DNA of 64,000 bases from Alistipes sp. (GTDB taxonomy: Bacteria; Bacteroidota; Bacteroidia; Bacteroidales; Rikenellaceae): positions 124,001 through 188,000 of the forward strand of contig JAGATC010000010.1 in assembly GCA_017621455.1 (NCBI GenBank), read 5' to 3'. The notes beneath the pieces were generated by a model that saw nothing but the letters and a program-made list of their open reading frames with translations, did not search any database and was not told the origin of the DNA. Every line of letters starts with the position of its first letter. The first letter of the stretch is position 1. Shown here piece after piece: positions 1-64,000 of this stretch. The position numbers and the translations under genes are program-made.

Positions 1-211
1 TGTTGGTAAACGTTAGGGCGAGTATCGAGCGGGGGTCGACACCCTGCGATAGCATGTAGGCAATACGTGTAGTAAGCACGCGCGTCTTACCCGAGCCAGC
101 ACCCGCTATTATAAGCGTGGGGCCATCATAGTTGACCACAGCCTCGCGCTGCACGGCACTAAGCCCCTCGAGTACGTCAGTATTAGTGGGGTTTATACTA
201 TTTTGTTCCAT
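1..211 (-). CDS. UvrD/PcrA-type ATP-dependent DNA helicase, N-terminal fragment
   Basis: Only the first 70 codons lie in the window; the gene continues past base 1. Translation from the ATG at 211 gives the N-terminus of a superfamily 1 helicase: a [11 protein letters not shown]-motif segment, then the Walker A loop AGAGSGKT, then RIAYML and ALTFTN. In this family these bind ATP and start domain 1A of a 3'-5' helicase acting in repair and replication restart. It is the last gene in view of a minus-strand row (U32 protein, methyltransferase, two CHR transporters), starting 12 bases after the preceding stop. PcrA, UvrD and Rep cannot be told apart from this fragment. Confidence 0.9.
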
Positions 212-223
212 CGTTAGTAATTT

Positions 224-769
224 CTATATTCCATAAATTAGCACTCCTGCCAAGCCCGAGCATACGATAAGGAGTATGGGGTTGACCTTACGTGCTGAGG
301 CTATGAGCACCACGACAAAGATTGCCCAGCTCCAGCCGTCGATAAAGCTGCGACCCTCAGCCGAGTGGGGGAGGATCAGAAGCAGCGCTGCCGACATAAT
401 CATACCCACGACCACGGGCTTCATTCCCGCCACCACGCTCTTGACGTAGATGTTGTCGTGGAGCTTCAGGAAGAAGCGCGTGATGAGCATCATTAGCGTG
501 AGTGCTGGCAGGCACACCGCCACGGTTGCCACAATTGAGCCCCACACGCCTGCCACCTCGTAGCCTATATATGTCGCCGAGTTCAGGGCGATGGGTCCTG
601 GTGTCATCTGCGAGATGGCGACGATGTCCGAGAACTCGCCATTGGTGAGCCACGCATTGCGCTCAACAACCTCGCTATGAATGAGCGAGAGCATGGCATA
701 GCCACCACCAAAGCCGAAGAAGCCTATCTTAAGGTAGCTCACAAAGAGTTGCAAAAGTGTCCCAATCAT
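224..769 (-). CDS. Chromate transporter family protein, half-size (second of pair)
   Basis: 181 residues, a single CHR domain. The N-terminal segment FFGFGGGYAML and the motif QMTPGPIALNSATYIGY are CHR-family hallmarks; four or more hydrophobic segments follow. The usual long ChrA has two fused CHR domains (about 400 residues), whereas here two separate 181-residue proteins are encoded side by side, as in short-chain CHR pairs. The start ATG overlaps the stop of the upstream partner by 4 bases, so the two are probably translationally coupled and form one inner-membrane transporter. CHR proteins export chromate in proteobacteria; the substrate here is unknown and chromate should not be assumed. 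Confidence 0.88.
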   Translation of the reverse strand: MIGTLLQLFVSYLKIGFFGFGGGYAMLSLIHSEVVERNAWLTNGEFSDIVAISQMTPGPIALNSATYIGYEVAGVWGSIVATVAVCLPALTLMMLITRFFLKLHDNIYVKSVVAGMKPVVVGMIMSAALLLILPHSAEGRSFIDGWSWAIFVVVLIASARKVNPILLIVCSGLAGVLIYGI

Positions 770-1311
770 AGCAGTCCTGCCCTCCTTGTTTTAACTGCCG
801 CATAGAGAACTCCCGCCAAGGCTCCTGCCACAAGGAACCACACGGGAGATATGCCAAAGTGCCATATTATCAGTGCTGTAGCTGCTGCAATAGCTACCAT
901 CCACCAGTGCATCCCCTTCGTGAGACCCACAATAGGTGCCACGATGAGTGCCACAACTGCGGGGCGCATGCCCTTAAAGGCGGCATCCACCCAGTGGTTC
1001 TGGCGAATGTCGCTGAAGAAGATGGCGACAATGAGGATGATTGTGAACGAGGGGACCACCACACCCAGTATCGCAGCCAACGAGCCGAGGTAGCGACGCT
1101 CTCTGTAGCCCACAAAAACCGCCGTATTTAGGGCAATGGGCCCTGGGGCTGCCTGTGCAAGCGTTAGTAGGTTGCCAAACTCCTTGTCCGAGAGCCACTT
1201 ATGGTTGTGTACAACCTCGTGCTGTATGAGCGGAATCATGGCGTAGCCGCCACCAAAGGTGAAGGCTCCAATCTTCAAAAACGACCAGAATATCTCAATT
1301 AGTCGGCTCAT
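766..1311 (-). CDS. Chromate transporter family protein, half-size (first of pair)
   Basis: 181 residues, paralogous to the next gene. It carries FTFGGGYAMIPLI near residue 17 and AQAAPGPIALNTAVFVGY near residue 53, both CHR-domain signatures, then a series of hydrophobic helices. It starts four bases after the stop of the methyltransferase upstream and overlaps the second CHR gene by four bases. In short-chain CHR pairs the two proteins have opposite membrane orientation and work as a heterodimer; that is family knowledge, not visible here. Substrate uncertain. Confidence 0.88.
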   Translation of the reverse strand: MSRLIEIFWSFLKIGAFTFGGGYAMIPLIQHEVVHNHKWLSDKEFGNLLTLAQAAPGPIALNTAVFVGYRERRYLGSLAAILGVVVPSFTIILIVAIFFSDIRQNHWVDAAFKGMRPAVVALIVAPIVGLTKGMHWWMVAIAAATALIIWHFGISPVWFLVAGALAGVLYAAVKTRRAGLL

Positions 1312-1315
1312 TCAA

Positions 1316-2203
1316 CTATCTCTTAAAGCGGTAATATGTACCAAAGGGTATCTGCTTATTGGCTCTATCCTCGAAGTATAGCTCGCCCATCTGCTCCATC
1401 TTGGGCGCACCAAAGGCCTGGTGCACTGCCGTGCGGGCAAGCATCGCCGAGAGCCCCATAGAGTAGAGGTTAAAGACGAGGAAGGCGTTCTCCTTTTCGA
1501 GTAGCTTCGCACACTGCTCCAACATATTGCAGATGTCATCCTCCAACACCCACTTCTCGCCATTGGCACCGCGACCGTAGGCAGGAGGGTCGAGGATGAT
1601 GCCGTTGTACTTGTTGCCACGGCGCACCTCGCGCTCCACGAATTTTGTGGCATCTTCGACAATCCAGCGCACGCCATCCAACCCTGACGACTCCATATTC
1701 TCACGTGACCACGTAACCACCTGCTTTACGGAGTCTACGTGTGTGACATCAGCCCCCGCAGCGCGTGCCGCAAGCGTAGCACCTCCCGTATATGCAAAGA
1801 GGTTTAAGACTTTGGGACGCTCGATGCCGCACGTCTCGCGTAGCTCGGTGATGGTGTCGTAGATAAACTCCCAGTTTGCTGCCTGCTCGGGGAAGATGCC
1901 CACGTGCTTAAACGAGGTGAGCGCCAAGCGCATACGTAGGTGCATATCCTTGTAGTCGATGTGCACCATCCAGCGCGATGGCATCTCGGGCTTTAGGCGC
2001 CACTCGCCACGCTCCTCACTCTTCTGGTCGCGTAGGAACGAGGCATCGGCCTTGAGCCACTCCTTGTCGCTGAGGCTCTTACGCCAGATGGCCTGTGGCT
2101 CGGGGCGGCGCACAACATAGCGGCCAAAGCGCTCAAGCTTCTCGCCCTCGCCCGTGTCAAGTAGCTCATAATCGGGAATATGCGGTGTTAACTGCTTTAT
2201 CAT
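1316..2203 (-). CDS. Class I SAM-dependent methyltransferase (RlmI/RlmK-like catalytic domain)
   Basis: 295 residues. The SAM-binding motif I is VLNLFAYTGGATLAARAAG (about residues 135-153), followed by the acidic motif VTHVDSVKQ. The catalytic motif is IILDPPAYGRG; an N/D-PP-x motif of this kind is typical of base methyltransferases that act on rRNA or tRNA. Unlike RlmI it has no PUA domain; instead there is a short N-terminal region rich in Trp and Arg. The gene lies 7 bases after the U32 gene and 4 before the CHR pair, in one minus-strand transcription unit. An RNA cytosine or guanine methyltransferase is the best guess; the target is not known. Confidence 0.82.
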   Translation of the reverse strand: MIKQLTPHIPDYELLDTGEGEKLERFGRYVVRRPEPQAIWRKSLSDKEWLKADASFLRDQKSEERGEWRLKPEMPSRWMVHIDYKDMHLRMRLALTSFKHVGIFPEQAANWEFIYDTITELRETCGIERPKVLNLFAYTGGATLAARAAGADVTHVDSVKQVVTWSRENMESSGLDGVRWIVEDATKFVEREVRRGNKYNGIILDPPAYGRGANGEKWVLEDDICNMLEQCAKLLEKENAFLVFNLYSMGLSAMLARTAVHQAFGAPKMEQMGELYFEDRANKQIPFGTYYRFKR

Positions 2204-2210
2204 AGTTCTT

Positions 2211-4043
2211 TTAGTTGTTGTCGTTTAATGTGCAGTCGATGAGCGACATACGGCACTTGGCGCAGTCGAAGTCGAGGCGGTAGCGGTGGCGACCATGCTC
2301 GATGTAGAGTCTGTCGCGTAGCTTTGTCCCCTTTTTTAGGCACTCGCCAATCTCGCGGCGGATGCAGTAGCTCGACTCCATCACGCGCTCACCCACGGTT
2401 GATGCCCATAGGTCGAGGCCGTCGACGATATGTTCCACGCCGTGACGGGTGTAGAAGCGGCGGGCGAGTGAGTTGACCACATTGTGGTCGGCACCTAAGC
2501 GACGCTTGGGGTAGCGTGCCTCGCCCGTGTCGGTGCGTATATCGTGCTCTATGCGGCGGGTCATACGCTTTGCGGCAAGCATAGATAGTGCCTCGCGGCG
2601 TAGCTCGGCAAGGAGCTTGGCTGTGGCAAACCACTTGGCACCCTCAACCTCGACCTGAGTAACGCGGAAGATGGTGTCACCGCTCTTTGCCATCTGCTCC
2701 TCGGCTACCGAGCGCATCTTCTCGGCGCTCTTGGCGGCATCCAACGCTACCGAGCGTGTAGCCTCGGCCTCGAAGCCCTCGATGTCGGTATAGCGCACGG
2801 CGATACCCTCGGGGGTGAGCTTCAATTGGCACGTAGTATCTATGGCGCGGCGTGTGCGGCTACGCTCCACGGCCTGCGTGAAGCGGTGGTCGTAGTTGCG
2901 GTACACCTCCATGCCCGCCTTGATGCCATCCATGCGGTTGGGCTCGATGATGTTACCCTCGGCGCGGTTGACGTTGGTGCCAACGATGCCCTCGGGCGTA
3001 ATCACACAGATGCCATCACCCGCAGTCAGGGGTCGCTTGGCGGCAATCCTAAAGTCGCGCTTCGTGGTAGTCGCCACGCAGCCTATATACTCACCTACTG
3101 CCTTGGGCGTGAGGAACGATGCCACGCCGGCACGCTTGCCCGAGAACATATACTCGCCACCATCGCGCGAAAAGCTCTTCTTGGGGTCGGGTTCGAACTC
3201 TATCTCGGAGCGACCAACCGATGAGCGACGGCAGTCGGGGCGCGTAGCAAGCGCCTCATCTATCTTACGACGGTAGTAGCTTACGACGTTTTTGATGTAG
3301 TTGTTGTCCTTGAGGCGACCCTCAATCTTGAACGAGACGACGCCCGCATCTATGAGCTCTCCGATGCGCTCCGAGAGGTCGAAGTCCTTGACCGAAAGTA
3401 AGTGCTTGCCGCTGATGAGCTTCTCGCCACGCTCCGTCACGAGGTCGTAGGTTAGGCGGCAGGGCTGTGAGCACTCGCCACGGTTTCCCGAGCGCGTAGA
3501 CTGCGAGCGCGAGAGGTAGCAACGACCGCTGTGTCCCACACATATCGCGCCGTGGATGAAGCACTCGAGGTCGACGGTCGTAGCCTCGCGTATGGCGCGT
3601 ATCTCGTCTATCGATAGGGCACGCTCCAAGATGACGCGCGAAAAGCCACTCTCCTCGAGGAAGTGTGCCCCCTCGGGCGTCATGTTGTTCACCTGCGTTG
3701 AGGCGTGCAGCTCCACGGGGAGGTTCATCTCGCGGTAGGCCATATCCTGCACAATAAGGGCGTCGACGCCAATATCTATTAGGCGGCGTGCCAACGCCTC
3801 GGCATCCTTGAGCTCGCGCTCGTAGAGTATGGTGTTGAGCGTGACAAATACCTTAACGCCAAACAGATGGGCGTAATCTACCACACGTGCTATGTCGTCT
3901 GTGGAGTTTGTAGCGCCACGGCGTGCTCCGAAGTTGCTTGCACCGATGTATAGGGCATCGGCGCCGCAGTCTATAGCGGCGATGGCAGCCTCGTAGTCGC
4001 GCGCGGGCGACAGTAGCTCGATATATCGTTTGTGGTTGGTCAT
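2211..4043 (-). CDS. Peptidase U32 family protein (YegQ/TrhP/RlhA-like)
   Basis: 610 residues from the ATG at 4043. The U32 signature ECFIHGAICVGHSGRC lies at about residues 160-175, after a TIM-barrel-like N-terminus (ELLSPARDYEAA). Clustered cysteines (ECSQPC and, near the C-terminus, CAKCRMSLIDC) suggest an iron-sulfur site. Family members long called collagenases are now known in E. coli to work in prephenate-dependent hydroxylation of tRNA uridine (TrhP) or 23S rRNA (RlhA). A longer reading frame extends upstream to 4418 but crosses into serS on the other strand; ATG 4043 sits 19 bases from a good TACCTTTG promoter element, so it is the chosen start. First gene of the minus-strand unit. 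Confidence 0.88.
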   Translation of the reverse strand: MTNHKRYIELLSPARDYEAAIAAIDCGADALYIGASNFGARRGATNSTDDIARVVDYAHLFGVKVFVTLNTILYERELKDAEALARRLIDIGVDALIVQDMAYREMNLPVELHASTQVNNMTPEGAHFLEESGFSRVILERALSIDEIRAIREATTVDLECFIHGAICVGHSGRCYLSRSQSTRSGNRGECSQPCRLTYDLVTERGEKLISGKHLLSVKDFDLSERIGELIDAGVVSFKIEGRLKDNNYIKNVVSYYRRKIDEALATRPDCRRSSVGRSEIEFEPDPKKSFSRDGGEYMFSGKRAGVASFLTPKAVGEYIGCVATTTKRDFRIAAKRPLTAGDGICVITPEGIVGTNVNRAEGNIIEPNRMDGIKAGMEVYRNYDHRFTQAVERSRTRRAIDTTCQLKLTPEGIAVRYTDIEGFEAEATRSVALDAAKSAEKMRSVAEEQMAKSGDTIFRVTQVEVEGAKWFATAKLLAELRREALSMLAAKRMTRRIEHDIRTDTGEARYPKRRLGADHNVVNSLARRFYTRHGVEHIVDGLDLWASTVGERVMESSYCIRREIGECLKKGTKLRDRLYIEHGRHRYRLDFDCAKCRMSLIDCTLNDNN

Positions 4044-4061
4044 ATCATGGTATATAATGCA

Positions 4062-4069
4062 CAAAGGTA
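4062..4069 (-). promoter_or_regulatory. Bacteroidota -7 promoter element for the U32 operon
   Basis: On the minus strand the bases read TACCTTTG, an exact TAnnTTTG match, 19 bases upstream of the U32 start codon. It is back to back with the serS promoter. No clear -33 TTG box was located. Confidence 0.5.
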
Positions 4070-4112
4070 TAAAATTTTGGGGATACAAAGTACAATGTTT
4101 GCGATAAAGTTG

Positions 4113-4120
4113 TATCTTTG
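4113..4120 (+). promoter_or_regulatory. Bacteroidota -7 promoter element for serS
   Basis: TATCTTTG, an exact TAnnTTTG match, 29 bases before the serS start codon. With 4062-4069 it forms a compact divergent promoter region. Confidence 0.55.
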
Positions 4121-4149
4121 TCATTTGAAAAAGGAAAAACACAAAGACT

Positions 4150-5421
4150 ATGCTTACACTAAAGCAATTGCGCGATAATAAGGAGGAGGCCATTCGCCGC
4201 CTCGCAAAGAAGGGTGTCGACGCAGCACCCATCATCGCTCGCATCGAGGAGCTCGACGACAAGCGTAAGGCTCTCCAGGCGGAGCTCGACAACTGTCTTG
4301 CACAGCAGAATGCCGCAGCCAAGCAGATTGGCGCCCTTATGGGTAAGGGCCTCAAGGAGGAGGCCGAGGCCAAGAAGCAGGAGGTGGCAGGACTCAAGAG
4401 TCGCTCCAACGAGCTCAAGGAGGAGTCGGAGCGCGTGGCTGTAGAGCTTCAAAACCAGATTGTCTTGCTCCCCAACTTCCCCGCAGAGATAGTGCCCGAG
4501 GGACGCACAGCCGAGGACAACGTTGTGGTAAAGCTCGTGGAGAACTACACCGAGATTCCTGGCGAGGCATTGCCACACTGGGAGCTTGCCAAGAAGTACG
4601 ACATCATCGACTTCGACCTTGGCGTGAAGATTACGGGTGCTGGCTTCCCCGTATACAAGGGCAAGGGTGCTCGTCTGCAGCGTGCCCTTATCAACTACTT
4701 CTTAGACTGCAACACACGCGCTGGATATCAGGAGGTTGAGCCCCCAATTATGGTAAACGAGGCGTCGGGCTTTGGCACAGGTCAGCTCCCCGACAAGGAG
4801 GGTCAGATGTACCACGCCACGGCTGATGGCTTCTACCTTGTGCCCACAGCCGAGGTGCCCATCACCAACATCTTCCGCGATGTAATCCTCGAGCAGAGCG
4901 AGCTACCCGTGAAGATAACAGCCTACACTCCCTGTTTCCGTCGCGAGGCGGGCTCGTATGGTAAGGATGTGCGCGGCCTGAACCGTCTGCACCAGTTCGA
5001 TAAGGTGGAGATCGTGCAGGTGGCACACCCCGACAACTCTTACGAGGCACTCGACGCTATGGTGGCACACGTGGAGTCTATCGTGGCATCGCTGGGATTG
5101 CCCTACCGCATCTTGCGCCTTTGTGGCGGCGATATGTCGTTCACCTCGGCACTAACATACGACTTTGAGGTCTACTCCGAGGCACAGAAGCGCTGGTTGG
5201 AGGTGTCGTCAGTATCTAACTTCGAGTCGTTCCAGGCAAACCGCCTCAAGCTGCGCTACCGCGACGATAATCGCAAAACACAGCTCGCACATACGCTAAA
5301 TGGCTCGTCTCTTGCATTGCCACGTATCGTAGCTGCACTGCTCGAAAACAACCAAACCGAGGAGGGAATTCGCATCCCCGATGTATTAATTCCCTACACA
5401 GGCTTTGATTTTATAAAATAA
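4150..5421 (+). CDS. serS: Seryl-tRNA synthetase
   Basis: 423 residues, normal length. The N-terminal coiled-coil arm that grips tRNA-Ser covers about residues 27-105 (Glu/Lys-rich, with LKEEAEAKKQE). The class II catalytic core follows, with motif 2 FRREAGSYGKDVRGLNRLHQF and motif 3 NGSSLALPRIVAALLENNQ. It charges tRNA-Ser (and tRNA-Sec where present) with serine in the cytoplasm. It has its own promoter at 4113 and is followed by the ferredoxin gene, which has a separate promoter overlapping the serS 3' end. No unusual residue was noticed. Confidence 0.98.
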   Translation: MLTLKQLRDNKEEAIRRLAKKGVDAAPIIARIEELDDKRKALQAELDNCLAQQNAAAKQIGALMGKGLKEEAEAKKQEVAGLKSRSNELKEESERVAVELQNQIVLLPNFPAEIVPEGRTAEDNVVVKLVENYTEIPGEALPHWELAKKYDIIDFDLGVKITGAGFPVYKGKGARLQRALINYFLDCNTRAGYQEVEPPIMVNEASGFGTGQLPDKEGQMYHATADGFYLVPTAEVPITNIFRDVILEQSELPVKITAYTPCFRREAGSYGKDVRGLNRLHQFDKVEIVQVAHPDNSYEALDAMVAHVESIVASLGLPYRILRLCGGDMSFTSALTYDFEVYSEAQKRWLEVSSVSNFESFQANRLKLRYRDDNRKTQLAHTLNGSSLALPRIVAALLENNQTEEGIRIPDVLIPYTGFDFIK

Positions 5422-5433
5422 TTCGTATATTTG
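5404..5433 (+). promoter_or_regulatory. Bacteroidota promoter for the ferredoxin gene
   Basis: TTTG at 5404-5407, an 18-base spacer and TATATTTG at 5426-5433. The upstream box lies inside the last codons of serS. The start codon of the ferredoxin follows about 50 bases downstream. Confidence 0.55.
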
Positions 5434-5482
5434 CATTGTAAATCGTAACAGAGTACAAACACATCATTAAAAACTAAGTAAT

Positions 5483-5656
5483 ATGGCTTACAAAATTTCT
5501 GAAACTTCTTGCGTTGCATGTGGTACATGTATCGACGAGTGCCCCGTTGAGGCTATCTCAGCAGGTGATGTTTATGTAATCGACCCCAGCAAGTGCATCG
5601 ACTGCGGTACTTGCGCTGGCGTTTGCCCTTCAGAGGCTATCGCTCCCGAGGCATAA
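5483..5656 (+). CDS. 2[4Fe-4S] bacterial-type ferredoxin
   Basis: 57 residues, starting MAYKISETSC. Two complete CxxCxxCxxxCP motifs are seen, CVACGTCIDECP and CIDCGTCAGVCP, separated by about 28 residues, which is the classic clostridial-type ferredoxin layout of two [4Fe-4S] clusters with pseudo-twofold symmetry. It is a small cytoplasmic low-potential electron carrier. In an anaerobe it would serve pyruvate- and other 2-oxoacid:ferredoxin oxidoreductases; the indolepyruvate oxidoreductase at 16651 lacks its own ferredoxin domain and could use such a carrier, though that link is inference. It has its own promoter and is followed by a hairpin. Confidence 0.95.
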   Translation: MAYKISETSCVACGTCIDECPVEAISAGDVYVIDPSKCIDCGTCAGVCPSEAIAPEA

Positions 5657-5680
5657 TCTAAATCCAACGGGTTTTTATTT

Positions 5681-5710
5681 GGGGCTGTCCTGTATGGGGC
5701 GGCCCTTTAT
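5681..5710 (+). terminator. Hairpin after the ferredoxin gene
   Basis: GGGCTGTCC can pair with GGGCGGCCC (9 pairs including two G-U) around a short loop, followed by TTTATT. It probably ends the ferredoxin transcript, but the SDR gene starts only 12 bases later, so partial read-through is likely. Confidence 0.5.
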
Positions 5711-5722
5711 TGTGGTAGTATA

Positions 5723-6487
5723 ATGAAGCAACCAATAGACTCCATAGTAATAATAGGTGCCACCTCGGGCATCGGGCGCGCTGTGGCGGAGAGGTTCGCC
5801 AAGGAGGGTGTGCGCATAGGTATCGCGGGACGCCGAGAGGAGCGACTACGTGAACTACAAGAGCGCTATGGTGCTGAGCGCGTGGCATATAGGGTGATGG
5901 ATGTGACCCAGGACGATGCCGCTGAGAGGTTAGTGGAGCTATGCGAGGAGGTGGGTGAGCCCGATGTGTTGCTCTACGCCTCGGGTATAGGGCGCCAGAA
6001 CCCAGAGCTGGAGGAGGAGATGGAGATAGGTATCATAAAGACCAACTGCGAGGGCATGGTGCGCATAGTAGACAGATTTATAAACTGGGTGAAGCGCAAC
6101 CCCGCATACAACGATAAGCATCGTGCGCACGTAGCCGTAATAAGCTCATTAGCAGGGACTAAGGGAATGGGGCCAGCACCAGCATACTCGGCGACAAAGA
6201 GCATGCAGAGCGCCTACCTCGTAGCACTGGCGCAGCACATACGTATGTATCACATCCCCGTGACGGTGGGTGACATACGCCCAGGATTCGTCGCTACGGA
6301 GATACTAAATCCCGAGAAGCACTACCCCATGATGATGACAGTGGAGGAGGCAGCCAACCATGTAACACGCTCATTAGTAGGGCGTAAGCGTGTGACTACG
6401 TTTGACTGGCGATACAGGCTTATAGGAGTGTTGTGGCGCATGATACCGCGTGCGCTGTGGGAGCGAATGACATTCGTGCGTAACTAA
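5723..6487 (+). CDS. Short-chain dehydrogenase/reductase (SDR)
   Basis: 254 residues. The NAD(P)-binding TGxxxGxG variant GATSGIGRAVAERF is at residues 12-25, an acidic/basic segment GRREER suggests NADP preference, the active-site YSATKSMQSAY gives Tyr-xxx-Lys, with Ser in VISSLAGT upstream, and the PG motif IRPGFV follows. The C-terminus (RLIGVLWRMIPRALWERM) is amphipathic and may touch the membrane. These are features of a classical SDR oxidoreductase; the substrate cannot be told. No clear promoter of its own was seen, so it may be reached by read-through from the ferredoxin promoter. Confidence 0.88.
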   Translation: MKQPIDSIVIIGATSGIGRAVAERFAKEGVRIGIAGRREERLRELQERYGAERVAYRVMDVTQDDAAERLVELCEEVGEPDVLLYASGIGRQNPELEEEMEIGIIKTNCEGMVRIVDRFINWVKRNPAYNDKHRAHVAVISSLAGTKGMGPAPAYSATKSMQSAYLVALAQHIRMYHIPVTVGDIRPGFVATEILNPEKHYPMMMTVEEAANHVTRSLVGRKRVTTFDWRYRLIGVLWRMIPRALWERMTFVRN

Positions 6488-6534
6488 TTTATACCAATTT
6501 GAGGTCGCATAGGCTAATTATGCAAATTTTTAAG

Positions 6535-6542
6535 TAACTTTG
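6535..6542 (+). promoter_or_regulatory. Bacteroidota -7 promoter element for the CotH operon
   Basis: TAACTTTG, a consensus TAnnTTTG match, 37 bases before the start of the CotH lipoprotein gene. No strong -33 box. Confidence 0.45.
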
Positions 6543-6579
6543 TCGCATACTTATTTATAATATATAGCTGCAAGCAACG

Positions 6580-8118
6580 ATGAAAAGGATTATATACATA
6601 GCAGCATTCGTGGCACTCGTCATGGCCATCGGTGGTGTATCGTGCGTGGAGGATAGAGAGTTTATCCTGCCTGAGCAGACGACGCCTGGTGAGGATGACG
6701 GCAAGGGTGACGAGGGAGGCACTGAGGATGATGGCAAGGGTGATGAGGGTGGCACCACAGAGAATCCTCCCGTCAACAACGACTATCCCGACACCTCATG
6801 GGCGGCGGGTGAATTGGACTGGGTATTCGACATGAACGCTGTCCCCGAGATACATATATCGGTGACTGAGGATGAGTGGAACACGCTCCTTAAGGAGTAT
6901 GACCGCGACAGCAACACCGCAGCGTACATCCACTGCGATGCCGAGTTTAAGTCGAAGGGCGAGACCCACAACTTCGTGGATGCAGGACTGCGCCTCAGGG
7001 GTAACACCTCGCGTGTGCGACCAGAGGGTAATGGTGGCGAGATGCACAAGCGCGACAATGCCGACTGGCACCACTGCCACTTTATGCTCAACCTGCGCAA
7101 GTATCAGAAGGATGATGCCCATGAGCTGCACAACGTGCGTAAGCTCCACCTAAAGTGGCACAAGGATGACCGTGCCTACTGCCGCGAGCTATACTGCTAC
7201 GACCTCTTCCGTCGCTTCGGCATATGGACGGCCCCATATAGCTCATACTGCCGTCTGTGGATACACGTAGAGGGCGATAAGGAGGCAGCATACTACGGTG
7301 TGTATGAGATGATTGAGGCCATAGATGATAAGTATGTGAAGAAGCGTAAGGAGCTCTTCGGCGACCACCAGCACAACCTATGGAAGTGTCGCTGGGGTGC
7401 TACGCTCAACTACAACGACATGAACAACGTCTCGATAAGCGTAGATGACGGCTCGGGCAACAACTACACCTACGAGCTAAAGTCGAATACCGAGAACTTC
7501 GAGGCAGCAAAGGAGCAGTTAAGGGAGTTTACCAAGAACCTCACGCAGCGTACAGGGCAAGACTTCCACGACTGGATAGCCTCGGTATGCGACGTGCGTC
7601 TGCTGCTGCGCACCTATGCCGTGAATGTCACCGTGGGCATGTGGGACGACTACTGGAACAACTGCAACAACTACTACATCTACTTCAACTCGTCGGATAA
7701 GAACAACTACAAATTCTTCTTCATCCCCTACGACTACGATAATACGCTTGGCACATCGAGCAATTGCGGCGTGCAGAGCGATTCGGGACGTCAAGACCCT
7801 CTAAACTGGGGTGATACGGGGCGTAACCCGCTTATAGGCAAGCTGTTGCAGTATGACGACTACCGCAAGATATACATCGAGGCACTTAAGGAGCTTGTCG
7901 ACCCTGCTAATAACCTCTTCTACTACCAGGCATCCATCGACCGCATCAACGGCTGGCATGCGATGATTCGCGACTATGTGGTGAACGACACCGAGGAGGA
8001 TTGCGAGATTAAGGACCGCCCTGCAAAGTGGGGTAACATCTACGACTACCGCATATTGGATGCAGCCTCGTCGATGAACTTCTTCAAGGTCAAGGCAGAG
8101 ACTATTAACAACCTATAA
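6580..8118 (+). CDS. CotH-kinase family lipoprotein
   Basis: 512 residues. A lipoprotein signal ends at Cys22 (IGGVSC), followed by an acidic Gly-rich linker made of two 11-residue repeats (EDDGKGDEGGT). The rest is a CotH-like domain: LRLRGNTSRVRPEG, RKLHLKWHKDD, YYGVYEMIEAIDDKYVKKR and the likely metal/active-site stretch FFIPYDYDNTLGTSSN. CotH of Bacillus is an atypical spore-coat protein kinase; homologues in gut Bacteroidota are surface or periplasmic and of unknown role. It is followed 22 bases later by a beta-barrel protein gene, so the two probably share a transcript. Kinase activity is inferred from family only. Confidence 0.85.
   Translation: MKRIIYIAAFVALVMAIGGVSCVEDREFILPEQTTPGEDDGKGDEGGTEDDGKGDEGGTTENPPVNNDYPDTSWAAGELDWVFDMNAVPEIHISVTEDEWNTLLKEYDRDSNTAAYIHCDAEFKSKGETHNFVDAGLRLRGNTSRVRPEGNGGEMHKRDNADWHHCHFMLNLRKYQKDDAHELHNVRKLHLKWHKDDRAYCRELYCYDLFRRFGIWTAPYSSYCRLWIHVEGDKEAAYYGVYEMIEAIDDKYVKKRKELFGDHQHNLWKCRWGATLNYNDMNNVSISVDDGSGNNYTYELKSNTENFEAAKEQLREFTKNLTQRTGQDFHDWIASVCDVRLLLRTYAVNVTVGMWDDYWNNCNNYYIYFNSSDKNNYKFFFIPYDYDNTLGTSSNCGVQSDSGRQDPLNWGDTGRNPLIGKLLQYDDYRKIYIEALKELVDPANNLFYYQASIDRINGWHAMIRDYVVNDTEEDCEIKDRPAKWGNIYDYRILDAASSMNFFKVKAETINNL
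6691..6756 (+). repeat. Two tandem 33-base repeats coding an acidic linker
   Basis: Bases 6691-6723 and 6724-6756 are near-identical in-frame copies, each coding EDDGKGDEGGT. They form the flexible tether between the lipid anchor and the CotH domain. Confidence 0.85.
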
Positions 8119-8140
8119 CAGAGCTAATTATATCACGAAA

Positions 8141-8791
8141 ATGAGAAAGATTCTTCTACTAATTATAGGCATCGCGGCCATGACCGTTGGTGCGAGTGCA
8201 GCATCGCCTGCGGGCAGCTACGATGAAGAGCTTGCAGGGCGCAACGGCAGCTTCACAGCAGTAAAACCCCAGGTGGAGGTCAACGTGGGATATGTCACTG
8301 GCGGTAAGCTCAACACCAAGAGCTTCGGTAGGCTCAACACCAACCTCTCACGCCCCTATGTCGAGGCGATATTTGGTGCGCGCCTTAACGACTACCTCTT
8401 TGCGGGTGTGGGCGTGGGTGTGCAGTATGCCTATGGTGAGTGCAAGCTCGTTGGCATAGCCACCCCCAATGCTCCTGAAACGTGGGGTACGGTGGGCATA
8501 CCCATCTACCTGAATATCAAGGGTTGCTACCCCGTGTCGCGAATATTTACGCCATATATCTCGGTGAGCCTCGGTGGCGACGTCATCGTGGCGTCGAACT
8601 TCGCACGCGAGGGCTACGGCAAGATTCGTGGTGGCCTGCTGATGAAGTTTGGTGCGGGTGTAACCATCTCGCGCTTCAACCTTGGCCTCGGCCTGTCGTC
8701 GCAGAGCTTGGAGTGGAAGAGCCCTGCGGGTGTAACCAACTTCAAGGCGGGAACAAACGCCTTCTACATAGAGGCGGGCGTAGCGTTCTAA
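8141..8791 (+). CDS. Outer-membrane beta-barrel protein
   Basis: 216 residues with a cleavable signal (MRKILLLIIGIAAMTVGASA). The mature part shows alternating hydrophobic and polar stretches and many Gly/aromatic residues (FAGVGVGVQYAYGEC, ISVSLGGDVIVASNF, NAFYIEAGVAF), ending in Phe, as expected for a small OmpW/OmpX-like barrel inserted by BAM. It resembles the porin-family or outer-membrane beta-barrel proteins common in Bacteroidota. It is downstream of the CotH lipoprotein in the same probable transcript and ends before a strong hairpin. Function unknown. Confidence 0.78.
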   Translation: MRKILLLIIGIAAMTVGASAASPAGSYDEELAGRNGSFTAVKPQVEVNVGYVTGGKLNTKSFGRLNTNLSRPYVEAIFGARLNDYLFAGVGVGVQYAYGECKLVGIATPNAPETWGTVGIPIYLNIKGCYPVSRIFTPYISVSLGGDVIVASNFAREGYGKIRGGLLMKFGAGVTISRFNLGLGLSSQSLEWKSPAGVTNFKAGTNAFYIEAGVAF

Positions 8792-8815
8792 CGGTGGTAA
8801 AATATAGAAATGAGA

Positions 8816-8842
8816 GAGGCTGACTAATTGATAGTCAGCCTC
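8816..8842. terminator. Bidirectional hairpin between the beta-barrel gene and the sialidase gene
   Basis: Perfect 11-base-pair stem, GAGGCTGACTA with TAGTCAGCCTC, loop ATTGA. It lies between converging genes and can end transcription from both sides. Confidence 0.75.
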
Positions 8843-8870
8843 TTAGTGTTTAGGTGGGGTGGATAGTACG

Positions 8871-10214
8871 TTATCTGTAGCTGTACTTGCCCTCGGTGAG
8901 CTCCTCTATCGAGAGGCTCTCGTAGATGATGGTGTAGCCGCCATAGGCGTAGTCGCTCTTGCCGTGGGTCTCCTCCTCGAACAGGAGGCCGAGGTTGTTG
9001 TCCTTCTGCCAGATCATAGTGGAGTAGGCAGAGTTCAACTTCGTAACCTGCAATACGCCATCCCAGTCGCGGGCAAGCTCGTAGGGCGAGATGTAGTCGT
9101 CAATCTCCGAGGCGAGCTCTTTGTAGTATATACCCACGTTGGCACGCTGTGGTCCTAAGGGTATCGACTGCAAGAGGAGGTACATCTCCTTATTGTCGGC
9201 AGTGCGGATGACGGGTAGAATTAGAACCTCGCCATTTGTAGAGTTGTCGAGGGCAGTGACGCCGTTGTTGTTAGCCCCCGAGAACTGAGCCTCGTCCCAC
9301 GAGCCTGTGCCTGAGGCTACATCGCTGAAGGTGAAGATGTTGTAGTAGCGACCGCCGTTGTAGCGTGAGCTGATTAGAATATTTCCGTTGGGTAGCTCCT
9401 CGACCTTAGGCTCGTCGGCAGTGCGGTAGACGGCAGGTTCATTTATGTCGCCAAGCACGCTCCAGCTACCACCAAAATCGTCTGAGAAGAGGACATAATT
9501 CATGTGGTTGGCACTCTTATCACGTACCAATACGGCGCAATAGAGGCGGTAGTGGCTGCCCGCCTTTACGGTAGAGCTCTGCATGATGCGTCCCGATGCC
9601 ACGAACATAGAGCGCACAGGGCCGTATGTCGAGGCGTCGAACTGCGAGTAGATAGTCTCGGCAATATCCTCGGGCTCGCTCCACGTCTGTCCACCATCCT
9701 CGGAGTAGAAGCGTGCGATGCACTGGTGGAGGTTGCGTGTGCCGTTCTGGAACGAGACATTACCCGCGCAGCTGAGCAGGAGGACTCTGTTGGACTCCCT
9801 ATCTGCCACAATGCAGGGGTCGCCATAGCCTACGCTCATAAAGTCGGTAGCCTTGTCGCCCTTACCCTCGATGAGGGGCTTTACCTCGCTCCAGGTGTGT
9901 CCGTGGTTGTCGGAGATGGCATAGTGTAGGTCGATGCGGCCATAGTTGGTGACGCCGATGTCGGTGCCGCTATGGCGGTAGTCGGCAACAGCGATAAGTC
10001 GTCCCGAGGGGGTTACTGCAAGCGACGGAATGCGGTATGGTATGTCGTTGGGGTTGAGCAACTCGAACAGCTCATATCGCTCGGCAGTGGGGTGAGTGAT
10101 AGGCTTCGTGCCATTGTCGGGCTTCGTGCCGCTATTGGGTTCATCGCTACAGCCACAGGCGAAGCCGAGAGCTACGCATACCAAAAGGCTTGTTAGCAGT
10201 GTGTTGATTCTCAT
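8871..10214 (-). CDS. Exo-alpha-sialidase (GH33-like), lipoprotein
   Basis: 447 residues. An N-terminal lipoprotein-type signal ends near Cys20/Cys22. The sialidase RIP motif is in YRIPSLAVTPSG with the following Asp-rich AVADYRH. At least three Asp-boxes (S-x-D-x-G-x-x-W) are seen: SDNHGHTW, SEDGGQTW and SDDFGGSW, giving the six-bladed propeller. Such enzymes cut terminal sialic acids from mucin or host glycans at the cell surface or periplasm. The gene is last in a minus-strand row after dxs and an SDR; no sialic-acid uptake genes are nearby, so it may release sugar for others or to expose underlying glycans. Confidence 0.88.
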   Translation of the reverse strand: MRINTLLTSLLVCVALGFACGCSDEPNSGTKPDNGTKPITHPTAERYELFELLNPNDIPYRIPSLAVTPSGRLIAVADYRHSGTDIGVTNYGRIDLHYAISDNHGHTWSEVKPLIEGKGDKATDFMSVGYGDPCIVADRESNRVLLLSCAGNVSFQNGTRNLHQCIARFYSEDGGQTWSEPEDIAETIYSQFDASTYGPVRSMFVASGRIMQSSTVKAGSHYRLYCAVLVRDKSANHMNYVLFSDDFGGSWSVLGDINEPAVYRTADEPKVEELPNGNILISSRYNGGRYYNIFTFSDVASGTGSWDEAQFSGANNNGVTALDNSTNGEVLILPVIRTADNKEMYLLLQSIPLGPQRANVGIYYKELASEIDDYISPYELARDWDGVLQVTKLNSAYSTMIWQKDNNLGLLFEEETHGKSDYAYGGYTIIYESLSIEELTEGKYSYR

Positions 10215-10231
10215 AGTTTTAGGGTTGTGGG

Positions 10232-10975
10232 TTACTTGCGATAGGTGTAGTATGCACCAGCCTGGCAGGTGGGCATAAGCACGATGTCGTTGACGTTCAT
10301 GTGTGCGGGGAGTGAGAGCATCCAGGCTATAGCCTCGGCAATATCCTCGCCCTGCAATGCCTCGACACCCCTATATACGCCTGCTGCACGCTCCTTGTCG
10401 CCATGGAAGCGCACCTCCGAGAACTCCGTCTCGACCATACCGGGGCGCACCTCGCCAACCTTGATGCCCGCAGAGAGCAGGTCGGCACGCATAGCCTGTG
10501 ATATGGCGTGTACGGCGTGCTTCGAGGCGCAGTATACAGCACCATTCTCGTAGGGCTCAGTGCCCGCGATAGAGCCTATGTTGATGATATGGCCACCCTG
10601 GCCCGCCTCGACCATGGCGTGGCTGATAATCTTAGTGACGTAGAGCAGTCCCTTGACGTTGGTGTCAATCATAGCGTCCCAGTCGCGTGAGTCGCCACGG
10701 TCGATATGCTCCAAGCCCGCAGCGAGACCCGCGTTGTTGACAAGGATGTCGACGCGACCCAGTGGCGTGAGGTGCTCGATGCACTCAGCCTCGCTGCGTA
10801 CGTCGAAGTTAAGCACCTGACATACAGCACCCTTAGCCTCTACCTCAGTTTTAAGTGCCTCGAGGCGCTCCATGCGGCGGCCAGTGATGATAATCTCGGT
10901 GTCGGGGGCGGCAAGTCGTAGTGCCGTGGCGCGACCTATGCCCGACGTCGCACCTGTGATAAGTATTCGCTTCAT
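10232..10975 (-). CDS. Short-chain dehydrogenase/reductase (YdfG-like)
   Basis: 247 residues. Coenzyme motif GATSGIGRATALRL at residues 7-20, ITGRRMERL (basic residues after the second strand, suggesting NADP), NNAG near residue 84, INIGSIAG and the catalytic YCASKHAVHA, then VRPGMVETEF. This arrangement matches the YdfG/serine-3-dehydrogenase branch of classical SDRs, which reduce 3-hydroxy acids or malonic semialdehyde. The start codon is one base after the dxs stop, so it is certainly co-transcribed with dxs. No link with isoprenoid synthesis is implied. Confidence 0.88.
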   Translation of the reverse strand: MKRILITGATSGIGRATALRLAAPDTEIIITGRRMERLEALKTEVEAKGAVCQVLNFDVRSEAECIEHLTPLGRVDILVNNAGLAAGLEHIDRGDSRDWDAMIDTNVKGLLYVTKIISHAMVEAGQGGHIINIGSIAGTEPYENGAVYCASKHAVHAISQAMRADLLSAGIKVGEVRPGMVETEFSEVRFHGDKERAAGVYRGVEALQGEDIAEAIAWMLSLPAHMNVNDIVLMPTCQAGAYYTYRK

Positions 10976-10976
10976 A

Positions 10977-12857
10977 TTATGAGTAGTTTTGTTCTCGGTT
11001 CTCTATCTCATTTAGCAGAGCCTCCTCGTCGTAGCCGCAGTCGTGGTATAGCTCCGCGGGCTTGCCATGCTCTACGAAGGTGTCCTCTATGCCGAGGGTG
11101 ATAACTCTTGTATTGTAGCCGCCGCGTGCAAGGTGGGCAGCAACAGCCTCGCCAACACCGCCACGTATGGCGCCATCCTCGATGGTGATAATTCGCGTGA
11201 ATCGCTTGCCAATCTCATCTAACATCCCCGTATCTAAAGGTTTAGCGTAGCGTAGGTCGTAGACAGCGACGCTACGAGTCGAGCGCTCTGCGGCGCGTAG
11301 TGCCACGTTTGCCATGGTGCCCACGGCGATGATGGCCACATCTCGGCCCTCTCTCAGCTGCTCGCCGCACATATCCACGCCCACAAACTCCGTCTCGCGC
11401 CACTCTACGCCCTCGCCAATGCCGCGGGGGTAGCGTATGACCGTGGGGCTGTCGCTCTTAGCTGCCGTGTACATCATCTGGCGGAGCATCCACTCGTTGC
11501 GTGGTGCCGCGATGGTGAGGTTGGGCACGCAGCCGAAGTAGGCGAGGTCGAAGGCGCCATGGTGTGTGGCACCATCCTCACCCACGATGCCTGCGCGGTC
11601 GAGGCAGAGGACAACGGGGAGGCGTTGCAGCGCCACATCATGGATGACATTGTCGTAGGCGCGCTGCATGAACGAGGAGTAGATGTTGCAGAAGGGGCGT
11701 GCTCCCGCCGCTGCGAGGCCTGCCGAGAAGGTCACGGCATGACCCTCGGCGATGCCCACATCGAAGCAACGCTCGGGGAGCTCCCTCATCATGATGTTCA
11801 TAGAGCACCCCGAGGGCATGGCGGGCGTGATGCCCACAATGCGCTTGTCGCGCTTAGCTAACTCCAAGAGCGTCTCGCCAAAGACATCCTGGTAGCGGTC
11901 GGCGGGGTATGTTGTCGTCGTGCGCTCACCTGTGGCGAGGTTGAAGCGTCCAGGGGCGTGCCATGTTGCGGGGTCACGCTCGGCGGGGTCGTAGCCCTTG
12001 CCCTTGCGTGTCTTGATATGTAGCAGCTTGGGGCCTCCTATGCTCTTGAGGCTGCGTAGCGTATTTACGAGCTCCTCGATGTTGTGGCCGTCGACGATGC
12101 CGAAGTATCGGAAGTTGAGGCTCTCGAAGAGGTTGCTATTTTTGAGTAGTCCCTGCTTCACGGCGTTGCCCGTGGTGCGTGCCATGCGTAGCAGGCGTGG
12201 CGTCTTAGATAGCGCACGCCATGCCGAGCCCTTGAGCGAGTTGTATAGCTTCGAGGTGGACATGCGAACAAGATAGCGGTCGAGGGCGCCCACAGGCTTG
12301 TCTATAGACATCTCGTTGTCGTTGAGGATGACGAGGATGTCTGTCGACTTCGAGGCTCCTGCGTTGTTTAGTCCCTCAAAGGCGAGGCCTCCCGTAAGAG
12401 CACCATCGCCGATGACTGCAACGACGTGATTATTAGTGTTTTGCAGCTCCATGGCCTTGGCTATGCCGAATGCTGCAGATATGCTCACCGAGGAGTGTCC
12501 TGCGCCAAAGCTGTCGTAGGGGCTCTCCTCACGGCGTGGAAAGCCACTTATGCCCCCACGCTTGCGGTTGCTAAGAAAGGCCTCGCGGCGCCCTGTGATA
12601 ATCTTGTGGGCGTATGCCTGGTGTCCCACATCCCATACGATGCGGTCCTCGGGGGTGTTGTAGACGTAGTGTAGTGCCACGGTGAGCTCCACGGTGCCGA
12701 GGCTCGAGCCGAGATGTCCAGGGTTTGTGGCGCAACACTCCAATATGTAGTGACGTAGCTCCTCGGCGTAGCTCTTAAGCTCCGCTACCGAGAACTTGCG
12801 CATATCCTCAGGCGTGTCTACCGCCGTAAGGTATTTGTATTCAGGAGTTTCCGTCAT
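10977..12857 (-). CDS. dxs: 1-deoxy-D-xylulose-5-phosphate synthase
   Basis: 626 residues, normal length. It joins pyruvate and glyceraldehyde 3-phosphate with thiamine diphosphate, the first step of the MEP isoprenoid pathway. Visible motifs: GHQAYAHKIITGR, the TPP/Mg site IGDGALTGGLAFEGLNNAG, LNDNEMSID, and in the transketolase pyrimidine domain DRAGIVGEDGATHHG. The MEP pathway is also represented by ispG at 46251. It is the first gene of a minus-strand unit with an SDR and a sialidase, and its leader carries a hairpin (12898-12927) and a good promoter. Confidence 0.98.
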   Translation of the reverse strand: MTETPEYKYLTAVDTPEDMRKFSVAELKSYAEELRHYILECCATNPGHLGSSLGTVELTVALHYVYNTPEDRIVWDVGHQAYAHKIITGRREAFLSNRKRGGISGFPRREESPYDSFGAGHSSVSISAAFGIAKAMELQNTNNHVVAVIGDGALTGGLAFEGLNNAGASKSTDILVILNDNEMSIDKPVGALDRYLVRMSTSKLYNSLKGSAWRALSKTPRLLRMARTTGNAVKQGLLKNSNLFESLNFRYFGIVDGHNIEELVNTLRSLKSIGGPKLLHIKTRKGKGYDPAERDPATWHAPGRFNLATGERTTTTYPADRYQDVFGETLLELAKRDKRIVGITPAMPSGCSMNIMMRELPERCFDVGIAEGHAVTFSAGLAAAGARPFCNIYSSFMQRAYDNVIHDVALQRLPVVLCLDRAGIVGEDGATHHGAFDLAYFGCVPNLTIAAPRNEWMLRQMMYTAAKSDSPTVIRYPRGIGEGVEWRETEFVGVDMCGEQLREGRDVAIIAVGTMANVALRAAERSTRSVAVYDLRYAKPLDTGMLDEIGKRFTRIITIEDGAIRGGVGEAVAAHLARGGYNTRVITLGIEDTFVEHGKPAELYHDCGYDEEALLNEIENREQNYS

Positions 12858-12897
12858 GATTAGTCGCTGTTATATTCAAGAATAGTGCCATACCTAT

Positions 12898-12927
12898 CCG
12901 CGGGGTGTAACCCTTTGGGTTACGCGG
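12898..12927 (-). promoter_or_regulatory. Hairpin in the dxs 5' leader
   Basis: Seven perfect pairs GTAACCC/GGGTTAC with a three-base loop; four outer pairs (CCGC with GCGG) across a bulge. It lies between the dxs promoter and its start codon, so it would be transcribed in the leader. Function unknown. Confidence 0.45.
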
Positions 12928-12946
12928 GTGGGGGATATTCAAGTTA

Positions 12947-12976
12947 CAAATATAACGATTTTTTTTGAAAGAGCAA
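12947..12976 (-). promoter_or_regulatory. Bacteroidota promoter for dxs
   Basis: On the minus strand: TTG at 12974-12976, a 19-base spacer and TATATTTG at 12947-12954, an exact consensus. The leader to the dxs start is about 85 bases. Confidence 0.6.
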
Positions 12977-13065
12977 GCAGACTCGGTGGGTTAGTTAAGA
13001 CGGGTAGTGAAAAGCAGCGTATGCAACCACAATAGTGGAACAATATAGAATGTTATAAAATTTTT

Positions 13066-13103
13066 CGTTGATGTGTTAGATTTACGCAATGATAACTCTC
13101 TAT
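13066..13103 (+). promoter_or_regulatory. Copy 1 of a 38-base element shared with 44883-44920
   Basis: 32 of 38 bases are identical to the copy at 44883-44920, including a run of 19 (TGTGTTAGATTTACGCAAT). It ends 94 bases before ATG 13197; the other copy ends 95 bases before its start codon. TAGATTTA resembles but does not match TAnnTTTG. Probably a shared promoter or operator. Confidence 0.6.
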
Positions 13104-13196
13104 GTATACAAACGATATAATGCTGGATATCAGCAGGCCATTTTAACAAATGCGTACAACCCATAATTGATTAACACCATAAACACACATACTACT

Positions 13197-13565
13197 ATGA
13201 GATTCGAACTTAGATCAGGAGAGGTGCTTTTGCAGAAGGAAGAGGGTATAACATGTGGTGAGAACATGACTGAAACCACATGTGGCACACTATATCTCAC
13301 CAACCAGCGAATTGCGTTTGCTGTGTTGTCGGGCGCAAAGAGACTAATAAGTGAGTTTTTCCCCATCTTCGCTGGTAACGACATAGTGTGGGAGGCAAAT
13401 CTCAACGAGATTACGAAACTTGGCCAGAGAATTAGTCGCATGTTTGTAGCACGTGCCATATGGACACCCACGGCCACATATAGCTTTGTAGTCAATGGTG
13501 GAGCATGGCCATCGCGCATTAGGGATGCTGTAGATAGCGCCCGAAAGAGAGAGAACGCCTCGTAG
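13197..13565 (+). CDS. Small GRAM/PH-like domain protein
   Basis: 122 residues from ATG 13197 (MRFELRSGE). A start ten codons earlier (13167) is possible but the conserved spacing to the upstream element favours 13197. The stretch GTLYLTNQRIAFAVLSG is typical of GRAM or bacterial PH-like domains, where the 'TNxR' strand follows a Gly-Thr turn; it is followed by a hydrophobic loop and NEITKLGQRISR. Such domains in eukaryotes bind lipids or proteins; in bacteria the role is unknown. No signal peptide, so cytoplasmic. A strong hairpin follows at 13678. Confidence 0.7.
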   Translation: MRFELRSGEVLLQKEEGITCGENMTETTCGTLYLTNQRIAFAVLSGAKRLISEFFPIFAGNDIVWEANLNEITKLGQRISRMFVARAIWTPTATYSFVVNGGAWPSRIRDAVDSARKRENAS

Positions 13566-13677
13566 GTTTTGCCGCAGGGGTGTCGTGAAGAATATAAAAA
13601 CTGTTGTTGACGCGCCAGATGGCTTTGTTGTTGAGTAAGCTATCCAAAGTCGATTGAGAATATATAACGTAAAGTCT

Positions 13678-13705
13678 ACATCGTTAGGGTTTGCCCTAAC
13701 GATGT
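13678..13705 (+). terminator. Terminator-like hairpin after the GRAM-like gene
   Basis: Perfect 12-base-pair stem, ACATCGTTAGGG with CCCTAACGATGT around TTTG, followed by TCATTTCTG. Confidence 0.6.
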
Positions 13706-13726
13706 TCATTTCTGATTAGTTGGGTT

Positions 13727-13837
13727 GTCATTATTAGCGCAGCGAAGAATTTGGTAATCTGTGCGATAGTATCATTCATCTTTCATCTTTACTCTCGTCA
13801 GGCCCCTTCGACTGCGCTTCGCTACGCTCAGGATGAC
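13727..13837 (-). repeat. Diverged copy of the GTCAT palindromic repeat, reverse orientation
   Basis: The ends are GTCATTATTAGCGC and CTCAGGATGAC. Read on the minus strand it matches the two 94-base repeats at 14856 and 16419 over both arms (CCTTCGACTGCGC arm and GAAGAATTTGGTAATC arm), with a different, longer middle. Confidence 0.65.
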
Positions 13838-14043
13838 CCGCACATACAAACATGCCCACTCCTCTGTTTGCGGGTATTATTTTTAATACCCACTCCCTGT
13901 CCGCTCCTATTCCATTCCTCTCTCGCATCCCATTCTACTTTCTCGCTCCTCTCTCAAAAAAATATTGCGTTTTCTTAGCTTTTTTGGTTTAATTTTGTTA
14001 TCTTCGCGTTTGATTACTGCTTTTTTATAATTTATGCTAAATT

Positions 14044-14760
14044 ATGGCTACTTCGAAATACAAGCGAATACTGCTCAAGCTTAGCGGCGAGTCGTTGCAG
14101 GGCAAGCAGAACTATGGTCACGATGTGGAGGTGCTTAACGCCTATGCCACACAGATTAAGACCATCCACGAGATGGGCGTAGAGATAGGCATCGTTATCG
14201 GCGGCGGCAACATCTTCCGTGGCATCCAGGGTGCTGGCCGTGGCTTCGACCGCGTGAAGGGCGACCAGATGGGTATGCTCGCAACCATCATCAACTCCCT
14301 CGCGCTACAGTCGGCATTAGAGTCGGCAGGCGTTAAGTGCAGGGTGTTAACATCCATACGCATGGAGCCCATCGGCGAGTACTACTCCAAGGCTAAGGCC
14401 CTCGAGTACCTCGAGGCGGGATATGTCGTCATCATCGGCGGCGGCACATCCAACCCCTACTTCTCGACAGACACAGCCTCGGCACTCCGCGGCATCGAGA
14501 TTGAGGCAGACATCATGTTCAAGGGCACGCGCGTAGATGGCATCTACACCGCCGACCCCGAGAAGGACCCCACGGCGACAAAGTTCGACACCATCACCTT
14601 CGACGAGGTGCTGGCACGCCGCCTCAAGGTCATGGACCAGACGGCATTCACGCTATGCAGGGAGAACCACCTCCCCCTCGTAGTCTTCGACATGGACAGC
14701 GTGGGCAACCTCGAGCGTGTTATCCGCGGCGAAAACATCGGCACGGTAGTGACAGAGTAG
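14044..14760 (+). CDS. pyrH: UMP kinase
   Basis: 238 residues, normal for the bacterial hexameric enzyme of the amino-acid-kinase fold. It phosphorylates UMP to UDP. Visible motifs: KRILLKLSGESLQG (nucleotide phosphate loop) at the N-terminus, IGIVIGGGNIFRG, and the later IIGGGTSNPYFSTDTA, followed by the ATP-site region FKGTRVDGIYTADPEKDP. Close by is frr; pyrH and frr are neighbours in many bacteria, here with a TlpA-like gene between them. A GA-rich tract and a palindromic repeat directly follow the stop codon. Confidence 0.98.
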   Translation: MATSKYKRILLKLSGESLQGKQNYGHDVEVLNAYATQIKTIHEMGVEIGIVIGGGNIFRGIQGAGRGFDRVKGDQMGMLATIINSLALQSALESAGVKCRVLTSIRMEPIGEYYSKAKALEYLEAGYVVIIGGGTSNPYFSTDTASALRGIEIEADIMFKGTRVDGIYTADPEKDPTATKFDTITFDEVLARRLKVMDQTAFTLCRENHLPLVVFDMDSVGNLERVIRGENIGTVVTE

Positions 14761-14855
14761 CGAGAGGGCAGAGAGAGGAGAGAGACAACAGAGACAACAG
14801 AGAGACAACAGAGACAACATAGAGAGGGCAGAGGCAACACGGAAACCTCCCCCTT
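14761..14855 (+). repeat. GA-rich tract with GAGACAACA-type repeats after pyrH
   Basis: Nearly all purine plus short CAACA units (AGAGACAACAGAGACAAC repeated). A very similar tract follows frr at 16246-16320. It precedes the 94-base palindromic repeat in both places. Confidence 0.75.
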
Positions 14856-14949
14856 GTCATCCTGAGCGGAGCGCAGCGTAGTCGAAGGATCTGCCGAGAG
14901 CAAAGAGATTCGCACTGATTACCAGATTCTTCACTTCGTTCAGAATGAC
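14856..14949 (+). repeat. 94-base palindromic repeat, copy A
   Basis: Starts GTCATCCTGAGCGGAGCGCA and ends TTCGTTCAGAATGAC; the two arms are imperfect inverted repeats of each other. It is identical base for base to 16419-16512. It lies between pyrH and the TlpA-like gene. Confidence 0.85.
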
Positions 14950-15043
14950 AGAGAGAGAACAGAGACAACGCGGAAAACGCACACCGCCCTCCCTGAACCT
15001 CCCTGAAAATATTGCTAATTATTAATTAAATTATTTCTATACT

Positions 15044-15133
15044 ATGGCAGAGACTAAACACAAGAACCGTGGCTCAATTGCTACACTGTTGACAATCCTT
15101 GTGGTGCTTGTTGCATCACCGCGCTCATCGTAA
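15044..15133 (+). other. Out-of-frame 5' part of the TlpA-like gene
   Basis: ATG 15044 opens a 29-codon frame (MAETKHKNRGS then a hydrophobic run LLTILVVLV) that stops at 15131-15133. Read in the frame of the downstream gene, the same region continues CITALIVMW. The two pieces together make one clean N-terminal membrane anchor, so a net loss of one base (or four) probably split the gene here. Confidence 0.6.
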
Positions 15134-15666
15134 TGTGGCCCACTGAGACAGAGCCCACCGAGACAACACAAAATAGTGAGACTGATACCGAGGAGGTAGG
15201 TGTCGAGGATGAGGTGGCAGCCGCTACGCTTATCTTCGCGGGCGACAAGGCCCCCGATTTCAGCGTGCAGATGCTCGACGGCAGCCGCGTGATACTATCA
15301 CGCACAGAGGGTAAGCCCACCTTGCTAATATTCTGGGCTACATGGTGTTCGCCCTGTCGTGAGGAGCTGGCACACCTGCAGGAGGGCATTATCGACGTCT
15401 ATGGCGACAGCATCCGCGTGCTCCCCATCTCGCGTGGCGAGAAGCGCGAGGTGGTAGAGGCATTTATAGACCAGATGGGCTACACCTTTAACGTGGGTCT
15501 CGACCCCGACCAGAAGGCATATAGCAATTATGCCACCAACTTCATCCCCCGCTGCTTCGTCATCGAGGCTAACGGCAACGTGCTATACTCGGGTGTAGGC
15601 TACGATGAGAGCGTAGCCCAGGAGGTGCGCGACGCCCTCGATGCAGCACTTGCAAAGAAGATGTAA
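15133..15666 (+). CDS. TlpA-like thioredoxin-fold protein (5' end frameshifted)
   Basis: 177 residues from ATG 15133. A Thr/Glu-rich linker leads to a TlpA/ResA-type domain: APDFSVQMLDGS, then LIFWATWCSPCREELAHLQ with the CxxC redox pair WCSPC, and the cis-Pro region NFIPRCFVIEANG. Members reduce or oxidise disulfides in the periplasm, usually tethered by an N-terminal helix. That helix is visible just upstream (15044-15133) but in another frame. If the frame were restored the protein would be about 207 residues. As it stands, the domain might be made from ATG 15133 without anchor and stay in the cytoplasm. Sequencing error is also possible. Confidence 0.8.
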   Translation: MWPTETEPTETTQNSETDTEEVGVEDEVAAATLIFAGDKAPDFSVQMLDGSRVILSRTEGKPTLLIFWATWCSPCREELAHLQEGIIDVYGDSIRVLPISRGEKREVVEAFIDQMGYTFNVGLDPDQKAYSNYATNFIPRCFVIEANGNVLYSGVGYDESVAQEVRDALDAALAKKM

Positions 15667-15687
15667 TAAATTAAACGACATAGAGTT

Positions 15688-16245
15688 ATGGATACTAAGA
15701 CTATTCTAAATGAAACTACCGACCGCATGCAACGTGCTGTCGACCACCTTGTTGAGGAGCTGTTGAACATACGCGCAGGCAAGGCCTCGGTAAATGTTCT
15801 CAACGGCGTATTTGTTGACTACTACGGCTCGCAGACCCCTGTGTCGGGTGTTGCCAGCGTCACGGTGCCCGATGCTAAGACGGTGCTTATCCAACCATGG
15901 GATAAGAATATGATTCGCCTCATTGAGAAGGCCATCATCGACTCGAACATCGGCCTCACTCCCTCGAACAACGGCGAGCATATCCGCCTCTCTATCCCCC
16001 CTCTCACTGAGGAGCGCCGTAAGGAGATTGTTAAGAAGGTGAAGGCTGAGGGTGAGACCGCACGCATAAGCCTGCGTAACGCTCGCCGCGATGCTGTGGA
16101 GGCCTTCAAGAAGGCCCAGAAGGAGGGTATGAGCGAGGATGAGCAGAAGGATGGCGAGGCACAGGTGCAGAAGCTCCTCGAGAAGTTCACCAAGCTGCTC
16201 GATGCCGAACTCGACAAGAAGGAGAAAGAGGTCATGACAGTGTAA
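15688..16245 (+). CDS. frr: Ribosome recycling factor
   Basis: 185 residues, normal length. With EF-G it splits the post-termination ribosome. Visible: VEELLNIRAGKASVNVL, the conserved segment LIQPWDKNMIRLIEKAI, then SNNGEHIRLSIPPLTEERRKEIVKKVK, and the C-terminal helix of domain I. It starts 21 bases after the TlpA-like stop, and is followed by a GA-rich tract and palindromic repeats much like those after pyrH. Confidence 0.98.
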   Translation: MDTKTILNETTDRMQRAVDHLVEELLNIRAGKASVNVLNGVFVDYYGSQTPVSGVASVTVPDAKTVLIQPWDKNMIRLIEKAIIDSNIGLTPSNNGEHIRLSIPPLTEERRKEIVKKVKAEGETARISLRNARRDAVEAFKKAQKEGMSEDEQKDGEAQVQKLLEKFTKLLDAELDKKEKEVMTV

Positions 16246-16332
16246 AGAGAGATCAGAGAGGAGAGAGAGGATAGAGAGAGAAAAGAGACAACAGGGACAA
16301 CAGAGAGACAACGTGAAAACCTCCATTCTTTT

Positions 16333-16418
16333 GTCATCCTGAGCGGAGCGCCACTCCCCCTTTGTCATCCTGAGTGTAGCCCCCCCCTTGTCATCCTGAG
16401 CGGAGCGCCTCCCTCTTT
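16333..16418 (+). repeat. Three truncated tandem left arms of the palindromic repeat
   Basis: GTCATCCTGAG occurs at about 16333, 16364 and 16390, each followed by only a few more repeat bases (GGAGCGCC or TGTAGC) and a short C/T-rich spacer, directly before the full copy. Confidence 0.75.
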
Positions 16419-16512
16419 GTCATCCTGAGCGGAGCGCAGCGTAGTCGAAGGATCTGCCGAGAGCAAAGAGATTCGCACTGATTACCAGATTCTTCACTTC
16501 GTTCAGAATGAC
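16419..16512 (+). repeat. 94-base palindromic repeat, copy B
   Basis: Identical to 14856-14949 over all 94 bases. Flanks are also similar: GA-rich bases before, and GCGGAAAACGCAC plus CCCTCCCTGAA after. Confidence 0.85.
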
Positions 16513-16650
16513 AGGGAGAGAGCAGAGAGCGCAGAGCCAACGCGGAAAACGCACTACGCCCTCCCTGAAAACTCTCTAAAACTCCCTGAAACTCCCTGAA
16601 AACCCTCTAAACAACAAAAATAAAATTCTAAAACCTAAAACTATAACAAT

Positions 16651-18273
16651 ATGAGAAAACTACTTCTCGGTGACGAGGCTATTGCACAGGCTGCTATCGA
16701 CGCAGGCTTGTCGGGCGTATATGCCTACCCTGGTACTCCGTCAACCGAAATTACTGAGTTCATTCAGCTACGCGAGGAGAAGCGTGGCGAGGCTGCTGAC
16801 AAGATTTGCTGCCGCTGGGCTACCAACGAGAAGACCGCCATGGAGGGCGCTCTCGGTATGTCGTATATGGGTAAGCGTGCCCTTGTCTGCATGAAGCATG
16901 TGGGTATGAACGTCGCTGCCGACCCCTTTGTTAACTCGGCGATGACCGGTGTTAATGGTGGCTTGGTTGTTGTGGCTGCCGACGACCCCTCTATGCACTC
17001 GTCGCAGAACGAGCAGGACTCGCGCTTCTATGGCAAGTTCGCGTTGCTGCCCATCTTCGAGCCCTCATCACAGCAGGAGGCCTACGACATGACCCGTGCA
17101 GCTTTCGAGCTCTCGGAGGCTGTTAAGCTCCCCGTGCTTATGCGCGTAACCACACGTATGGCACACTCGCGTGCTGTTGTCAACCTCACCGACGAGCCCC
17201 GCAAGCAGAACGAGATTAGCCGTCCCGAGGATGTGCGTCGCTGGATTCTGCTGCCCGCATTCGCTAAGAAGCGCTATGTGGAGCTTCTTGCACAGCAGGA
17301 CGACCTTATGAAGGCATCGTTGGAGTCTAAGTACAACTTCTACCGCAAGGGCTCAAAGCCCGAGCGTGGCGTAATCTGCACAGGTATCGCCTACAACTAC
17401 TACATGGAGAACGTAGCTAACGCCGAGGAGCGTAGCATCTTGAAGGTGTCGCAGTATCCTCTGCCCGTGGCACTCATCGAGAAGATGGTCGAGGATGGCG
17501 CCAAGGAGATTCTCGTCATGGAGGAGGGCCAGCCCGTAGTCGAGGAGATGGTACGTGCCATCGTGCCCTCTACTGTTGAGGTCAAGGGCCGCTTGACTGG
17601 CGACCTGCCACGTGTTGGCGAGCTCAACCCCGACTCTGTACGTAAGTCGTTGGGTATGGAGGCTTTGGCGAACTTGGATGCTGACGACATCGTTGTAGCA
17701 CGTCCCCCCGCATTGTGCCAGGGTTGCGGTCACCGCGATATGTATAAGGCGTTGAATGAGGTTGCTGCCGAGTATGAGAATCCCCGCATCTTCGGTGATA
17801 TCGGCTGCTACACACTTGGTGCATTGCCCCCATTCCAGGCATTGCACGCCTGCGTAGAGATGGGTGCATCTATCACCATGGCTAAGGGTGCTTCAGATGC
17901 TGGTCAGTTCCCCGCATTCGCAGTTATCGGCGACTCTACCTTCACCCACTCGGGTATCACAGGCCTTTTGGACTGCGTGAACTCTAACGCAAACGTGGTT
18001 GTTGTCATCTCGGATAACCTCACCACGGGTATGACTGGTGGTCAGGACTCTGCTGGTACTGGCAAGTTGGAGGATATATGTAAGGGTGTTGGCGTCAAGC
18101 CCGAGCACGTACGCGTAGTTGTGCCCCTGCCTAAGAATATGGAGGAGATTAAGAACACCATCCGCGAGGAGATTGAGTATAAGGGTGTATCTGTCATCAT
18201 CCCCCGCCGTGAGTGTATCCAGACAGCTAAGCGTCATGCCAAGGCACGTGCTGCTGCTGCAAAGAAGGAGTAA
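16651..18273 (+). CDS. iorA: Indolepyruvate:ferredoxin oxidoreductase alpha subunit, without ferredoxin domain
   Basis: 540 residues. It carries the pyruvate-binding domain (YAYPGTPSTEITEF near residue 30) and the TPP domain with CQGCGHRDMYKAL, FGDIGCYTLG and the Mg/TPP motif GDSTFTHSGITGLLDCVNSNAN. With IorB it oxidatively decarboxylates aryl pyruvates to aryl-acetyl-CoA, reducing ferredoxin. Archaeal IorA ends in a two-cluster ferredoxin domain; here the protein stops after IPRRECIQTAKRH and a Lys/Ala tail, so that domain is absent and electrons probably go to a separate carrier. First gene of a four-gene set with iorB, an aminotransferase and a CoA-transferase. Confidence 0.92.
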   Translation: MRKLLLGDEAIAQAAIDAGLSGVYAYPGTPSTEITEFIQLREEKRGEAADKICCRWATNEKTAMEGALGMSYMGKRALVCMKHVGMNVAADPFVNSAMTGVNGGLVVVAADDPSMHSSQNEQDSRFYGKFALLPIFEPSSQQEAYDMTRAAFELSEAVKLPVLMRVTTRMAHSRAVVNLTDEPRKQNEISRPEDVRRWILLPAFAKKRYVELLAQQDDLMKASLESKYNFYRKGSKPERGVICTGIAYNYYMENVANAEERSILKVSQYPLPVALIEKMVEDGAKEILVMEEGQPVVEEMVRAIVPSTVEVKGRLTGDLPRVGELNPDSVRKSLGMEALANLDADDIVVARPPALCQGCGHRDMYKALNEVAAEYENPRIFGDIGCYTLGALPPFQALHACVEMGASITMAKGASDAGQFPAFAVIGDSTFTHSGITGLLDCVNSNANVVVVISDNLTTGMTGGQDSAGTGKLEDICKGVGVKPEHVRVVVPLPKNMEEIKNTIREEIEYKGVSVIIPRRECIQTAKRHAKARAAAAKKE

Positions 18274-18305
18274 GTCCGCTAACAACTAAATAATAAGAAG
18301 CAACT

Positions 18306-18887
18306 ATGAAGAAAGATATTATTTTGGCAGGTGTCGGCGGACAGGGTATTCTGTCGATTGCCACAGTCATCGGTGAGGCTGCTATGGCCGAGGGCTGGAA
18401 CATTAAGCAGGCTGAGGTTCACGGCATGAGCCAGCGTGGCGGTGATGTGCAGAGCAACCTGCGCCTCTCTACCGAGCCTATCGCTTCGGACCTTATCGCC
18501 AAGGGTGGTGCCGACATCATCATCTCATTGGAGCCTATGGAGGCATTGCGCTACTTGGAGTACCTCAAGAAGGATGGCTGGGTGGTTACCTCTAACGTGC
18601 CTTTTATTAATATCCCTAACTACCCCAACGAGGAGGAGCTGAACAAGCACCTCGCGGCACTGCCCAACTGCGTGTCGCTCAATGTTGAGGAGTTGGCTAA
18701 GGAGGCAGGTGCGCCACTTCAGGCTGCCAACATGGTGTTGTTGGGTGCTGCCATCCCTATGCTCGACATCGAGTTCGAGAAGATTGAGGCAGGCATCCGC
18801 CGCATCTTCGCACGTAAGGGCGAGGAGGTCATCGAGAAGAACCTCGCTGCGGTGCGTGCTGGTTACAACAACTCTATTAAGAAGTAG
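18306..18887 (+). CDS. iorB: Indolepyruvate:ferredoxin oxidoreductase beta subunit
   Basis: 193 residues, the gamma-domain (CoA-binding side) subunit of the 2-oxoacid:ferredoxin oxidoreductase family. It opens with DIILAGVGGQGILSIATVIGEAA, the Rossmann-like Gly-rich loop, then KQAEVHGMSQRGGDVQSNLR, both typical of IorB. It pairs with IorA 32 bases upstream and is followed three bases later by an aminotransferase gene, so the three are one translational unit. No cysteine cluster is present. Confidence 0.93.
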   Translation: MKKDIILAGVGGQGILSIATVIGEAAMAEGWNIKQAEVHGMSQRGGDVQSNLRLSTEPIASDLIAKGGADIIISLEPMEALRYLEYLKKDGWVVTSNVPFINIPNYPNEEELNKHLAALPNCVSLNVEELAKEAGAPLQAANMVLLGAAIPMLDIEFEKIEAGIRRIFARKGEEVIEKNLAAVRAGYNNSIKK

Positions 18888-18890
18888 CAT

Positions 18891-20207
18891 ATGGATCGTC
18901 CATTAGATAAACAGACCGTCGATAACATCTGTATCGCCAATGGTCTGCGCAATGCCAAGGAGCTTGGTGCTGCCTCTATCCGTCAGTTTGTGAGCGTGGT
19001 TAAGGACATCGAGGCGAAGATGGGTGTCGAGTACATCCGTATGGAGATTGGTGAGCCAGGTCTCCCCGCCGAGATGATAGGTATCGAGGCTGAGCACGAG
19101 GCTTTGTTGGCGGGTGTCGGCTCTAAGTACCCCTTGATTACAGGCATCGAGCCTCTTATCAAGGAGGCATCGCGCTTCGTCAAGGCCTTTATCAACCTCG
19201 ACATTCCTCCCGTATGCTTCGTGCCTACGGTGGGCTCTATGCAGGGTGCCTTTGCAGCGTTTATGGCATTGAGCCAGATGCGTGCCGACCGCGACACCAT
19301 CCTCTTTATCGACCCAGGCTTCCCTGTGCAGAAGATGCAGTGCAAAGTGCAGGGCGTGCGCTACGAGTCGTTCGACGTCATCGACTTCCGTGGCAAGGCC
19401 TTGGAGGCGAAGTTGGAGGAGGTGCTCTCTTCGGGCCGCATCAGCGGTATGATCTACTCTAACCCCAACAACCCCACATGGATGTGCCTGACGGAGGAGG
19501 AGTTGGAGATTATCGGCCGCATGGCTACGAAGTACGACGTCATCGTTATCGAGGACCTCGCATACCTCAATATGGACTTCCGCGAGGATAGGTCTAAGCC
19601 CTTTGAGCCTCCCTACCAGCCATCTGTTGCTCGCTATACGAACAACTGCATGCACCTGTTGTCGGGCTCTAAGATGTTCTCGTATGCAGGTCAGCGTATC
19701 GCCGTGGTTGCATTGAACCCCGCTCTTGCCGACCGCTGCTACGAGGGCTTTGCCCAGCGCTATGGCAACGATGGTCAGTTCCGCCGCAACTTTATCTTCA
19801 ACATCCTCTACGTACTCTCGTCGGGTGTGCCACACTCGGCACAGTATGCCTTGGCAGCGATGTTCCGCGCCGCTTCGGATGGCAAGCTCAACTACGTGGA
19901 GCACACGCGCGAGTATGCACGTCGTGCGCAGCGCGTGAAGGAGATTATGGTCAAGAACGGCTTCCATATCGTCTACGATAAGGACTGCGACCAGGATGTG
20001 TCGGACGGCTTCTTCTTCACCTTTGGTTATAAGGATATGACAGGCGAGCAGCTTATCAACAAGCTTATCTACTACGGTATCTCGGCCATCACGCTCGCAC
20101 CTACGGGCAGTACCCGTCAGGGCTTGCGCGGCTGCGTGTCGATGATTTCGGATTATCAGTACGACGAGCTCGATAGGCGATTGCACTTGTTCAGCCAGGA
20201 TTACTAA
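18891..20207 (+). CDS. PLP-dependent class I/II aminotransferase
   Basis: 438 residues, fold-type I. Visible: EIGEPGLP near the N-terminus, the substrate/PLP region YSNPNNPTWMCLTEEEL, IVIEDLAYLNMDF (Asp for the PLP pyridine nitrogen), and the Schiff-base lysine in SGSKMFSYAGQRIAVVA. The position between iorB and a CoA-transferase suggests that it makes the aryl pyruvate for IorAB from Phe, Tyr or Trp; that is inference from context. A hairpin follows 8 bases after the stop. Confidence 0.88.
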   Translation: MDRPLDKQTVDNICIANGLRNAKELGAASIRQFVSVVKDIEAKMGVEYIRMEIGEPGLPAEMIGIEAEHEALLAGVGSKYPLITGIEPLIKEASRFVKAFINLDIPPVCFVPTVGSMQGAFAAFMALSQMRADRDTILFIDPGFPVQKMQCKVQGVRYESFDVIDFRGKALEAKLEEVLSSGRISGMIYSNPNNPTWMCLTEEELEIIGRMATKYDVIVIEDLAYLNMDFREDRSKPFEPPYQPSVARYTNNCMHLLSGSKMFSYAGQRIAVVALNPALADRCYEGFAQRYGNDGQFRRNFIFNILYVLSSGVPHSAQYALAAMFRAASDGKLNYVEHTREYARRAQRVKEIMVKNGFHIVYDKDCDQDVSDGFFFTFGYKDMTGEQLINKLIYYGISAITLAPTGSTRQGLRGCVSMISDYQYDELDRRLHLFSQDY

Positions 20208-20214
20208 TAAATAT

Positions 20215-20240
20215 AGGGCTGCCCGCTTAAGGACAGCCCT
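20215..20240 (+). terminator. Hairpin between the aminotransferase and CoA-transferase genes
   Basis: AGGGCTG pairs with CAGCCCT, with two further inner pairs, loop GCTTAA, then TTATAAA. It may reduce transcription into the CoA-transferase gene, which starts 21 bases later. Confidence 0.55.
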
Positions 20241-20261
20241 TTATAAACAGATTACGCGTAT

Positions 20262-21551
20262 ATGAAATTAGTTAGTGCGGCTGATGCCGTGAAACTTATC
20301 AAGTCGGGTGACTCGGTCTTCATCCAGGGCTCGACATCTATCCCCGAGGTCTTGGTGCAGGCCATGACCGACCGTGCTCCGGAGCTTCGCGGCGTTAAGG
20401 TCTACTCGGCCTTTGCTATTGGACGCTTCGATGCCCCCTATGCTAAGGCTGAGCTTCGCGACTCTTTTGAGCCATTGAGCTTCTTCGTTGCCAACAACCT
20501 ACGTAACGCCATCAAGGAGGGTGTTGCGCAGACCATCCCCGCCTTCTTGGGCGAGATTCCCTTCCTCTTCCGTTCGGGCCAGGTGCCTTTGGACGTTACT
20601 CTGTTGAACGTCTCTGAGCCCGATGAGGATGGCTACTGCTCGTATGGTATCTCTGCCGATTTGGCTTTCTCGGCTGCCGAGTGCTCTAAGATAATCATCG
20701 CGCAGGTGAATAAGTATATGCCTCGCACCTTCGGTGACCCCGTTATCCATGTCTCGAAGATTGACGCTATGGTGCGCGGTGACGAGCCCCTCGTGGAGCT
20801 TCCCATAGCTGTCCCCAACGAGGTGGAGCGTGCTATAGGTAACTATATCGCCGCCGAGATTCCCGATGGTGCCACCTTGCAGATTGGCGTGGGCGGTATT
20901 CCCAACGCTGTGCTCGACGCTCTGCACGACCATAAGCACCTCGGCCTACACACCGAGGCTATGACCGATGGCGTTGTACCCCTTATCCAGAAGGGTATCA
21001 TCGACAACTCGCTTAAGAAGCTCTACCCTGGTCAGTCTTTGGCTTGTCTCTGCCTTGGTAGCCAGCGCTTGTACGACTACCTCGACGGCAACCGCGATGT
21101 TGTCATCCGCGACGTGGCGTGGACCAACGACCCGCAAAATATCCGCCAGAACCCCAAGGTTATGGCCGTGAACTCTGCTATCGAGATAGACCTTACGGGT
21201 CAGATTTGCGCCGACAGTATCGGTGAGCGCATCTTCTCGGGCGTAGGTGGCCAGCACGACTTCATGTATGGCGGTGCCTTATCGGAGGGCGGTAAGTGCT
21301 TTATTGCGCTACCTTCTATCACTAATAAGGGTCAGTCGAAGATTGTGCCTACCCTCACCAAGGGTGCTGGTGTCGTAACCACCCGCTTCCAGGCGCAGTA
21401 TATCGCCACCGAGCACGGTATCGTCTACCTACGCAATAAGTCGCTTGCCGAGCGTGCCAAGTTGCTCATCTCTATTGCCGACCCCTCAGTCCGTGAAGAG
21501 CTGGAGCGTGCTGCGGTGGAGCGCTTTGGCATAGGCTTTCTTCGCGCATAA
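20262..21551 (+). CDS. Acetyl-CoA hydrolase/CoA-transferase family protein
   Basis: 429 residues, of the 4-hydroxybutyrate/butyryl CoA-transferase (Cat2-like) family: SGDSVFIQGSTSIPEVL near the N-terminus, LQIGVGGIPNAVLDAL, the likely catalytic Glu in LHTEAMTDGVVPL, and SGVGGQHDFMYGGALSEGG near the C-terminus. These enzymes move CoA between an acyl-CoA and a free acid. After iorAB it would convert aryl-acetyl-CoA to free aryl acetate while capturing CoA on another acid, conserving energy; the substrate is inferred. It follows the aminotransferase on the same strand with a hairpin between them. Confidence 0.88.
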   Translation: MKLVSAADAVKLIKSGDSVFIQGSTSIPEVLVQAMTDRAPELRGVKVYSAFAIGRFDAPYAKAELRDSFEPLSFFVANNLRNAIKEGVAQTIPAFLGEIPFLFRSGQVPLDVTLLNVSEPDEDGYCSYGISADLAFSAAECSKIIIAQVNKYMPRTFGDPVIHVSKIDAMVRGDEPLVELPIAVPNEVERAIGNYIAAEIPDGATLQIGVGGIPNAVLDALHDHKHLGLHTEAMTDGVVPLIQKGIIDNSLKKLYPGQSLACLCLGSQRLYDYLDGNRDVVIRDVAWTNDPQNIRQNPKVMAVNSAIEIDLTGQICADSIGERIFSGVGGQHDFMYGGALSEGGKCFIALPSITNKGQSKIVPTLTKGAGVVTTRFQAQYIATEHGIVYLRNKSLAERAKLLISIADPSVREELERAAVERFGIGFLRA

Positions 21552-21588
21552 TATCTTGCGATAAGTGGTCATCTGAGACCTCTCAATC

Positions 21589-21635
21589 ATTGCCCCAAAT
21601 GGGAACTACGCTGAGTATGACCCATCTGGGGCAAT
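21589..21635. repeat. Long inverted repeat downstream of the CoA-transferase gene
   Basis: ATTGCCCCAAATGGG and CCCATCTGGGGCAAT are complementary at 14 of 15 positions around a 17-base loop. Not followed by a T-run on the plus strand (TCCTTAATC). Role unknown; could be an RNA-stabilising 3' stem. Confidence 0.65.
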
Positions 21636-21684
21636 TCCTTAATCGAGGACACAACTACTACCCTCCCGCAAACAACAAAAATAA

Positions 21685-21710
21685 GAGACCGACTACGAAT
21701 AGTCGGCCTC
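21685..21710 (-). terminator. Terminator of the AraC-family gene
   Basis: GAGACCGACTA and TAGTCGGCCTC pair with one mismatch around CGAA. On the minus strand the stem is followed by TTATTTTTGTTGTTT, fitting an intrinsic terminator for the gene ending at 21737. Confidence 0.7.
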
Positions 21711-21736
21711 TGCAATCTTACTCCTCTGGACTCCCA

Positions 21737-22615
21737 CTAATCAGCCTGCTGCTGTTGCTGCTGCTGTGCTTCGCGTAGTGCACGCGCCTCCTTGCGAATC
21801 TTCAGAGGCGTCTTCTTTAGGTACTTACGGCAGAATAGAGCAAAGTGACCATGGTTCGTGAACGAGTACATCTTGATGATGCTCTTCAGGGGCACGTTGG
21901 TCTCGGTGAGCAGACGCTCAATCTCTATGATACGCTGCTTCTGCATCCAGCTGTATGGCGTGTCGTTGAACTCCTGCTTGAACATATTGTTGAAGTGCTG
22001 AATGCTGAAACCACATATGTCGGCAAGCTCCTCCACGGTCTTCACACGAGGTGCGTTGTTACGTACGAGCGATGCAAACGACTGATTGCGGTCGAAGAGG
22101 TTGTAGAACGTACGTAGCTGAATCTGAGGCGTGTAGAAGAATTTGAAGATTACGAACATCTCCTGAATCTTAGCGCTCTGCAGGTGGTTGCAACGCATCG
22201 AGTTCTCGAGGTATAGCTTCACCGACTGCAACAACAGGTTCATAGGCTCGTTCATCGCCACCTGCGTGAATTTGTAGTTTATCTTCTTGATTTTGCCCAC
22301 GATGCTGTTGAACGGAATCATGTCGCATGCAGCACCCGCTGCGATGAAGTGGGCGCGAATAATCTCCACGTCGGTCAGTGCGGTGATGTCGTAGTGGTAG
22401 GAGCGGAAACAGAATACGAAGTGACCTTCGCGTACGACGTAGTCGCAGCGCTCCTCAGAGTCGATGTTGAAGCTACCATTAGTAAGGAAGAGCAGGCAGT
22501 TGCTGTCGCCACGCTCTATCGCCATTTTCTCACCAGCCTTAAGTGTAATTAACGAGAAACCAGCCTCGGGTTCAAGTGTGTATGAGTGGCACGTTGCCGG
22601 GCAATGATTAGACAT
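21737..22615 (-). CDS. AraC-family transcriptional regulator with polyglutamine tail
   Basis: 292 residues. The N-terminal half is a cupin-like sensing region (SLITLKAGEKMAIERGD, then YVVREGHFVFCF). The C-terminal 100 residues hold two helix-turn-helix motifs: VEELADICGFSIQHFNNMF and VPLKSIIKMYSFTNHGHFALF followed by CRKYLKKTPLKIRK, the AraC/XylS pattern. The protein ends in AQQQQQQQAD from a CAG/CAA run that could change length by slippage. No pathway genes adjoin except the CoA-transferase convergent to it, so the target is unknown. Confidence 0.9.
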   Translation of the reverse strand: MSNHCPATCHSYTLEPEAGFSLITLKAGEKMAIERGDSNCLLFLTNGSFNIDSEERCDYVVREGHFVFCFRSYHYDITALTDVEIIRAHFIAAGAACDMIPFNSIVGKIKKINYKFTQVAMNEPMNLLLQSVKLYLENSMRCNHLQSAKIQEMFVIFKFFYTPQIQLRTFYNLFDRNQSFASLVRNNAPRVKTVEELADICGFSIQHFNNMFKQEFNDTPYSWMQKQRIIEIERLLTETNVPLKSIIKMYSFTNHGHFALFCRKYLKKTPLKIRKEARALREAQQQQQQQAD

Positions 22616-22669
22616 ATATTTGTAGTTTTAGGTTATAATTCAGTCTGTTTCATTTAGATGTATCACTTA

Positions 22670-22698
22670 CAAAAGTAGTTAAAAAAATGATATTCCAA
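22670..22698 (-). promoter_or_regulatory. Bacteroidota promoter for the AraC-family gene
   Basis: On the minus strand, TTG at 22696-22698, an 18-base spacer and TACTTTTG at 22670-22677. Start codon about 55 bases downstream. Confidence 0.5.
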
Positions 22699-22821
22699 GC
22701 ATTTTCAGCAAAATATATTAGAAAAATGTGCAAATGTATGTGTTTTGGGGTCTTTTTCGACATCAAAAAGACCCTAAAACTACTGATTTTGAATATTTCA
22801 CCTTTGATTTGTAGCGCGTGG

Positions 22822-23895
22822 TTATGGCTCGAAATTACAGCGGAGCATCACCTCTGCGGGGCGTTCGGCCTTAAGGCGTCCAATCATCACATCGAGGTAC
22901 TCCTGGATGTCGTCGCGCAGACGCTTATATAGGGGGCACGAGGTGTAGTTCTCGTTGTCGAGTAGCACGTCACGTATCGAGCGCAGTGTGTTGGTGTAGT
23001 TTTGCAGCTCGTTCTTTAGAGCTACACCCTCGACCTTCGAGCCGTTAATCTTGGCCACGGATAGCTGGCGCAGCTTGTCGCATACGGCCGTAAGCAGCGG
23101 CATCGTAACGTTGTCCATAAGCGTATGGCCGTGCATAAAGAGGTAGCAGTTATTCTCCTCCACGCCACGCTTAACAAGCTCTTTACCAAGCGAGTAGACT
23201 GCCTCGCACATCTCTGGATTGTCGTGCTCCAAGGCCTGACGCCTACGCTCCACGTTGCGCTGTAGCCATGCTAACGTGCCCTCGCCATTGTTTCTGATGT
23301 CGACATAGCCGAGGCGTACCGAGGCGCGGAACTCTGCCAACGTAAAGACACTCTCCGAGGATAGCTGTGCCGAGTGTACGTACCATAGAAATAGCGGGTA
23401 TATTGCCTTAGAGTAAGCCTCCATAAAGCGCACAAAGTCGAAGATGCGCGTGTCGTTCTTCGTGGCCTTGACGCAGACATTGCGTAGCGATGGCGCGTAG
23501 CATAGGTAGTTTTCGGTGGCGTAGGTGTAGGTGTGGAACATGTTGTCGGCGCTGAGCACCTCGCGTGACTGCTCCGTAGCACCATCGAAGAGGTAGTCGA
23601 AGTCGGAGTCGACACATAGCAACACACTCTCCTTGTCGGTCTTGCCGAGCATCGACATTAGCACCTTCTTACCCTTGGGCAGGTCGTCGCGGTTGGGCAC
23701 CGAGATCTCGAAGCGGAGGTATGGGTTGTGGAAGTGGTCGAATATGCCACGCCAGAAGGCCACATCCTCGTAGCCCTCGACATATACATGCACAAGGTGT
23801 CGGTCATCTTCGGGAGGTAGTATCTCGGGCAGACGTTCGGGGTTGTAGGCCGTAAGGTCGCGACGGCGGCGACGGTGTCGTTTCTCTGTTTTCAT
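22822..23895 (-). CDS. DUF4435-like (TOPRIM-related) protein
   Basis: 357 residues, no signal or membrane segment. The N-terminal region holds LVHVYVEGYEDVAFWRGIF, then KKVLMSMLG and a later acidic stretch VLLCVDSDFDYLF. An early Glu in a V-x-V-E-G loop followed by a D-x-D strand is the pattern of the DUF4435/OLD-type TOPRIM fold, which binds metal and acts on nucleic acids in related proteins. Some DUF4435 proteins sit in defence loci beside ATPases; none is here. The basic run KRHRRRRRD at residues 4-12 may bind nucleic acid. Family call by eye; function unknown. Confidence 0.6.
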   Translation of the reverse strand: MKTEKRHRRRRRDLTAYNPERLPEILPPEDDRHLVHVYVEGYEDVAFWRGIFDHFHNPYLRFEISVPNRDDLPKGKKVLMSMLGKTDKESVLLCVDSDFDYLFDGATEQSREVLSADNMFHTYTYATENYLCYAPSLRNVCVKATKNDTRIFDFVRFMEAYSKAIYPLFLWYVHSAQLSSESVFTLAEFRASVRLGYVDIRNNGEGTLAWLQRNVERRRQALEHDNPEMCEAVYSLGKELVKRGVEENNCYLFMHGHTLMDNVTMPLLTAVCDKLRQLSVAKINGSKVEGVALKNELQNYTNTLRSIRDVLLDNENYTSCPLYKRLRDDIQEYLDVMIGRLKAERPAEVMLRCNFEP

Positions 23896-23920
23896 AGCGT
23901 AAAGTTATGAATTTTTTTTG

Positions 23921-23928
23921 TAACTTTG
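23921..23928 (+). promoter_or_regulatory. Bacteroidota -7 promoter element for the SUI1-family gene
   Basis: TAACTTTG, an exact TAnnTTTG match, 47 bases before the start codon. Confidence 0.45.
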
Positions 23929-23974
23929 GGGCGTTAAACCGACAATATTACACCTATATACTAAAAAAAGCGTT

Positions 23975-24316
23975 ATGGCAAGTGACTGGAAGGAGCGTTT
24001 GGGTGTAGTCTTCTCAACAAACCCCGACTACGCATACAATACCGCCGATGAGGCCGAGACCGAAACCCTCGACCCCGCAAAGCAGAACCTCAAGATATGG
24101 CTCGATAGACTCAAGGGTGGCCGTGTGGCTACGGTTGTTCGAGGCTTTGTAGGCAGCAGCGACGACCTCGCAGCATTAGGCAAGGAGCTAAAGAAGAGCT
24201 GTGGTGTGGGTGGCACGGCTAAGGATGGCGAGATTATCATCCAGGGTGACCACCGCGACCGCGTCGTAGAGCTGCTTACCAAGGCAGGCTACCGCTGCAA
24301 GAAGGCAGGAGGATAG
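23975..24316 (+). CDS. SUI1/eIF1-family translation factor (YciH-like)
   Basis: 113 residues. The SUI1 fold is recognisable in LKIWLDRLKGGRVATVVRGFVG, DLAALGKELKKSCGVGGTAKDGEIIIQGDH and VVELLTKAGYRCKKAGG; the GVGGT-x-KDG-x-I-x-IQGDH segment is diagnostic. The YciH/eIF1-like proteins of bacteria bind the 30S subunit and influence start-site fidelity; they are not essential in E. coli. It is a single-gene unit with its own promoter. Confidence 0.9.
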   Translation: MASDWKERLGVVFSTNPDYAYNTADEAETETLDPAKQNLKIWLDRLKGGRVATVVRGFVGSSDDLAALGKELKKSCGVGGTAKDGEIIIQGDHRDRVVELLTKAGYRCKKAGG

Positions 24317-24326
24317 TGCAATGTGA

Positions 24327-24356
24327 TTGCTAATTTGCGATTTTTTTGTATCTTTG
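24327..24356 (+). promoter_or_regulatory. Bacteroidota promoter for the efflux operon
   Basis: TTG at 24327-24329, a 19-base spacer and TATCTTTG at 24349-24356, an excellent consensus. It leaves a leader of about 230 bases before tolC-like ATG 24593. Confidence 0.65.
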
Positions 24357-24361
24357 CCGGT

Positions 24362-24592
24362 GGAATGCATACAGTGTTCCGCTAATATGAAACAGACATT
24401 AAGACTACTCCCTACATCCTACATCGTTCGCTCGGCGAACGCTCTTAAGCGCAACATCTCAACCAACTGGGAGCAGTAATACCCTAACATATACGTGGCA
24501 CAGAGTCGTGCCGTAAGCAACTCGTGCGGGTGACCGCATGGGTAGCTGTGTCGTCGTGTCTATGCGTCTAATCAATTCAAATTCAACATATT
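24362..24592 (+). promoter_or_regulatory. Structured 5' leader of the efflux operon
   Basis: It holds, in order: a 7-pair hairpin at 24362-24380 (GGAATGC/GTGTTCC with two G-U pairs), a 30-codon upstream ORF (24387-24479), a GGCAC/GTGCC hairpin at 24497-24512, and a 13-pair hairpin with one A-A mismatch at 24516-24547 capped by the GNRA tetraloop GTGA. GGCACAG (24497-24503) can instead pair with CTGTGTC (24546-24552), excluding the second hairpin. This looks like an attenuator or riboregulator; no known riboswitch class was recognised. Confidence 0.5.
24387..24479 (+). CDS. Putative 30-residue leader peptide upstream of the efflux genes
   Basis: ATG 24387 to TAA 24477-24479: a basic peptide beginning MKQTLRLLPTSYIV, then RSANALKRN and ending NWEQ. 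It starts about 25 bases downstream of the likely transcription start and is the first reading frame on the mRNA. It is too short for a transport role and has no signal or membrane segment. Small leader ORFs that sense ribosome stalling precede many drug-resistance genes; the same role here is inference from position. Confidence 0.4.
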   Translation: MKQTLRLLPTSYIVRSANALKRNISTNWEQ

Positions 24593-25912
24593 ATGCAAAG
24601 TCTAAAACACTTGTTACTACTCACCGTAGTATTGTCGCTCTTTGTCACCTACGATTCGGTGGCGCAGGAGCGTCGCATCCTTAGCTTGGAGGAACTCTTT
24701 GCGCTGGCTGAGGAGCAATCCGCTACCATCGACACCAGTCGCAAGGCTGTTGCGGAGGCCGAGGCTGCTGTAGAGGAGGCGAAGACGGGGCGCTATCCCG
24801 AGATTGAGCTTACGCTCTCGGCGAGCTACCTCGGTAATGGCACCCTCACCGACCGCGACTTCTCCAACTCTATGGGTGTAAAGATGCCACACTTAGGCAA
24901 CAACTTCGCAGCCGAGGCGTCGCAGCTAATCTATGGCGGTGGTGCTGTGACCAACAGCATCGCCATGGCACGCCTCCAGGAGGAGATGGCCACGGTCAAC
25001 CTCGATGCTACGCGCTCGCGTGTCCACTTCATGCTCACGGGCTTCTACCTCGAGCTTGCCAAGATGTATGCCATCATGGATGTCTACGACCGCAACATAG
25101 CCCTTGCCGAGGAGCTTATTGCCGACACTGAGGCACGTTGTCGCGAGGGTATGGCTCTCACGAACGACGTCACCCGCCACCGTCTACGCCTCGAGCAGCT
25201 TAAGCTTGCGCGTACCGAGGTGGAGAACACCACGCTTATCCTATCGTCGGAGATAGCCACAACCATTGGTCTCGACCCTGCGACCATCATTGTTCCCGAC
25301 GCTGCGGTGCTGGAGCTCGCCCTGTCGCGTGAGGGTGAGGCCTATTGGCAGGATGTGGCTTCGGATAGCTCACATGAGCTGCGCCGTGGCGAGATTGCTG
25401 TGGCTATGGGTGAGCGCGCCGAGGAGCTGGCACGTGCTGAGCGCCGCCCCAGTGTTGCTCTTGTTGCTGCCAACCACTTCGATGGCCCCATCACCATCGA
25501 GGTCCCCGTCGTCGACAAGAATTTTAATTATTGGTATGTGGGGGTTGGTGTGTCGTTTAAGCTCTCGTCGCTATATAAGGCTAACCGCACCATCCAGCGC
25601 CACGAGCGTGCTACTGAGGTGAGCCGCAGTGAGCTTTCGGACCTACGCGACCGCAAGTCCTTAGATGTGCATGCCGACTATATTCGCTACGAGGAGGGCT
25701 ACGTGGCAGTGGATACCTACACCACCAATGTGGGCCTCGCGAAGGAGAACTACCGCATCATCGAGACCCGCTACCGCAACGACATGGTGCTTGTTACGGA
25801 GATGGTCGATGCTGCCAACCAGCTTCTCGAGGCGGAGCTTCAGCTAACCATCGCCCGCATCGACGTGGTTATGCGCTACCATAAGCTACTATTCACCGCA
25901 GGCACAATATAA
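24593..25912 (+). CDS. TolC-family outer-membrane efflux protein
   Basis: 439 residues. A signal peptide (HLLLLTVVLSLFVTYDSVAQ) is followed by two outer-membrane-efflux-protein repeats of long helices (LEELFALAEEQSATIDTSRKA and VSRSELSDLRDRKSLD regions) and barrel strands. It would form the trimeric outer-membrane duct of a tripartite pump. It is the first structural gene of an operon with a HlyD/EmrA-type adaptor and an EmrB-type permease, spaced 43 and 3 bases. The pump substrate is unknown; drugs or fatty acids are typical for EmrAB-TolC. Confidence 0.9.
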   Translation: MQSLKHLLLLTVVLSLFVTYDSVAQERRILSLEELFALAEEQSATIDTSRKAVAEAEAAVEEAKTGRYPEIELTLSASYLGNGTLTDRDFSNSMGVKMPHLGNNFAAEASQLIYGGGAVTNSIAMARLQEEMATVNLDATRSRVHFMLTGFYLELAKMYAIMDVYDRNIALAEELIADTEARCREGMALTNDVTRHRLRLEQLKLARTEVENTTLILSSEIATTIGLDPATIIVPDAAVLELALSREGEAYWQDVASDSSHELRRGEIAVAMGERAEELARAERRPSVALVAANHFDGPITIEVPVVDKNFNYWYVGVGVSFKLSSLYKANRTIQRHERATEVSRSELSDLRDRKSLDVHADYIRYEEGYVAVDTYTTNVGLAKENYRIIETRYRNDMVLVTEMVDAANQLLEAELQLTIARIDVVMRYHKLLFTAGTI

Positions 25913-25955
25913 ACCTAATATATAATAATACATAAAGTAATAAAGTAAGACTATT

Positions 25956-26990
25956 ATGACACATCGTACTAAGAAGATTATCTATAATACTATTGCTGTG
26001 GTGTTGCTCGGTGGAGCCATCTACTGGGTATGCAGCAAATTCATCCACCTGGGTAATGTGGAGTTTACCGAGAATGCTCAAATTGAGCAGAACATCGTCC
26101 CTGTCGATGCCCGCATCCAGGGCTTCGTCAAGGAGGTGCGCTTCGAGGAGTATAGCTACGTAGAGAAGGGCGACACGCTGCTTCTTATCGAGGACTCGGA
26201 GTTCGTCTTGCGCCTTGCCGAGGCTGAGGCCAACTACGTGAATGCCACCACGGGTAAGGCGGCTATGAATAACGTCATCTCTACCACCTCGCGTAATATT
26301 GCTGTTACTGATGCCCTTATGAGCGAGGCTACCGTGCGCCTTACGAATGCCGAGCGCAACTACAACCGCTTCAAGAACCTCTTGGAGGAGGGTGCCGTTA
26401 CGCGTCAGCAGTATGACGATGTGGAGACCGAGTATGAGGCAGCTAAGGCTCGCTACGAGGTGCTTGTCAAGCAGCGTGAGAGCATCGAGGCTGTTAGCGA
26501 CGAGCAGAATACGCGCCTTGGCCAGAACGACGCAGGTATTGCCGTAGCCTCGGCAGCCCTCGACCTCGCCCACCTAAACCTATCGTACACGGTCATCACA
26601 GCGCCATGTAGCGGTGTTACGGGACGTAAGGATATACACGTGGGTCAGCTTGTTAACCCTGGTCAGCGCATTGTCGACATTGTGGAAGAGAGCGAGCGTT
26701 GGGTTGTGGCCAACTTCAAGGAGAGCCAGATTGCGAATATCAAGCCTGGCTCTGAGGTCATCGTCGAGGTGGATGCCGTGCCTGGCGTAGAGTTTAAGGG
26801 TGTCGTGCGCACCATATCGCGAGCTACGGGCGGTAGCATGTCGGTGTTGCCACAGGATAACTCCTCGGGTAACTTCATCAAGATCGAGCAGCGCATTCCC
26901 GTCCTTATCGACTTCACGGAGGATAACCGTGCTGAGGACTTAGCTCGCGTGGGCGTAGGTATGAACGTAGAGTGCACCGTTAAGTATTAA
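25956..26990 (+). CDS. HlyD/EmrA-family membrane fusion protein
   Basis: 344 residues. One N-terminal membrane helix (IIYNTIAVVLLGGAIYWVC), then a lipoyl half-motif (NIVPVDARIQGFVKEVRFEEYSYVEKGD), a coiled-coil hairpin (about residues 85-195, rich in Ala/Glu), the second lipoyl half (LNLSYTVITAPCSGVTG) and a beta-barrel domain. This is the periplasmic adaptor that joins the permease to the TolC duct. Its stop is three bases before the permease start. Confidence 0.93.
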   Translation: MTHRTKKIIYNTIAVVLLGGAIYWVCSKFIHLGNVEFTENAQIEQNIVPVDARIQGFVKEVRFEEYSYVEKGDTLLLIEDSEFVLRLAEAEANYVNATTGKAAMNNVISTTSRNIAVTDALMSEATVRLTNAERNYNRFKNLLEEGAVTRQQYDDVETEYEAAKARYEVLVKQRESIEAVSDEQNTRLGQNDAGIAVASAALDLAHLNLSYTVITAPCSGVTGRKDIHVGQLVNPGQRIVDIVEESERWVVANFKESQIANIKPGSEVIVEVDAVPGVEFKGVVRTISRATGGSMSVLPQDNSSGNFIKIEQRIPVLIDFTEDNRAEDLARVGVGMNVECTVKY

Positions 26991-26993
26991 GCG

Positions 26994-28615
26994 ATGAGCG
27001 GACATCCTATACTACCATTCTCAATCCCGCAGATGAAGGAGTTCGTTCCGAAGGCTCTTCGTCCGTGGATTGTTGTGGTGATGGTCATCGTGGTGCAGCT
27101 CTCGGGCGGTGTCTATATGAGTGCTGCGGGCGAGATGGTCGGCTCCACGGCGCTTATGCAGGAGGATATTATGATGGCGGGCTACGCCTCGTTGGTGGGT
27201 ATGGCACTCTTCTTCCCATCATGTTCCGTCTGCGTAGTGCTGTGCGCCCAAAGACTGCGCTGTCGCTATGCTTCGCCATGATTATCGCCATGAACCTCAT
27301 CACCATGCACACGACGAGCGTGCCACTGCTTGTTGGCGCCTCGCTTGTTGCGGGCTACTTCCGTATGTGGGCTACATTGGAGTGTAACTCCACTATACAG
27401 CTGTGGCTGACACCTACGCGCGACCTTTCGGTCTTCTTTTCGTATATCTACCTCTTGGTTAACAGCTGCATACAGCTCTCGGGCATCGCCTCCATTGCGT
27501 GTGCAACGTGGGCGTCGTGGGAGTATATGCACTGGGCGATTATCGCTCTTTTGCTGCTGATGTGGATTGTGGTTATTGTCATCTATAAGGGTTGCGCCGT
27601 GATGCCACGCCTGCCACTCTTGGGCATCGACTGGATAGGTATGGTTATCTGGGGCTTCTGGGCTATGTCGGTGTTGTTTATCTGCGTCTACGGCGAGCAC
27701 TACGACTGGTGGAATGGCACGCCCGTATGCGTTGCCTCGCTCTTTGCGCTGGTGTCGTTAGCGATGAACCTCATCCGTGCACAGTTTATACGTCACCCAT
27801 TTATCTCGCTTAAGACGCTCTCGTTCAAGGTGTTGCCTATAGCTATCGGCGTTACCATTGTTGCCGACATACTGCTTGCTCCGTCGCACATATTTGAACA
27901 TGCACTTATGGAGGGTGTCTTGGGCTACGATGCTCTGAACATGATCTCGCTCAACTGGGTAGCCTTGGCGGGTACGGTCTTGGGTGCAGGCTTCACGTGG
28001 CTCACGTTTGCACGCCGCAAATGGACCTACCAGCGTATGTTGGTCATCGCCTTTGCGCTGCTACTATTCTACGTAGGCTACTTCTACTTCATGATAGACT
28101 ACAACCTGCCCTACGAGGCTCTTGTGCCCCCTATCTTTGCACGCTCGGCGGGATATACCATGCTAAGCATTGTGCTTCTCACGTCGCTTACGCGCCTACC
28201 GTTCCCTACCCACTTTACCGAGGGTGTCGGCACACTCAACATGTTTAGCGCCGCCTTGGCGGGTGTTATGGGTACGGCCATCGTGGGTCGCATCTTGAAC
28301 GTGGTCATGGAGCGTAACTTCACCCTTCTATCGTCGGAGGTTGATGGTGTGGGCCACGACCCCCATGTCATGCCCTTTGGCGAGATGTATGGTGCGGTGC
28401 AGGTTCAGGCGCTGATGGAGTCGATGAAGGAGATTTACGGTTGGCTGATTGTTGTTGCTGTGGGCTGCCTGATTATCTTATCGTTGCGCGCCAGCGATAT
28501 TCGTCCGAATAAGGTTATCCAGCCCACATTCCACAGAATATCGCTACTTATGCGCCGTGAGGTATTGGCACGTCTGCGCTATCGTCGCCGACGTAAAATA
28601 GTGGGCGCAGAGTAA
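26994..28615 (+). pseudogene. EmrB-like MFS drug-efflux permease, interrupted by a frameshift
   Basis: Two overlapping frames encode one protein. The first runs from ATG 26994 through LSGGVYMSAAGEM to GMALFFP; the second, open from 27065 to 28615, carries on in phase with IMFRLRSAVRPKTALSL. The switch falls at the run CCC at 27215-27217: one more C would restore a single 540-residue protein, the usual size for a 14-helix DHA2 permease (many hydrophobic segments follow). So a base was lost from a homopolymer, by mutation or by sequencing or assembly error. If real, the pump lacks its permease although the two partners are intact; slippage on the C-run could restore it. Confidence 0.82.
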
Positions 28616-28630
28616 AAAATGGCGATTTTA

Positions 28631-28662
28631 TTTGGAAAATTGGACATTTTGTTTTAATTTTG
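28631..28662 (+). promoter_or_regulatory. Bacteroidota promoter for the first twin lipoprotein
   Basis: TTTG at 28631-28634, a 20-base spacer and TAATTTTG at 28655-28662; start codon 28702 is 39 bases further. Confidence 0.55.
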
Positions 28663-28701
28663 TGATAGAAACCTATGTCTAACATTTTAAATTTTACAGT
28701 T

Positions 28702-28941
28702 ATGAAGAAGATTTTGGCTATTTTGGTTGCATGTGCATTTATCGTATCATGCCAGTGGTGGCACGAGACATTCTCATCACCCGAGGATTGTGTAAAGTGG
28801 TATGCTGAGCAGGTTGAAGAGGCCGTAAATGATGGCGATCAGGAGAGGGTAATAGAGCTTAGCGCTGATTTCTTGGAGTGGTATTCAGGACTCGATGAGG
28901 AGGATAGAGCGAAGGTTGATAACATGGACTTTGATTTCTAA
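28702..28941 (+). CDS. Small lipoprotein, twin 1
   Basis: 79 residues from ATG 28702 (an in-frame ATG at 28675 is less likely because the twin starts at the equivalent MKKILAIL). Lipobox around Cys16 (FIVSC), then QWWHETFSSPEDC, an acidic helical body (VIELSADFLEWYSGLDEEDRAKV) and no known domain. The first 89 bases are identical to the twin at 29107. It has its own promoter and terminator. Function unknown; envelope-anchored. Confidence 0.75.
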   Translation: MKKILAILVACAFIVSCQWWHETFSSPEDCVKWYAEQVEEAVNDGDQERVIELSADFLEWYSGLDEEDRAKVDNMDFDF

Positions 28942-28963
28942 CCCGTTTCCCAATAATTAGAGG

Positions 28964-28991
28964 GGCTACACTTCGGTGTGGCCTTTTTTTT
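28964..28991 (+). terminator. Strong terminator with TTCG tetraloop
   Basis: GGCTACAC pairs with GTGTGGCC around TTCG and is followed by eight T. Confidence 0.9.
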
Positions 28992-29035
28992 GTCCTCTTC
29001 GTGGAGACTATTGTGGTTACAATTTAGTGGAAATA

Positions 29036-29067
29036 TTTGCTTTTTGGGGAAATAATACTTACATTTG
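29036..29067 (+). promoter_or_regulatory. Bacteroidota promoter for the second twin lipoprotein
   Basis: TTTG at 29036-29039, a 20-base spacer and TACATTTG at 29060-29067. Confidence 0.55.
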
Positions 29068-29106
29068 TACTAACACAAAACTCAAACAATTTAAACTTAT
29101 AGCGCT

Positions 29107-29385
29107 ATGAAGAAGATTTTGGCTATTTTGGTTGCATGTGCATTTATCGTATCATGCCAGTGGTGGCACGAGACATTCTCATCACCCGAGGATTGCGCAT
29201 TGTGGTATTGCGAGCAGGTTGGCGAGGCTTACTTAGATGGTGACAGTGAGGAGGCATTGGAGCTTACCGCTGATTTCATGGAATGGTATGCAGGGCTCGA
29301 TGTTGAGGATAAGGTTAAGGTTGATGCTGTCATCGCTGAGAACGCTGGCTTCGATGACTACGGTTACGACGAGGATTACTGGTAG
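29107..29385 (+). CDS. Small lipoprotein, twin 2
   Basis: 92 residues. Its first 30 residues (MKKILAILVACAFIVSC then QWWHETFSSPEDC) are identical to twin 1, encoded by 89 identical bases; the rest is alike but diverged (EALELTADFMEWYAGLDVEDKVKV) and has an extra acidic, Tyr-rich tail ending DYGYDEDYW. Lipid-anchored, function unknown. The separate promoter and downstream hairpin mean the twins can be expressed independently. Confidence 0.8.
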   Translation: MKKILAILVACAFIVSCQWWHETFSSPEDCALWYCEQVGEAYLDGDSEEALELTADFMEWYAGLDVEDKVKVDAVIAENAGFDDYGYDEDYW

Positions 29386-29428
29386 TATATGTAACTAACA
29401 AATAAGAGAGCACTCTCTTAGGTATAAA

Positions 29429-29462
29429 GGGCTGGCTAAATTACCTTTAGTCAGCCCCTTTT
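29429..29462. terminator. Terminator between the twin lipoprotein and a minus-strand membrane protein gene
   Basis: GGGCTGGCTAAA pairs with TTTAGTCAGCCC (12 pairs, one G-U), loop TTACC, followed by CCTTTTA. Confidence 0.8.
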
Positions 29463-29480
29463 ATGCCTATATGTCGCCCT

Positions 29481-29765
29481 CTATGCCTCCGTCTCGTTGT
29501 GTAGTTTGTCGCGCACCTCGCCATTGGGTGACACATACCAGTCGGCGTTCTTTTCACGCTTGACGTCATATTTCTCGCTGAATGTTGGTGGCGTAGGAGG
29601 CCTCTTTGTTTTGGGCCCTTTGAACCACAACGATAGTAACTCCGATACGGCTTCTGTCATCCAGCGTATTAGGATGGCAAATAGTATCAATGCTATAACC
29701 ATAAAGATGCTCTCCATAACCGAGAGGCCATCGAATATTGATATGGTTCTTTCGTAGACGGTCAT
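29481..29765 (-). CDS. Small membrane protein of unknown function
   Basis: 94 residues. A single strong hydrophobic segment (VMESIFMVIALILFAILIRW, about residues 16-35) is followed by a Pro-rich, charged cytoplasmic-type tail (KRPPTPPTFSEKYDVKREK). No domain is recognised and no partner adjoins on the same strand. It lies alone between two plus-strand units. Confidence 0.6.
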   Translation of the reverse strand: MTVYERTISIFDGLSVMESIFMVIALILFAILIRWMTEAVSELLSLWFKGPKTKRPPTPPTFSEKYDVKREKNADWYVSPNGEVRDKLHNETEA

Positions 29766-29839
29766 AAGTGCAAGGTTGTAGTTAGTTTGCTATTATAGAG
29801 CGATTTCGGCGCTATCATCTATCACTGCCCCTCCCTATT

Positions 29840-29870
29840 TTTGTATATACAACTAATTTTTGTATCTTTG
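29840..29870 (+). promoter_or_regulatory. Bacteroidota promoter for the CotH fusion gene
   Basis: TTTG at 29840-29843, a 19-base spacer and TATCTTTG at 29863-29870, an excellent consensus, 26 bases before the start codon. Confidence 0.65.
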
Positions 29871-29896
29871 TAGATTATAAAATAATCTATGCTGGT

Positions 29897-32389
29897 ATGA
29901 AGAGGTTTGTGACGCTGGCGGCTATGGCTGCGATGATGCTTATAGTGGGTTGTACTCACTCTAAGACGGATGCCCCTATAATACCTGTGCCCGATGGTGA
30001 GCTGGCTGTGAGCCTTAATGTCGAGGGACGCGCATTTGCCGATGGCGATAGGGTGGGTCTCTATGTCATCAACTACAATGGCGATGCTATTGAGGGCATC
30101 GCTGCCAAGGGTAATCAGGTAGATAATGCCCCCTTTGTCTATAAGGGTGGTAGCTGGTCTACGTCGCCTGCGGTCTACTATCGCGACAACGCCACCAAGG
30201 TCGACATGATTGGCTACTATCCCCACATGGTTGTGGATGACATCAGTAACATCGACTTCGCTGTAGCTACAGACCAGACTACGGGCTATGCCTCTTCGGA
30301 GCTTATGTGGGCACGCATGCGCAAGGTCACGCCCACCGATAAGGCTGTGGGTATGATTCTCGCGCCACGCACAGCACGCATAGTGCTAACCCTGCGTCGA
30401 GGTGATGGATGGACAGATAGCGAGTGGGAGAGTGCTGCAAAGAGTGCAGTGGTGTGCAACACAGTCACCGAGGCACGCTTCAACCTTGTGACAGGCGAGG
30501 TTAAGCTCGTCGAGAACTATCCGAACGATATTGCAGCTTACCGCAGTGGCGATGGCTTCACGGCTGTTGTCCTCCCGCAGGACATCAGTGCCTCCATGCG
30601 CCTCTTTCAGGTGGAGGTGGCGGGCGAGAGCTATACGCTTAACACCTCGGAGAAGCTGAAGATGACAGCGGGAGGTGTCTACCCCTTCGAGCTACGCATA
30701 AATAAGCGCGGCCCAGTGCCCGACAGTGAGAAGCTCTCGGGAACGGTTATTGGCACGCGCTACTCGGTCGACTACAACACCGGTCAGCAGAGCGAGACGG
30801 TAAATACAAAGAACGATGTCTTTGACGGCAACTACGACACCTACTTCGCCTCGTATGACCGCTCTCAGACATGGGTGGGCCTCGACCTTGGCGAGCCACA
30901 CGTCATCACAAAGGTGGGCTACTCGCCACGCATAACGCAGCCCTCGCGTGTAGTTACGGCACTTATCGAGGGTGCCAATAAGCCCGACTTTAGCGATGCT
31001 CTACCACTCTACATCATTAAGGACTCTGCCACGGAGCGCGTTATGACCTATGCAGACATCACATGTTCGCGCGGCTTTAGATATGTACGCTACGTCTCGC
31101 CCAACGACAAGCGTTGCAACCTTGCCGAGTTGGAGTTCTACGGCTATAAGGGCGCGGGTGACGACTCGCACCTATATCAGCTCACAAACCTCCCCACGGT
31201 GGTTATCAACACGGCTAATGCCCAGGAGATTACATCTAAGGAGGTGGAGATTACAAGCACCGTCTACATCATCTCTCAGGACGGCACCAACCTACTTGTC
31301 GACACTGAGACGGGTGTTCGAGGCCGAGGTAATGCCAGCTGGAACTTCGAGAAGAAGCCCTACCGCCTGAAGTTCAGCCAGAAGCGTAGCCCTCTGGGAG
31401 CGCCTGCCGAGGCTAAGAAGTGGACACTGCTAAGTAACCATGGCGATAAGACACTGATGCGCAACATCTTAGCCTTTGAGGTTAGCCGCCGCATGGGCTT
31501 AGCTTACACCCCCTTCTGTTACCCCGTAGATGTTATTGTCAATGGCGAGTATAGGGGTTGTTATCAGCTCTGCGACCAGGTGGATGTTCGCTCAAATCGT
31601 GTCGACGTCACCGAGATGAAGACGTCGGATAATTCGGGTACAAACCTCACGGGTGGCTACCTTATTGAGATTGACGCCTATGCCTCGACCACCGAGAAGG
31701 TATACTTCTACTCGAATCATGGCACGCCCGTTACTATCAAGTCGCCTGACGATGATAAGATTACCACCCAGCAGCGCCAATACATAGAGAACTACTTTAA
31801 TACCATGGAGGCCTCGGTATTCGCCTCGAACTATGCAGATGCGACTAACGGCTACCGTAAGTATCTCGACTTGGACAGCTACCTGCGCCACTTCATTGTG
31901 GGAGAGTTTATCGGCAATACCGACACCTACTGGAGCGTTTATATGTATAAGCAGCGTGGCGACGATAGGTTCTACGTTGGCCCCGTGTGGGACTGCGACT
32001 TAGCCTTTGAGAACGACTACCGCACCTACCCCATAAACGACACCAACGACTTCTTGTATTGTGGCAAGAGCTCTGGCGCGAGTGAGGCTGTCAACCAGAT
32101 GAACAACCGCATTATCAAGAACGATCCCTTGGCACATGCCGAGCTTGTTGCACTTTGGGATGAGGCTAAGCGCAATGGCCTTGATGCGGCATCTATGCTG
32201 GAGTATGTCGACGAGACGGCTGAGCTACTCGAGGAGTCGCAGGAACTTAACTTTAAGCGTTGGCCTATACTCAACCAGTGGGTACACATGAACTTCCAGG
32301 CATTGGGCTCCTACGAGGCGGAGGTGGGAACGATTAGGACCTATATTCAGCAGCGCGTAGACAAACTCGACGAACTAATAAATAAGTAA
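29897..32389 (+). CDS. Fimbrillin-like / F5/8-type-C-like / CotH-kinase fusion lipoprotein
   Basis: 830 residues in three parts. (1) Lipobox around Cys19 (LIVGC), then about 250 residues like the fimbrillin/Mfa-type fold (EGRAFADGDRVGLYVINY, then ATKVDMIGYYPHM). (2) About residues 300-420, a discoidin-like domain (NDVFDGNYDTYFASYDRSQT, WVGLDLGEPHVITKVGYSP). (3) A CotH-kinase domain: VRGRGNASWNFEKKPYRLKF, WTLLSNHGDKTLMRN, VDVIVNGEYRGCYQLCDQVD and GPVWDCDLAFEND. The combination suggests a surface protein that binds glycan through the middle domain. Kinase activity is inferred from family only. A GH20 gene follows 20 bases later in the same unit. Confidence 0.78.
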   Translation: MKRFVTLAAMAAMMLIVGCTHSKTDAPIIPVPDGELAVSLNVEGRAFADGDRVGLYVINYNGDAIEGIAAKGNQVDNAPFVYKGGSWSTSPAVYYRDNATKVDMIGYYPHMVVDDISNIDFAVATDQTTGYASSELMWARMRKVTPTDKAVGMILAPRTARIVLTLRRGDGWTDSEWESAAKSAVVCNTVTEARFNLVTGEVKLVENYPNDIAAYRSGDGFTAVVLPQDISASMRLFQVEVAGESYTLNTSEKLKMTAGGVYPFELRINKRGPVPDSEKLSGTVIGTRYSVDYNTGQQSETVNTKNDVFDGNYDTYFASYDRSQTWVGLDLGEPHVITKVGYSPRITQPSRVVTALIEGANKPDFSDALPLYIIKDSATERVMTYADITCSRGFRYVRYVSPNDKRCNLAELEFYGYKGAGDDSHLYQLTNLPTVVINTANAQEITSKEVEITSTVYIISQDGTNLLVDTETGVRGRGNASWNFEKKPYRLKFSQKRSPLGAPAEAKKWTLLSNHGDKTLMRNILAFEVSRRMGLAYTPFCYPVDVIVNGEYRGCYQLCDQVDVRSNRVDVTEMKTSDNSGTNLTGGYLIEIDAYASTTEKVYFYSNHGTPVTIKSPDDDKITTQQRQYIENYFNTMEASVFASNYADATNGYRKYLDLDSYLRHFIVGEFIGNTDTYWSVYMYKQRGDDRFYVGPVWDCDLAFENDYRTYPINDTNDFLYCGKSSGASEAVNQMNNRIIKNDPLAHAELVALWDEAKRNGLDAASMLEYVDETAELLEESQELNFKRWPILNQWVHMNFQALGSYEAEVGTIRTYIQQRVDKLDELINK

Positions 32390-32409
32390 CTAAAAAACAG
32401 AGATATATC

Positions 32410-34455
32410 ATGAGGAAATTTATTGTTCTATTCGCCCTATTGTTGGGTTCGTTGCCGCTCTCGGCACAAGATAACCAGATTACCCCTGCGCCAGGCTTGT
32501 TCGAAGCGGAAGATGGCGAGCTTGATGCAACGCAGACTCTCAAACTATATATGGATGAGTATGTCACTGACCGAGAGACTCTTTTAGAGGCCGCCCGCGC
32601 AACAGGGCTTGATATTAAGCTCGTTAGACGCCCCGCCAAACAGGGTTATATCAACTTTATCTCTGATGGCGAGTATGTCAGCGAAGAGCAGTACTATCTG
32701 TATATTGAGGAGGATGGCATCGAGATCTCGGCTGCCACACCCGCTGGCTACTTCTACGCCTTGCAGACTCTGCGTCAGATCGTCGAGAATAACCCTGATG
32801 GTAAACTGCCGGCTTGCTCAATGTTGGACTATCCGCGTTTCGAGTATCGCGGCATTTTGATTGATGTCTCGCGCCACTTCCGCTCGTTGGATTTCCTTAA
32901 GCGTCAGATAGATATGATGGCACGCCTGAAGATGAACCGCCTACATCTGCACCTTACCGACGCTGCGGGCTGGCGTATGGAGATTGATAGCTACCCACGC
33001 CTCACGAGCTACGCCGCTTGGCGCACCCCGGCCACCTGGAAGGAGTGGTGGTATGGCGACCGTCAGTATGTCGAGGAGGGCTCCGAAGGGGCATATGGTG
33101 GCTACTATACCAAGGCTGAACTTCGCGAGTTGGTGGCCTACGCTGCCGACCGCTACATAACCATCATCCCCGAGATTGAGATGCCTGGCCATTCGGACGA
33201 GGTGCTGGCAGCCTATCCCGAGCTACGATGCTCGCATCTGCCTGAGCGTCAGGGGGAACTATGTATTGGCAAGGAGGCTACTTTCGAGATGATGCAGGCG
33301 ATTTTGGATGAGGTTATTAAGGTATTCCCCTCGGAGTATATCCACATTGGTGGCGACGAGGCAAGCAAGGATAACTGGGCACTCTGCGAGGATTGCCAGC
33401 GCCGTATGCGCGAGGAGGGCTTGGAGAGCGTCGAGGAGTTACAAAGCTATATGATTCATCGCATTGAGGAGTACTTGAATGAGCGCGGCCGCCAGATTAT
33501 CGGCTGGGATGAGATACTTCAGGGAGGCCTTGCACCTAACGCCACCGTGATGTCGTGGCGTGGCGAGGAGGGTGGCATCGCTGCTGCCGAGGCCGAGCAC
33601 TACGTCATAATGTCGCCCCACGGCTACTGCTATATCGATGCTCCGCAGGATGCTCCACCCACACAACCCGAGGCTATCGGTGGTTACCTACCACTGGAGA
33701 AGGTCTACTCCTACGACCCAGCGCCTGAGACGATGAGTGCGAAGGTGGCTTACCACATCAAGGGTGTGCAGGCCAACCTCTGGGCAGAGTTTATACCCAC
33801 CGATGAGCACTATGAGATGATGCTTTGGCCACGCGCCATCGCCATTGCCGAGGTGGGCTGGAGTAAGCCGCAAGTTAAGGATTTCGCCAATTTCCGCTGT
33901 CGCGCTTTGGATATTGTCGAGCGTATGCAGGCTGAGGGCTACAACCCCTTCGACCTTAAGAACGAGATTGGTGACCGCCCCGAGTCGCGCGAGCCTATCG
34001 ACCACCTCGCTTTGGGTAAGACGGTGACCTACAACTACCCATCGTTCTACTACGGCCCACAGTATGCTGCGGCGGGTGATGTGGCTCTGGTCGATGGCCT
34101 CAGAGGCACCTGGACCTATGCCGATGGTCGTTGGCAGGGCTTCCTCGGTCGCGGTGGCGTCGATGTCACCATAGATATGGGCGAGCCTACCGTCGTACAC
34201 TCCATCAAGGCCGACTTTATGCAGTACTGCGGTCCGGGCGTCTATATGCCCTGCAAGGTGGAGATATGGGGGTCGTTGGATGGTGAGAATTTCGAGCCGC
34301 TAACGGTTATCGACCATGAGGTAAGGTACGAAGACGTCCCCTCATTCATGAACTTTGGCTGGGAGGGTGAAACCGAGGTGCGCTACATACGCTATAAGGC
34401 ACACCGCAGCCGCTTCTCGGGCTTCTTGTTTGTCGACGAAATAGTTGTACGTTAA
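32410..34455 (+). CDS. Beta-N-acetylhexosaminidase (GH20) with C-terminal discoidin-like domain
   Basis: 681 residues. Signal peptide FIVLFALLLGSLPLSAQ, a GH20b N-terminal domain, then the catalytic barrel starting YRGILIDVSRHFRSLDFLKR; HLHLTDAAGWRMEI and the catalytic Asp-Glu pair in HIGGDEASKDNW are characteristic. The last about 150 residues (VDVTIDMGEPTVVHSIKADF, CKVEIWGSLDGENFEPL) look like an F5/8-type-C domain. It removes terminal GlcNAc or GalNAc, probably in the periplasm, from mucin-type or peptidoglycan-derived glycans. It follows the CotH fusion gene and precedes recQ. Confidence 0.93.
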   Translation: MRKFIVLFALLLGSLPLSAQDNQITPAPGLFEAEDGELDATQTLKLYMDEYVTDRETLLEAARATGLDIKLVRRPAKQGYINFISDGEYVSEEQYYLYIEEDGIEISAATPAGYFYALQTLRQIVENNPDGKLPACSMLDYPRFEYRGILIDVSRHFRSLDFLKRQIDMMARLKMNRLHLHLTDAAGWRMEIDSYPRLTSYAAWRTPATWKEWWYGDRQYVEEGSEGAYGGYYTKAELRELVAYAADRYITIIPEIEMPGHSDEVLAAYPELRCSHLPERQGELCIGKEATFEMMQAILDEVIKVFPSEYIHIGGDEASKDNWALCEDCQRRMREEGLESVEELQSYMIHRIEEYLNERGRQIIGWDEILQGGLAPNATVMSWRGEEGGIAAAEAEHYVIMSPHGYCYIDAPQDAPPTQPEAIGGYLPLEKVYSYDPAPETMSAKVAYHIKGVQANLWAEFIPTDEHYEMMLWPRAIAIAEVGWSKPQVKDFANFRCRALDIVERMQAEGYNPFDLKNEIGDRPESREPIDHLALGKTVTYNYPSFYYGPQYAAAGDVALVDGLRGTWTYADGRWQGFLGRGGVDVTIDMGEPTVVHSIKADFMQYCGPGVYMPCKVEIWGSLDGENFEPLTVIDHEVRYEDVPSFMNFGWEGETEVRYIRYKAHRSRFSGFLFVDEIVVR

Positions 34456-34467
34456 TATATTACAGCG

Positions 34468-36396
34468 ATGACTACCCCTATTGAGCAGAGCGTAATTACC
34501 CCCGAGCAGGTGCTACAAAAGTGGTGGGGGTATGAGTCGTTTCGTCCCATGCAGCGCGAGATTATCGACGCGGTGCTTGCGGGGCGTGACACGCTTGTGC
34601 TTATGCCCACGGGTGGTGGTAAGTCGCTCACGTATCAGGTGCCCGCGTTGATGAGCGAGGGACTGACCATCGTTGTCACCCCGCTTATTGCGCTTATGAA
34701 GGACCAGGTGGATAGGCTTCGTAAGCAGGGCATCGCTGCCGTTGCCGTGCACTCGGGAATGGACCAGCGCCAGATAGAGATTGCGCTCGACAACTGCACC
34801 TATGGCGATACGAAACTACTATACATAGCCCCCGAACGCCTTGCTACTGAGGCTTTTCGTGTGCGCCTACGGTATATGAAGGTGAGTATCATCGCCGTGG
34901 ATGAGGCGCACTGTATCTCGCAGTGGGGCTACGACTTCCGCCCCTCCTACCTACGCATAAAGGAGCTTCGTACGTTCCAGCCTGAGGCCACGATATTGGC
35001 ACTCACAGCCTCGGCAACGGACATCGTGGCACGCGACATCATGTACCATCTTGGCTTTAAAGAGGAGCATCTCCTGCGCACGAGCTTCGCCCGCCCCAAT
35101 CTGTCGTATGTCGTTCGCAGTGTCGACGACAAGATGGACCAGCTGCTGCGTGTCATACGTAGTGTCGAAGGCTCTGGCATCATCTACGTGCCCACGCGTG
35201 AGGGCTGCGAGGCACTATGTAAGCAACTTAAGGAGCAGGGCGAGAGTGTCAACTTCTACCATGCGGGACTCCCCTCTATGGAGCGTGGCCTGAGGCAGGA
35301 CGAGTGGCTTGAGGGTAAGACGCGTATCATCGTTGCTACCAACGCCTTTGGTATGGGTATCGACAAGGCGGATGTACGCTTTGTCATCCACTATGCTATG
35401 TGCGACTCGCTTGAGGCCTACTACCAAGAGGCGGGACGTGCAGGGCGTGATGGCAAGCGTAGCTATGCTGTGCTTTTGGCCACGCGCGATGATGTCGATA
35501 GGACGGTGCGTCTGTTTAAGGCCGAGTTCCCTCCGCTGGATAAGATAAAACATATCTACGAGCTTCTGATGAACCATCTCCGTGTGGCTATTGGCGATGG
35601 TGAGGGTGCTTCGTTTACATTCAATATCTACGATTTCTGCTATGCCACACACCTCTCTATCTCTGCGGCAATGGGCGCTATTAAGATATTGGAGCAGAAC
35701 CACTTATTAACATTGATTGAGGAGCACGACAACCCTGCTAAGTTGATGTTTACATGTAGCCGCGACTCGCTCTATAAGCTCAATGCTGGAGGTAACGACA
35801 TGGACCTTATGCTACGCTCCATCCTTCGCCTCTATAATGGCGTCTTTACCACGTTTCGCACCATCAACGAGGCGGAGATTGCCGCCTTCTCGCACCTCAC
35901 GACCGAGCGTGTGCATGAGCTTCTGCGTATGTTGTGGCGCATGCACGTAATACGCTACATCCCTGCGTCACGCACCCCGATGATATATCTCGACTCAGAG
36001 CGCTTGCCTACGTCCGACCTATTTATCGCCCCCGAAACCTATCGTCACCGCTACGATATGACCCTTGCCCGCATCGAGGGCATGCTACACTATGCTACCG
36101 CCAGCGATAAGTGCCGTAGCGTCATGCTTCAAGAGTACTTTGGCGATAAGGAGGCTGTGCCTTGCGGTGTGTGCGATGTCTGCCTTGAGCGTAGGCGTGC
36201 TAACAACATAGATGAATCCCACGATAACCTCGAAGATAGAATACGTAATGCGTTAATTTCCAGAGCTCTAAATATAAAAGAGCTCGTCACAGAGCTTGCT
36301 TTGGAGAGTAGCGAGGTAGTCGAAAAGGTTGATAAAATGGTCCGCGAGGGCAAAATTTCGCTATCGGAGCGCGGGAAACTAAAAATTAATGAGTAA
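34468..36396 (+). CDS. recQ: RecQ-family ATP-dependent DNA helicase
   Basis: 642 residues. Motif I MPTGGGKSLTYQVPAL, motif II DEAHCISQWGYDFRPSY, motif VI EAGRAGRDGKRS, and the RecQ zinc site CRSVMLQEYFG with CGVCDVCLERR. A short winged-helix tail follows; no HRDC domain is evident. It unwinds 3'-5' in recombination and fork repair. Only 12 bases separate it from GH20. An adjacent 3'-5' exonuclease of RNase D type may act with it (RecQ and such exonucleases are joined in WRN), though this is inference. Confidence 0.95.
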   Translation: MTTPIEQSVITPEQVLQKWWGYESFRPMQREIIDAVLAGRDTLVLMPTGGGKSLTYQVPALMSEGLTIVVTPLIALMKDQVDRLRKQGIAAVAVHSGMDQRQIEIALDNCTYGDTKLLYIAPERLATEAFRVRLRYMKVSIIAVDEAHCISQWGYDFRPSYLRIKELRTFQPEATILALTASATDIVARDIMYHLGFKEEHLLRTSFARPNLSYVVRSVDDKMDQLLRVIRSVEGSGIIYVPTREGCEALCKQLKEQGESVNFYHAGLPSMERGLRQDEWLEGKTRIIVATNAFGMGIDKADVRFVIHYAMCDSLEAYYQEAGRAGRDGKRSYAVLLATRDDVDRTVRLFKAEFPPLDKIKHIYELLMNHLRVAIGDGEGASFTFNIYDFCYATHLSISAAMGAIKILEQNHLLTLIEEHDNPAKLMFTCSRDSLYKLNAGGNDMDLMLRSILRLYNGVFTTFRTINEAEIAAFSHLTTERVHELLRMLWRMHVIRYIPASRTPMIYLDSERLPTSDLFIAPETYRHRYDMTLARIEGMLHYATASDKCRSVMLQEYFGDKEAVPCGVCDVCLERRRANNIDESHDNLEDRIRNALISRALNIKELVTELALESSEVVEKVDKMVREGKISLSERGKLKINE

Positions 36397-36401
36397 CTTT
36401 G
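36394..36401 (+). promoter_or_regulatory. Possible -7 element at the recQ stop codon
   Basis: TAACTTTG overlaps the recQ stop and lies 26 bases before the exonuclease start; no -33 box is clear. Could give internal transcription of the next genes. Confidence 0.3.
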
Positions 36402-36426
36402 TAGCTTAAGAGAGACTAAACCTTGT

Positions 36427-37137
36427 ATGGCATTTATTGCGACCATAGATAACGACACAGTAGCATCGCTTCCGGCTGCTCGCTTTGCGGGCCGCATTGT
36501 TGTTGTGGATAGGCCCGAGCTCATAGGCGCCGCGTGCGAGGACCTTCGTAGCCATAAGGTTATAGGCTTCGACACCGAGACGCGCCCCTCGTTCCGTGCG
36601 GGGGTGTCGTATAAGGTGTCGCTCTTGCAGCTCTCTACGCCCGATACATGCTATCTGTTTCGTCTCTCGCGCATACGCCTCGACAACCGTATATTGAAGG
36701 TGTTAGGCTCGCGCGAGGTGCTTAAGATTGGTGCCGATGTTATGGGTGATATACGCTCTCTTCACGCCCTGCGCGACTTTAAGGCCGATGGTTTTGTCGA
36801 CCTGCAACACGAGGTGGCGCGCTGGGGCATCGAGGATAAGAGCCTACGTAAAATCTCGGCTATAGTGCTTGGCGAGCGGGTATCTAAGGCTCAGCGCCTG
36901 AGTAACTGGGAGGCAGCGGAACTCACAGCGCAACAGAAAGAGTATGCCGCTACGGACGCTTGGGTATGCCCCCGCATCCTGGAGGCTCTTGAACACAGCG
37001 AGCCCAAGAGCGAGCCGCTTTCGATAATCTCATGCCGTGGCGTTGCAGAGACATTGCAGGCGGTTGATAAGAGACATCGCCGTCGTCATAGAGCACATGG
37101 TCATGGAGGTAATGCAAATGTAAACAGAATAGAATAA
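36427..37137 (+). CDS. 3'-5' exonuclease, RNase D/DnaQ-like
   Basis: 236 residues. Exo I motif GFDTETRPSF (Asp and Glu metal ligands) near residue 48, exo II region LKIGADVMGDIRSLHAL, and the exo III motif YAATDAWVCPRILEAL near residue 180, the DEDDy arrangement. The C-terminal tail is His/Arg-rich (KRHRRRHRAHGHGG) and could bind metal or nucleic acid. Acts on DNA or RNA 3' ends; lies between recQ and a methyltransferase of the RlmI type in one unit. Confidence 0.88.
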   Translation: MAFIATIDNDTVASLPAARFAGRIVVVDRPELIGAACEDLRSHKVIGFDTETRPSFRAGVSYKVSLLQLSTPDTCYLFRLSRIRLDNRILKVLGSREVLKIGADVMGDIRSLHALRDFKADGFVDLQHEVARWGIEDKSLRKISAIVLGERVSKAQRLSNWEAAELTAQQKEYAATDAWVCPRILEALEHSEPKSEPLSIISCRGVAETLQAVDKRHRRRHRAHGHGGNANVNRIE

Positions 37138-37145
37138 TATAGACT

Positions 37146-38351
37146 ATGCAGAAGAGTTTAAGCATCGTACACCTACGTCGTGGTAAGGAGGAGTCGCTCG
37201 AGAGACGCCATCCATGGATATTCTCTGGTGCTATTGAGCGTATCAGCGAGGGCATTGCCCCCTTGATGGAGGGAGATGTTGTCGATGTGGTTACTAAGTC
37301 GGGTGATTTTATTGCCCGTGGTCACTATCAGATAGGCTCTATCGCTGTTCGTGTTCTTACGTTCGAGCGCGAGGAGATAGATGCTGCGTGGTGGCGTGAG
37401 CGTATCGCCTCGGCGCGTAGTCTGCGTGATACTCTCGGCATGGTGCATAACGACAAGACCACATGCTACCGTTTAGTGCATGGCGAGGGCGACCTATTGC
37501 CAGGCCTTGTCATCGACATTTACGAGCGTACGGCTGTTGTTCAGTGCCACTCGGTGGGTATGTATCGTTCGCGCATGGAGATAGCTGCGGCACTGCGCGA
37601 GGTCTATGGCGAGGAGCTCGATGCCATCTACGACAAGAGCTCACAGACGCTACCCTATAAGGCCGACCTTGGTGCTATTGATGGCTACCTGTGGGGTAGA
37701 GCCTCGGAGCGCGATAACGTAGTCTTGGAGAATGGTCTGAAGTTCAAGGTAAACTGGGAGGAGGGTCAAAAGACAGGCTTCTTTATCGACCAGCGAGAGA
37801 ATCGTGACCTTGTGCGCCAGTACTCTAAGGGTCGCCGCGTGCTTAATACCTTCTGCTACACTGGAGGCTTTTCTGTGGCAGCACTTGCTGGTGGTGCCCG
37901 CGAGGTTGTCTCTATTGATTTGTCGGAGCGTGCCGTGAAGTTGGCCGACGAGAATGTGCGCCTAAACTTCGGCGACGACGCCCCACACCAGGCCATCGCA
38001 TGCAATGCTGTGGAGTACTTGAAGGATATCGACGAGGACTACGACCTTATAATCCTCGACCCACCAGCCTTTGCCAAGCACCACAAGGTGCTGGGTAATG
38101 CGCTGCAGGGCTATAAGAAGATTAATGTCCGCGCTATGGAGAAGATTCGCCCCGGAGGTATCCTCTTTACCTTCTCGTGCTCGCAGGCCGTCAGCCGTGA
38201 CCTCTTCCGCACGACCATCTTCACCTCGGCGGCTATAGCTCGCCGTAAGGTGCGCATCATTGGTCAGCTTACGCAGCCTGCCGACCACCCCATCAATATC
38301 TACCACCCTGAGGGTGAGTACCTTAAGGGCTTGGTGGTATATGTCGAGTAA
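37146..38351 (+). CDS. Class I SAM-dependent rRNA methyltransferase, RlmI-like
   Basis: 401 residues. An N-terminal PUA-like RNA-binding domain (VDVVTKSGDFIARGHYQIGS) is followed by the EEHD-type linker and the methyltransferase domain: VLNTFCYTGGFSVAALAGGA (SAM), VVSIDLSERAVKLA, LIILDPPAFAKHHK and LFTFSCSQAVSRDLF, where the late Cys is the presumed nucleophile for m5C formation. E. coli RlmI makes m5C1962 of 23S rRNA; the same target is likely. It starts eight bases after the exonuclease stop. Confidence 0.9.
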   Translation: MQKSLSIVHLRRGKEESLERRHPWIFSGAIERISEGIAPLMEGDVVDVVTKSGDFIARGHYQIGSIAVRVLTFEREEIDAAWWRERIASARSLRDTLGMVHNDKTTCYRLVHGEGDLLPGLVIDIYERTAVVQCHSVGMYRSRMEIAAALREVYGEELDAIYDKSSQTLPYKADLGAIDGYLWGRASERDNVVLENGLKFKVNWEEGQKTGFFIDQRENRDLVRQYSKGRRVLNTFCYTGGFSVAALAGGAREVVSIDLSERAVKLADENVRLNFGDDAPHQAIACNAVEYLKDIDEDYDLIILDPPAFAKHHKVLGNALQGYKKINVRAMEKIRPGGILFTFSCSQAVSRDLFRTTIFTSAAIARRKVRIIGQLTQPADHPINIYHPEGEYLKGLVVYVE

Positions 38352-38383
38352 TAGAATCCAAATGAAAATATAAATAGCTTAAA

Positions 38384-38662
38384 ATGAAAAGATTACTTAT
38401 TACTGGTCTCGCTGTCGTGTCCCTTGTGGGTTGTGCAGATGAGGCCCCAAAGATTAAGATTAACGAGCTTAATCCCACAAACGAGGCTTATATTATGAGC
38501 GACTCGTTGGCTCGAGGTATTGTCGAGGCGAGCAACTACGAGGAGTTTAATAGGGCACGTAAGAGCATCGAGGAGTACGAGGAGGCTATGCGTACGCAGA
38601 TTGGCGGTGAGGCCTACCTCATCTTTTTGGAGGAGTGCAACTACTTTATGGAGGAGATTTAA
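38384..38662 (+). CDS. Small lipoprotein of unknown function
   Basis: 92 residues. Lipobox LVGC at Cys17, then an acidic, helix-prone body (EFNRARKSIEEYEEAMRTQI) ending LEECNYFMEEI. No known domain recognised. First of three small envelope genes (gaps 12 and 2 bases) at the end of a probable unit that begins with recQ or earlier. Confidence 0.72.
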   Translation: MKRLLITGLAVVSLVGCADEAPKIKINELNPTNEAYIMSDSLARGIVEASNYEEFNRARKSIEEYEEAMRTQIGGEAYLIFLEECNYFMEEI

Positions 38663-38674
38663 TATTGCAGGACT

Positions 38675-39409
38675 ATGAAAAAGATAAGCAAGAATAGTAA
38701 GATAACTATCACCACAGGAGTGTTGTTCGTGTTAGGTCTCTTGATACTGACGTATTTATACAATCCAGCACCCCATATTACCACCCCTGAGAAGGATGCA
38801 AAGTTCTTGGCGGAGCAGGCCGAGACCATACATTCGGAGCTCGATTTGCGCCAGCTTGAGAAGCTTGCCTACGAGTATGAGATAGCCTACCGTAATAACT
38901 ATGGTGGCGCTAAGGCTATGTATTTCAAGAGCTTGGTAGAGCCTATCCTTATTGAGGCAGGTGATCGCCGCGATGCTATACGTGAAGAGGAGGACTATCT
39001 CCGTGACCAGCAGAATCTATTCTTCTCAAAGCTTGAGGATATGGATGTTGCATGGCGCATGAAGCTTGGCTCTGACGAAGATATTTTCGATATGCTCAAC
39101 GCCAATGACCTCCGTGTTCTGGAGCTTACCGATGAGATTGCTCAGCTTCAGGCAGATAGGGTGTTGCTTGCCGAGAAGGCATGGCAGGGTGATGGTGCTA
39201 CCATCGATGAGAAGAGTCTCGAGAATCTTGGTAAGGTAGATGAGAAGATAGAGAGGCTTACTCGCTCTATCGAGAGCATCAATCACGACTCTGAGGTTAT
39301 TAGGTTAGCCTATCGTCTGCAGCGCGGTATGGACTTCGAGTATGTACGTCCCATGGGAGAGTTTCCCATGGAGGATGAGACGCCCGCTGAGGAGCTTCCT
39401 GTAGAGTAG
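38675..39409 (+). CDS. Membrane-anchored coiled-coil protein of unknown function
   Basis: 244 residues. One hydrophobic segment near the N-terminus (ITTGVLFVLGLLILTYLY), then an extended helical, heptad-like periplasmic part (FLAEQAETIHSELDLRQLEKLA, LRDQQNLFF, IERLTRSIESI) and an acidic tail. No catalytic motif seen. The preceding lipoprotein has a similar start in its helix region; the three genes may form an envelope complex, which is inference from spacing only. Confidence 0.65.
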   Translation: MKKISKNSKITITTGVLFVLGLLILTYLYNPAPHITTPEKDAKFLAEQAETIHSELDLRQLEKLAYEYEIAYRNNYGGAKAMYFKSLVEPILIEAGDRRDAIREEEDYLRDQQNLFFSKLEDMDVAWRMKLGSDEDIFDMLNANDLRVLELTDEIAQLQADRVLLAEKAWQGDGATIDEKSLENLGKVDEKIERLTRSIESINHDSEVIRLAYRLQRGMDFEYVRPMGEFPMEDETPAEELPVE

Positions 39410-39411
39410 AT

Positions 39412-39717
39412 ATGCGTTATTGCTACTATATTGCAGTGCTATTGATGTTGTGCCTTGCCTCTTGTGGCGAGGCACAACAACGTAATACTTCTACTCGTGG
39501 TGAGGTTGTTGAGGAGCTGCCATATATCAACTTCGACTCGTTGTATGGAGTTATGGATGAGCGCTATAATATGCTGTGTGACGAGCGCGCTGCGGCTCTT
39601 GGTGAGCGCAATGTGGAGCGCCGAGAGCAGCTTTTGGAAACCAACGATAGGGCTTGTGCCGAGTTTCGTGATTCGCTGCAGCGCATAATCGCCGAGGAGC
39701 AGCGCCGACAGCATTAG
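39412..39717 (+). CDS. Small lipoprotein of unknown function
   Basis: 101 residues. Lipobox LASCG (Cys around residue 18), then a short polar stretch and a helical Glu/Arg-rich body (RAAALGERNVERREQLLETN). It begins two bases after the stop of the coiled-coil gene and ends before a strong hairpin. No homologue recognised. Confidence 0.7.
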   Translation: MRYCYYIAVLLMLCLASCGEAQQRNTSTRGEVVEELPYINFDSLYGVMDERYNMLCDERAAALGERNVERREQLLETNDRACAEFRDSLQRIIAEEQRRQH

Positions 39718-39747
39718 GTTCGCGGGTGGCTTAGCCTATTACAAAAG

Positions 39748-39796
39748 AGGAGGTCTGAGGATGGTACTTAAACGTACAGCCTCAGGCCTCCTATTT
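39748..39796. terminator. Bidirectional terminator hairpin
   Basis: AGGAGGTCTGAGG and CCTCAGGCCTCCT pair over 13 bases (one G-U), followed on the plus strand by ATTTTATT and on the minus strand by CTTTTGT. Confidence 0.8.
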
Positions 39797-39842
39797 TATT
39801 CATACCCATAGGTATATATGGCTGGATAAGTCTCCTTTTAGT

Positions 39843-39887
39843 CTCAGTTCCCCTCTCAGTTCCTCCTCAGTTCCCTATCTCAGCCCC
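39843..39887. repeat. Short direct repeats CTCAGTTCC
   Basis: CTCAGTTCC recurs three times at 11-12 base spacing, with a fourth variant CTCAGCCCC. No function seen. Confidence 0.6.
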
Positions 39888-39899
39888 TATTTTGACCCC

Positions 39900-40274
39900 T
39901 TACTTGCGGGCGGTCTTTGCCTCGATGCACTCGGTAGCGTGAGGCACGCGCAACAGACGCTCACGTGGGATGAGCTTGCCCGTGGTCTTGCAAATGCCGT
40001 AGGTCTTATTCTTGATGCGCACCAACGCCATCTCGAGGTTACGGATGAACTTCGCCTGGCGCTGCGCCAACGAGCCATACTCCTCGCGTGAGAGCGTGGT
40101 AGCACCCTCCTCCATCACCTTGAATGTGGGTGATGAGTCCTCGGTGTCGTTCTCGTTGCTTGTCGCTGTGCGCAACATATCGTAGTCGGCGCGTGCCGAT
40201 GCCAATTTCTGCTCAATCAAGATGCGGAACTCCTCCAGTTCGGCATCGTTGTAACGGGTCTTCTCCTCTGCCAT
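39900..40274 (-). CDS. TraR/DksA-family protein with degenerate zinc finger
   Basis: 124 residues. The N-terminal coiled-coil (AELEEFRILIEQKLASARADY) and the C-terminal segment YGICKTTGKLIPRERLLRVPHATECIEA match the DksA/TraR family, but the C4 finger keeps only two cysteines; the expected second and fourth are Thr and Ala. DksA binds RNA polymerase with ppGpp; the metal-free version may work differently. The gene has its own promoter (40314-40345) and lies between ileS and unrelated genes, with a terminator on each side. Confidence 0.85.
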   Translation of the reverse strand: MAEEKTRYNDAELEEFRILIEQKLASARADYDMLRTATSNENDTEDSSPTFKVMEEGATTLSREEYGSLAQRQAKFIRNLEMALVRIKNKTYGICKTTGKLIPRERLLRVPHATECIEAKTARK

Positions 40275-40313
40275 AATCGTAACGTTTTAGTACGGTTATA
40301 CACTTATAATAAG

Positions 40314-40345
40314 CGAAGATACACAAAAATTATGAAATACGCAAA
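40314..40345 (-). promoter_or_regulatory. Promoter of the DksA-like gene
   Basis: On the minus strand TTTG at 40342-40345, 20 bases, then TATCTTCG at 40314-40321, one mismatch from TAnnTTTG. Confidence 0.5.
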
Positions 40346-40353
40346 TATAATCA

Positions 40354-40386
40354 TAAAAAAAGTGTGACCCCCTCGGGAGTCACACT
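40354..40386 (-). terminator. Terminator of ileS
   Basis: AGTGTGAC and GTCACACT pair perfectly (40361-40368 with 40379-40386), with GC-rich bases between; on the minus strand seven T follow (40354-40360). Confidence 0.9.
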
Positions 40387-40412
40387 CTCATTATTGTGTT
40401 GTAATCGCACCC

Positions 40413-43400
40413 TTATGCCTTTGTAACGGCAATCTTTAGGGGCGACTCGTCGATGTCTGTGTTGACAACAAAATCGCCTGCAGGTGCTGCTGTGGCCTTA
40501 ACATCTACGGCCAAGGTCTGGCTTGCGATGTAGTCACCGAAGCTCTCCACTGCAGGAGTTGTAAGCTCTATTGACTCAATCTCCACACGTATTTTGTCCG
40601 TTACCTCAAAGCCTGAATCCTTACGGATGTTCTGGATGCGGTTAACGAGTTCGCGGGCGATACCCTCACGGCGCAACTCGTCGGTGATGGTAATGTCGAG
40701 TGCCACGGTGAGCTTGCCCTCCGATGCTACCAACCAGCCGGGCATATCCTCCGAGGTAATCTCGAAGTCGGCAGCGGTAACTACCACCTGCTGGCCATTA
40801 ACCTCAAGCGTAGTCTCGGCATTAGCCTCGATGGCGGCAATCTGCTCCTGAGAGAATGTTGCCACAAGTGCCGACATAGGCTTCGCGAGCTGAGCATAGC
40901 GCTGGCAGAATGCCTTGAAGTTGAGCTTGATACGCTTGGTGATGACGCCTGTGGTATCGGTGATAAGCTCAATATCCTTGACATTCACCTCGTTCATAAC
41001 AAGTGTGCGTACCTTCTCGATATGTTCGGCCATGGTCTTGTCCAACACGGGGATGATAATCTTGGTAAGAGGCTGACGCACCTTGATATTCACCTTACGG
41101 CGCAGTGCCAATACCATTGATGTCATCTGCTGTGATAGCGCTGTGCGTGCCTCAAGCTCCTTGCTGATAAGCTCCTCGTTGCACTTGGGGTACTCGGCAA
41201 GGTGCACACTCGACTCGGTGTGGCGGCCGCTCACGGCGTTGAGGTCGGTGAAGATGCGGTCGGTGATAAATGGAGCGATAGGTGCTGCCAACATTGCCAC
41301 GGTCTCCAAGCAGGTGTAGAGCGTCTGGTATGCTGCCAACTTATCCTCGTTCATAGCGCCTGCCCAGAAGCGACGACGGTTGAGACGCACATACCAGTTC
41401 GAGAGGTTGACGTCGACAAACTCGTCGATGCGGCGTGCTGCAGGCGTTGGGTCGTACTCCTCGAGTGATTTAGTTACATCGCGGATGAGGGTGTTGAGCT
41501 CCGAGAGTATCCAGCGATCGATCTCGGGGCGCTCCTCTACGGGAATCTCCTTCTCGCGACCTGTGAAACCATCGATGTTGGCATAGAGCGCGAAGAACGA
41601 GTAGGTGTTGTAGAGCGTGCCGAAGAACTTACGGCGACACTCGTCAACGCCATCGACGTCGAACTTAAGGTTATCCCAAGGCTGCGAGTTAGATATCATA
41701 TACCAGCGCGTTGCGTCGGCACCATACTTCTTCAATACCTCGAATGGGTCTACTGCATTGCCCAGACGCTTCGACATCTTGTTGCCGTTCTTGTCCAGAA
41801 CAAGACCGTTCGAGATGATGTTCTTGAATGCCACAGAGTCGAACAACATCGTTGCTATCGCGTGCAATGTGTAGAACCAACCACGTGTCTGGTCTACACC
41901 CTCGGCGATAAAGTCGGCGGGGTATATCTGGTCGAAGCCCTCCTTATTCTCGAAGGGGTAGTGCACCTGAGCATAGGGCATAGCGCCAGAGTCGAACCAT
42001 ACGTCGATAAGGTCGGGCTCACGGCGCATAGGCTCACCCTTCGACGAGAGAAGGATGATATTATCTACGTATGGGCGGTGAAGGTCGATATTGTCTGTCG
42101 AGTAGTTCTCCTTCGACATATCCCCCACCTTGAAGTTCTTATAGGGATTCTCCTTCATCACACCAGCTGCTACAGCCTTCTCAATCTCCGAGATAAGCTC
42201 CTCGATAGAGCCTATGCACTTCAATTCTGTGCGGTCCTCCGTAGCCCAGATTGGGAGTGGAGTACCCCAGAAGCGCGAACGCGAGAGGTTCCAGTCGTTG
42301 ATGTTCTCAAGCCACTTGCCGAAGCGACCAGTACCAGTGCTCTCGGGCTTCCAGTAGATGGTCTTGTTCAAGTCCATCATGCGCTCACGAAGCGCCGTGG
42401 TGCGGATAAACCATGAGTCCAAGGGGTAGTACAACACGGGCTTATCGGTACGCCAGCAGTGGGGGTAGTTGTGGGTATGCTTCTCGATTTTGAATACCTT
42501 GTTCGACTCCTTGAGCTTGATAGAGATGTAGATGTCGAGGTTCTCGGCAGCTGCTGCCGCCTTCTCGTCGTAGCGACCATCCACGGTGTACTGTGGGTCG
42601 TAGGCATTCTTTACGTAGCGACCCTCATACTCGTCATACGATGCTGCTACGCACTCTGCCGCGAACTTCTCGTCGAGCTCGGCCTTGAGGTAGAACTTAC
42701 CAGTAAAGTCGACCATGGGGCGTGTCTCGCCGCGCTTGTTAATCATAAAGAGCGAGGGAATACCTGCCTGACGTGCTACAAAGGCATCATCAGCACCAAA
42801 CGTAGGTGCGATGTGTACGATACCTGTACCATCCTCCACGGTTACGTAGTCGCCAAGGATTACGCGGAACGCCTTAGCTGAGGCCTCCTTCCAGTTGCCA
42901 TTCTCGTCAGCCTCCACGGGCTTAACCCATGGGATGAGCTGCTCGTAGTGCATGCCCTCAAGCTCCGTACCCTTCCACTTGCCAACAACCTCAAAGGGGA
43001 TAAGCTTATCGCCAGCCTTGTAGTCAGCCAATGCGATACCCTCTGCCTTCTTGTTGAAGATAGAGTACAACAGAGGCTCTGCCACTACGGCTGTAATCTT
43101 CTCCGAGGTGTAGGGGTTGTACGAGCGAACAGCTACGTAGTCGTACTTGGGACCCACGCAGAGTGCTGTGTTTGATGGGAGTGTCCAAGGTGTTGTTGTC
43201 CACGCCAAGAATACGGGAGTACCCCAGCCCTCCATCTCAGCCTTAGGCTCAAGGATGCGGAACTGAGCGGTACAAGTGGTGTCCTTCACGTCGCGGTAGC
43301 AACCAGGCTGGTTGAGCTCGTGTGTCGAGAGACCGGTACCTGCTGCGGGTGAGTAGGGCTGAATGGTGTAACCCTTATAGAGCAAGTTCTTGTCGTAGAG

Positions 43401-43898
43401 CTGCTTAAGCAACCACCAGAGGGTCTCGATAAACTTGTTGTCGTAGGTGATATATGGGTCGTCCATATTCACCCAGTAGCCCATCTTGTGGGTAAGATCC
43501 TCCCAGATGTCGGTGAACTCCATCACAGCCTCGCGGCACTGGCGGTTGTACTCCTCGATGGTAATCTTCTTGCCGATATCCTCCTTTGTGATGCCGAGCT
43601 TCTTCTCTACGCCAAGCTCCACGGGCAGACCGTGTGTATCCCATCCCGCCTTGCGGTGTACGAGATAGCCCTGCTGTGTCTTGTAACGGCAGAATACATC
43701 CTTGATGGTACGCGCCATCACGTGGTGGATACCTGGGGTGCCGTTAGCTGAGGGGGGACCCTCGTAGAATACGAACGTGGGGTGGCCCTCACGTGTCGTT
43801 ATGCTCTTGTGGAAGGTGTCGTCCTCGTTCCAGCGTGCCAACATCTCGTCAGCCACGCCTGCAAGGTCTAAACCCTTATACTCCTTAAACTTGTTCAT
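40413..43898 (-). CDS. ileS: Isoleucyl-tRNA synthetase, long type
   Basis: 1161 residues. Class I synthetase: ATP-site HIGH-like region GPPSANGTPGIHHVMAR, KMSKS-like loop KNGNKMSKRLGN, with the CP1 editing domain between. The length and the lack of a C-terminal zinc-binding CxxC distinguish it from the about 940-residue E. coli enzyme and place it with the eukaryote-like type found in Bacteroidota and in the mupirocin-tolerant MupA. It charges tRNA-Ile. It follows yebC with a 43-base gap and has a strong terminator. Confidence 0.97.
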   Translation of the reverse strand: MNKFKEYKGLDLAGVADEMLARWNEDDTFHKSITTREGHPTFVFYEGPPSANGTPGIHHVMARTIKDVFCRYKTQQGYLVHRKAGWDTHGLPVELGVEKKLGITKEDIGKKITIEEYNRQCREAVMEFTDIWEDLTHKMGYWVNMDDPYITYDNKFIETLWWLLKQLYDKNLLYKGYTIQPYSPAAGTGLSTHELNQPGCYRDVKDTTCTAQFRILEPKAEMEGWGTPVFLAWTTTPWTLPSNTALCVGPKYDYVAVRSYNPYTSEKITAVVAEPLLYSIFNKKAEGIALADYKAGDKLIPFEVVGKWKGTELEGMHYEQLIPWVKPVEADENGNWKEASAKAFRVILGDYVTVEDGTGIVHIAPTFGADDAFVARQAGIPSLFMINKRGETRPMVDFTGKFYLKAELDEKFAAECVAASYDEYEGRYVKNAYDPQYTVDGRYDEKAAAAAENLDIYISIKLKESNKVFKIEKHTHNYPHCWRTDKPVLYYPLDSWFIRTTALRERMMDLNKTIYWKPESTGTGRFGKWLENINDWNLSRSRFWGTPLPIWATEDRTELKCIGSIEELISEIEKAVAAGVMKENPYKNFKVGDMSKENYSTDNIDLHRPYVDNIILLSSKGEPMRREPDLIDVWFDSGAMPYAQVHYPFENKEGFDQIYPADFIAEGVDQTRGWFYTLHAIATMLFDSVAFKNIISNGLVLDKNGNKMSKRLGNAVDPFEVLKKYGADATRWYMISNSQPWDNLKFDVDGVDECRRKFFGTLYNTYSFFALYANIDGFTGREKEIPVEERPEIDRWILSELNTLIRDVTKSLEEYDPTPAARRIDEFVDVNLSNWYVRLNRRRFWAGAMNEDKLAAYQTLYTCLETVAMLAAPIAPFITDRIFTDLNAVSGRHTESSVHLAEYPKCNEELISKELEARTALSQQMTSMVLALRRKVNIKVRQPLTKIIIPVLDKTMAEHIEKVRTLVMNEVNVKDIELITDTTGVITKRIKLNFKAFCQRYAQLAKPMSALVATFSQEQIAAIEANAETTLEVNGQQVVVTAADFEITSEDMPGWLVASEGKLTVALDITITDELRREGIARELVNRIQNIRKDSGFEVTDKIRVEIESIELTTPAVESFGDYIASQTLAVDVKATAAPAGDFVVNTDIDESPLKIAVTKA

Positions 43899-43941
43899 AC
43901 CTAACTCTTCGTGTGTTATAGTTTGTTATAGGCTCTAAGGA

Positions 43942-44679
43942 TTACTCCTCGTCGCCCTCGTCATCGCTCTCGGCCATTGTGGTGTAGACGTTGGTCACGT
44001 CGTCGTCCTCCTCAAGGTGCTCGATAAGCTTGTTTACAGCCTCACGCTCCTCGGGTGTGAGCTCCTTGGTGTCGGTAGGGATGCGCACAGCCTCACCCGA
44101 TACGAGCTCGTAGCCCTTCTCCTCGATCCATGTCTGAATCTGGCCGAACGACTCGTATGCAGCGTAAACGGTTACCTCGCCCTCCTCTGCGTAGAACTCG
44201 TCCACGCCGAAGTCGATCATCTCGAGCTCCATCTCCTCAAGGTCGGCACCCGCTGTGGGCTTGAACTTGAATACGCACTTATGCTCGAACATGAAGCCTA
44301 CAGAGCCCGAAGTACCGAGGGTGCCACCATACTTGTTGAAGTACATACGCACTGATGCTACTGTACGGTTTGTGTTGTCGGTAGCAGTCTCTACGAGTAC
44401 GGCGATACCGTGAGGACCGTAACCCTCGTATATCATCTCCTTGTAGTCGGCAGAGTCCTTATCTGTAGCACGCTTGATTGCACGCTCAACGTTCTCCTTG
44501 GGCATATTCTCAGCCTTGGCGTTCTGCATCAACAGACGCAAGCGGAGGTTAGATGCGGGATCTGGACCCGAAGCCTTTACAGCCATCTCGATCTCCTTAC
44601 CAATCTTAGTAAATACTCGCGCCATGTGTCCCCAGCGCTTCATCTTTCTCGCCTTGCGATACTCAAATGCTCTTCCCAT
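43942..44679 (-). CDS. yebC: YebC/PmpR-family protein
   Basis: 245 residues. GRAFEYRKARKMKRWGHMARVF, EIEMAVKASGPDPASN and GGTLGTSGSVGFMFEHK are the diagnostic blocks of this conserved three-domain family. Members bind DNA as regulators in some species and help ribosomes at polyproline or stalled sites in others. Upstream of ileS in one minus-strand unit. A TATCTTTG element at 44780-44787 can start it. Confidence 0.95.
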   Translation of the reverse strand: MGRAFEYRKARKMKRWGHMARVFTKIGKEIEMAVKASGPDPASNLRLRLLMQNAKAENMPKENVERAIKRATDKDSADYKEMIYEGYGPHGIAVLVETATDNTNRTVASVRMYFNKYGGTLGTSGSVGFMFEHKCVFKFKPTAGADLEEMELEMIDFGVDEFYAEEGEVTVYAAYESFGQIQTWIEEKGYELVSGEAVRIPTDTKELTPEEREAVNKLIEHLEEDDDVTNVYTTMAESDDEGDEE

Positions 44680-44779
44680 AGTGTTAAAGTTTTATATTTT
44701 ATATTATTTGTTTACCAAACTAATGTTGACTCTTTTGCTCCTTTGTAGGGGGTTATACCTCTATATATATACAATGGCG

Positions 44780-44787
44780 CAAAGATA
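44780..44787 (-). promoter_or_regulatory. Bacteroidota -7 promoter element for yebC-ileS
   Basis: TATCTTTG on the minus strand, exact consensus; leader about 100 bases. Confidence 0.5.
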
Positions 44788-44882
44788 ATAAAATTTTTTT
44801 AATTATATCTTTCCCTCTATCGTATTCCCATAAAATCTAATAGTTAGCTCGGCGGAAAGAATGAAAAAAGTAAAAATTTTTT

Positions 44883-44920
44883 CGTTGTTGTGTTAGATTT
44901 ACGCAATATAGCCTCTCTAT
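44883..44920 (+). promoter_or_regulatory. Copy 2 of the 38-base element shared with 13066-13103
   Basis: Contains the shared TTAGATTTACGCAAT. The end lies 95 bases before the start codon of the PPC-like gene, against 94 at the other copy. Confidence 0.6.
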
Positions 44921-45014
44921 AATATCAAAGAACCTCACAAACGAGGGCACAACACAAAAGACGCAAGACACAAATTAAAGAAATAAGTTACTAATAATCT
45001 AAAACATTACAATT

Positions 45015-45389
45015 ATGAAGAAGCTTTTTACCATTTTGACCGTTGCCGTTTCATTCTTTGCTATCGAGAGCGCACATGCTGCTACAATAGAGAACAACCA
45101 CGAGACCGTTGCCGAGGACTCTAAGACAGAGCGAGTTTCAGCTGGCGATATCGAGTACTTCACCTACCACGCAACAGCGGGTGTCGAGGCAAGCATCCTA
45201 ATCATTGGTGATGGCGACACCGACCTCGACCTCTACATCTTCGACTGCAATGCCAACCTCATTGATGAAGATACAGACACCCTCGACGTATGTGTTTGCC
45301 GATGGACACCCAAGTATACTGGAGACTATTACGTGGCTGTGAAGAACCTGGGCAATGTCTATAACGAGTTTACAATCATCGCAGAGTAA
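45015..45389 (+). CDS. Small secreted protein with PPC-like domain
   Basis: 124 residues. Signal peptide (LFTILTVAVSFFAIESAHA). The mature part has VSAGDIEYFTYHATAGVEA, GDGDTDLDLYIFDCNANLID and WTPKYTGDYYVAVKNLG, the strands of a bacterial pre-peptidase C-terminal (PPC) domain, which usually appears fused to secreted enzymes. Here it stands alone. It has the 38-base element upstream, shared with the GRAM-like gene at 13197, so the two are probably co-regulated. A very strong terminator follows. Confidence 0.78.
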   Translation: MKKLFTILTVAVSFFAIESAHAATIENNHETVAEDSKTERVSAGDIEYFTYHATAGVEASILIIGDGDTDLDLYIFDCNANLIDEDTDTLDVCVCRWTPKYTGDYYVAVKNLGNVYNEFTIIAE

Positions 45390-45431
45390 GTTAGAAAATA
45401 TAGGGTTTAGTTAGATAATAGTTAGTATGTG

Positions 45432-45473
45432 AGATAGGGGATGTCGTGAGACGTCCCCTATCTATGTTTTTTT
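45432..45473 (+). terminator. Terminator with GTGA tetraloop after the PPC-like gene
   Basis: 14-pair stem (AGATAGGGGATGTC with GACGTCCCCTATCT, one G-U), loop GTGA, then ATGTTTTTTT. Confidence 0.9.
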
Positions 45474-45515
45474 CACTCTTATTAACTTCCTGGTATACAA
45501 TAACCTCCCAGTCAC

Positions 45516-46244
45516 CTAAAATACCTCGCGCAGTATGCGTAGCGACTCTACGGAGTTGATTGATTCGAGGTGGTAGGCGTAGTATTTGAGCATGGCATCG
45601 AGAAACTCCACTCGCTCGGTGCGGTTGAGGCCTATCTCGGCGAGGTAGCGCACGTCGCACTCGAGCATATCGTGTAGTATGCGTGCATTCTCTGGCGTGA
45701 GTGCCATGCTGGGTATTAGGGCGTGTGGCGTGAAGTGTCCGTCGCGGATGTCTAACCATGCGCCGTCGGTATATTCGTTGTCGGGTGAGAAGCCTAATGG
45801 ACGGCTTAGGTTAGCTAAAAACCATAGGTGGAAGTTTGCAATGCCCTCGTCTATTACGTCGAGCGCTGCTACCGAGCCCCACACGAAGTCGAAGAGGCCA
45901 CTCTCGGGATTACTCTCGCGAACGAGGCGATATAATACTTCGGCCATAAATAGCGACATTGTGGACTTGCGTATGTCGAATGGCGTGGATTGTAACACTA
46001 TGCCTGGCACAAGGTCCTTCATGCGGTGTAGCTCCATCTTCGACGATGTTAGCCCCTCGAACTCCACGGCAAACATAGGCTGAAGTAGTGCCATTTTAGA
46101 GCCCTTTGCCGAGGACCTAATGCCCTGAATCATATAGCTTTGGCGACCGTGGGTGTCGGTAAGCATGTGTACAATGAGTCCCTTCTCGCCATACTTTAGT
46201 GTGCCGAGAACTATACCACGTGCCTTATAGGATTTGAGCGCCAT
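45516..46244 (-). CDS. recO: DNA repair protein RecO
   Basis: 242 residues. The N-terminal OB-fold YKARGIVLGTLKYGEKGLIVHMLTDTHG and the helical domain that follows match RecO, which helps load RecA on SSB-coated single strands with RecR. It starts six bases after the ispG stop; this pairing is operon-like. Confidence 0.92.
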   Translation of the reverse strand: MALKSYKARGIVLGTLKYGEKGLIVHMLTDTHGRQSYMIQGIRSSAKGSKMALLQPMFAVEFEGLTSSKMELHRMKDLVPGIVLQSTPFDIRKSTMSLFMAEVLYRLVRESNPESGLFDFVWGSVAALDVIDEGIANFHLWFLANLSRPLGFSPDNEYTDGAWLDIRDGHFTPHALIPSMALTPENARILHDMLECDVRYLAEIGLNRTERVEFLDAMLKYYAYHLESINSVESLRILREVF

Positions 46245-46250
46245 TATCTG

Positions 46251-47735
46251 CTATTTGGGGTCGTGCCAGCGGCCGTCGCGCTTGATTATCTCAATTAGGT
46301 GGTCGAGGGCCTCGCTCTGGTGGATGTTGCGCTCAACAACCTCACGGCCGCGATATAGGGTGATATGCTCGGGCGACGAGCCCACGTAGCCGTAGTCGGC
46401 ATCGGCCATCTCGCCTGGGCCATTTACTATGCAACCCATCACACCAATTTTGAGGTCTTTGAGGTGTGAGGTGCGTGCCTTGATTGTTGCTAATGTCGAC
46501 TGTATGTCGTAGAGCGTACGTCCGCAACTTGGGCAGGCGATATACTCCGTGCGCGAGAAGCGTAGGCGCGATGCCTGCAATAGCATCAGCTCCATATCTT
46601 CGATTACTGCCTCGTTGAGCGCAGGGGCGTCTATCCATACGCCATCTGCAAGGCCATCGATGAGGAGTTGTCCCATGTCTAATGCGGCGAAGATACCAAC
46701 ACGCTCGGGGTCGCTCTCCTCGTAGCTGCGACGTAGCACCACGGGGAGCCTATCCTGGCGGTTGAGGATGGCTGCACGCCACTCATGCGTGGGGTTGTTG
46801 CTCACGGCATCAACGACAACGTATTCATCGGTTATCTCGCTGTGTGTTATGGGTTTAGCTGCCGTGCGTGGCTTAAACTCTGTGGGTGAGTAGTCATCGG
46901 AGGCTGCCACCTCAAATTCGCCATTGCGCTTGGCTATATGGTCGACAATAAGGCGTCCTACGGGCACCTCTTTTTCGGGGTCTTCGGTGAGTGATACACG
47001 CAACGTGTCGCCTATACCATCCGAGAGTAGCGCACCAATGCCCACGGCGCTCTTTATGCGACCCTCTATGCCATCGCCCGCCTCCGTTACGCCAAGGTGT
47101 AGCGGGTAGTCCATATTCTCGCGCTCCATGGCCTCTACTAAGAGACGATAGGCGTGCACCATCACACGCGTGTTGCTCGACTTCATCGAGACCACTACGT
47201 CGTGGAACTCTGCGCTGCGGCACATGCGCAAGAACTCCATTGCTGAGGCTACCATACCCTCGGGCGTGTCGCCATACTCGTCGAATATACGCTTCGCCAG
47301 CGAGCCGTGGTTTACGCCAATGCGTAGTGCCACACCGCGGCGACGGCATATCTCTATAAGGCGCTCCAGCTCGCCATTCGATGTGCGGAAGTTGCCAGGG
47401 TTGATGCGCACCTTGTCGACCACCTCGGCAGCCATCATCGCAATCTCGGGGGTGAAGTGTATGTCGGCAACGATAGCCGCCTTGTTGCCATCGGCCTTCA
47501 GGCGCTCCATGATTGGGCCCAGTGCCTCGCCCTCCTTTTTGCCCTGTGCTGTGAGGCGAACAATCTCGGCACCCGCTGCCGCTATGCGCTCGGTCTGTGC
47601 CACGCTTGCTTCGACATCTGCCGTCGGTGTGTTGGTCATCGACTGCACAGCAATAGGGTGGTTGGCGCCGATGCTTACGCCTCCAAAACTTACCTCGCGA
47701 GCCTTGCGTCGCAGGTATTTTAATGTAGTAGCCAT
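46251..47735 (-). CDS. ispG: 4-hydroxy-3-methylbut-2-enyl-diphosphate synthase
   Basis: 494 residues. The TIM barrel opens with IAVQSMTNTPTADVEA, VRLTAQGKKE and VDKVRINPGNF; the C-terminal [4Fe-4S] domain has YIACPSCGRT, and MGCIVNGPGEM. It reduces MEcPP to HMBPP in the MEP pathway, as dxs does the first step. A central insert (about residues 260-390) is present, as in the longer Bacteroidota and plant forms, but is shorter than in many. Followed by recO. A TACCTTTG element on the minus strand at 47759-47766 is its likely promoter. Confidence 0.97.
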   Translation of the reverse strand: MATTLKYLRRKAREVSFGGVSIGANHPIAVQSMTNTPTADVEASVAQTERIAAAGAEIVRLTAQGKKEGEALGPIMERLKADGNKAAIVADIHFTPEIAMMAAEVVDKVRINPGNFRTSNGELERLIEICRRRGVALRIGVNHGSLAKRIFDEYGDTPEGMVASAMEFLRMCRSAEFHDVVVSMKSSNTRVMVHAYRLLVEAMERENMDYPLHLGVTEAGDGIEGRIKSAVGIGALLSDGIGDTLRVSLTEDPEKEVPVGRLIVDHIAKRNGEFEVAASDDYSPTEFKPRTAAKPITHSEITDEYVVVDAVSNNPTHEWRAAILNRQDRLPVVLRRSYEESDPERVGIFAALDMGQLLIDGLADGVWIDAPALNEAVIEDMELMLLQASRLRFSRTEYIACPSCGRTLYDIQSTLATIKARTSHLKDLKIGVMGCIVNGPGEMADADYGYVGSSPEHITLYRGREVVERNIHQSEALDHLIEIIKRDGRWHDPK

Positions 47736-47758
47736 AGTAAAAATGATAGTTACAATAG

Positions 47759-47766
47759 CAAAGGTA
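47759..47766 (-). promoter_or_regulatory. Bacteroidota -7 promoter element for ispG-recO
   Basis: TACCTTTG on the minus strand, 24 bases before the ispG start. Confidence 0.5.
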
Positions 47767-47978
47767 ACTCTTTTTTCGCGAATAGCCTACTTACATTGTA
47801 AAATATGTTAATGCGACTTGTATTGCATTGATTATCAGTAAATTACCAAAGGTTTAATCAATACTCGTGTAACTGCTTGATTATCAAGGGGTTGAAAAAT
47901 ATTCAAAAACAGGTTTTGCAAGGCGTTGAAAATCAGTGTGTTAAGTAGTGGGGTATGGAAAAACTTTTGCCCAAAAAA

Positions 47979-48010
47979 TTTGGTAGCAACATATAATAGT
48001 AGTAATTTTG
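47979..48010 (+). promoter_or_regulatory. Bacteroidota promoter of the radical SAM/lipoprotein operon
   Basis: TTTG at 47979-47982, a 20-base spacer and TAATTTTG at 48003-48010, 22 bases before the first start codon. No other good promoter was seen until 53884, so it may drive all ten genes. Confidence 0.6.
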
Positions 48011-48031
48011 TAAAAAGAAAACCAGTGAAAA

Positions 48032-48655
48032 ATGAGACGACTACTTACCACACTATTTGTTTCCATTGCAGCGTGCGCACTCTCGTCGTGTGAGCGCGAT
48101 TTCTTGTCGCTATTCCACTTGGATGGTGAGGCCCCGATAAGCATAAAACTCTACGGCTCGCGCTACGATTTCGATGGGGAGAAGTTAAAGAGTGATGGTG
48201 GCGTATTCTCGCCTAACAACCACCCAGAGATGGTTATCTATAGTGAGGGCGGCTTCAAGTTCGACCTATATAGACATATAAGTGGCGCAGGCGATACAGA
48301 GGCTACGATATACTTCTCGCTTGAGAGTCCCAATGCAGACTTTGAGCTAAATAGAAGATATAGCCTCGCAACAGCGGACGAAGGCTACGCCTGCATAGAG
48401 TTTAAGGAGCGTGGCGAGACGGAGACCCTGCCCAGTGGCGGTACGGTTACCGACATTATCATCTACCGCTACAATGCTGTGAGTGGCCACATCATCTTCA
48501 CCGACCGCGAGCCCTATGGCGACGACTACCTATTTAGTGGCGAGTTTGAGTTTGTGGGGCGCACCAAAGATGGCGACGAGATAGAGGTGCGCCGTGGTAG
48601 GTTTAGCGACTGCCGTATATGCTTCTGCTACGATGTTGGCTGCAACGGGTGGTAG
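48032..48655 (+). CDS. Lipoprotein with Cys-rich C-terminus, first gene of the rSAM operon
   Basis: 207 residues. Lipobox ALSSC at Cys20, then a beta-rich body of no recognised family (APISIKLYGSRYDFDGEK, YFSLESPNADFELNRRYSLA) and a C-terminal end with four cysteines in CRICFCYDVGCNGW. It lacks DGEANGG, so it is not a member of the family that follows, but lies in the same transcript (39-base gap). Could be an extra radical SAM substrate or a partner; unknown. Confidence 0.7.
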   Translation: MRRLLTTLFVSIAACALSSCERDFLSLFHLDGEAPISIKLYGSRYDFDGEKLKSDGGVFSPNNHPEMVIYSEGGFKFDLYRHISGAGDTEATIYFSLESPNADFELNRRYSLATADEGYACIEFKERGETETLPSGGTVTDIIIYRYNAVSGHIIFTDREPYGDDYLFSGEFEFVGRTKDGDEIEVRRGRFSDCRICFCYDVGCNGW

Positions 48656-48693
48656 AGAGTGAGCGATGATATATAATATAAAGGTAAACGACT

Positions 48694-49134
48694 ATGAAGA
48701 AGCTAATCTATTTTCTGATGACACTTGTGGGTTTTGGTTTTACGAACTGCGAGGATAACCCATTTGCCCAGGAGGATGCCTACGGCTGCCCCTATTTGAC
48801 GTTCCGTATGACGGCACGTGTGGTCGACGAGGCGGGTAATCCCATTGAGGGTATTGGTGTTGGCTTCTCGGATGTTGGCATTTGCGCTTATAGCGATGTC
48901 GATGGCTATGTAGAGGTAGACAAAACCCTAATCCCAACACTAAAGGAGGTCTCCTTCATAGACACGGATGGCGAGGCGAATGGTGGCGAGTTCGAGACCC
49001 TCCAACTCGACATTACAGATAAGTTTGTGCAGCCAGGCAAGCCCTCGGGTGATTGGCACGATGTTGACTGGAAGGTCGAGTTGGGTGATGTCACTATGGT
49101 GCTTAAAGATAGTGATAAGGCTGATAACGAGTAA
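48694..49134 (+). CDS. Radical SAM-associated putative lipoprotein 1
   Basis: 146 residues. Lipobox around Cys19 (FTNC), then DAYGCPYLTF, ARVVDEAGNPIEGI (a carboxypeptidase-regulatory/CnaB-like beta-sandwich opening), SFIDTDGEANGGEFETLQL, and a last strand VELGDVTMVLKD. The same blocks occur in four or more neighbours. The family is annotated as lipoproteins associated with radical SAM enzymes; the modification is unknown. The invariant DGEANGG core and the early YGCP are candidate sites. Confidence 0.82.
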   Translation: MKKLIYFLMTLVGFGFTNCEDNPFAQEDAYGCPYLTFRMTARVVDEAGNPIEGIGVGFSDVGICAYSDVDGYVEVDKTLIPTLKEVSFIDTDGEANGGEFETLQLDITDKFVQPGKPSGDWHDVDWKVELGDVTMVLKDSDKADNE

Positions 49135-49145
49135 TGTATAGTGTT

Positions 49146-49586
49146 ATGAAAAAGCTAATGTACTTTCTGATGGCTCTTGTGGGCTTTGGTTTTACGAGCT
49201 GTGATGACGGTGGCATATTGCCCGCCGCGCCAGAGTATGGTTGTCCACACGTAAACTTCAGTCTTAAGGCACGCGTTGTCGACCAGTCGGGCGAGCCTAT
49301 CGAGGGCATTAAGGTTCAGGCAGGCTGGATTGATGGGCATACTAACCAAGATGGTGAAATCAAAGTTAACGGCACGGTATATCCTGGGGATCAGTATATA
49401 GCGATTTTCGAGGATATAGACGGCGAGGCGAATGGCGGAGAGTTCGAGACCCTCCGACTCGATATTACAGACAAGGTAGTGCAGACCAAAGAGGGCTCTG
49501 GAAGTTGGTACGATGGTGACTACGAGGCCGAGTTGGGTGACGTCACTATGGTGCTTAAGGATAGTAATCAGGCAGAAAACGAATAA
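49146..49586 (+). CDS. Radical SAM-associated putative lipoprotein 2
   Basis: 146 residues from ATG 49146, chosen because all family members start MKK or MKR at this point; ATG 49134, overlapping the upstream stop, is an alternative. Lipobox FTSC at Cys19, PEYGCPHVNF, ARVVDQSGEPIEGI, DIDGEANGGEFETLRL and ELGDVTMVLKDS. Close paralogue of member 1. Confidence 0.82.
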   Translation: MKKLMYFLMALVGFGFTSCDDGGILPAAPEYGCPHVNFSLKARVVDQSGEPIEGIKVQAGWIDGHTNQDGEIKVNGTVYPGDQYIAIFEDIDGEANGGEFETLRLDITDKVVQTKEGSGSWYDGDYEAELGDVTMVLKDSNQAENE

Positions 49587-49597
49587 TATGTAGCGCT

Positions 49598-50077
49598 ATG
49601 AAGAGGCTAATCTATTTTCTGATGGCTCTTGTGGGCTTTGGTGCTGCGGGCTGCGAGGAGTTTAGCGCGGCGGAGTATGGTTGTCCCAATGTTAACTTCC
49701 GTGTTACGGCGCGTGTGGTCGACGAGGCGGGTGAGCCTATCGAGGGCATCCGTGTGGGCATCTACCACGAGGAGTGGGATGGTGGCTACGCGTGTGAGGA
49801 CTTCGAGGATAGAACAGGTTATACCGACTATCAAGGCTGTATAGATGCCTACGGCTCGCCGTTTGACGTTCCGGATAAGTTGGTGATCGAGGATGTCGAC
49901 GGCGAGGCTAATGGTGGCGAGTACGAGACACAGATTGTTGATGTTGTAGGCTTCGAGCAGACCGAGGAGGGCTCGGGTCACTGGTATGGTGGCGCTTATG
50001 AGGTACACCTTGGCGATGTAACAATGAAGCTAAAGGCCACTAATAGTGAGGACAACAGCGAAACAGCTAAGGAGTAA
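49598..50077 (+). CDS. Radical SAM-associated putative lipoprotein 3
   Basis: 159 residues. Lipobox around Cys19 (AAGC), AEYGCPNVNF, ARVVDEAGEPIEGIRVGIY, a longer middle loop with further Cys (YACEDFEDRTGY, QGCIDAYG), DVDGEANGGEYETQ and LGDVTMKLKAT. Same operon, 11 bases after member 2. Confidence 0.82.
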   Translation: MKRLIYFLMALVGFGAAGCEEFSAAEYGCPNVNFRVTARVVDEAGEPIEGIRVGIYHEEWDGGYACEDFEDRTGYTDYQGCIDAYGSPFDVPDKLVIEDVDGEANGGEYETQIVDVVGFEQTEEGSGHWYGGAYEVHLGDVTMKLKATNSEDNSETAKE

Positions 50078-50082
50078 CGGCT

Positions 50083-50496
50083 ATGAGACGACTTATTTAC
50101 GGACTGTTTGCTGTGGCTCTGCTTGCTGCGGTGGGCTGCGAGAAGGAGGTCTCGCACGAGGATCAATACTTTGTATTGTGGTTCTCGACAACCGTCGTGG
50201 ACGAGGCGGGTGAGCCTATCCAGGGTATCAAGGCTGCGCCTGTGGATGGTGAGTTTGTGGGTCGCACGGGCTACTCCGACTACAAGGGTAAGATAAGCGC
50301 GAGAGCATACCTCACACCGCGCACCGAGTGGGCAGTATGCTTCGAGGATGTCGATGGCGAGGCCAATGGTGGCATCTACGAATCAACGACAATAACCATT
50401 AACCCAAAGGCGCCAGTGAAGCCCGACGATTGGGGCTTTGTTGGCAGCGATGTGGTTACCATCGAGAAGGTGGTACTAAAGAAGAGTAATAACTAA
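50083..50496 (+). CDS. Radical SAM-associated putative lipoprotein 4
   Basis: 137 residues. Lipobox around Cys19 (AAVGC). It keeps TTVVDEAGEPIQGI, VGRTGYSDYKGKIS and FEDVDGEANGGIYES, but the YGCP block is replaced by QYFVLWF and the last strand is changed (VVTIEKVVLKKS). So the DGEANGG core is retained and YGCP lost in this copy. Confidence 0.8.
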   Translation: MRRLIYGLFAVALLAAVGCEKEVSHEDQYFVLWFSTTVVDEAGEPIQGIKAAPVDGEFVGRTGYSDYKGKISARAYLTPRTEWAVCFEDVDGEANGGIYESTTITINPKAPVKPDDWGFVGSDVVTIEKVVLKKSNN

Positions 50497-50501
50497 TAAC
50501 T

Positions 50502-50846
50502 ATGGGAAAGCTACTTACGCGACTATTTGCGCTATTTGGCATGACGCTCACCTGCGTGGCGTGCTACGGCGTGGGCTACACGGAGTTTAAGCCCGAGTTT
50601 TCGGCGACGGGACGCGTTGTCGACGGGGAGGGTATGCCCATCGAGGGTATCGAGGCATCTATTGCACCGAATAAGACTACGACGGATGAAAACGGCCGCT
50701 TCTACATCAGTGGTAGGAGTCCGTATATCTACTTCCACGATGTCGATGGTGAGGCCAATGGAGGCGAGTTTATCGACCAACATATAGAGCTTGAGGTTGA
50801 GGGGCAACAGCTCGAGTTGGGAGATATAACGCTCGAGCGAGAGTAG
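50502..50846 (+). CDS. Radical SAM-associated putative lipoprotein 5
   Basis: 114 residues, shortest full member. The signal contains Cys18 and Cys21 (TCVAC), either of which may be lipidated. It keeps GRVVDGEGMPIEGI, FHDVDGEANGGEFID and a closing strand LELGDITLERE. It lacks YGCP; GVGYTEF stands in its place. Confidence 0.8.
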   Translation: MGKLLTRLFALFGMTLTCVACYGVGYTEFKPEFSATGRVVDGEGMPIEGIEASIAPNKTTTDENGRFYISGRSPYIYFHDVDGEANGGEFIDQHIELEVEGQQLELGDITLERE

Positions 50847-50900
50847 ATGGCTAATATTGAGCAATTTGTAAATCGAACAAATATAAAACATTTATAATAT

Positions 50901-51083
50901 ATGAAACGACTACTTATATTTGCGCTTGGACTGTTGGGCTTCTCGTTAGCGTCGTGCGTCGAGATGTATGGCTGTCCTACGCCTGTGCAACGACCCTCAA
51001 CCGAGGAGGATAAGAGCGAGGAGGAGGAGAATAGCACCGAGGGTGAGGAGGATAGTAGCGCTGAGGCAGCCTTTGAGAATTAG
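50901..51083 (+). CDS. Minimal YGCP lipoprotein with acidic tail
   Basis: 60 residues. Lipobox LASC at Cys19, then VEMYGCPTPV and an acidic tail (TEEDKSEEEENSTEGEEDSS). It matches only the signal and YGCP block of the family; the VVDEAG and DGEANGG parts are missing. It is either a decayed relative cut by the repeat that follows or a minimal substrate. Confidence 0.65.
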   Translation: MKRLLIFALGLLGFSLASCVEMYGCPTPVQRPSTEEDKSEEEENSTEGEEDSSAEAAFEN

Positions 51084-51098
51084 CAACATCTGTATAGT

Positions 51099-51189
51099 CG
51101 TCATTCCGAGGGAGCGCAGCGACTGTGGGAATCTCATACCGAGACAACACACGAGATTGCCACGGCTTGTACCAAGCCTCGCAATGACG
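51099..51189 (+). repeat. Palindromic repeat of the CGTCATT family inside the rSAM operon
   Basis: It begins CGTCATTCCGAGGG and ends CCTCGCAATGACG; the ends are inverted repeats matching at 12 of 13 positions. The inner GAATCTC...GAGATTGCCACGG is also inverted. A different family from the GTCATCCTGAG repeats. Confidence 0.75.
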
Positions 51190-51219
51190 AGAGTATAATA
51201 TATTAATTATTAGGTGTAT

Positions 51220-51756
51220 ATGAAACGAATAGCAATAATCGTGGCATTGGGCGCGTTGGGTATCGCCTTTGCTGCGGCATCGCTCTGGGTGATGCTTAGC
51301 GGGGAGCGCAGTGCACGTGCCGTGCGCACGAAGTTCCGCATAGGTGGCGCTATGCTCACCCTTGCGTCAATGATTTCGCTCACCTCGTGTGGTGGGCCTG
51401 GCGACGAGTATGGCGTGTCGTGCTACGACCCTGCACCTCCTATAGAGAATGACCACCGTTGGAATCAGGGTGTAGCTAATAGCGAGCTTCGCAATGGCGA
51501 CAAGGTTGTGCTCTTCTACGAGTGCCGCTTCGGCAGTGAGGTAAAGGTGTCGCTCGTGACCGACGATGAGGGTGAAGATAGGGTGCTTTGCAGCCAGACA
51601 TATGAGGTAGTTAAGGGAGGAAATCAGCTTGAGTTTACCATCGAGGCTGGCGACTATCGCGGTCGTGCCCAGCTGTGCGTGGAGTACGACAAATATCAGG
51701 ATGGCGACGAGACTACCTGGCCTATGGGCGGTATCTTTGTAGCTATTGTAGACTAA
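51220..51756 (+). CDS. Lipobox-containing protein with extra N-terminal hydrophobic segment
   Basis: 178 residues from ATG 51220 (a GTG at 51214 would add two). Two hydrophobic stretches: IAIIVALGALGIAFAAASLW at the N-terminus and MLTLASMISLTSC, whose Cys57 looks like a lipobox. Then DEYGVSCYDPAPP, a variant of YGCP, and a beta-rich body (DKVVLFYECRFGSEVKVSL, GGNQLEFTIEAGDYRG). It directly precedes the first radical SAM gene (gap three bases), so is probably part of the same system. Confidence 0.68.
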   Translation: MKRIAIIVALGALGIAFAAASLWVMLSGERSARAVRTKFRIGGAMLTLASMISLTSCGGPGDEYGVSCYDPAPPIENDHRWNQGVANSELRNGDKVVLFYECRFGSEVKVSLVTDDEGEDRVLCSQTYEVVKGGNQLEFTIEAGDYRGRAQLCVEYDKYQDGDETTWPMGGIFVAIVD

Positions 51757-51759
51757 GTT

Positions 51760-52794
51760 ATGCTCTTTGCGCGTCGTAAAAAGTTGGAGTTGGGAGTGGT
51801 GGTATTCGAGCTTACGGATGCCTGCAATCAGGCGTGTAAGTTCTGCTACAACCACTTTAAGGGTGCCTCGGGCTATTGTACCCCCGAGCCTCCCGACTTC
51901 CGTGTGGCTGAGCGTACACTAAAAAAGCTCCTTAACGAGGCATCGATTGCAAGCCTCTCGCTCTCGGGTGGCGAGCCGATGCTTATGCCGCGCATCCACG
52001 ACCTTGTCTTTAAGGCGCGCTTTGCAGGCTCGAATGTCAATGTGCTCACTAATGGCACACTGCTTAAGGATGATGACATCGCCATATTCAACGACATTGG
52101 CGTGGCGATGATTCAGATACCCATCCTCTCTACCGATGCCGCTACGCACGATGCGCTCACCTCGCTTTCGGGCTCGTGGGAGCGCGCTACGGCTGCGGCA
52201 CGCAAGGTGGCAGCAACGCGTGCGGGGTGGCTTGCGCCAGTGCTGATACTCACGCACCAGAACCTCGCAACAATAGAGCCCACGCTGGAGCTATATGCCG
52301 AGCTGGGGGCGACCAACATCCTTGTCAACCGCTTCAATATCGGTGGCCTCGGCATAGGCAATGCCCGCGAGCTTGTGATGTCGCACGCTGAGCTACGTGA
52401 GGCATTCGCTCGCGCCAATGCCAAGCTGCAACAACTTAACCTTCGGGCGCATAGCGGAGTATGCACGCCGATGTGCGTGCTCAACCCTAAGGAGTATTCA
52501 AATATAACCTTTACGCACTGCACCACCGACCTACGTTCGCGACCACTCACGGTGAACTACCGTGGCGATGTGCGCTTCTGCAACCACTCGCCGCGCGTGT
52601 TGGGCAATATCCACCAAGAGTCGCTCGATGCGATTTTAGAGCGTTCGCAGTCGGATGGTTACTTTGCCTCACGCCCCGCGGAGTGTGCCTCGTGCACGCT
52701 GTGGGAGCGTTGCCGTGGAGGCTGCCGTGCCGCCTCGGAGCAACTATACGGCACTTTCGACCGTGTAGACCCAGTGCTTTCAACTGATAACTAA
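51760..52794 (+). CDS. Radical SAM/SPASM protein 1
   Basis: 344 residues. The [4Fe-4S]-SAM motif CxxxCxxC is ACNQACKFCY (Cys22, 26, 29), with LSLSGGEPML for SAM. The C-terminal SPASM-type region has several cysteines: GDVRFCNHSPRVLGNI and CASCTLWERCRGGC. Such proteins modify peptides or proteins, or act as metalloenzyme maturases. Immediately downstream of the lipoprotein family, and followed 14 bases later by a second radical SAM gene. Confidence 0.88.
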   Translation: MLFARRKKLELGVVVFELTDACNQACKFCYNHFKGASGYCTPEPPDFRVAERTLKKLLNEASIASLSLSGGEPMLMPRIHDLVFKARFAGSNVNVLTNGTLLKDDDIAIFNDIGVAMIQIPILSTDAATHDALTSLSGSWERATAAARKVAATRAGWLAPVLILTHQNLATIEPTLELYAELGATNILVNRFNIGGLGIGNARELVMSHAELREAFARANAKLQQLNLRAHSGVCTPMCVLNPKEYSNITFTHCTTDLRSRPLTVNYRGDVRFCNHSPRVLGNIHQESLDAILERSQSDGYFASRPAECASCTLWERCRGGCRAASEQLYGTFDRVDPVLSTDN

Positions 52795-52807
52795 CAACAA
52801 ACGATAT

Positions 52808-53884
52808 ATGGGAAAACGCATAGGACCGCGCCAATGGGTCGCGCTCAAGCTATTTAAGAAACTGCGCCAGATACGTCGCGATGAGCACATACTAAATACA
52901 CTTTTTTGGGAGTGCACCCTGCGCTGTAACTTGCAGTGCCGCCACTGCGGTAGCGACTGCCGAGTAGACTCCGCGCTAAAGGATATGCCGGCAAAAGATT
53001 TTTTCCGTGTGCTCGACAACGAGATTACGCCCAATGTCAACCCCAACAAGGTGCTTGTCATCCTCTCGGGAGGCGAGGTGCTTGTGCGTAAGGATTTGGA
53101 GGAGATAGGCATCAACCTCTACCGTCGTGGCTACCCTTGGGGTATGGTGACTAACGGTCTCGGCCTCTCGCGCCAGCGTCTCGACTCGCTTATCCGCTCG
53201 GGTCTGCACTCTATAACTGTCTCGCTCGACGGCTTCGAGGAGCACCACTACCATATCCGCCAAAACAAGGATAGCTTCCAGCGCGCTGTGGAGGCCATTA
53301 GGATGATTTCGGCCGACAAGGAGCTTGTCTCGGACGTGGTTACGTGCGTAACTCCCGCGCTGCTACCCCGCTTGGAGGAGTTTAAGGAGTTTCTATACTC
53401 GCTTGGCGTGCGCCAGTGGCGTCTCTTTACCATCTTCCCCGTAGGTCGTGCCGCTACCGACCCCACGCTACAGCTCAACGACGAGGAGTTCACCTACGTG
53501 ATGCAGTTTATCGAGCAGTGTCGTAAGGAGGGACGTGTTAAGGCATCATACGGCTGCGAGGGCTTCCTTGCGGGCTACGAGATGCGTGTGCGCACCAACC
53601 CGTTCGAGTGCTATGCGGGCGTGGGCGTCGCCTCTATTCGCGTCAATGGCGACATCTCGGGCTGTACCTCGGTGCGTGCTAACTTCACGCAGGGTAACAT
53701 ATATGAGGATAACTTCTGGGATGTGTGGCAAAACCGCTTCGAGAAGTTCCGCAACCGCGACTGGGCGAAGAAGGGCAAGTGTGCCGACTGCAAGATGTGG
53801 CAGTACTGCGAGGGTAACGGCATGCACCTCTACGACGATGACGAGAATCTGCTCGTCTGTCACTACCATAGACTAACCAAGTAG
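52808..53884 (+). CDS. Radical SAM/SPASM protein 2 (rSAM/lipoprotein system type)
   Basis: 358 residues. CxxxCxxC in LRCNLQCRHCGSDC (Cys40, 44, 47), VILSGGEVLVRKDLEEIG and VSLDGFEEHHYHIR; the SPASM region has ECYAGVGVASIRVNGDISGC and CADCKMWQYCEGN. The layout fits the family annotated as the radical SAM protein of the rSAM/lipoprotein system (TIGR04133 as I recall; not checked). Last gene of the operon. Unlike enzyme 1 its N-terminus has a basic, Trp-containing start (KRIGPRQWVALKLFKKLRQI). Confidence 0.88.
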   Translation: MGKRIGPRQWVALKLFKKLRQIRRDEHILNTLFWECTLRCNLQCRHCGSDCRVDSALKDMPAKDFFRVLDNEITPNVNPNKVLVILSGGEVLVRKDLEEIGINLYRRGYPWGMVTNGLGLSRQRLDSLIRSGLHSITVSLDGFEEHHYHIRQNKDSFQRAVEAIRMISADKELVSDVVTCVTPALLPRLEEFKEFLYSLGVRQWRLFTIFPVGRAATDPTLQLNDEEFTYVMQFIEQCRKEGRVKASYGCEGFLAGYEMRVRTNPFECYAGVGVASIRVNGDISGCTSVRANFTQGNIYEDNFWDVWQNRFEKFRNRDWAKKGKCADCKMWQYCEGNGMHLYDDDENLLVCHYHRLTK

Positions 53885-53914
53885 CATAAACATAATAGTA
53901 GTGATGATGGATGG

Positions 53915-53945
53915 GGACGCTTTGTAGCGTCCTCTTCCTTTTTTT
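53915..53945 (+). terminator. Terminator of the rSAM operon
   Basis: GGACGCT pairs with AGCGTCC (loop TTGT), then CTTCC and seven T. Confidence 0.85.
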
Positions 53946-53968
53946 GAGAATAATTATTGTACTACGTA

Positions 53969-53999
53969 TTGATAAAATAAAATAATAACTTTATCTTTA
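53969..53999 (+). promoter_or_regulatory. Probable promoter of the GDSL lipoprotein gene
   Basis: TTG at 53969-53971, 20 bases, then TATCTTTA at 53992-53999, one mismatch from TAnnTTTG. Confidence 0.45.
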
Positions 54000-54023
54000 T
54001 GGCTAATTTAATATAGTACGACT

Positions 54024-54785
54024 ATGAAGCGAGAGGTTTTCGTTGTGGCTGTTGCGGCTATGCTCCTGGTGAGCGGCTGCTATGCTCAGGTGGGTAGCGT
54101 CGAGAGACGTGATGGAGGAGTTGTCTACCATATAGACTCCACGTTGCCAGTGGATTATGTTGAGGATATGGAGTGGGTGCTCCGCTACGACAATAACGAC
54201 GTAGAGGAGCTACGACAGCGTGCGCTAACAGAAGATAAGGAGTGTGATGTACTCTTCTTCGGTAGCTCGTCGATACGCCTTTGGAGGAGCCTGCAAGAGG
54301 ATATGGCTCCTCTCAAGGTCGTTAATCGTGGCTATGGTGGTGCTCAGTTGCGCGACATACACTACAACTACGAGACGGTGCTCGCAGATTATAGGCCTCG
54401 TGCCTTTGTATTCTACTGCGACAACGACCTTGGTGGCTTTGGTCGCGACCTCTACCCGACACAGCTCTTTGACCTCTATCGTCTGCTTGTCGAGCGCCTC
54501 AAGGGTGACTATCCTGACTGTCCGATATATATCCTCTCGATAAAGTTTAACGAGAACCGTGCCCATAAGCGTGAGGAGCATCGCCTGTTCAACGCCCTTA
54601 TGGCGGACTATGCTGAATATACCGATGGCGTTACGTTTGTCGATGTGAATACGCCACTTTTGAATGAGGATGGTAGCGTTAATAATGGCTACTTTGAGCA
54701 GGACCTTCTGCATGTAAACCGCAAGGGTTATGCCGTCTGGACATCGGTGCTTAAGCCTATGTTAATCGAGGAATTACAGCGATAA
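54024..54785 (+). CDS. SGNH/GDSL-family hydrolase lipoprotein
   Basis: 253 residues. Lipobox around Cys19 (VSGCY). The nucleophile motif is VLFFGSSSIRLW, then VNRGYGGAQLRDIHY (oxyanion Gly), FYCDNDLGG (Asn block) and the catalytic D-x-x-H in DLLHVNRKGYAVW. These are the four blocks of the SGNH esterase/lipase group, which in Bacteroidota often removes acetyl groups from sugars. Single-gene unit with a hairpin 108 bases downstream. Confidence 0.87.
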   Translation: MKREVFVVAVAAMLLVSGCYAQVGSVERRDGGVVYHIDSTLPVDYVEDMEWVLRYDNNDVEELRQRALTEDKECDVLFFGSSSIRLWRSLQEDMAPLKVVNRGYGGAQLRDIHYNYETVLADYRPRAFVFYCDNDLGGFGRDLYPTQLFDLYRLLVERLKGDYPDCPIYILSIKFNENRAHKREEHRLFNALMADYAEYTDGVTFVDVNTPLLNEDGSVNNGYFEQDLLHVNRKGYAVWTSVLKPMLIEELQR

Positions 54786-54892
54786 CCACTCGAATTGGTC
54801 GTATGTGAATCATAGTCCAAAAATGGACTAAATACGAAATTTGTGTTTTCGGGCGTCCTACTCCGACCTCGAAAAATGAGCTAAAAATCGTA

Positions 54893-54923
54893 AGATGCTA
54901 ATTAATAGCGTTTTGCGATTTTT
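54893..54923 (+). terminator. Terminator after the GDSL gene
   Basis: AAAAATCGTAA pairs with TTGCGATTTTT (one G-U), with an inner GCTA/TAGC stem. Confidence 0.65.
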
Positions 54924-55024
54924 GTCATAAATAGCTGCTTATAGTTTTGAAAAACGAATAAGAAAAATATATGGGATTTTCACAAGTTTTCAACATTTTG
55001 GGTCGAAAAAAGTGGCTATATATA

Positions 55025-55053
55025 TTGTATGTCAGAAAAAATGCCTATCTTTG
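55025..55053 (+). promoter_or_regulatory. Bacteroidota promoter of the ribosomal protein operon
   Basis: TTG at 55025-55027, 18 bases, then TATCTTTG at 55046-55053. The leader to rpsL is about 65 bases. Confidence 0.6.
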
Positions 55054-55120
55054 CGGGCAATTTCTCGCAAAAGGGAATTGAAATAGTTAACAAAAATTTA
55101 AAGGACAAAAAGTTTTAAAG

Positions 55121-55504
55121 ATGCCAACTATTCAACAGTTAGTAAGAAACGGTCGAGTGAGCATGGTCGAGAAGAGTAAGTCGCCTGCCCTCGCAGCGTG
55201 TCCTCAGCGCCGTGGAGTTTGTACTCGTGTGTACACCACAACTCCTAAGAAGCCTAACTCGGCTATGCGTAAGGTTGCACGTGTAAGATTGACTAATGGC
55301 AAGGAGGTCAACGCCTACATCCCAGGTGAGGGCCACAACTTGCAGGAGCACTCAATCGTGCTCGTTCGTGGTGGTCGTGTTAAGGACCTCCCAGGTGTTC
55401 GTTACCACCTCGTACGTGGTGCACTCGATTCAGCAGGTGTAGACGGTCGTCGTCAGCGTCGCTCGAAGTATGGTGCTAAGCGTCCAAAGGCTGGTAAGAA
55501 GTAA
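55121..55504 (+). CDS. rpsL: 30S ribosomal protein S12
   Basis: 127 residues. [12 protein letters not shown] start, [18 protein letters not shown] and [13 protein letters not shown] carry the lysines at the streptomycin-relevant sites (equivalent to E. coli K42 and K87) in their normal, sensitive state. Decoding-centre protein; first gene of the str operon. Confidence 0.99.
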
Positions 55505-55547
55505 AAAAGAAATTTAGGAATTGTATTTAATTAATTAGCAAGTAACA

Positions 55548-56024
55548 ATGAGAAAAGCTAAGCCAAGAAAGCGAATTCTACTTCCGGATCCGAAGTTCAA
55601 CGATGTAGAGGTAACTCGTTTCGTGAACAACCTTATGCTGGATGGTAAGAAGAGTATTGCTTACACTATCTTCTACGATGCATTGGAGATGGTAGGCAAG
55701 AAGATGAAGGATGCTGATAAATCTCCATTGGAGGTCTGGAAACAGGCTCTTGAGAATATCACACCTCAGGTCGAAGTAAAGTCAAAGCGTATCGGTGGTG
55801 CGACATTCCAGGTTCCCACGGAGGTTCGTCCCGAGCGCAAAGTTTCGATTTCCATGAAAAACCTTGTCCTTTATTCACGTAAGCGTTCGGGCAAGTCAAT
55901 GGCAGAGAAGCTCTCAGCAGAGATAGTAGATGCCTACAACCAGCAGGGTGCTGCCTTCAAGCGTAAGGAGGAGATGCACCGTATGGCAGAGGCTAACAAG
56001 GCATTTGCACACTTCAGATTCTAA
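55548..56024 (+). CDS. rpsG: 30S ribosomal protein S7
   Basis: 158 residues. MRKAKPRKR start, [33 protein letters not shown] and [21 protein letters not shown] end are standard S7. Nucleates assembly of the 30S head and touches the E-site tRNA. 43 bases after rpsL. Confidence 0.99.
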
Positions 56025-56039
56025 AAAACGTAGACCAAG

Positions 56040-58151
56040 ATGGCAAGAGATCTTAAATATACTCGTAATATCGGTATCATGGCTCACATCGATGCCGGTA
56101 AGACCACTACCTCGGAGCGTATCCTCTTCTATACAGGTAAGACTCACAAGATTGGTGAGACTCACGAGGGTGGTGCCACCATGGACTGGATGGTTCAGGA
56201 GCAGGAGCGTGGTATTACCATTACCTCTGCTGCAACCACAGCGTTTTGGAACTACAAGGGTAATCAGTACCAGATCAACTTGATTGATACCCCAGGACAC
56301 GTTGACTTTACCGTTGAGGTTGAGCGTTCACTCCGTGTATTGGATGGCGCTGTTGCAACCTTCTGCGCAGTAGGTGGTGTTGAGCCCCAGTCTGAGACCG
56401 TATGGCGTCAGGCAGATAAGTACAACGTTCCTCGTATTGGTTACGTTAACAAGATGGACCGTACTGGCGCGGACTTCTTCGCAGTATGTGCCCAGATTAA
56501 GGAGCACTTCGGTGCAACAGCTCTTCCCGTAGTATTGCCTATCGGTTCGGAGGATAAGTTCGAGGGTATCGTTGACCTTATCTACAACAACGCGTTGTAC
56601 TACTACGACGATAAGACCGTTCGCGACAACTTCGAGGTTAAGGAGATTCCTGACTTCATGAAGGAGGAGGCAGCCGAGTGGCGCGCTAAGCTTATCGAGG
56701 AGGTTGCAGCTACCGACGACGCTCTTATGGAGAAGTTCTTCGAGGATCCCGATTCTATCACTCCCGATGAGCTCATCGCAGCTATCCGTAAGGCTACCAT
56801 CAACATGACTTTGGTGCCTATGATGTGCGGTTCGTCGTTCCACAACAAGGGCGTTCAGAAGCTCCTCGACTATGTAATGGCATTCCTTCCATCACCATTG
56901 GATGTGCCTGCAGTTGAGGGTACTAACCCCAAGACTGACGAGATGGAGAAGCGTGAGGCATCAGTTAATGAGCCTTTCTGCGGTCTTGCGTTTAAGATTG
57001 CAACTGACCCCTTCGTAGGTCGCTTGTGCTTCATCCGCGTTTACTCTGGTGCTTTGGATGCCGGTTCTTATGTTTATAACGCGCGTAGCGGCAAGCGTGA
57101 GCGTATCTCACGTATCTACCAGATGCACGCTAACAAGCAGAACCCTATGGAGCGCGTAGAGGCAGGTGATATCTGCGCAGCTATCGGCTTCAAGGAGATT
57201 CGCACCGGTGATACTCTTACCGCTGAGAATGCACCTATCGTACTCGAGCAGATGACCTTCCCCGAGCCCGTTATCGGTCTTGCGGTTGAGCCTAAGACTC
57301 AGAAGGATCTCGACAAGCTCGGTATCGCTCTTGCGAAGCTCGCAGAGGAGGATCCTACCTTCACCGTACGTACCGACGAGGAGAGTGGCCAGACCATTAT
57401 CTCAGGTATGGGTGAGCTTCACCTCGACATCATCGTTGACCGTTTGAAGCGTGAGTTCGGCGTAGAGATTAACCAGGGTGCTCCCCAGGTTAACTACAAG
57501 GAGGCTCTTACTCAGACTGTTCAGCACCGCGAGGTATTCAAGAAGCAGACTGGTGGTCGTGGTAAGTTCGCTGACATCATCTTCGAGATTGGTCCCGCAG
57601 ATGAGGGCGTTACAGGTCTTCAGTTCGTTGACGAGGTTAAGGGTGGTAACATTCCTAAGGAGTATATCCCCGCTGTTCAGAAGGGCTTCGAGTCAGCAAT
57701 GGCAAACGGCGCTTTGGCAGGTTACACCATCGACTCAATGAAGGTTACCTTGAAGGATGGTTCGTTCCACCCCGTCGATTCAGATCAGCTCTCGTTCGAG
57801 ATCTGTGCTCGTAACGGTTTCCGTCAGGCAGCTCCTAAGGCAGGTTCAGTTATCATGGAGCCTATGATGAATGTAGAGGTTGTAACTCCCGAGGAGAGCA
57901 TGGGTGACATCATCGGCGATATGAACAAGCGTCGTGGTCAGATCCAGGGTATGGAGTCTAAGGGTACAGCTCGTGTTGTTAAGGCACGTGTTCCCCTCTC
58001 AGAGATGTTCGGTTATGTAACCGTACTTCGTACCATCTCTTCTGGTCGTGCAACATCATCAATGGAGTTCTCACACTTCGAGGAGGTTCCTGCAAACCTT
58101 GCAAAGGAGATCATCGAGAAGTCGAGCGGTAAGCGTAAGGATTTAGAGTAA
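56040..58151 (+). CDS. fusA: Elongation factor G
   Basis: 703 residues. G1 [16 protein letters not shown], switch region [11 protein letters not shown]3 DTPGHVDF, G4 NKMD, and domains III-V to the C-terminus [12 protein letters not shown]. GTPase that drives translocation and, with RRF, ribosome recycling. Sits between rpsG and rpsJ, with no tuf gene here, as is common in Bacteroidota. Confidence 0.99.
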
Positions 58152-58168
58152 AAAAAAGGAGATTATAT

Positions 58169-58474
58169 ATGAATCAGAAAATTAGAATCAAGTTGAAGTC
58201 TTTCGACCACAACCTCGTTGATAAGTCAGCTGAGAAGATCGTTAAGACTGTGAAGGCTACCGATGCTGTAGTTAGCGGTCCGGTGCCCCTTCCCACGCGC
58301 AAGCAGATTTTCACTGTAAACCGTTCGACCTTCGTTAACAAGAAGGCACGTGAGCAGTTCCAGTTCTGCACTTACAAGCGCATCATCGATATCTATTCAT
58401 CAACTCCCAAGACTATCGATGCTTTGATGAAGCTCGAGTTGCCTTCAGGTGTTGAGGTAGAGATCAAGGTTTGA
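58169..58474 (+). CDS. rpsJ: 30S ribosomal protein S10
   Basis: 101 residues. [40 protein letters not shown] and [13 protein letters not shown] are standard. Begins the S10 gene set 17 bases after fusA. A structured 127-base gap follows. Confidence 0.99.
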
Positions 58475-58486
58475 TAAAAACACTCG

Positions 58487-58557
58487 TTGGGCAAGGACAG
58501 CCCTTTCGAAGAGGGTTGTCCCGCTGCCCGGCAAAACGCCTATAATACAAATATAGG
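58487..58557 (+). promoter_or_regulatory. Two hairpins between rpsJ and rplC
   Basis: First: GGGCA/TGCCC outer pairs and GGACAGCCC/GGGTTGTCC inner pairs (58489-58529), not followed by a T-run. Second: CCTATA/TATAGG (58539-58557). This is the largest gap inside the ribosomal operon and the structures probably regulate the L3 gene cluster, perhaps as a ribosomal-protein binding site. No TAnnTTTG seen here. Confidence 0.5.
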
Positions 58558-58601
58558 TATATAATTCACTAATTAACAAACAAACGTAATTCGACAGTAC
58601 A

Positions 58602-59216
58602 ATGTCAGGACTAATTGGAAAGAAAATCGGAATGACTTCCGTTTACAGTGCCGAGGGTAAGAACATACCATGCACTGTTATCGAGGCTGGTCCGTGTGTG
58701 GTTACGCAAATCAAGACCGTTGAGAAGGATACTTACGAGGCGGTTCAGATTGCCTATGACGACAAGAGTGAAAAGCACACCAGCAAGAGTTTGTTAGGTC
58801 ACTTCAAGAAGGCCGGCGTTACCCCCAAGCGTAAGCTTGTAGAGTTTAAGGGTATGCCTGAGGTGAACCTTGGTGATTGCCTTACAGTTGAGATGTTCTC
58901 TGAGGAGGACTGGGTAGACGTAACAGGCATCTCTAAGGGTAAGGGCTTCCAGGGTGTAGTTAAGCGTCACGGTTTCGGTGGTGTAGGTGGTCAGACCCAC
59001 GGTCAGCACAACCGCCAGCGTAAGCCCGGTTCGCTTGGTGCATCATCTTATCCATCACGCGTCTTCCCCGGTAAGCGTCTTCCCGGTCAGATGGGTGGTG
59101 AGACAGTTAAGGTTCTGAACCTTAAGGTCGTTAAGGTAATTCCCGAGAGCAACCTCATCTTGGTGAAGGGTTCAGTTCCGGGTGCAAAGGGTTCTTATTT
59201 AACAATTGAGAAGTAG
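58602..59216 (+). CDS. rplC: 50S ribosomal protein L3
   Basis: 204 residues. [20 protein letters not shown] start and [20 protein letters not shown] (the tip near the peptidyl-transferase centre) are diagnostic. Confidence 0.99.
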
Positions 59217-59217
59217 T

Positions 59218-59844
59218 ATGGAATTAGCTGTATTAAACACATTAGGACAGGAGACAGGTCGTAAGGTAGTTCTTTCAGACGCAGTCTTCGGCGTGGAGGC
59301 TAATGACCACGCTATCTACCTCGACGTTAAGCAGTATTTGGCTGATCAGCGTCAGGGTACCCACAAGGCAAAGCAGCGTAACGAGGTAGCCGGTTCAACA
59401 CGTAAGTTGAAGCGTCAGAAGGGTACCGGTGGTGCTCGTTGCGGTAGCATCAAGTCGCCTTTGTTCCCCGGTGGTGGCCGTGTATTCGGTCCTGTGCCCC
59501 GCGACTACAGCTTCAAGCTCAACAAGAAGCTTAAGCAGCTTGCACGTCGTAGCGCGCTTACCTACAAGGCCCAGGCTAATGCAATCCAGGTTTTGGAGAT
59601 GCCCGCAATGGACGCTCCCAAGACTAAGGCCGTTATTGCAATGGCAAAGGCTCTGAACGTAGAGAACAAGAAGGTGTTGGTCGTTTTGCCTGAGACGAAC
59701 GTCAACTTCCAGCTCTCATGCCGCAACATTCCTTCGGTGAAGCCTATTTTGGCACAGAACCTCAATACATACGAGGTAATGAACGCATCGGCAGTTGTTT
59801 TGGTAGAGGGCGCAGAGAATGTAATCAATGTAATGTTAGCTTAA
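59218..59844 (+). CDS. rplD: 50S ribosomal protein L4
   Basis: 208 residues from ATG 59218 ([14 protein letters not shown]); an in-frame start 12 bases earlier lies inside rplC and is unlikely. The exit-tunnel loop [19 protein letters not shown] is present. In proteobacteria L4 represses its own operon; the hairpin before rplC might serve a similar purpose. Confidence 0.98.
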
Positions 59845-59857
59845 AAACCTTACGAAA

Positions 59858-60148
59858 ATGGAAGTAATTATTAAGCCTATTTTGACCGAGAAGATGACGA
59901 TTCAGGGCGAGAAGCTGAACCGTTACGGTTTTATTGTTGACGTTAGAGCTAACAAGTTGCAGGTTCGTAACGCTGTAGAGAAGATGTACAACGTTACCGT
60001 TACCGATGTCAACACCATCAATTACATGGGTAAGCAGAAGAGCCGCTACACTAAGGCAGGTCTGCTTCAGGGTCGCACCAACAACTTCAAGAAGGCTATT
60101 GTCACATTGAAGGCCGGTGATCAGATTGATTTTTACAGTAACATCTAA
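59858..60148 (+). CDS. rplW: 50S ribosomal protein L23
   Basis: 96 residues. KPILTEKMT start, [20 protein letters not shown] body, standard L23 at the tunnel exit, docking site for trigger factor and SRP. Confidence 0.98.
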
Positions 60149-60162
60149 ACTTTCGAAAAGAG

Positions 60163-60987
60163 ATGGCAGTAAGAAAATTTAAGCCGGTAACTCCCGGTCA
60201 GAGACATAAGATTATCGGCACGTTCGATGAGATCACCACTTCAACACCTGAGAAGTCTCTCTTGAGCCCCAAGAAGAGCACAGGTGGTCGTAACAACAGT
60301 GGTAAGATGACAGTACGCTACATCGGCGGTGGTCACAAGCAGATGTATCGTAATGTAGACTTCAAGCGTCAGAAGGATGGTATGGCAGCAACCGTAAAGA
60401 CAATCGAGTACGATCCTAACCGTACAGCACGTATTGCTTTGGTTGTATACGCCGATGGCGAGAAGAGCTATATCCTTGCTCCTAACGGCTTGCAGGTTGG
60501 TCAGACCGTAATCAGCGGTACAGGCGTGGCACCCGAGGTAGGTAACACATTGTTCCTTTCGGAGATTCCACTCGGTACGTTGGTTCACAATATTGAACTC
60601 TACCCCGGTCAGGGTGCTGCAATGGCACGTTCTGCCGGTTCGTATGCTCAGCTTTTGGCACGCGAGGGTAAATTCGCAGTTATCAAGTTGCCTTCAGGTG
60701 AGACTCGTATGGTACTCGTAACTTGCCGTGCAACTGTCGGCGTTGTGTCTAACGTAGAGCACAACCTCGAGAGCTCAGGTAAGGCAGGTCGTAAGCGTTG
60801 GTTGGGCCGCCGTCCTCACAACCGTGGTGTCGTAATGAACCCCGTAGATCACCCCATGGGTGGTGGTGAAGGTCGTGCATCTGGTGGTCACCCACGTTCA
60901 CGTAAGGGATTGTTGGCTAAGGGTAAGAAGACTCGTAACCCAAAGAAGACAACCTCTAAGTTTATTATTTCAAGAAAGAAAAAATAA
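60163..60987 (+). CDS. rplB: 50S ribosomal protein L2
   Basis: 274 residues. [15 protein letters not shown] start, [19 protein letters not shown] and the C-terminal [18 protein letters not shown] are standard; needed for peptidyl transfer and subunit joining. Confidence 0.99.
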
Positions 60988-61003
60988 TTAAATAGAGTAC
61001 ATA

Positions 61004-61273
61004 ATGAGCCGTTCATTGAAAAAAGGACCATTTATCGACCCCAAGCTTGAGGCACGTGTTATCGCACAGGCAGAGGGCAATAACAAGTCTGTAATTAAGA
61101 CATGGTCACGCGCAAGTATGATTTCGCCCGACTTCGTAGGTCAGACGATTGCTGTACACAACGGAAATAAGTTTATTCCAGTTTACGTAACTGAGAATAT
61201 GGTCGGTCACAAGCTCGGCGAGTTTGCGCCCACGCGTAACTTCCGCGGTCATTCAGGTAACAAGAAAAAGTAG
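61004..61273 (+). CDS. rpsS: 30S ribosomal protein S19
   Basis: 89 residues. [12 protein letters not shown] start, [18 protein letters not shown] and [12 protein letters not shown]; 30S head protein. Confidence 0.99.
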
Positions 61274-61279
61274 TAGACT

Positions 61280-61687
61280 ATGGCAAGAAAAGCAAAGATG
61301 GCCGAGAGACTCAAGGCCGAGAAGAAGCAGAAAGCTATCGCTATTTTGCGCGATTGCCCTACCTCTCCGCGTAAGATGCGTTTGGTGGCTGACATCATCC
61401 GTGGCGTAGAGATTAACAAAGCATTGGGTATCCTTCGTTACTCAAAGAAGGAGGCATCTATAAGAATGGAGAGTCTTCTCAAGTCGGCAATTGCCAACTG
61501 GGAGGCAAAGAACCAGGGCGAGCGTCTTGAGGATGCACAGCTCTGTGTTAAGGAGGTATTCGTAGACTGCGGTCGTATGCTTAAGCGAATTCAGCCCGCA
61601 CCTCAGGGTCGTGCACACCGTATTCGCAAGCGTTCGAACCACGTCACCCTCGTAGTAGATAAAATGGTAACCGCAGAAAACAAGTAA
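61280..61687 (+). CDS. rplV: 50S ribosomal protein L22
   Basis: 135 residues. [15 protein letters not shown] and [21 protein letters not shown] (tunnel-wall loop) are standard. Six bases after rpsS. Confidence 0.98.
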
Positions 61688-61690
61688 GAG

Positions 61691-62431
61691 ATGGGACAGA
61701 AAGTTAATCCGATAGCAAATCGTCTTGGTATCATCAAGGGTTGGGATTCTAACTGGTATGGTGGTCGTGATTTCTCAGAGAAATTGGTAGAGGACGACAA
61801 GATTCGTAAGTATTTGAATGTCCGTTTGGCAAAGGCAAGCATCTCGAAGATTATCATCGAGCGTACGCTTAAGCTTGTAACGGTAACCATCTCAACTGCA
61901 CGCCCCGGTATCATCATCGGTAAGGGCGGTCAGGAGGTTGATAAGCTCAAGGAGGAGCTCAAGAAGCTCACCGGCAAGGAGGTACAGATCAACATCTTCG
62001 AGGTAAAGCGCCCCGAGGTAGATGCTGTAATCGTTGCTAACAACATCGCTCGTCAGCTTGAGGGCCGTGTATCGTACCGTCGCGCAATTAAGACCGCTAT
62101 TGCGTCTACCATGCGCATGGGTGCTGAGGGTATCAAGGTTCAGATCTCTGGTCGAGTAGGCGGCGCCGAGATGGCACGTTCTGAGACCATAAAGGAGGGT
62201 CGTATTCCATTGCACACATTCCGTGCAGATGTAGATTACTTCTTGGCTGAGGCACTTACTAAGGTAGGTATCCTTGGTATCAAGGTTTGGATCTGCCACG
62301 GTATCGTATACGGCAAGCGTGACTTGTTCGAGATTGCTGGTGGTGCATCAGCACACGCAGGCAAGGAGCAGGCACCTCGTCGTGATGGCAAGCGTGACGA
62401 TCGTCGCAAGCGTCGTAATAACAATAAGTAG
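61691..62431 (+). CDS. rpsC: 30S ribosomal protein S3
   Basis: 246 residues. [13 protein letters not shown] start, [20 protein letters not shown] (KH motif) and a basic C-terminal tail [13 protein letters not shown]; mRNA-entry helicase protein. Confidence 0.99.
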
Positions 62432-62453
62432 TACCTTTTAAAGCGAAAAGACT

Positions 62454-62882
62454 ATGTTACAGCCAAAGAGAACTAAGTTCAGAAGAATGCAGAAGGGTCG
62501 TATGAAGGGTTTCGCTCAGAGAGGAAACCAGCTTGCATACGGTTCGTTCGGTATCAAGGCCTTGGAGTCGACCTGGATCACTGGTCGTCAGATTGAGGCA
62601 GCACGTCAGGCCATCACCCGTTATATGAAGCGTGAGGGTCAGATTTGGATCCGTATCTTCCCCGATAAGCCCATTACGAAGAAGCCCGCCGAGGTACGTA
62701 TGGGTAAGGGTAAGGGTAATCCCGAAGGTTTCGTGGCGCCCGTTACCCCCGGTCGTATCCTTTTCGAGGCAGAGGGTGTACCCTTGGAGATTGCACAGGA
62801 GGCACTCCGTCTGGGAGCTCAGAAGTTGCCTATTACAACTAAGTTTATCGTACGACGCGACTATGTCGAGTCATCACTTTAA
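62454..62882 (+). CDS. rplP: 50S ribosomal protein L16
   Basis: 142 residues. [19 protein letters not shown] start and [20 protein letters not shown]; tRNA-contacting 50S protein. Confidence 0.99.
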
Positions 62883-62900
62883 AAAAGAGCTTTAAAGATT

Positions 62901-63095
62901 ATGAAAAGTGCTGAAATAAAGGAGATGTCTGTTCAGGACCTCGAGGAGCGCATCGCAGCTGAGAAGGCTAACCTTGCCCAGCTTAAGGTGCAGCACGCCG
63001 TGTCGCCTGTAGAAAATCCATCAATTATTAAGAAGTCTCGCAGAGATATCGCTCGTATGCTGACAATTCTCGGCCAGAAGAACTCTAAATGTTAA
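62901..63095 (+). CDS. rpmC: 50S ribosomal protein L29
   Basis: 64 residues. [18 protein letters not shown] and [15 protein letters not shown]; two-helix protein at the tunnel exit. Confidence 0.97.
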
Positions 63096-63103
63096 TTACC
63101 ATT

Positions 63104-63358
63104 ATGGAAAGAAATCTTAGAAAAGAGCGTATTGGTTTGGTTGTCAGCAACAAGATGGAGAAGACCATCGTCGTTGCCGTTGCTCGTAAGGTTAAGCACC
63201 CCATCTACGGTAAGTTCGTAAACAAGACCACTAAGTTTGTTGCTGAGTGCTTGGATACCACCGTTAACGAGGGCGACACCGTACGCATTATGGAGACCCG
63301 CCCTTTGAGCAAGACAAAGCGTTGGAGATTAGTACAAATCATTGAAAGAGCTAAGTAG
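63104..63358 (+). CDS. rpsQ: 30S ribosomal protein S17
   Basis: 84 residues from ATG 63104 ([18 protein letters not shown]). An in-frame ATG at 63089 overlaps rpmC and would add five residues; less likely. [13 protein letters not shown] and [14 protein letters not shown] are standard. Confidence 0.98.
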
Positions 63359-63360
63359 TT

Positions 63361-63726
63361 ATGATACAGCAAGAAAGTAGACTTGTAGTAGCTGACAACA
63401 GCGGTGCAAAGGAGGTTCTTTGCATTCGCGTGCTCGGTGGTACGAAGCGTCGTTACGCATCTATCGGCGACAAGATCGTGGTAGCTGTAAAGAGCGCTTC
63501 TCCCTCGGGTGATGTCAAGAAGGGTGCCGTTTCAAAGGCAGTCGTAGTAAGAACAAAGAAGGAGATTCGTCGTGCCAATGGTTCGTACATTCGTTTCGAC
63601 GATAACGCCGTAGTACTTCTTAACAATCAGGGTGAGATCCGTGGTACTCGTATCTTCGGTCCTGTAGCCCGTGAGTTGCGTGACCAGTATATGAAGATCA
63701 TATCACTGGCTCCCGAGGTATTGTAA
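63361..63726 (+). CDS. rplN: 50S ribosomal protein L14
   Basis: 121 residues. [19 protein letters not shown] start, [37 protein letters not shown]; first gene of the spc part. Two bases after rpsQ. Confidence 0.99.
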
Positions 63727-63745
63727 TTTAAAAAACAATTGAGAT

Positions 63746-64000
63746 ATGTCTAAATTGCATATTAAGAAGGGTGATATGGTTTACGTCAATGCTGGCGATA
63801 ACCGTGGCGCACAGGGTAAGGTACTCTCTGTAGATGCAGCCAAGCAGCGTGCAGTCGTTGAGGGCGTTAACATCTGCAAGAAGGCTACGAAGCCCAACGC
63901 TAAGAACCCCCAGGGTGGTCTTATCGAGCAGGAGGCCCCCATCCACATTTCGAATCTGCAGCCCATCGACCCCAAGAGTGGCAAGCCCACACGCGTAGGT
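63746..64000 (+). CDS. rplX: 50S ribosomal protein L24, N-terminal part
   Basis: 85 codons are in the window and the frame is open at the right edge. [20 protein letters not shown] with [20 protein letters not shown] is the KOW-motif start of L24; [15 protein letters not shown] follows. The order rplN-rplX continues the spc cluster. Confidence 0.97.

Follow-up and report, generated by a model that had tools for sequence, protein, structure and literature searches.

Two radical SAM/SPASM modules in a lipoprotein operon of Alistipes, one of which may splice X-Tyr-Gly motifs

An Alistipes contig carries a run of ten genes in which eight non-enzyme proteins are followed by two radical SAM enzymes, raising the question of which proteins each enzyme acts on and at which residues. 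We examined this locus within a window of 64,000 nucleotides, the whole stretch of DNA analysed. The reading towards which we lean is that the operon holds two radical SAM modules, with the TIGR04133 enzyme (gene 10) splicing lipoproteins at X-Tyr-Gly and gene 9 acting on gene 8.

Organization of the locus

All ten open reading frames lie on the + strand of the window (48032-53884), as the first-pass annotation had described, and a lipobox-like cysteine is present in all eight non-enzyme proteins, in gene 8 after a second hydrophobic segment. Upstream is a Bacteroidota-type promoter-like site (TTTG-N20-TAATTTTG; + strand, 47979-48010) that matches the consensus and is one of five matches in the window against 0.22 expected. 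An intrinsic terminator with a 9-pair stem and a T tract (53913-53934, + strand) follows gene 10. Both signals had been proposed earlier and both held up. The accompanying claim of short gaps is true of most gaps and fails between genes 7 and 8, where about 130 bases contain a strong palindromic element (51098-51196, + strand; -43.7 kcal/mol, z -5.0), present as a single exact copy within the window. Genes 1-10 form a putative operon, in which transcription would have to continue across this gap. As first annotated, the two enzymes differ from one another, and both have CxxxCxxC and a SPASM domain scoring over the Pfam cut-off; the solved structures found for them are only distant SPASM/rSAM relatives.

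A TIGR04133 enzyme and its lipoproteins

The first-pass annotation had pointed to a radical SAM/lipoprotein system, and profile searches gave it a name. Gene 10 (rSAM2; 52808-53884) is a TIGR04133 radical SAM/SPASM enzyme (577.3 bits, NCBIfam curated cut-off 425), and three of its neighbors exceed the cut-off of 39.8 bits for TIGR04134 lipoproteins: gene 2 (48694-49134; 53.6 bits), gene 3 (49146-49586, or from 49134; 84.6 bits), and gene 4 (49598-50077; 79.7 bits). In NCBIfam these families are hypoth_equivalogs with no assigned chemistry, an orphan pair that has a name, and a text search of the literature for four TIGR family numbers returned no paper naming them. The two families are adjacent here and co-occur elsewhere: TIGR04133 is present in 18 of 18 genomes with TIGR04134 over the cut-off in the order sample. 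In the family sample it is present in 37 of 39 such genomes, and the two that lack it are 84-85% complete. This locus is unlike the simple pair in having five paralogous lipoproteins and a sixth of 60 amino acids, and in the unrelated module that lies between them and the enzyme.

The paralogs include gene 5 (50083-50496; 30.6 bits) and gene 6 (50502-50846; 29.9 bits), which are TIGR04134-like and below the cut-off; the sequence DGEANGG, earlier reported as common to five proteins, is exact in genes 2-6. Each of several lipoproteins also carries an X-Tyr-Gly motif: A-Y-G-C-P in gene 2 (48778-48792), a putative module A substrate; E-Y-G-C-P in gene 3 (49233-49247); and E-Y-G-C-P in gene 4 (49673-49687), which has a second motif, A-Y-G-S-P, within its domain. 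In gene 6 the motif is C-Y-G-V-G (50562-50576), where X is probably the lipidated cysteine; this CYG class also occurs among relatives. Gene 7 (50901-51083) encodes a 60-amino-acid lipoprotein with no family match in the profile scan, whose only features are a lipobox, an acidic tail, and between them M-Y-G-C-P (50964-50978); it could represent a minimal type of substrate. Gene 1 (48032-48655), a lipoprotein with LYGSR, matches the Riean_0653 family weakly (NF052634; 28 bits, cut-off 57) and has an ortholog in the same place in genome G242. In the alignment, gene 5 has no X-Tyr-Gly after its cysteine. Both gene 1 and gene 5 lack YGxP and may be non-substrates; gene 1 is probably outside the core substrate set.

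Gene 8 and gene 9 form a separate module

The enzyme encoded by gene 9 (rSAM1; 51760-52794) belongs to no named radical SAM/SPASM family. GeoRSP (TIGR04303) and PqqE are the best-scoring named families for it and for most of its relatives, with GeoRSP ranking first for gene 9 (98 bits, cut-off 400); neither gene 9 nor three relatives reached any NCBIfam curated cut-off. The group differs from GeoRSP and PqqE in its low scores (about 98-117 bits against the cut-off of 400) and in its partner, whose family matched no NCBIfam or Pfam family at the cut-off. That partner is gene 8 (51220-51756, or from a GTG at 51214). It has an N-terminal hydrophobic segment, a basic KxKFRxGG segment, the lipobox, E-Y-G (51406-51414), and CYDP (51421-51432). 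Across the 12-member alignment C68, Y69, and G42 are invariant, with C-Y in 12 of 12. In other genomes, relatives of gene 9 immediately follow a gene for a gene-8-like protein and mostly lie at a distance from TIGR04133. Among the rSAM1 loci inspected, those whose upstream sequence could be read have CY in the product of the neighboring gene.

The locus is therefore two enzyme-substrate modules side by side, with the substrate roles predicted. The first-pass annotation had counted eight candidate substrates and two enzymes as one large system, which we rejected since genes 8 and 9 stand alone in most genomes. It could still be argued that all ten genes serve a single system whose lipoproteins are common substrates of the two enzymes: the genes share an operon both here and in G242, gene 8 bears both EYG and CYDP, and rSAM1 and TIGR04133 co-occur even when unlinked (seven of nine genomes, against 27 of 139), the only other rSAM1 genome of the phylum sample also having TIGR04133. 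However, the modules are apart in most genomes (loci L101, L103, L108, L114, and L115), most TIGR04133 genomes lack rSAM1, and gene-8-like proteins outside G000 and G242 have no X-Tyr-Gly next to CY, so we consider a single system improbable. Under the two-module reading, the target of gene 9 would be the Cys-Tyr that is invariant in gene-8-type proteins, which adds a second putative enzyme-substrate pair that has no family name.

X-Tyr-Gly is the constant feature of TIGR04133 partners

For modification of the lipoproteins the earlier suggestion was a reaction through Cys, Asp, or Gly residues. We counted motifs in 57 lipoproteins located at most 260 bp upstream of TIGR04133, from 53 loci. X-Tyr-Gly is present in all 57, usually as YGxP, and YG(x)xP in 48; the DxDGxxNG core is found in only 16. 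Counted by locus, X-Tyr-Gly occurs in at least one lipoprotein at 55 of 55 TIGR04133 loci with an upstream lipoprotein. Among 50 other lipoproteins, taken from random stretches of the same genome, eight have X-Tyr-Gly and none has YG(x)xP near the lipid cysteine (Fisher p ~1e-21, a value inflated by kinship of the loci). The stretch examined held no lipoprotein at three of 58 TIGR04133 loci, and none was found in that of a Phocaeicola TIGR04133 locus. As the constant feature, X-Tyr-Gly by the lipid anchor is a better candidate for the modified site than "Cys, Asp, or Gly". The motif extends to Parabacteroides distasonis (CEYGSPHANF) and to the spirochaete Treponema saccharophilum (SCYGMPENYY), which lies outside the discovery set.

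Many candidate substrates are short. Of the 75 X-Tyr-Gly lipoproteins upstream of TIGR04133, 32 are at most 112 amino acids long, and many, at 50-112 amino acids, have little beyond lipobox and motif. When ten short candidates were compared with TIGR04134, two gave weak matches, both below the cut-off. The substrate class thus appears wider than TIGR04134, with X-Tyr-Gly as its only common feature, and the motif rule offers a means of finding the numerous short candidates that escape the current profile.

The DGEANGG core was considered as the modified site in its own right, given that the TIGR04134 alignment shows little or no variation at its D, D, N, and G. We rejected it because the core (DGxxNG) is absent from 35 of 55 TIGR04133-linked loci and from the short candidate substrates. 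It sits in a predicted beta-sandwich resembling SusC N-terminal and TTR/carboxypeptidase-regulatory domains, and so resembles a loop with a structural or metal-binding role. In an AlphaFold2 model of gene 3, built with paralogs from the window only, residues 1-31 have pLDDT below 50, as in a disordered tether, and the strands of the sandwich begin at 36. We give DGEANGG only a very small chance of being the modified site.

Another alternative is that X-Tyr-Gly-x-Pro serves only in docking or sorting while the enzyme's target lies elsewhere (the lipid cysteine region, another protein, or a small molecule). The motif is near the lipobox and beside acidic residues (CED, CDD, CEE) that resemble surface-export signals such as CS(D/E)2 (PMC6222051). 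Unlike a sorting signal, it lies anywhere from 0 to 74 residues from the lipid cysteine and can occur in up to three copies per protein or inside a domain, which makes this explanation an unlikely one.

Possible chemistry and relation to known SPASM enzymes

PlpX spliceases and their spliceotides were reportedly described by Morinaka and colleagues in 2018 and by Scott and colleagues in 2022. The family is TIGR04103, which we take to be the same as IPR026482. PlpXY acts on X-Tyr-Gly, with natural sites MYG and LYG and tested tags containing LYGLP or GYGLP (PMC10533398). Module A and the PlpX spliceases thus share a SPASM radical SAM enzyme and X-Tyr-Gly, often followed by x-Pro. PlpX-type spliceases remove C8H9NO (135 Da) and leave a ketoamide. 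Several features set module A apart. Its putative substrates are exported lipoproteins whose precursors have lipoprotein signal peptides, and Pfam and NCBIfam scans gave no Nif11 or nitrile-hydratase leader family. PlpX has a partner, the RRE protein PlpY; no similar protein was found among the adjacent genes examined around TIGR04133. By score gene 10 is outside the PlpX family (94.7 bits against TIGR04103, cut-off 725). The TIGR04133 family may already lie within the 2022 splicease survey (Scott et al.), which reportedly lists 939 predicted splicease systems.

Tree and profile comparisons suggest that the TIGR04103-like enzymes are the group nearest to TIGR04133, for the profiles as scored from the splicease side. 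TIGR04053, AhbD, and NirJ score slightly above TIGR04103 for TIGR04133 itself, and TIGR04133 is the third-best (four of five) or fourth-best family for TIGR04103/TIGR03913-like enzymes. A tree with few outgroups and no characterised PlpX joined TIGR04133 to the TIGR04103/TIGR03913-like rows (SH-aLRT 93), apart from the rSAM1, anSME, and AhbD-like rows. Only three of ten TIGR04103-like loci have an X-Tyr-Gly peptide nearby, such as LYGTPP (L120) and a repeated KYGYP (L122). A single-protein scan of genome contigs for PlpX yielded relatives of L118 from Flavobacterium and Kordia and nothing else.

We infer that module A comprises the precursors encoded by genes 2, 3, 4, 6, and 7, perhaps with gene 8, and that the cytoplasmic gene 10 enzyme would act before export on X-Tyr-Gly just behind the lipidation cysteine, between lipid anchor and folded domain. 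Splicing there would excise tyramine, with a loss of 135.07 Da. Against splicing, beyond the differences from PlpX given above, a shared motif is no proof of a reaction, and gene 5 stands in the operon yet lacks the motif. A broader proposal, that TIGR04133 splices exported lipoproteins, that genes 8 and 9 form an undescribed Cys-Tyr system, and that gene 8 is modified by both enzymes, is tentative, and we would call it possible rather than probable.

The enzyme might instead modify X-Tyr-Gly-x-Pro in another way, for example by forming a three-residue cyclophane that links the Tyr ring with whichever residue follows Gly, by a Tyr side-chain reaction, or by epimerisation. SPASM enzymes carry out many reactions, TIGR04133 scores outside the PlpX family, and a constant Tyr-Gly with a usual Pro would suit such chemistry; on the other side, X-Tyr-Gly is itself the known splicease target. 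A cyclophane is a poor fit, because 11 residue types follow the Gly (T, V, C, S, P, I, G, A, M, Y, and Q) and Gly among them leaves little scope for a bond to its beta carbon. Overall we rate these other reactions as somewhat unlikely. A Cys-based thioether was also considered for TIGR04133 and rejected, as Cys follows YG in only five of 75 motifs.

With splicing as the preferred reading, the constant X-Tyr-Gly in adjacent candidate substrates reduces the question of TIGR04133/TIGR04134 chemistry to one test, a 135-Da loss at that position. If splicing does occur, backbone splicing would no longer be confined to secreted peptides and would take in membrane-anchored proteins of bacteria common in the gut, and the Bacteroidales envelope would carry alpha-keto-beta-amino residues. 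Since X varies (Ala, Glu, Met, and Cys here), the envelope would present several ketoamides from module A. Such groups could act as inhibitors of cell-surface proteases, and the lipoproteins bearing them might plausibly serve as reactive sites or as anchored inhibitors of proteases.

Anaerobic sulfatase maturases (anSME) are likewise radical SAM/SPASM enzymes that modify a short motif in export-bound proteins. TIGR04133 differs from them in tree branch and in motif, and the substrates here are not sulfatases. Separately, a radical SAM match in Agathobacter showed 28.8% identity.

Operon layout and family assignment

The ten forward-strand genes (48032-53884), promoter, terminator, lipobox cysteines and five DGEANGG cores described in the first-pass annotation were all recovered in the window. 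The genes are tightly packed except for one gap of ~130 bases that separates gene 7 from gene 8. This gap is filled by a strong palindromic element (51098-51196; CGTCATTCCGAGG...CCTCGCAATGACG) that folds far better than shuffled sequences, and no second exact copy of it occurs in the window or the fetched loci, apart from loci covering the same place. The host genome comprises 2.1 Mb in 22 contigs.

In profile searches, the radical SAM enzyme encoded by gene 10 was assigned to TIGR04133 (577 bits, cut-off 425), while genes 2, 3 and 4 exceeded the cut-off of TIGR04134 and genes 5 and 6 fell below it (~30 bits). Gene 9, the other enzyme, reached no curated family (top match GeoRSP, 98 of 400 bits), gene 1 weakly matched the Riean_0653 family, and genes 7 and 8 matched nothing of note. 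Pfam places radical SAM and SPASM domains in both enzymes, and gives the lipoproteins only weak matches to Ig-like, carboxypeptidase-regulatory or dioxygenase-C domains. The closest named TIGR04133 relative found in the plasmid collection is from Parabacteroides distasonis (Bacteroidales; 60% identity). The TIGR04133/TIGR04134 pair is already known by name, and our literature text search found no paper naming either family. The present analysis contributes a split of the operon into two modules, an X-Tyr-Gly rule with a wider substrate set, the hypothesis of a splicease-like reaction, and a second, Cys-Tyr pair that has no family name.

Lipoproteins beside TIGR04133 share X-Tyr-Gly

We sampled 58 TIGR04133 loci, taking every upstream open reading frame with a lipobox. 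All 57 lipoproteins within 260 bp of the enzyme (53 loci) carry X-Tyr-Gly after the lipobox; 38 read YGxP and 48 either YGxP or YGxxP, while only 16 contain DxDGxxNG. Among 50 background lipoproteins, from random stretches of the same genome and the rest of the window, X-Tyr-Gly occurs in eight and YG(x)xP in none. The fetched stretch contains no DxDGxxNG protein at 35 of the 55 loci with an X-Tyr-Gly lipoprotein. Many of the X-Tyr-Gly lipoproteins upstream of TIGR04133 are short (32/75 at ≤112 aa), and none of ten such short proteins exceeded the TIGR04134 cut-off. Residue X is most often Met (33), followed by Cys (12), Glu (10) and Lys (10), then Leu, Ala, Val and Asp; in the Cys class the lipidated cysteine is itself X (e.g., FQACYGTP). 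Two later independent checks found annotated lipoproteins adjoining TIGR04133 that read LTSCYGMPENYY in the spirochaete Treponema saccharophilum and CEYGSPHANF in P. distasonis.

Within the operon, the motif reads AYGCP in gene 2, EYGCP in gene 3, EYGCP in gene 4 (plus AYGSP inside the domain), CYGVG in gene 6, MYGCP in gene 7 and EYGVSCYDP in gene 8; LYGSR is seen in gene 1, and gene 5 lacks the motif. A second TIGR04133 copy in this genome, on contig C15 (locus L098, 7594-9045; 63% identity to gene 10), directly follows a 120-aa lipoprotein with MYGVPFPDG.

The first-pass annotation had emphasized the DGEANGG core. A model of gene 3, built with five window paralogs (pLDDT 73.7), is disordered at residues 1-31 and forms a beta-sandwich from residue 36, with modest-scoring PDB neighbours (teneurin, intradiol dioxygenase, a SusC N-terminal extension, TTR-52 and carboxypeptidase M domains). 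Because the model places E30-Y31-G32 in the tether and DGEANGG (92-98) in the domain, the core looks like a structural loop and X-Tyr-Gly like an exposed part of the linker that joins the anchor to the domain.

Some TIGR04134 lipoproteins with YGxP adjoin no radical SAM gene (L104, L107, L111, L112); in G200, G227, G239 and G241 a TIGR04133 gene is present at a separate genomic location, which puts the substrates in trans. A Phocaeicola massiliensis TIGR04133 gene (L196) has no lipoprotein directly upstream, and its substrate may also be in trans.

Genes 8 and 9 form a separate module

The ten genes had been read as a single system; comparison with other genomes instead separates a gene 8/9 pair from TIGR04133. 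Among gene 9 relatives gathered from order, family and phylum samples, a gene-8-like protein lies directly 5' in nine genomes: five where the pair and TIGR04133 occupy different contigs or regions (G263, G200, G163, G056, G033), two where the pair is inside or adjoins a TIGR04134/TIGR04133 set, as in the window (G242, G264), and G211 and G254. Most further loci read also have it upstream; others (e.g., L050, L116) have a different upstream protein, nonetheless with a CY motif. In an alignment of twelve gene-8 relatives, Cys-Tyr is invariant (generally as CYDP or CYEP), and the proteins have in common a hydrophobic segment at the N-terminus and a basic one of the form KxKFRxGG; the family has no match at cut-off in the profile libraries searched. 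The two enzymes fall in separate, fully supported groups of the tree. With relatedness ignored, TIGR04133 is enriched among genomes encoding gene 9 relatives in the order sample (7/9 vs. 27/139, p = 5e-4) and occurs in 8/9 in the family sample (p = 0.01); the phylum sample adds a single further such genome, likewise with TIGR04133.

A proposed splicease-like activity for the TIGR04133 module

The X-Tyr-Gly motif and the relationships of the enzyme suggest that the TIGR04133 module (genes 2, 3, 4, 6, 7, perhaps 8, and 10) most likely works like a splicease, the PlpX-type radical SAM enzyme (TIGR04103) that acts on X-Tyr-Gly with its partner PlpY. Splicease modification is widespread, also works in proteins, and yields products that inhibit proteases (PMC11002830, PMC10373908). 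When five TIGR04103/TIGR03913-like enzymes from the phylum were scored against the profiles, TIGR04133 ranked third among the families for four of them and fourth for one; the tree, with few outgroups and no characterised PlpX, unites the two groups (SH-aLRT 93), and X-Tyr-Gly peptides or repeats lie near 3/10 TIGR04103/TIGR03913-like loci. In the reverse direction, TIGR04103 is not special among the profile scores of gene 10. The enzyme relationship moderately backs the splicease reading. Gene 10 is not, however, a TIGR04103 member, and its putative substrates showed no Nif11 or nitrile-hydratase leader, as splicease precursors have, in the Pfam and NCBIfam scans; no PlpY was seen among the neighbours of the TIGR04133 loci examined. 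Scott et al. (2022; Chem 8:2659), whose title includes "peptides and proteins", predicted 939 splicease systems, as cited in PMC10533398, and this module may already be among them.

As a predicted cytoplasmic iron-sulfur protein, the enzyme would modify the lipoproteins before export. Surface display of the gene 2-4 products is plausible, since the acidic residues after their lipid cysteine are similar to the signal for surface export in lipoproteins of Bacteroides (PMC6222051).

At L122, a protein behind a TIGR03913/TIGR04103-like enzyme (2955-3599) contains KYGYP six times, in five cases extended to KYGYPC, and is likely a multi-site splicease substrate. A Flavobacterium-type locus (L118, 828-1251) encodes two ~58-aa peptides 5' of a TIGR03913-like enzyme; PYGV and LYGV occur close to the N-termini of these peptides. 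On T. saccharophilum plasmid pTS1 (L194), the TIGR04133/TIGR04134 pair adjoins an Mpi-family DNA invertase gene, a plasmid context that suggests horizontal transfer. Elsewhere in the window, two small lipoproteins (28675-28941 and 29107-29385) have the same N-terminal sequence, KKILAILVACAFIVSCQWWHETFSSPEDC, and a Bacteroidota-type promoter match lies ahead of each (at 28631 and 29036, respectively).
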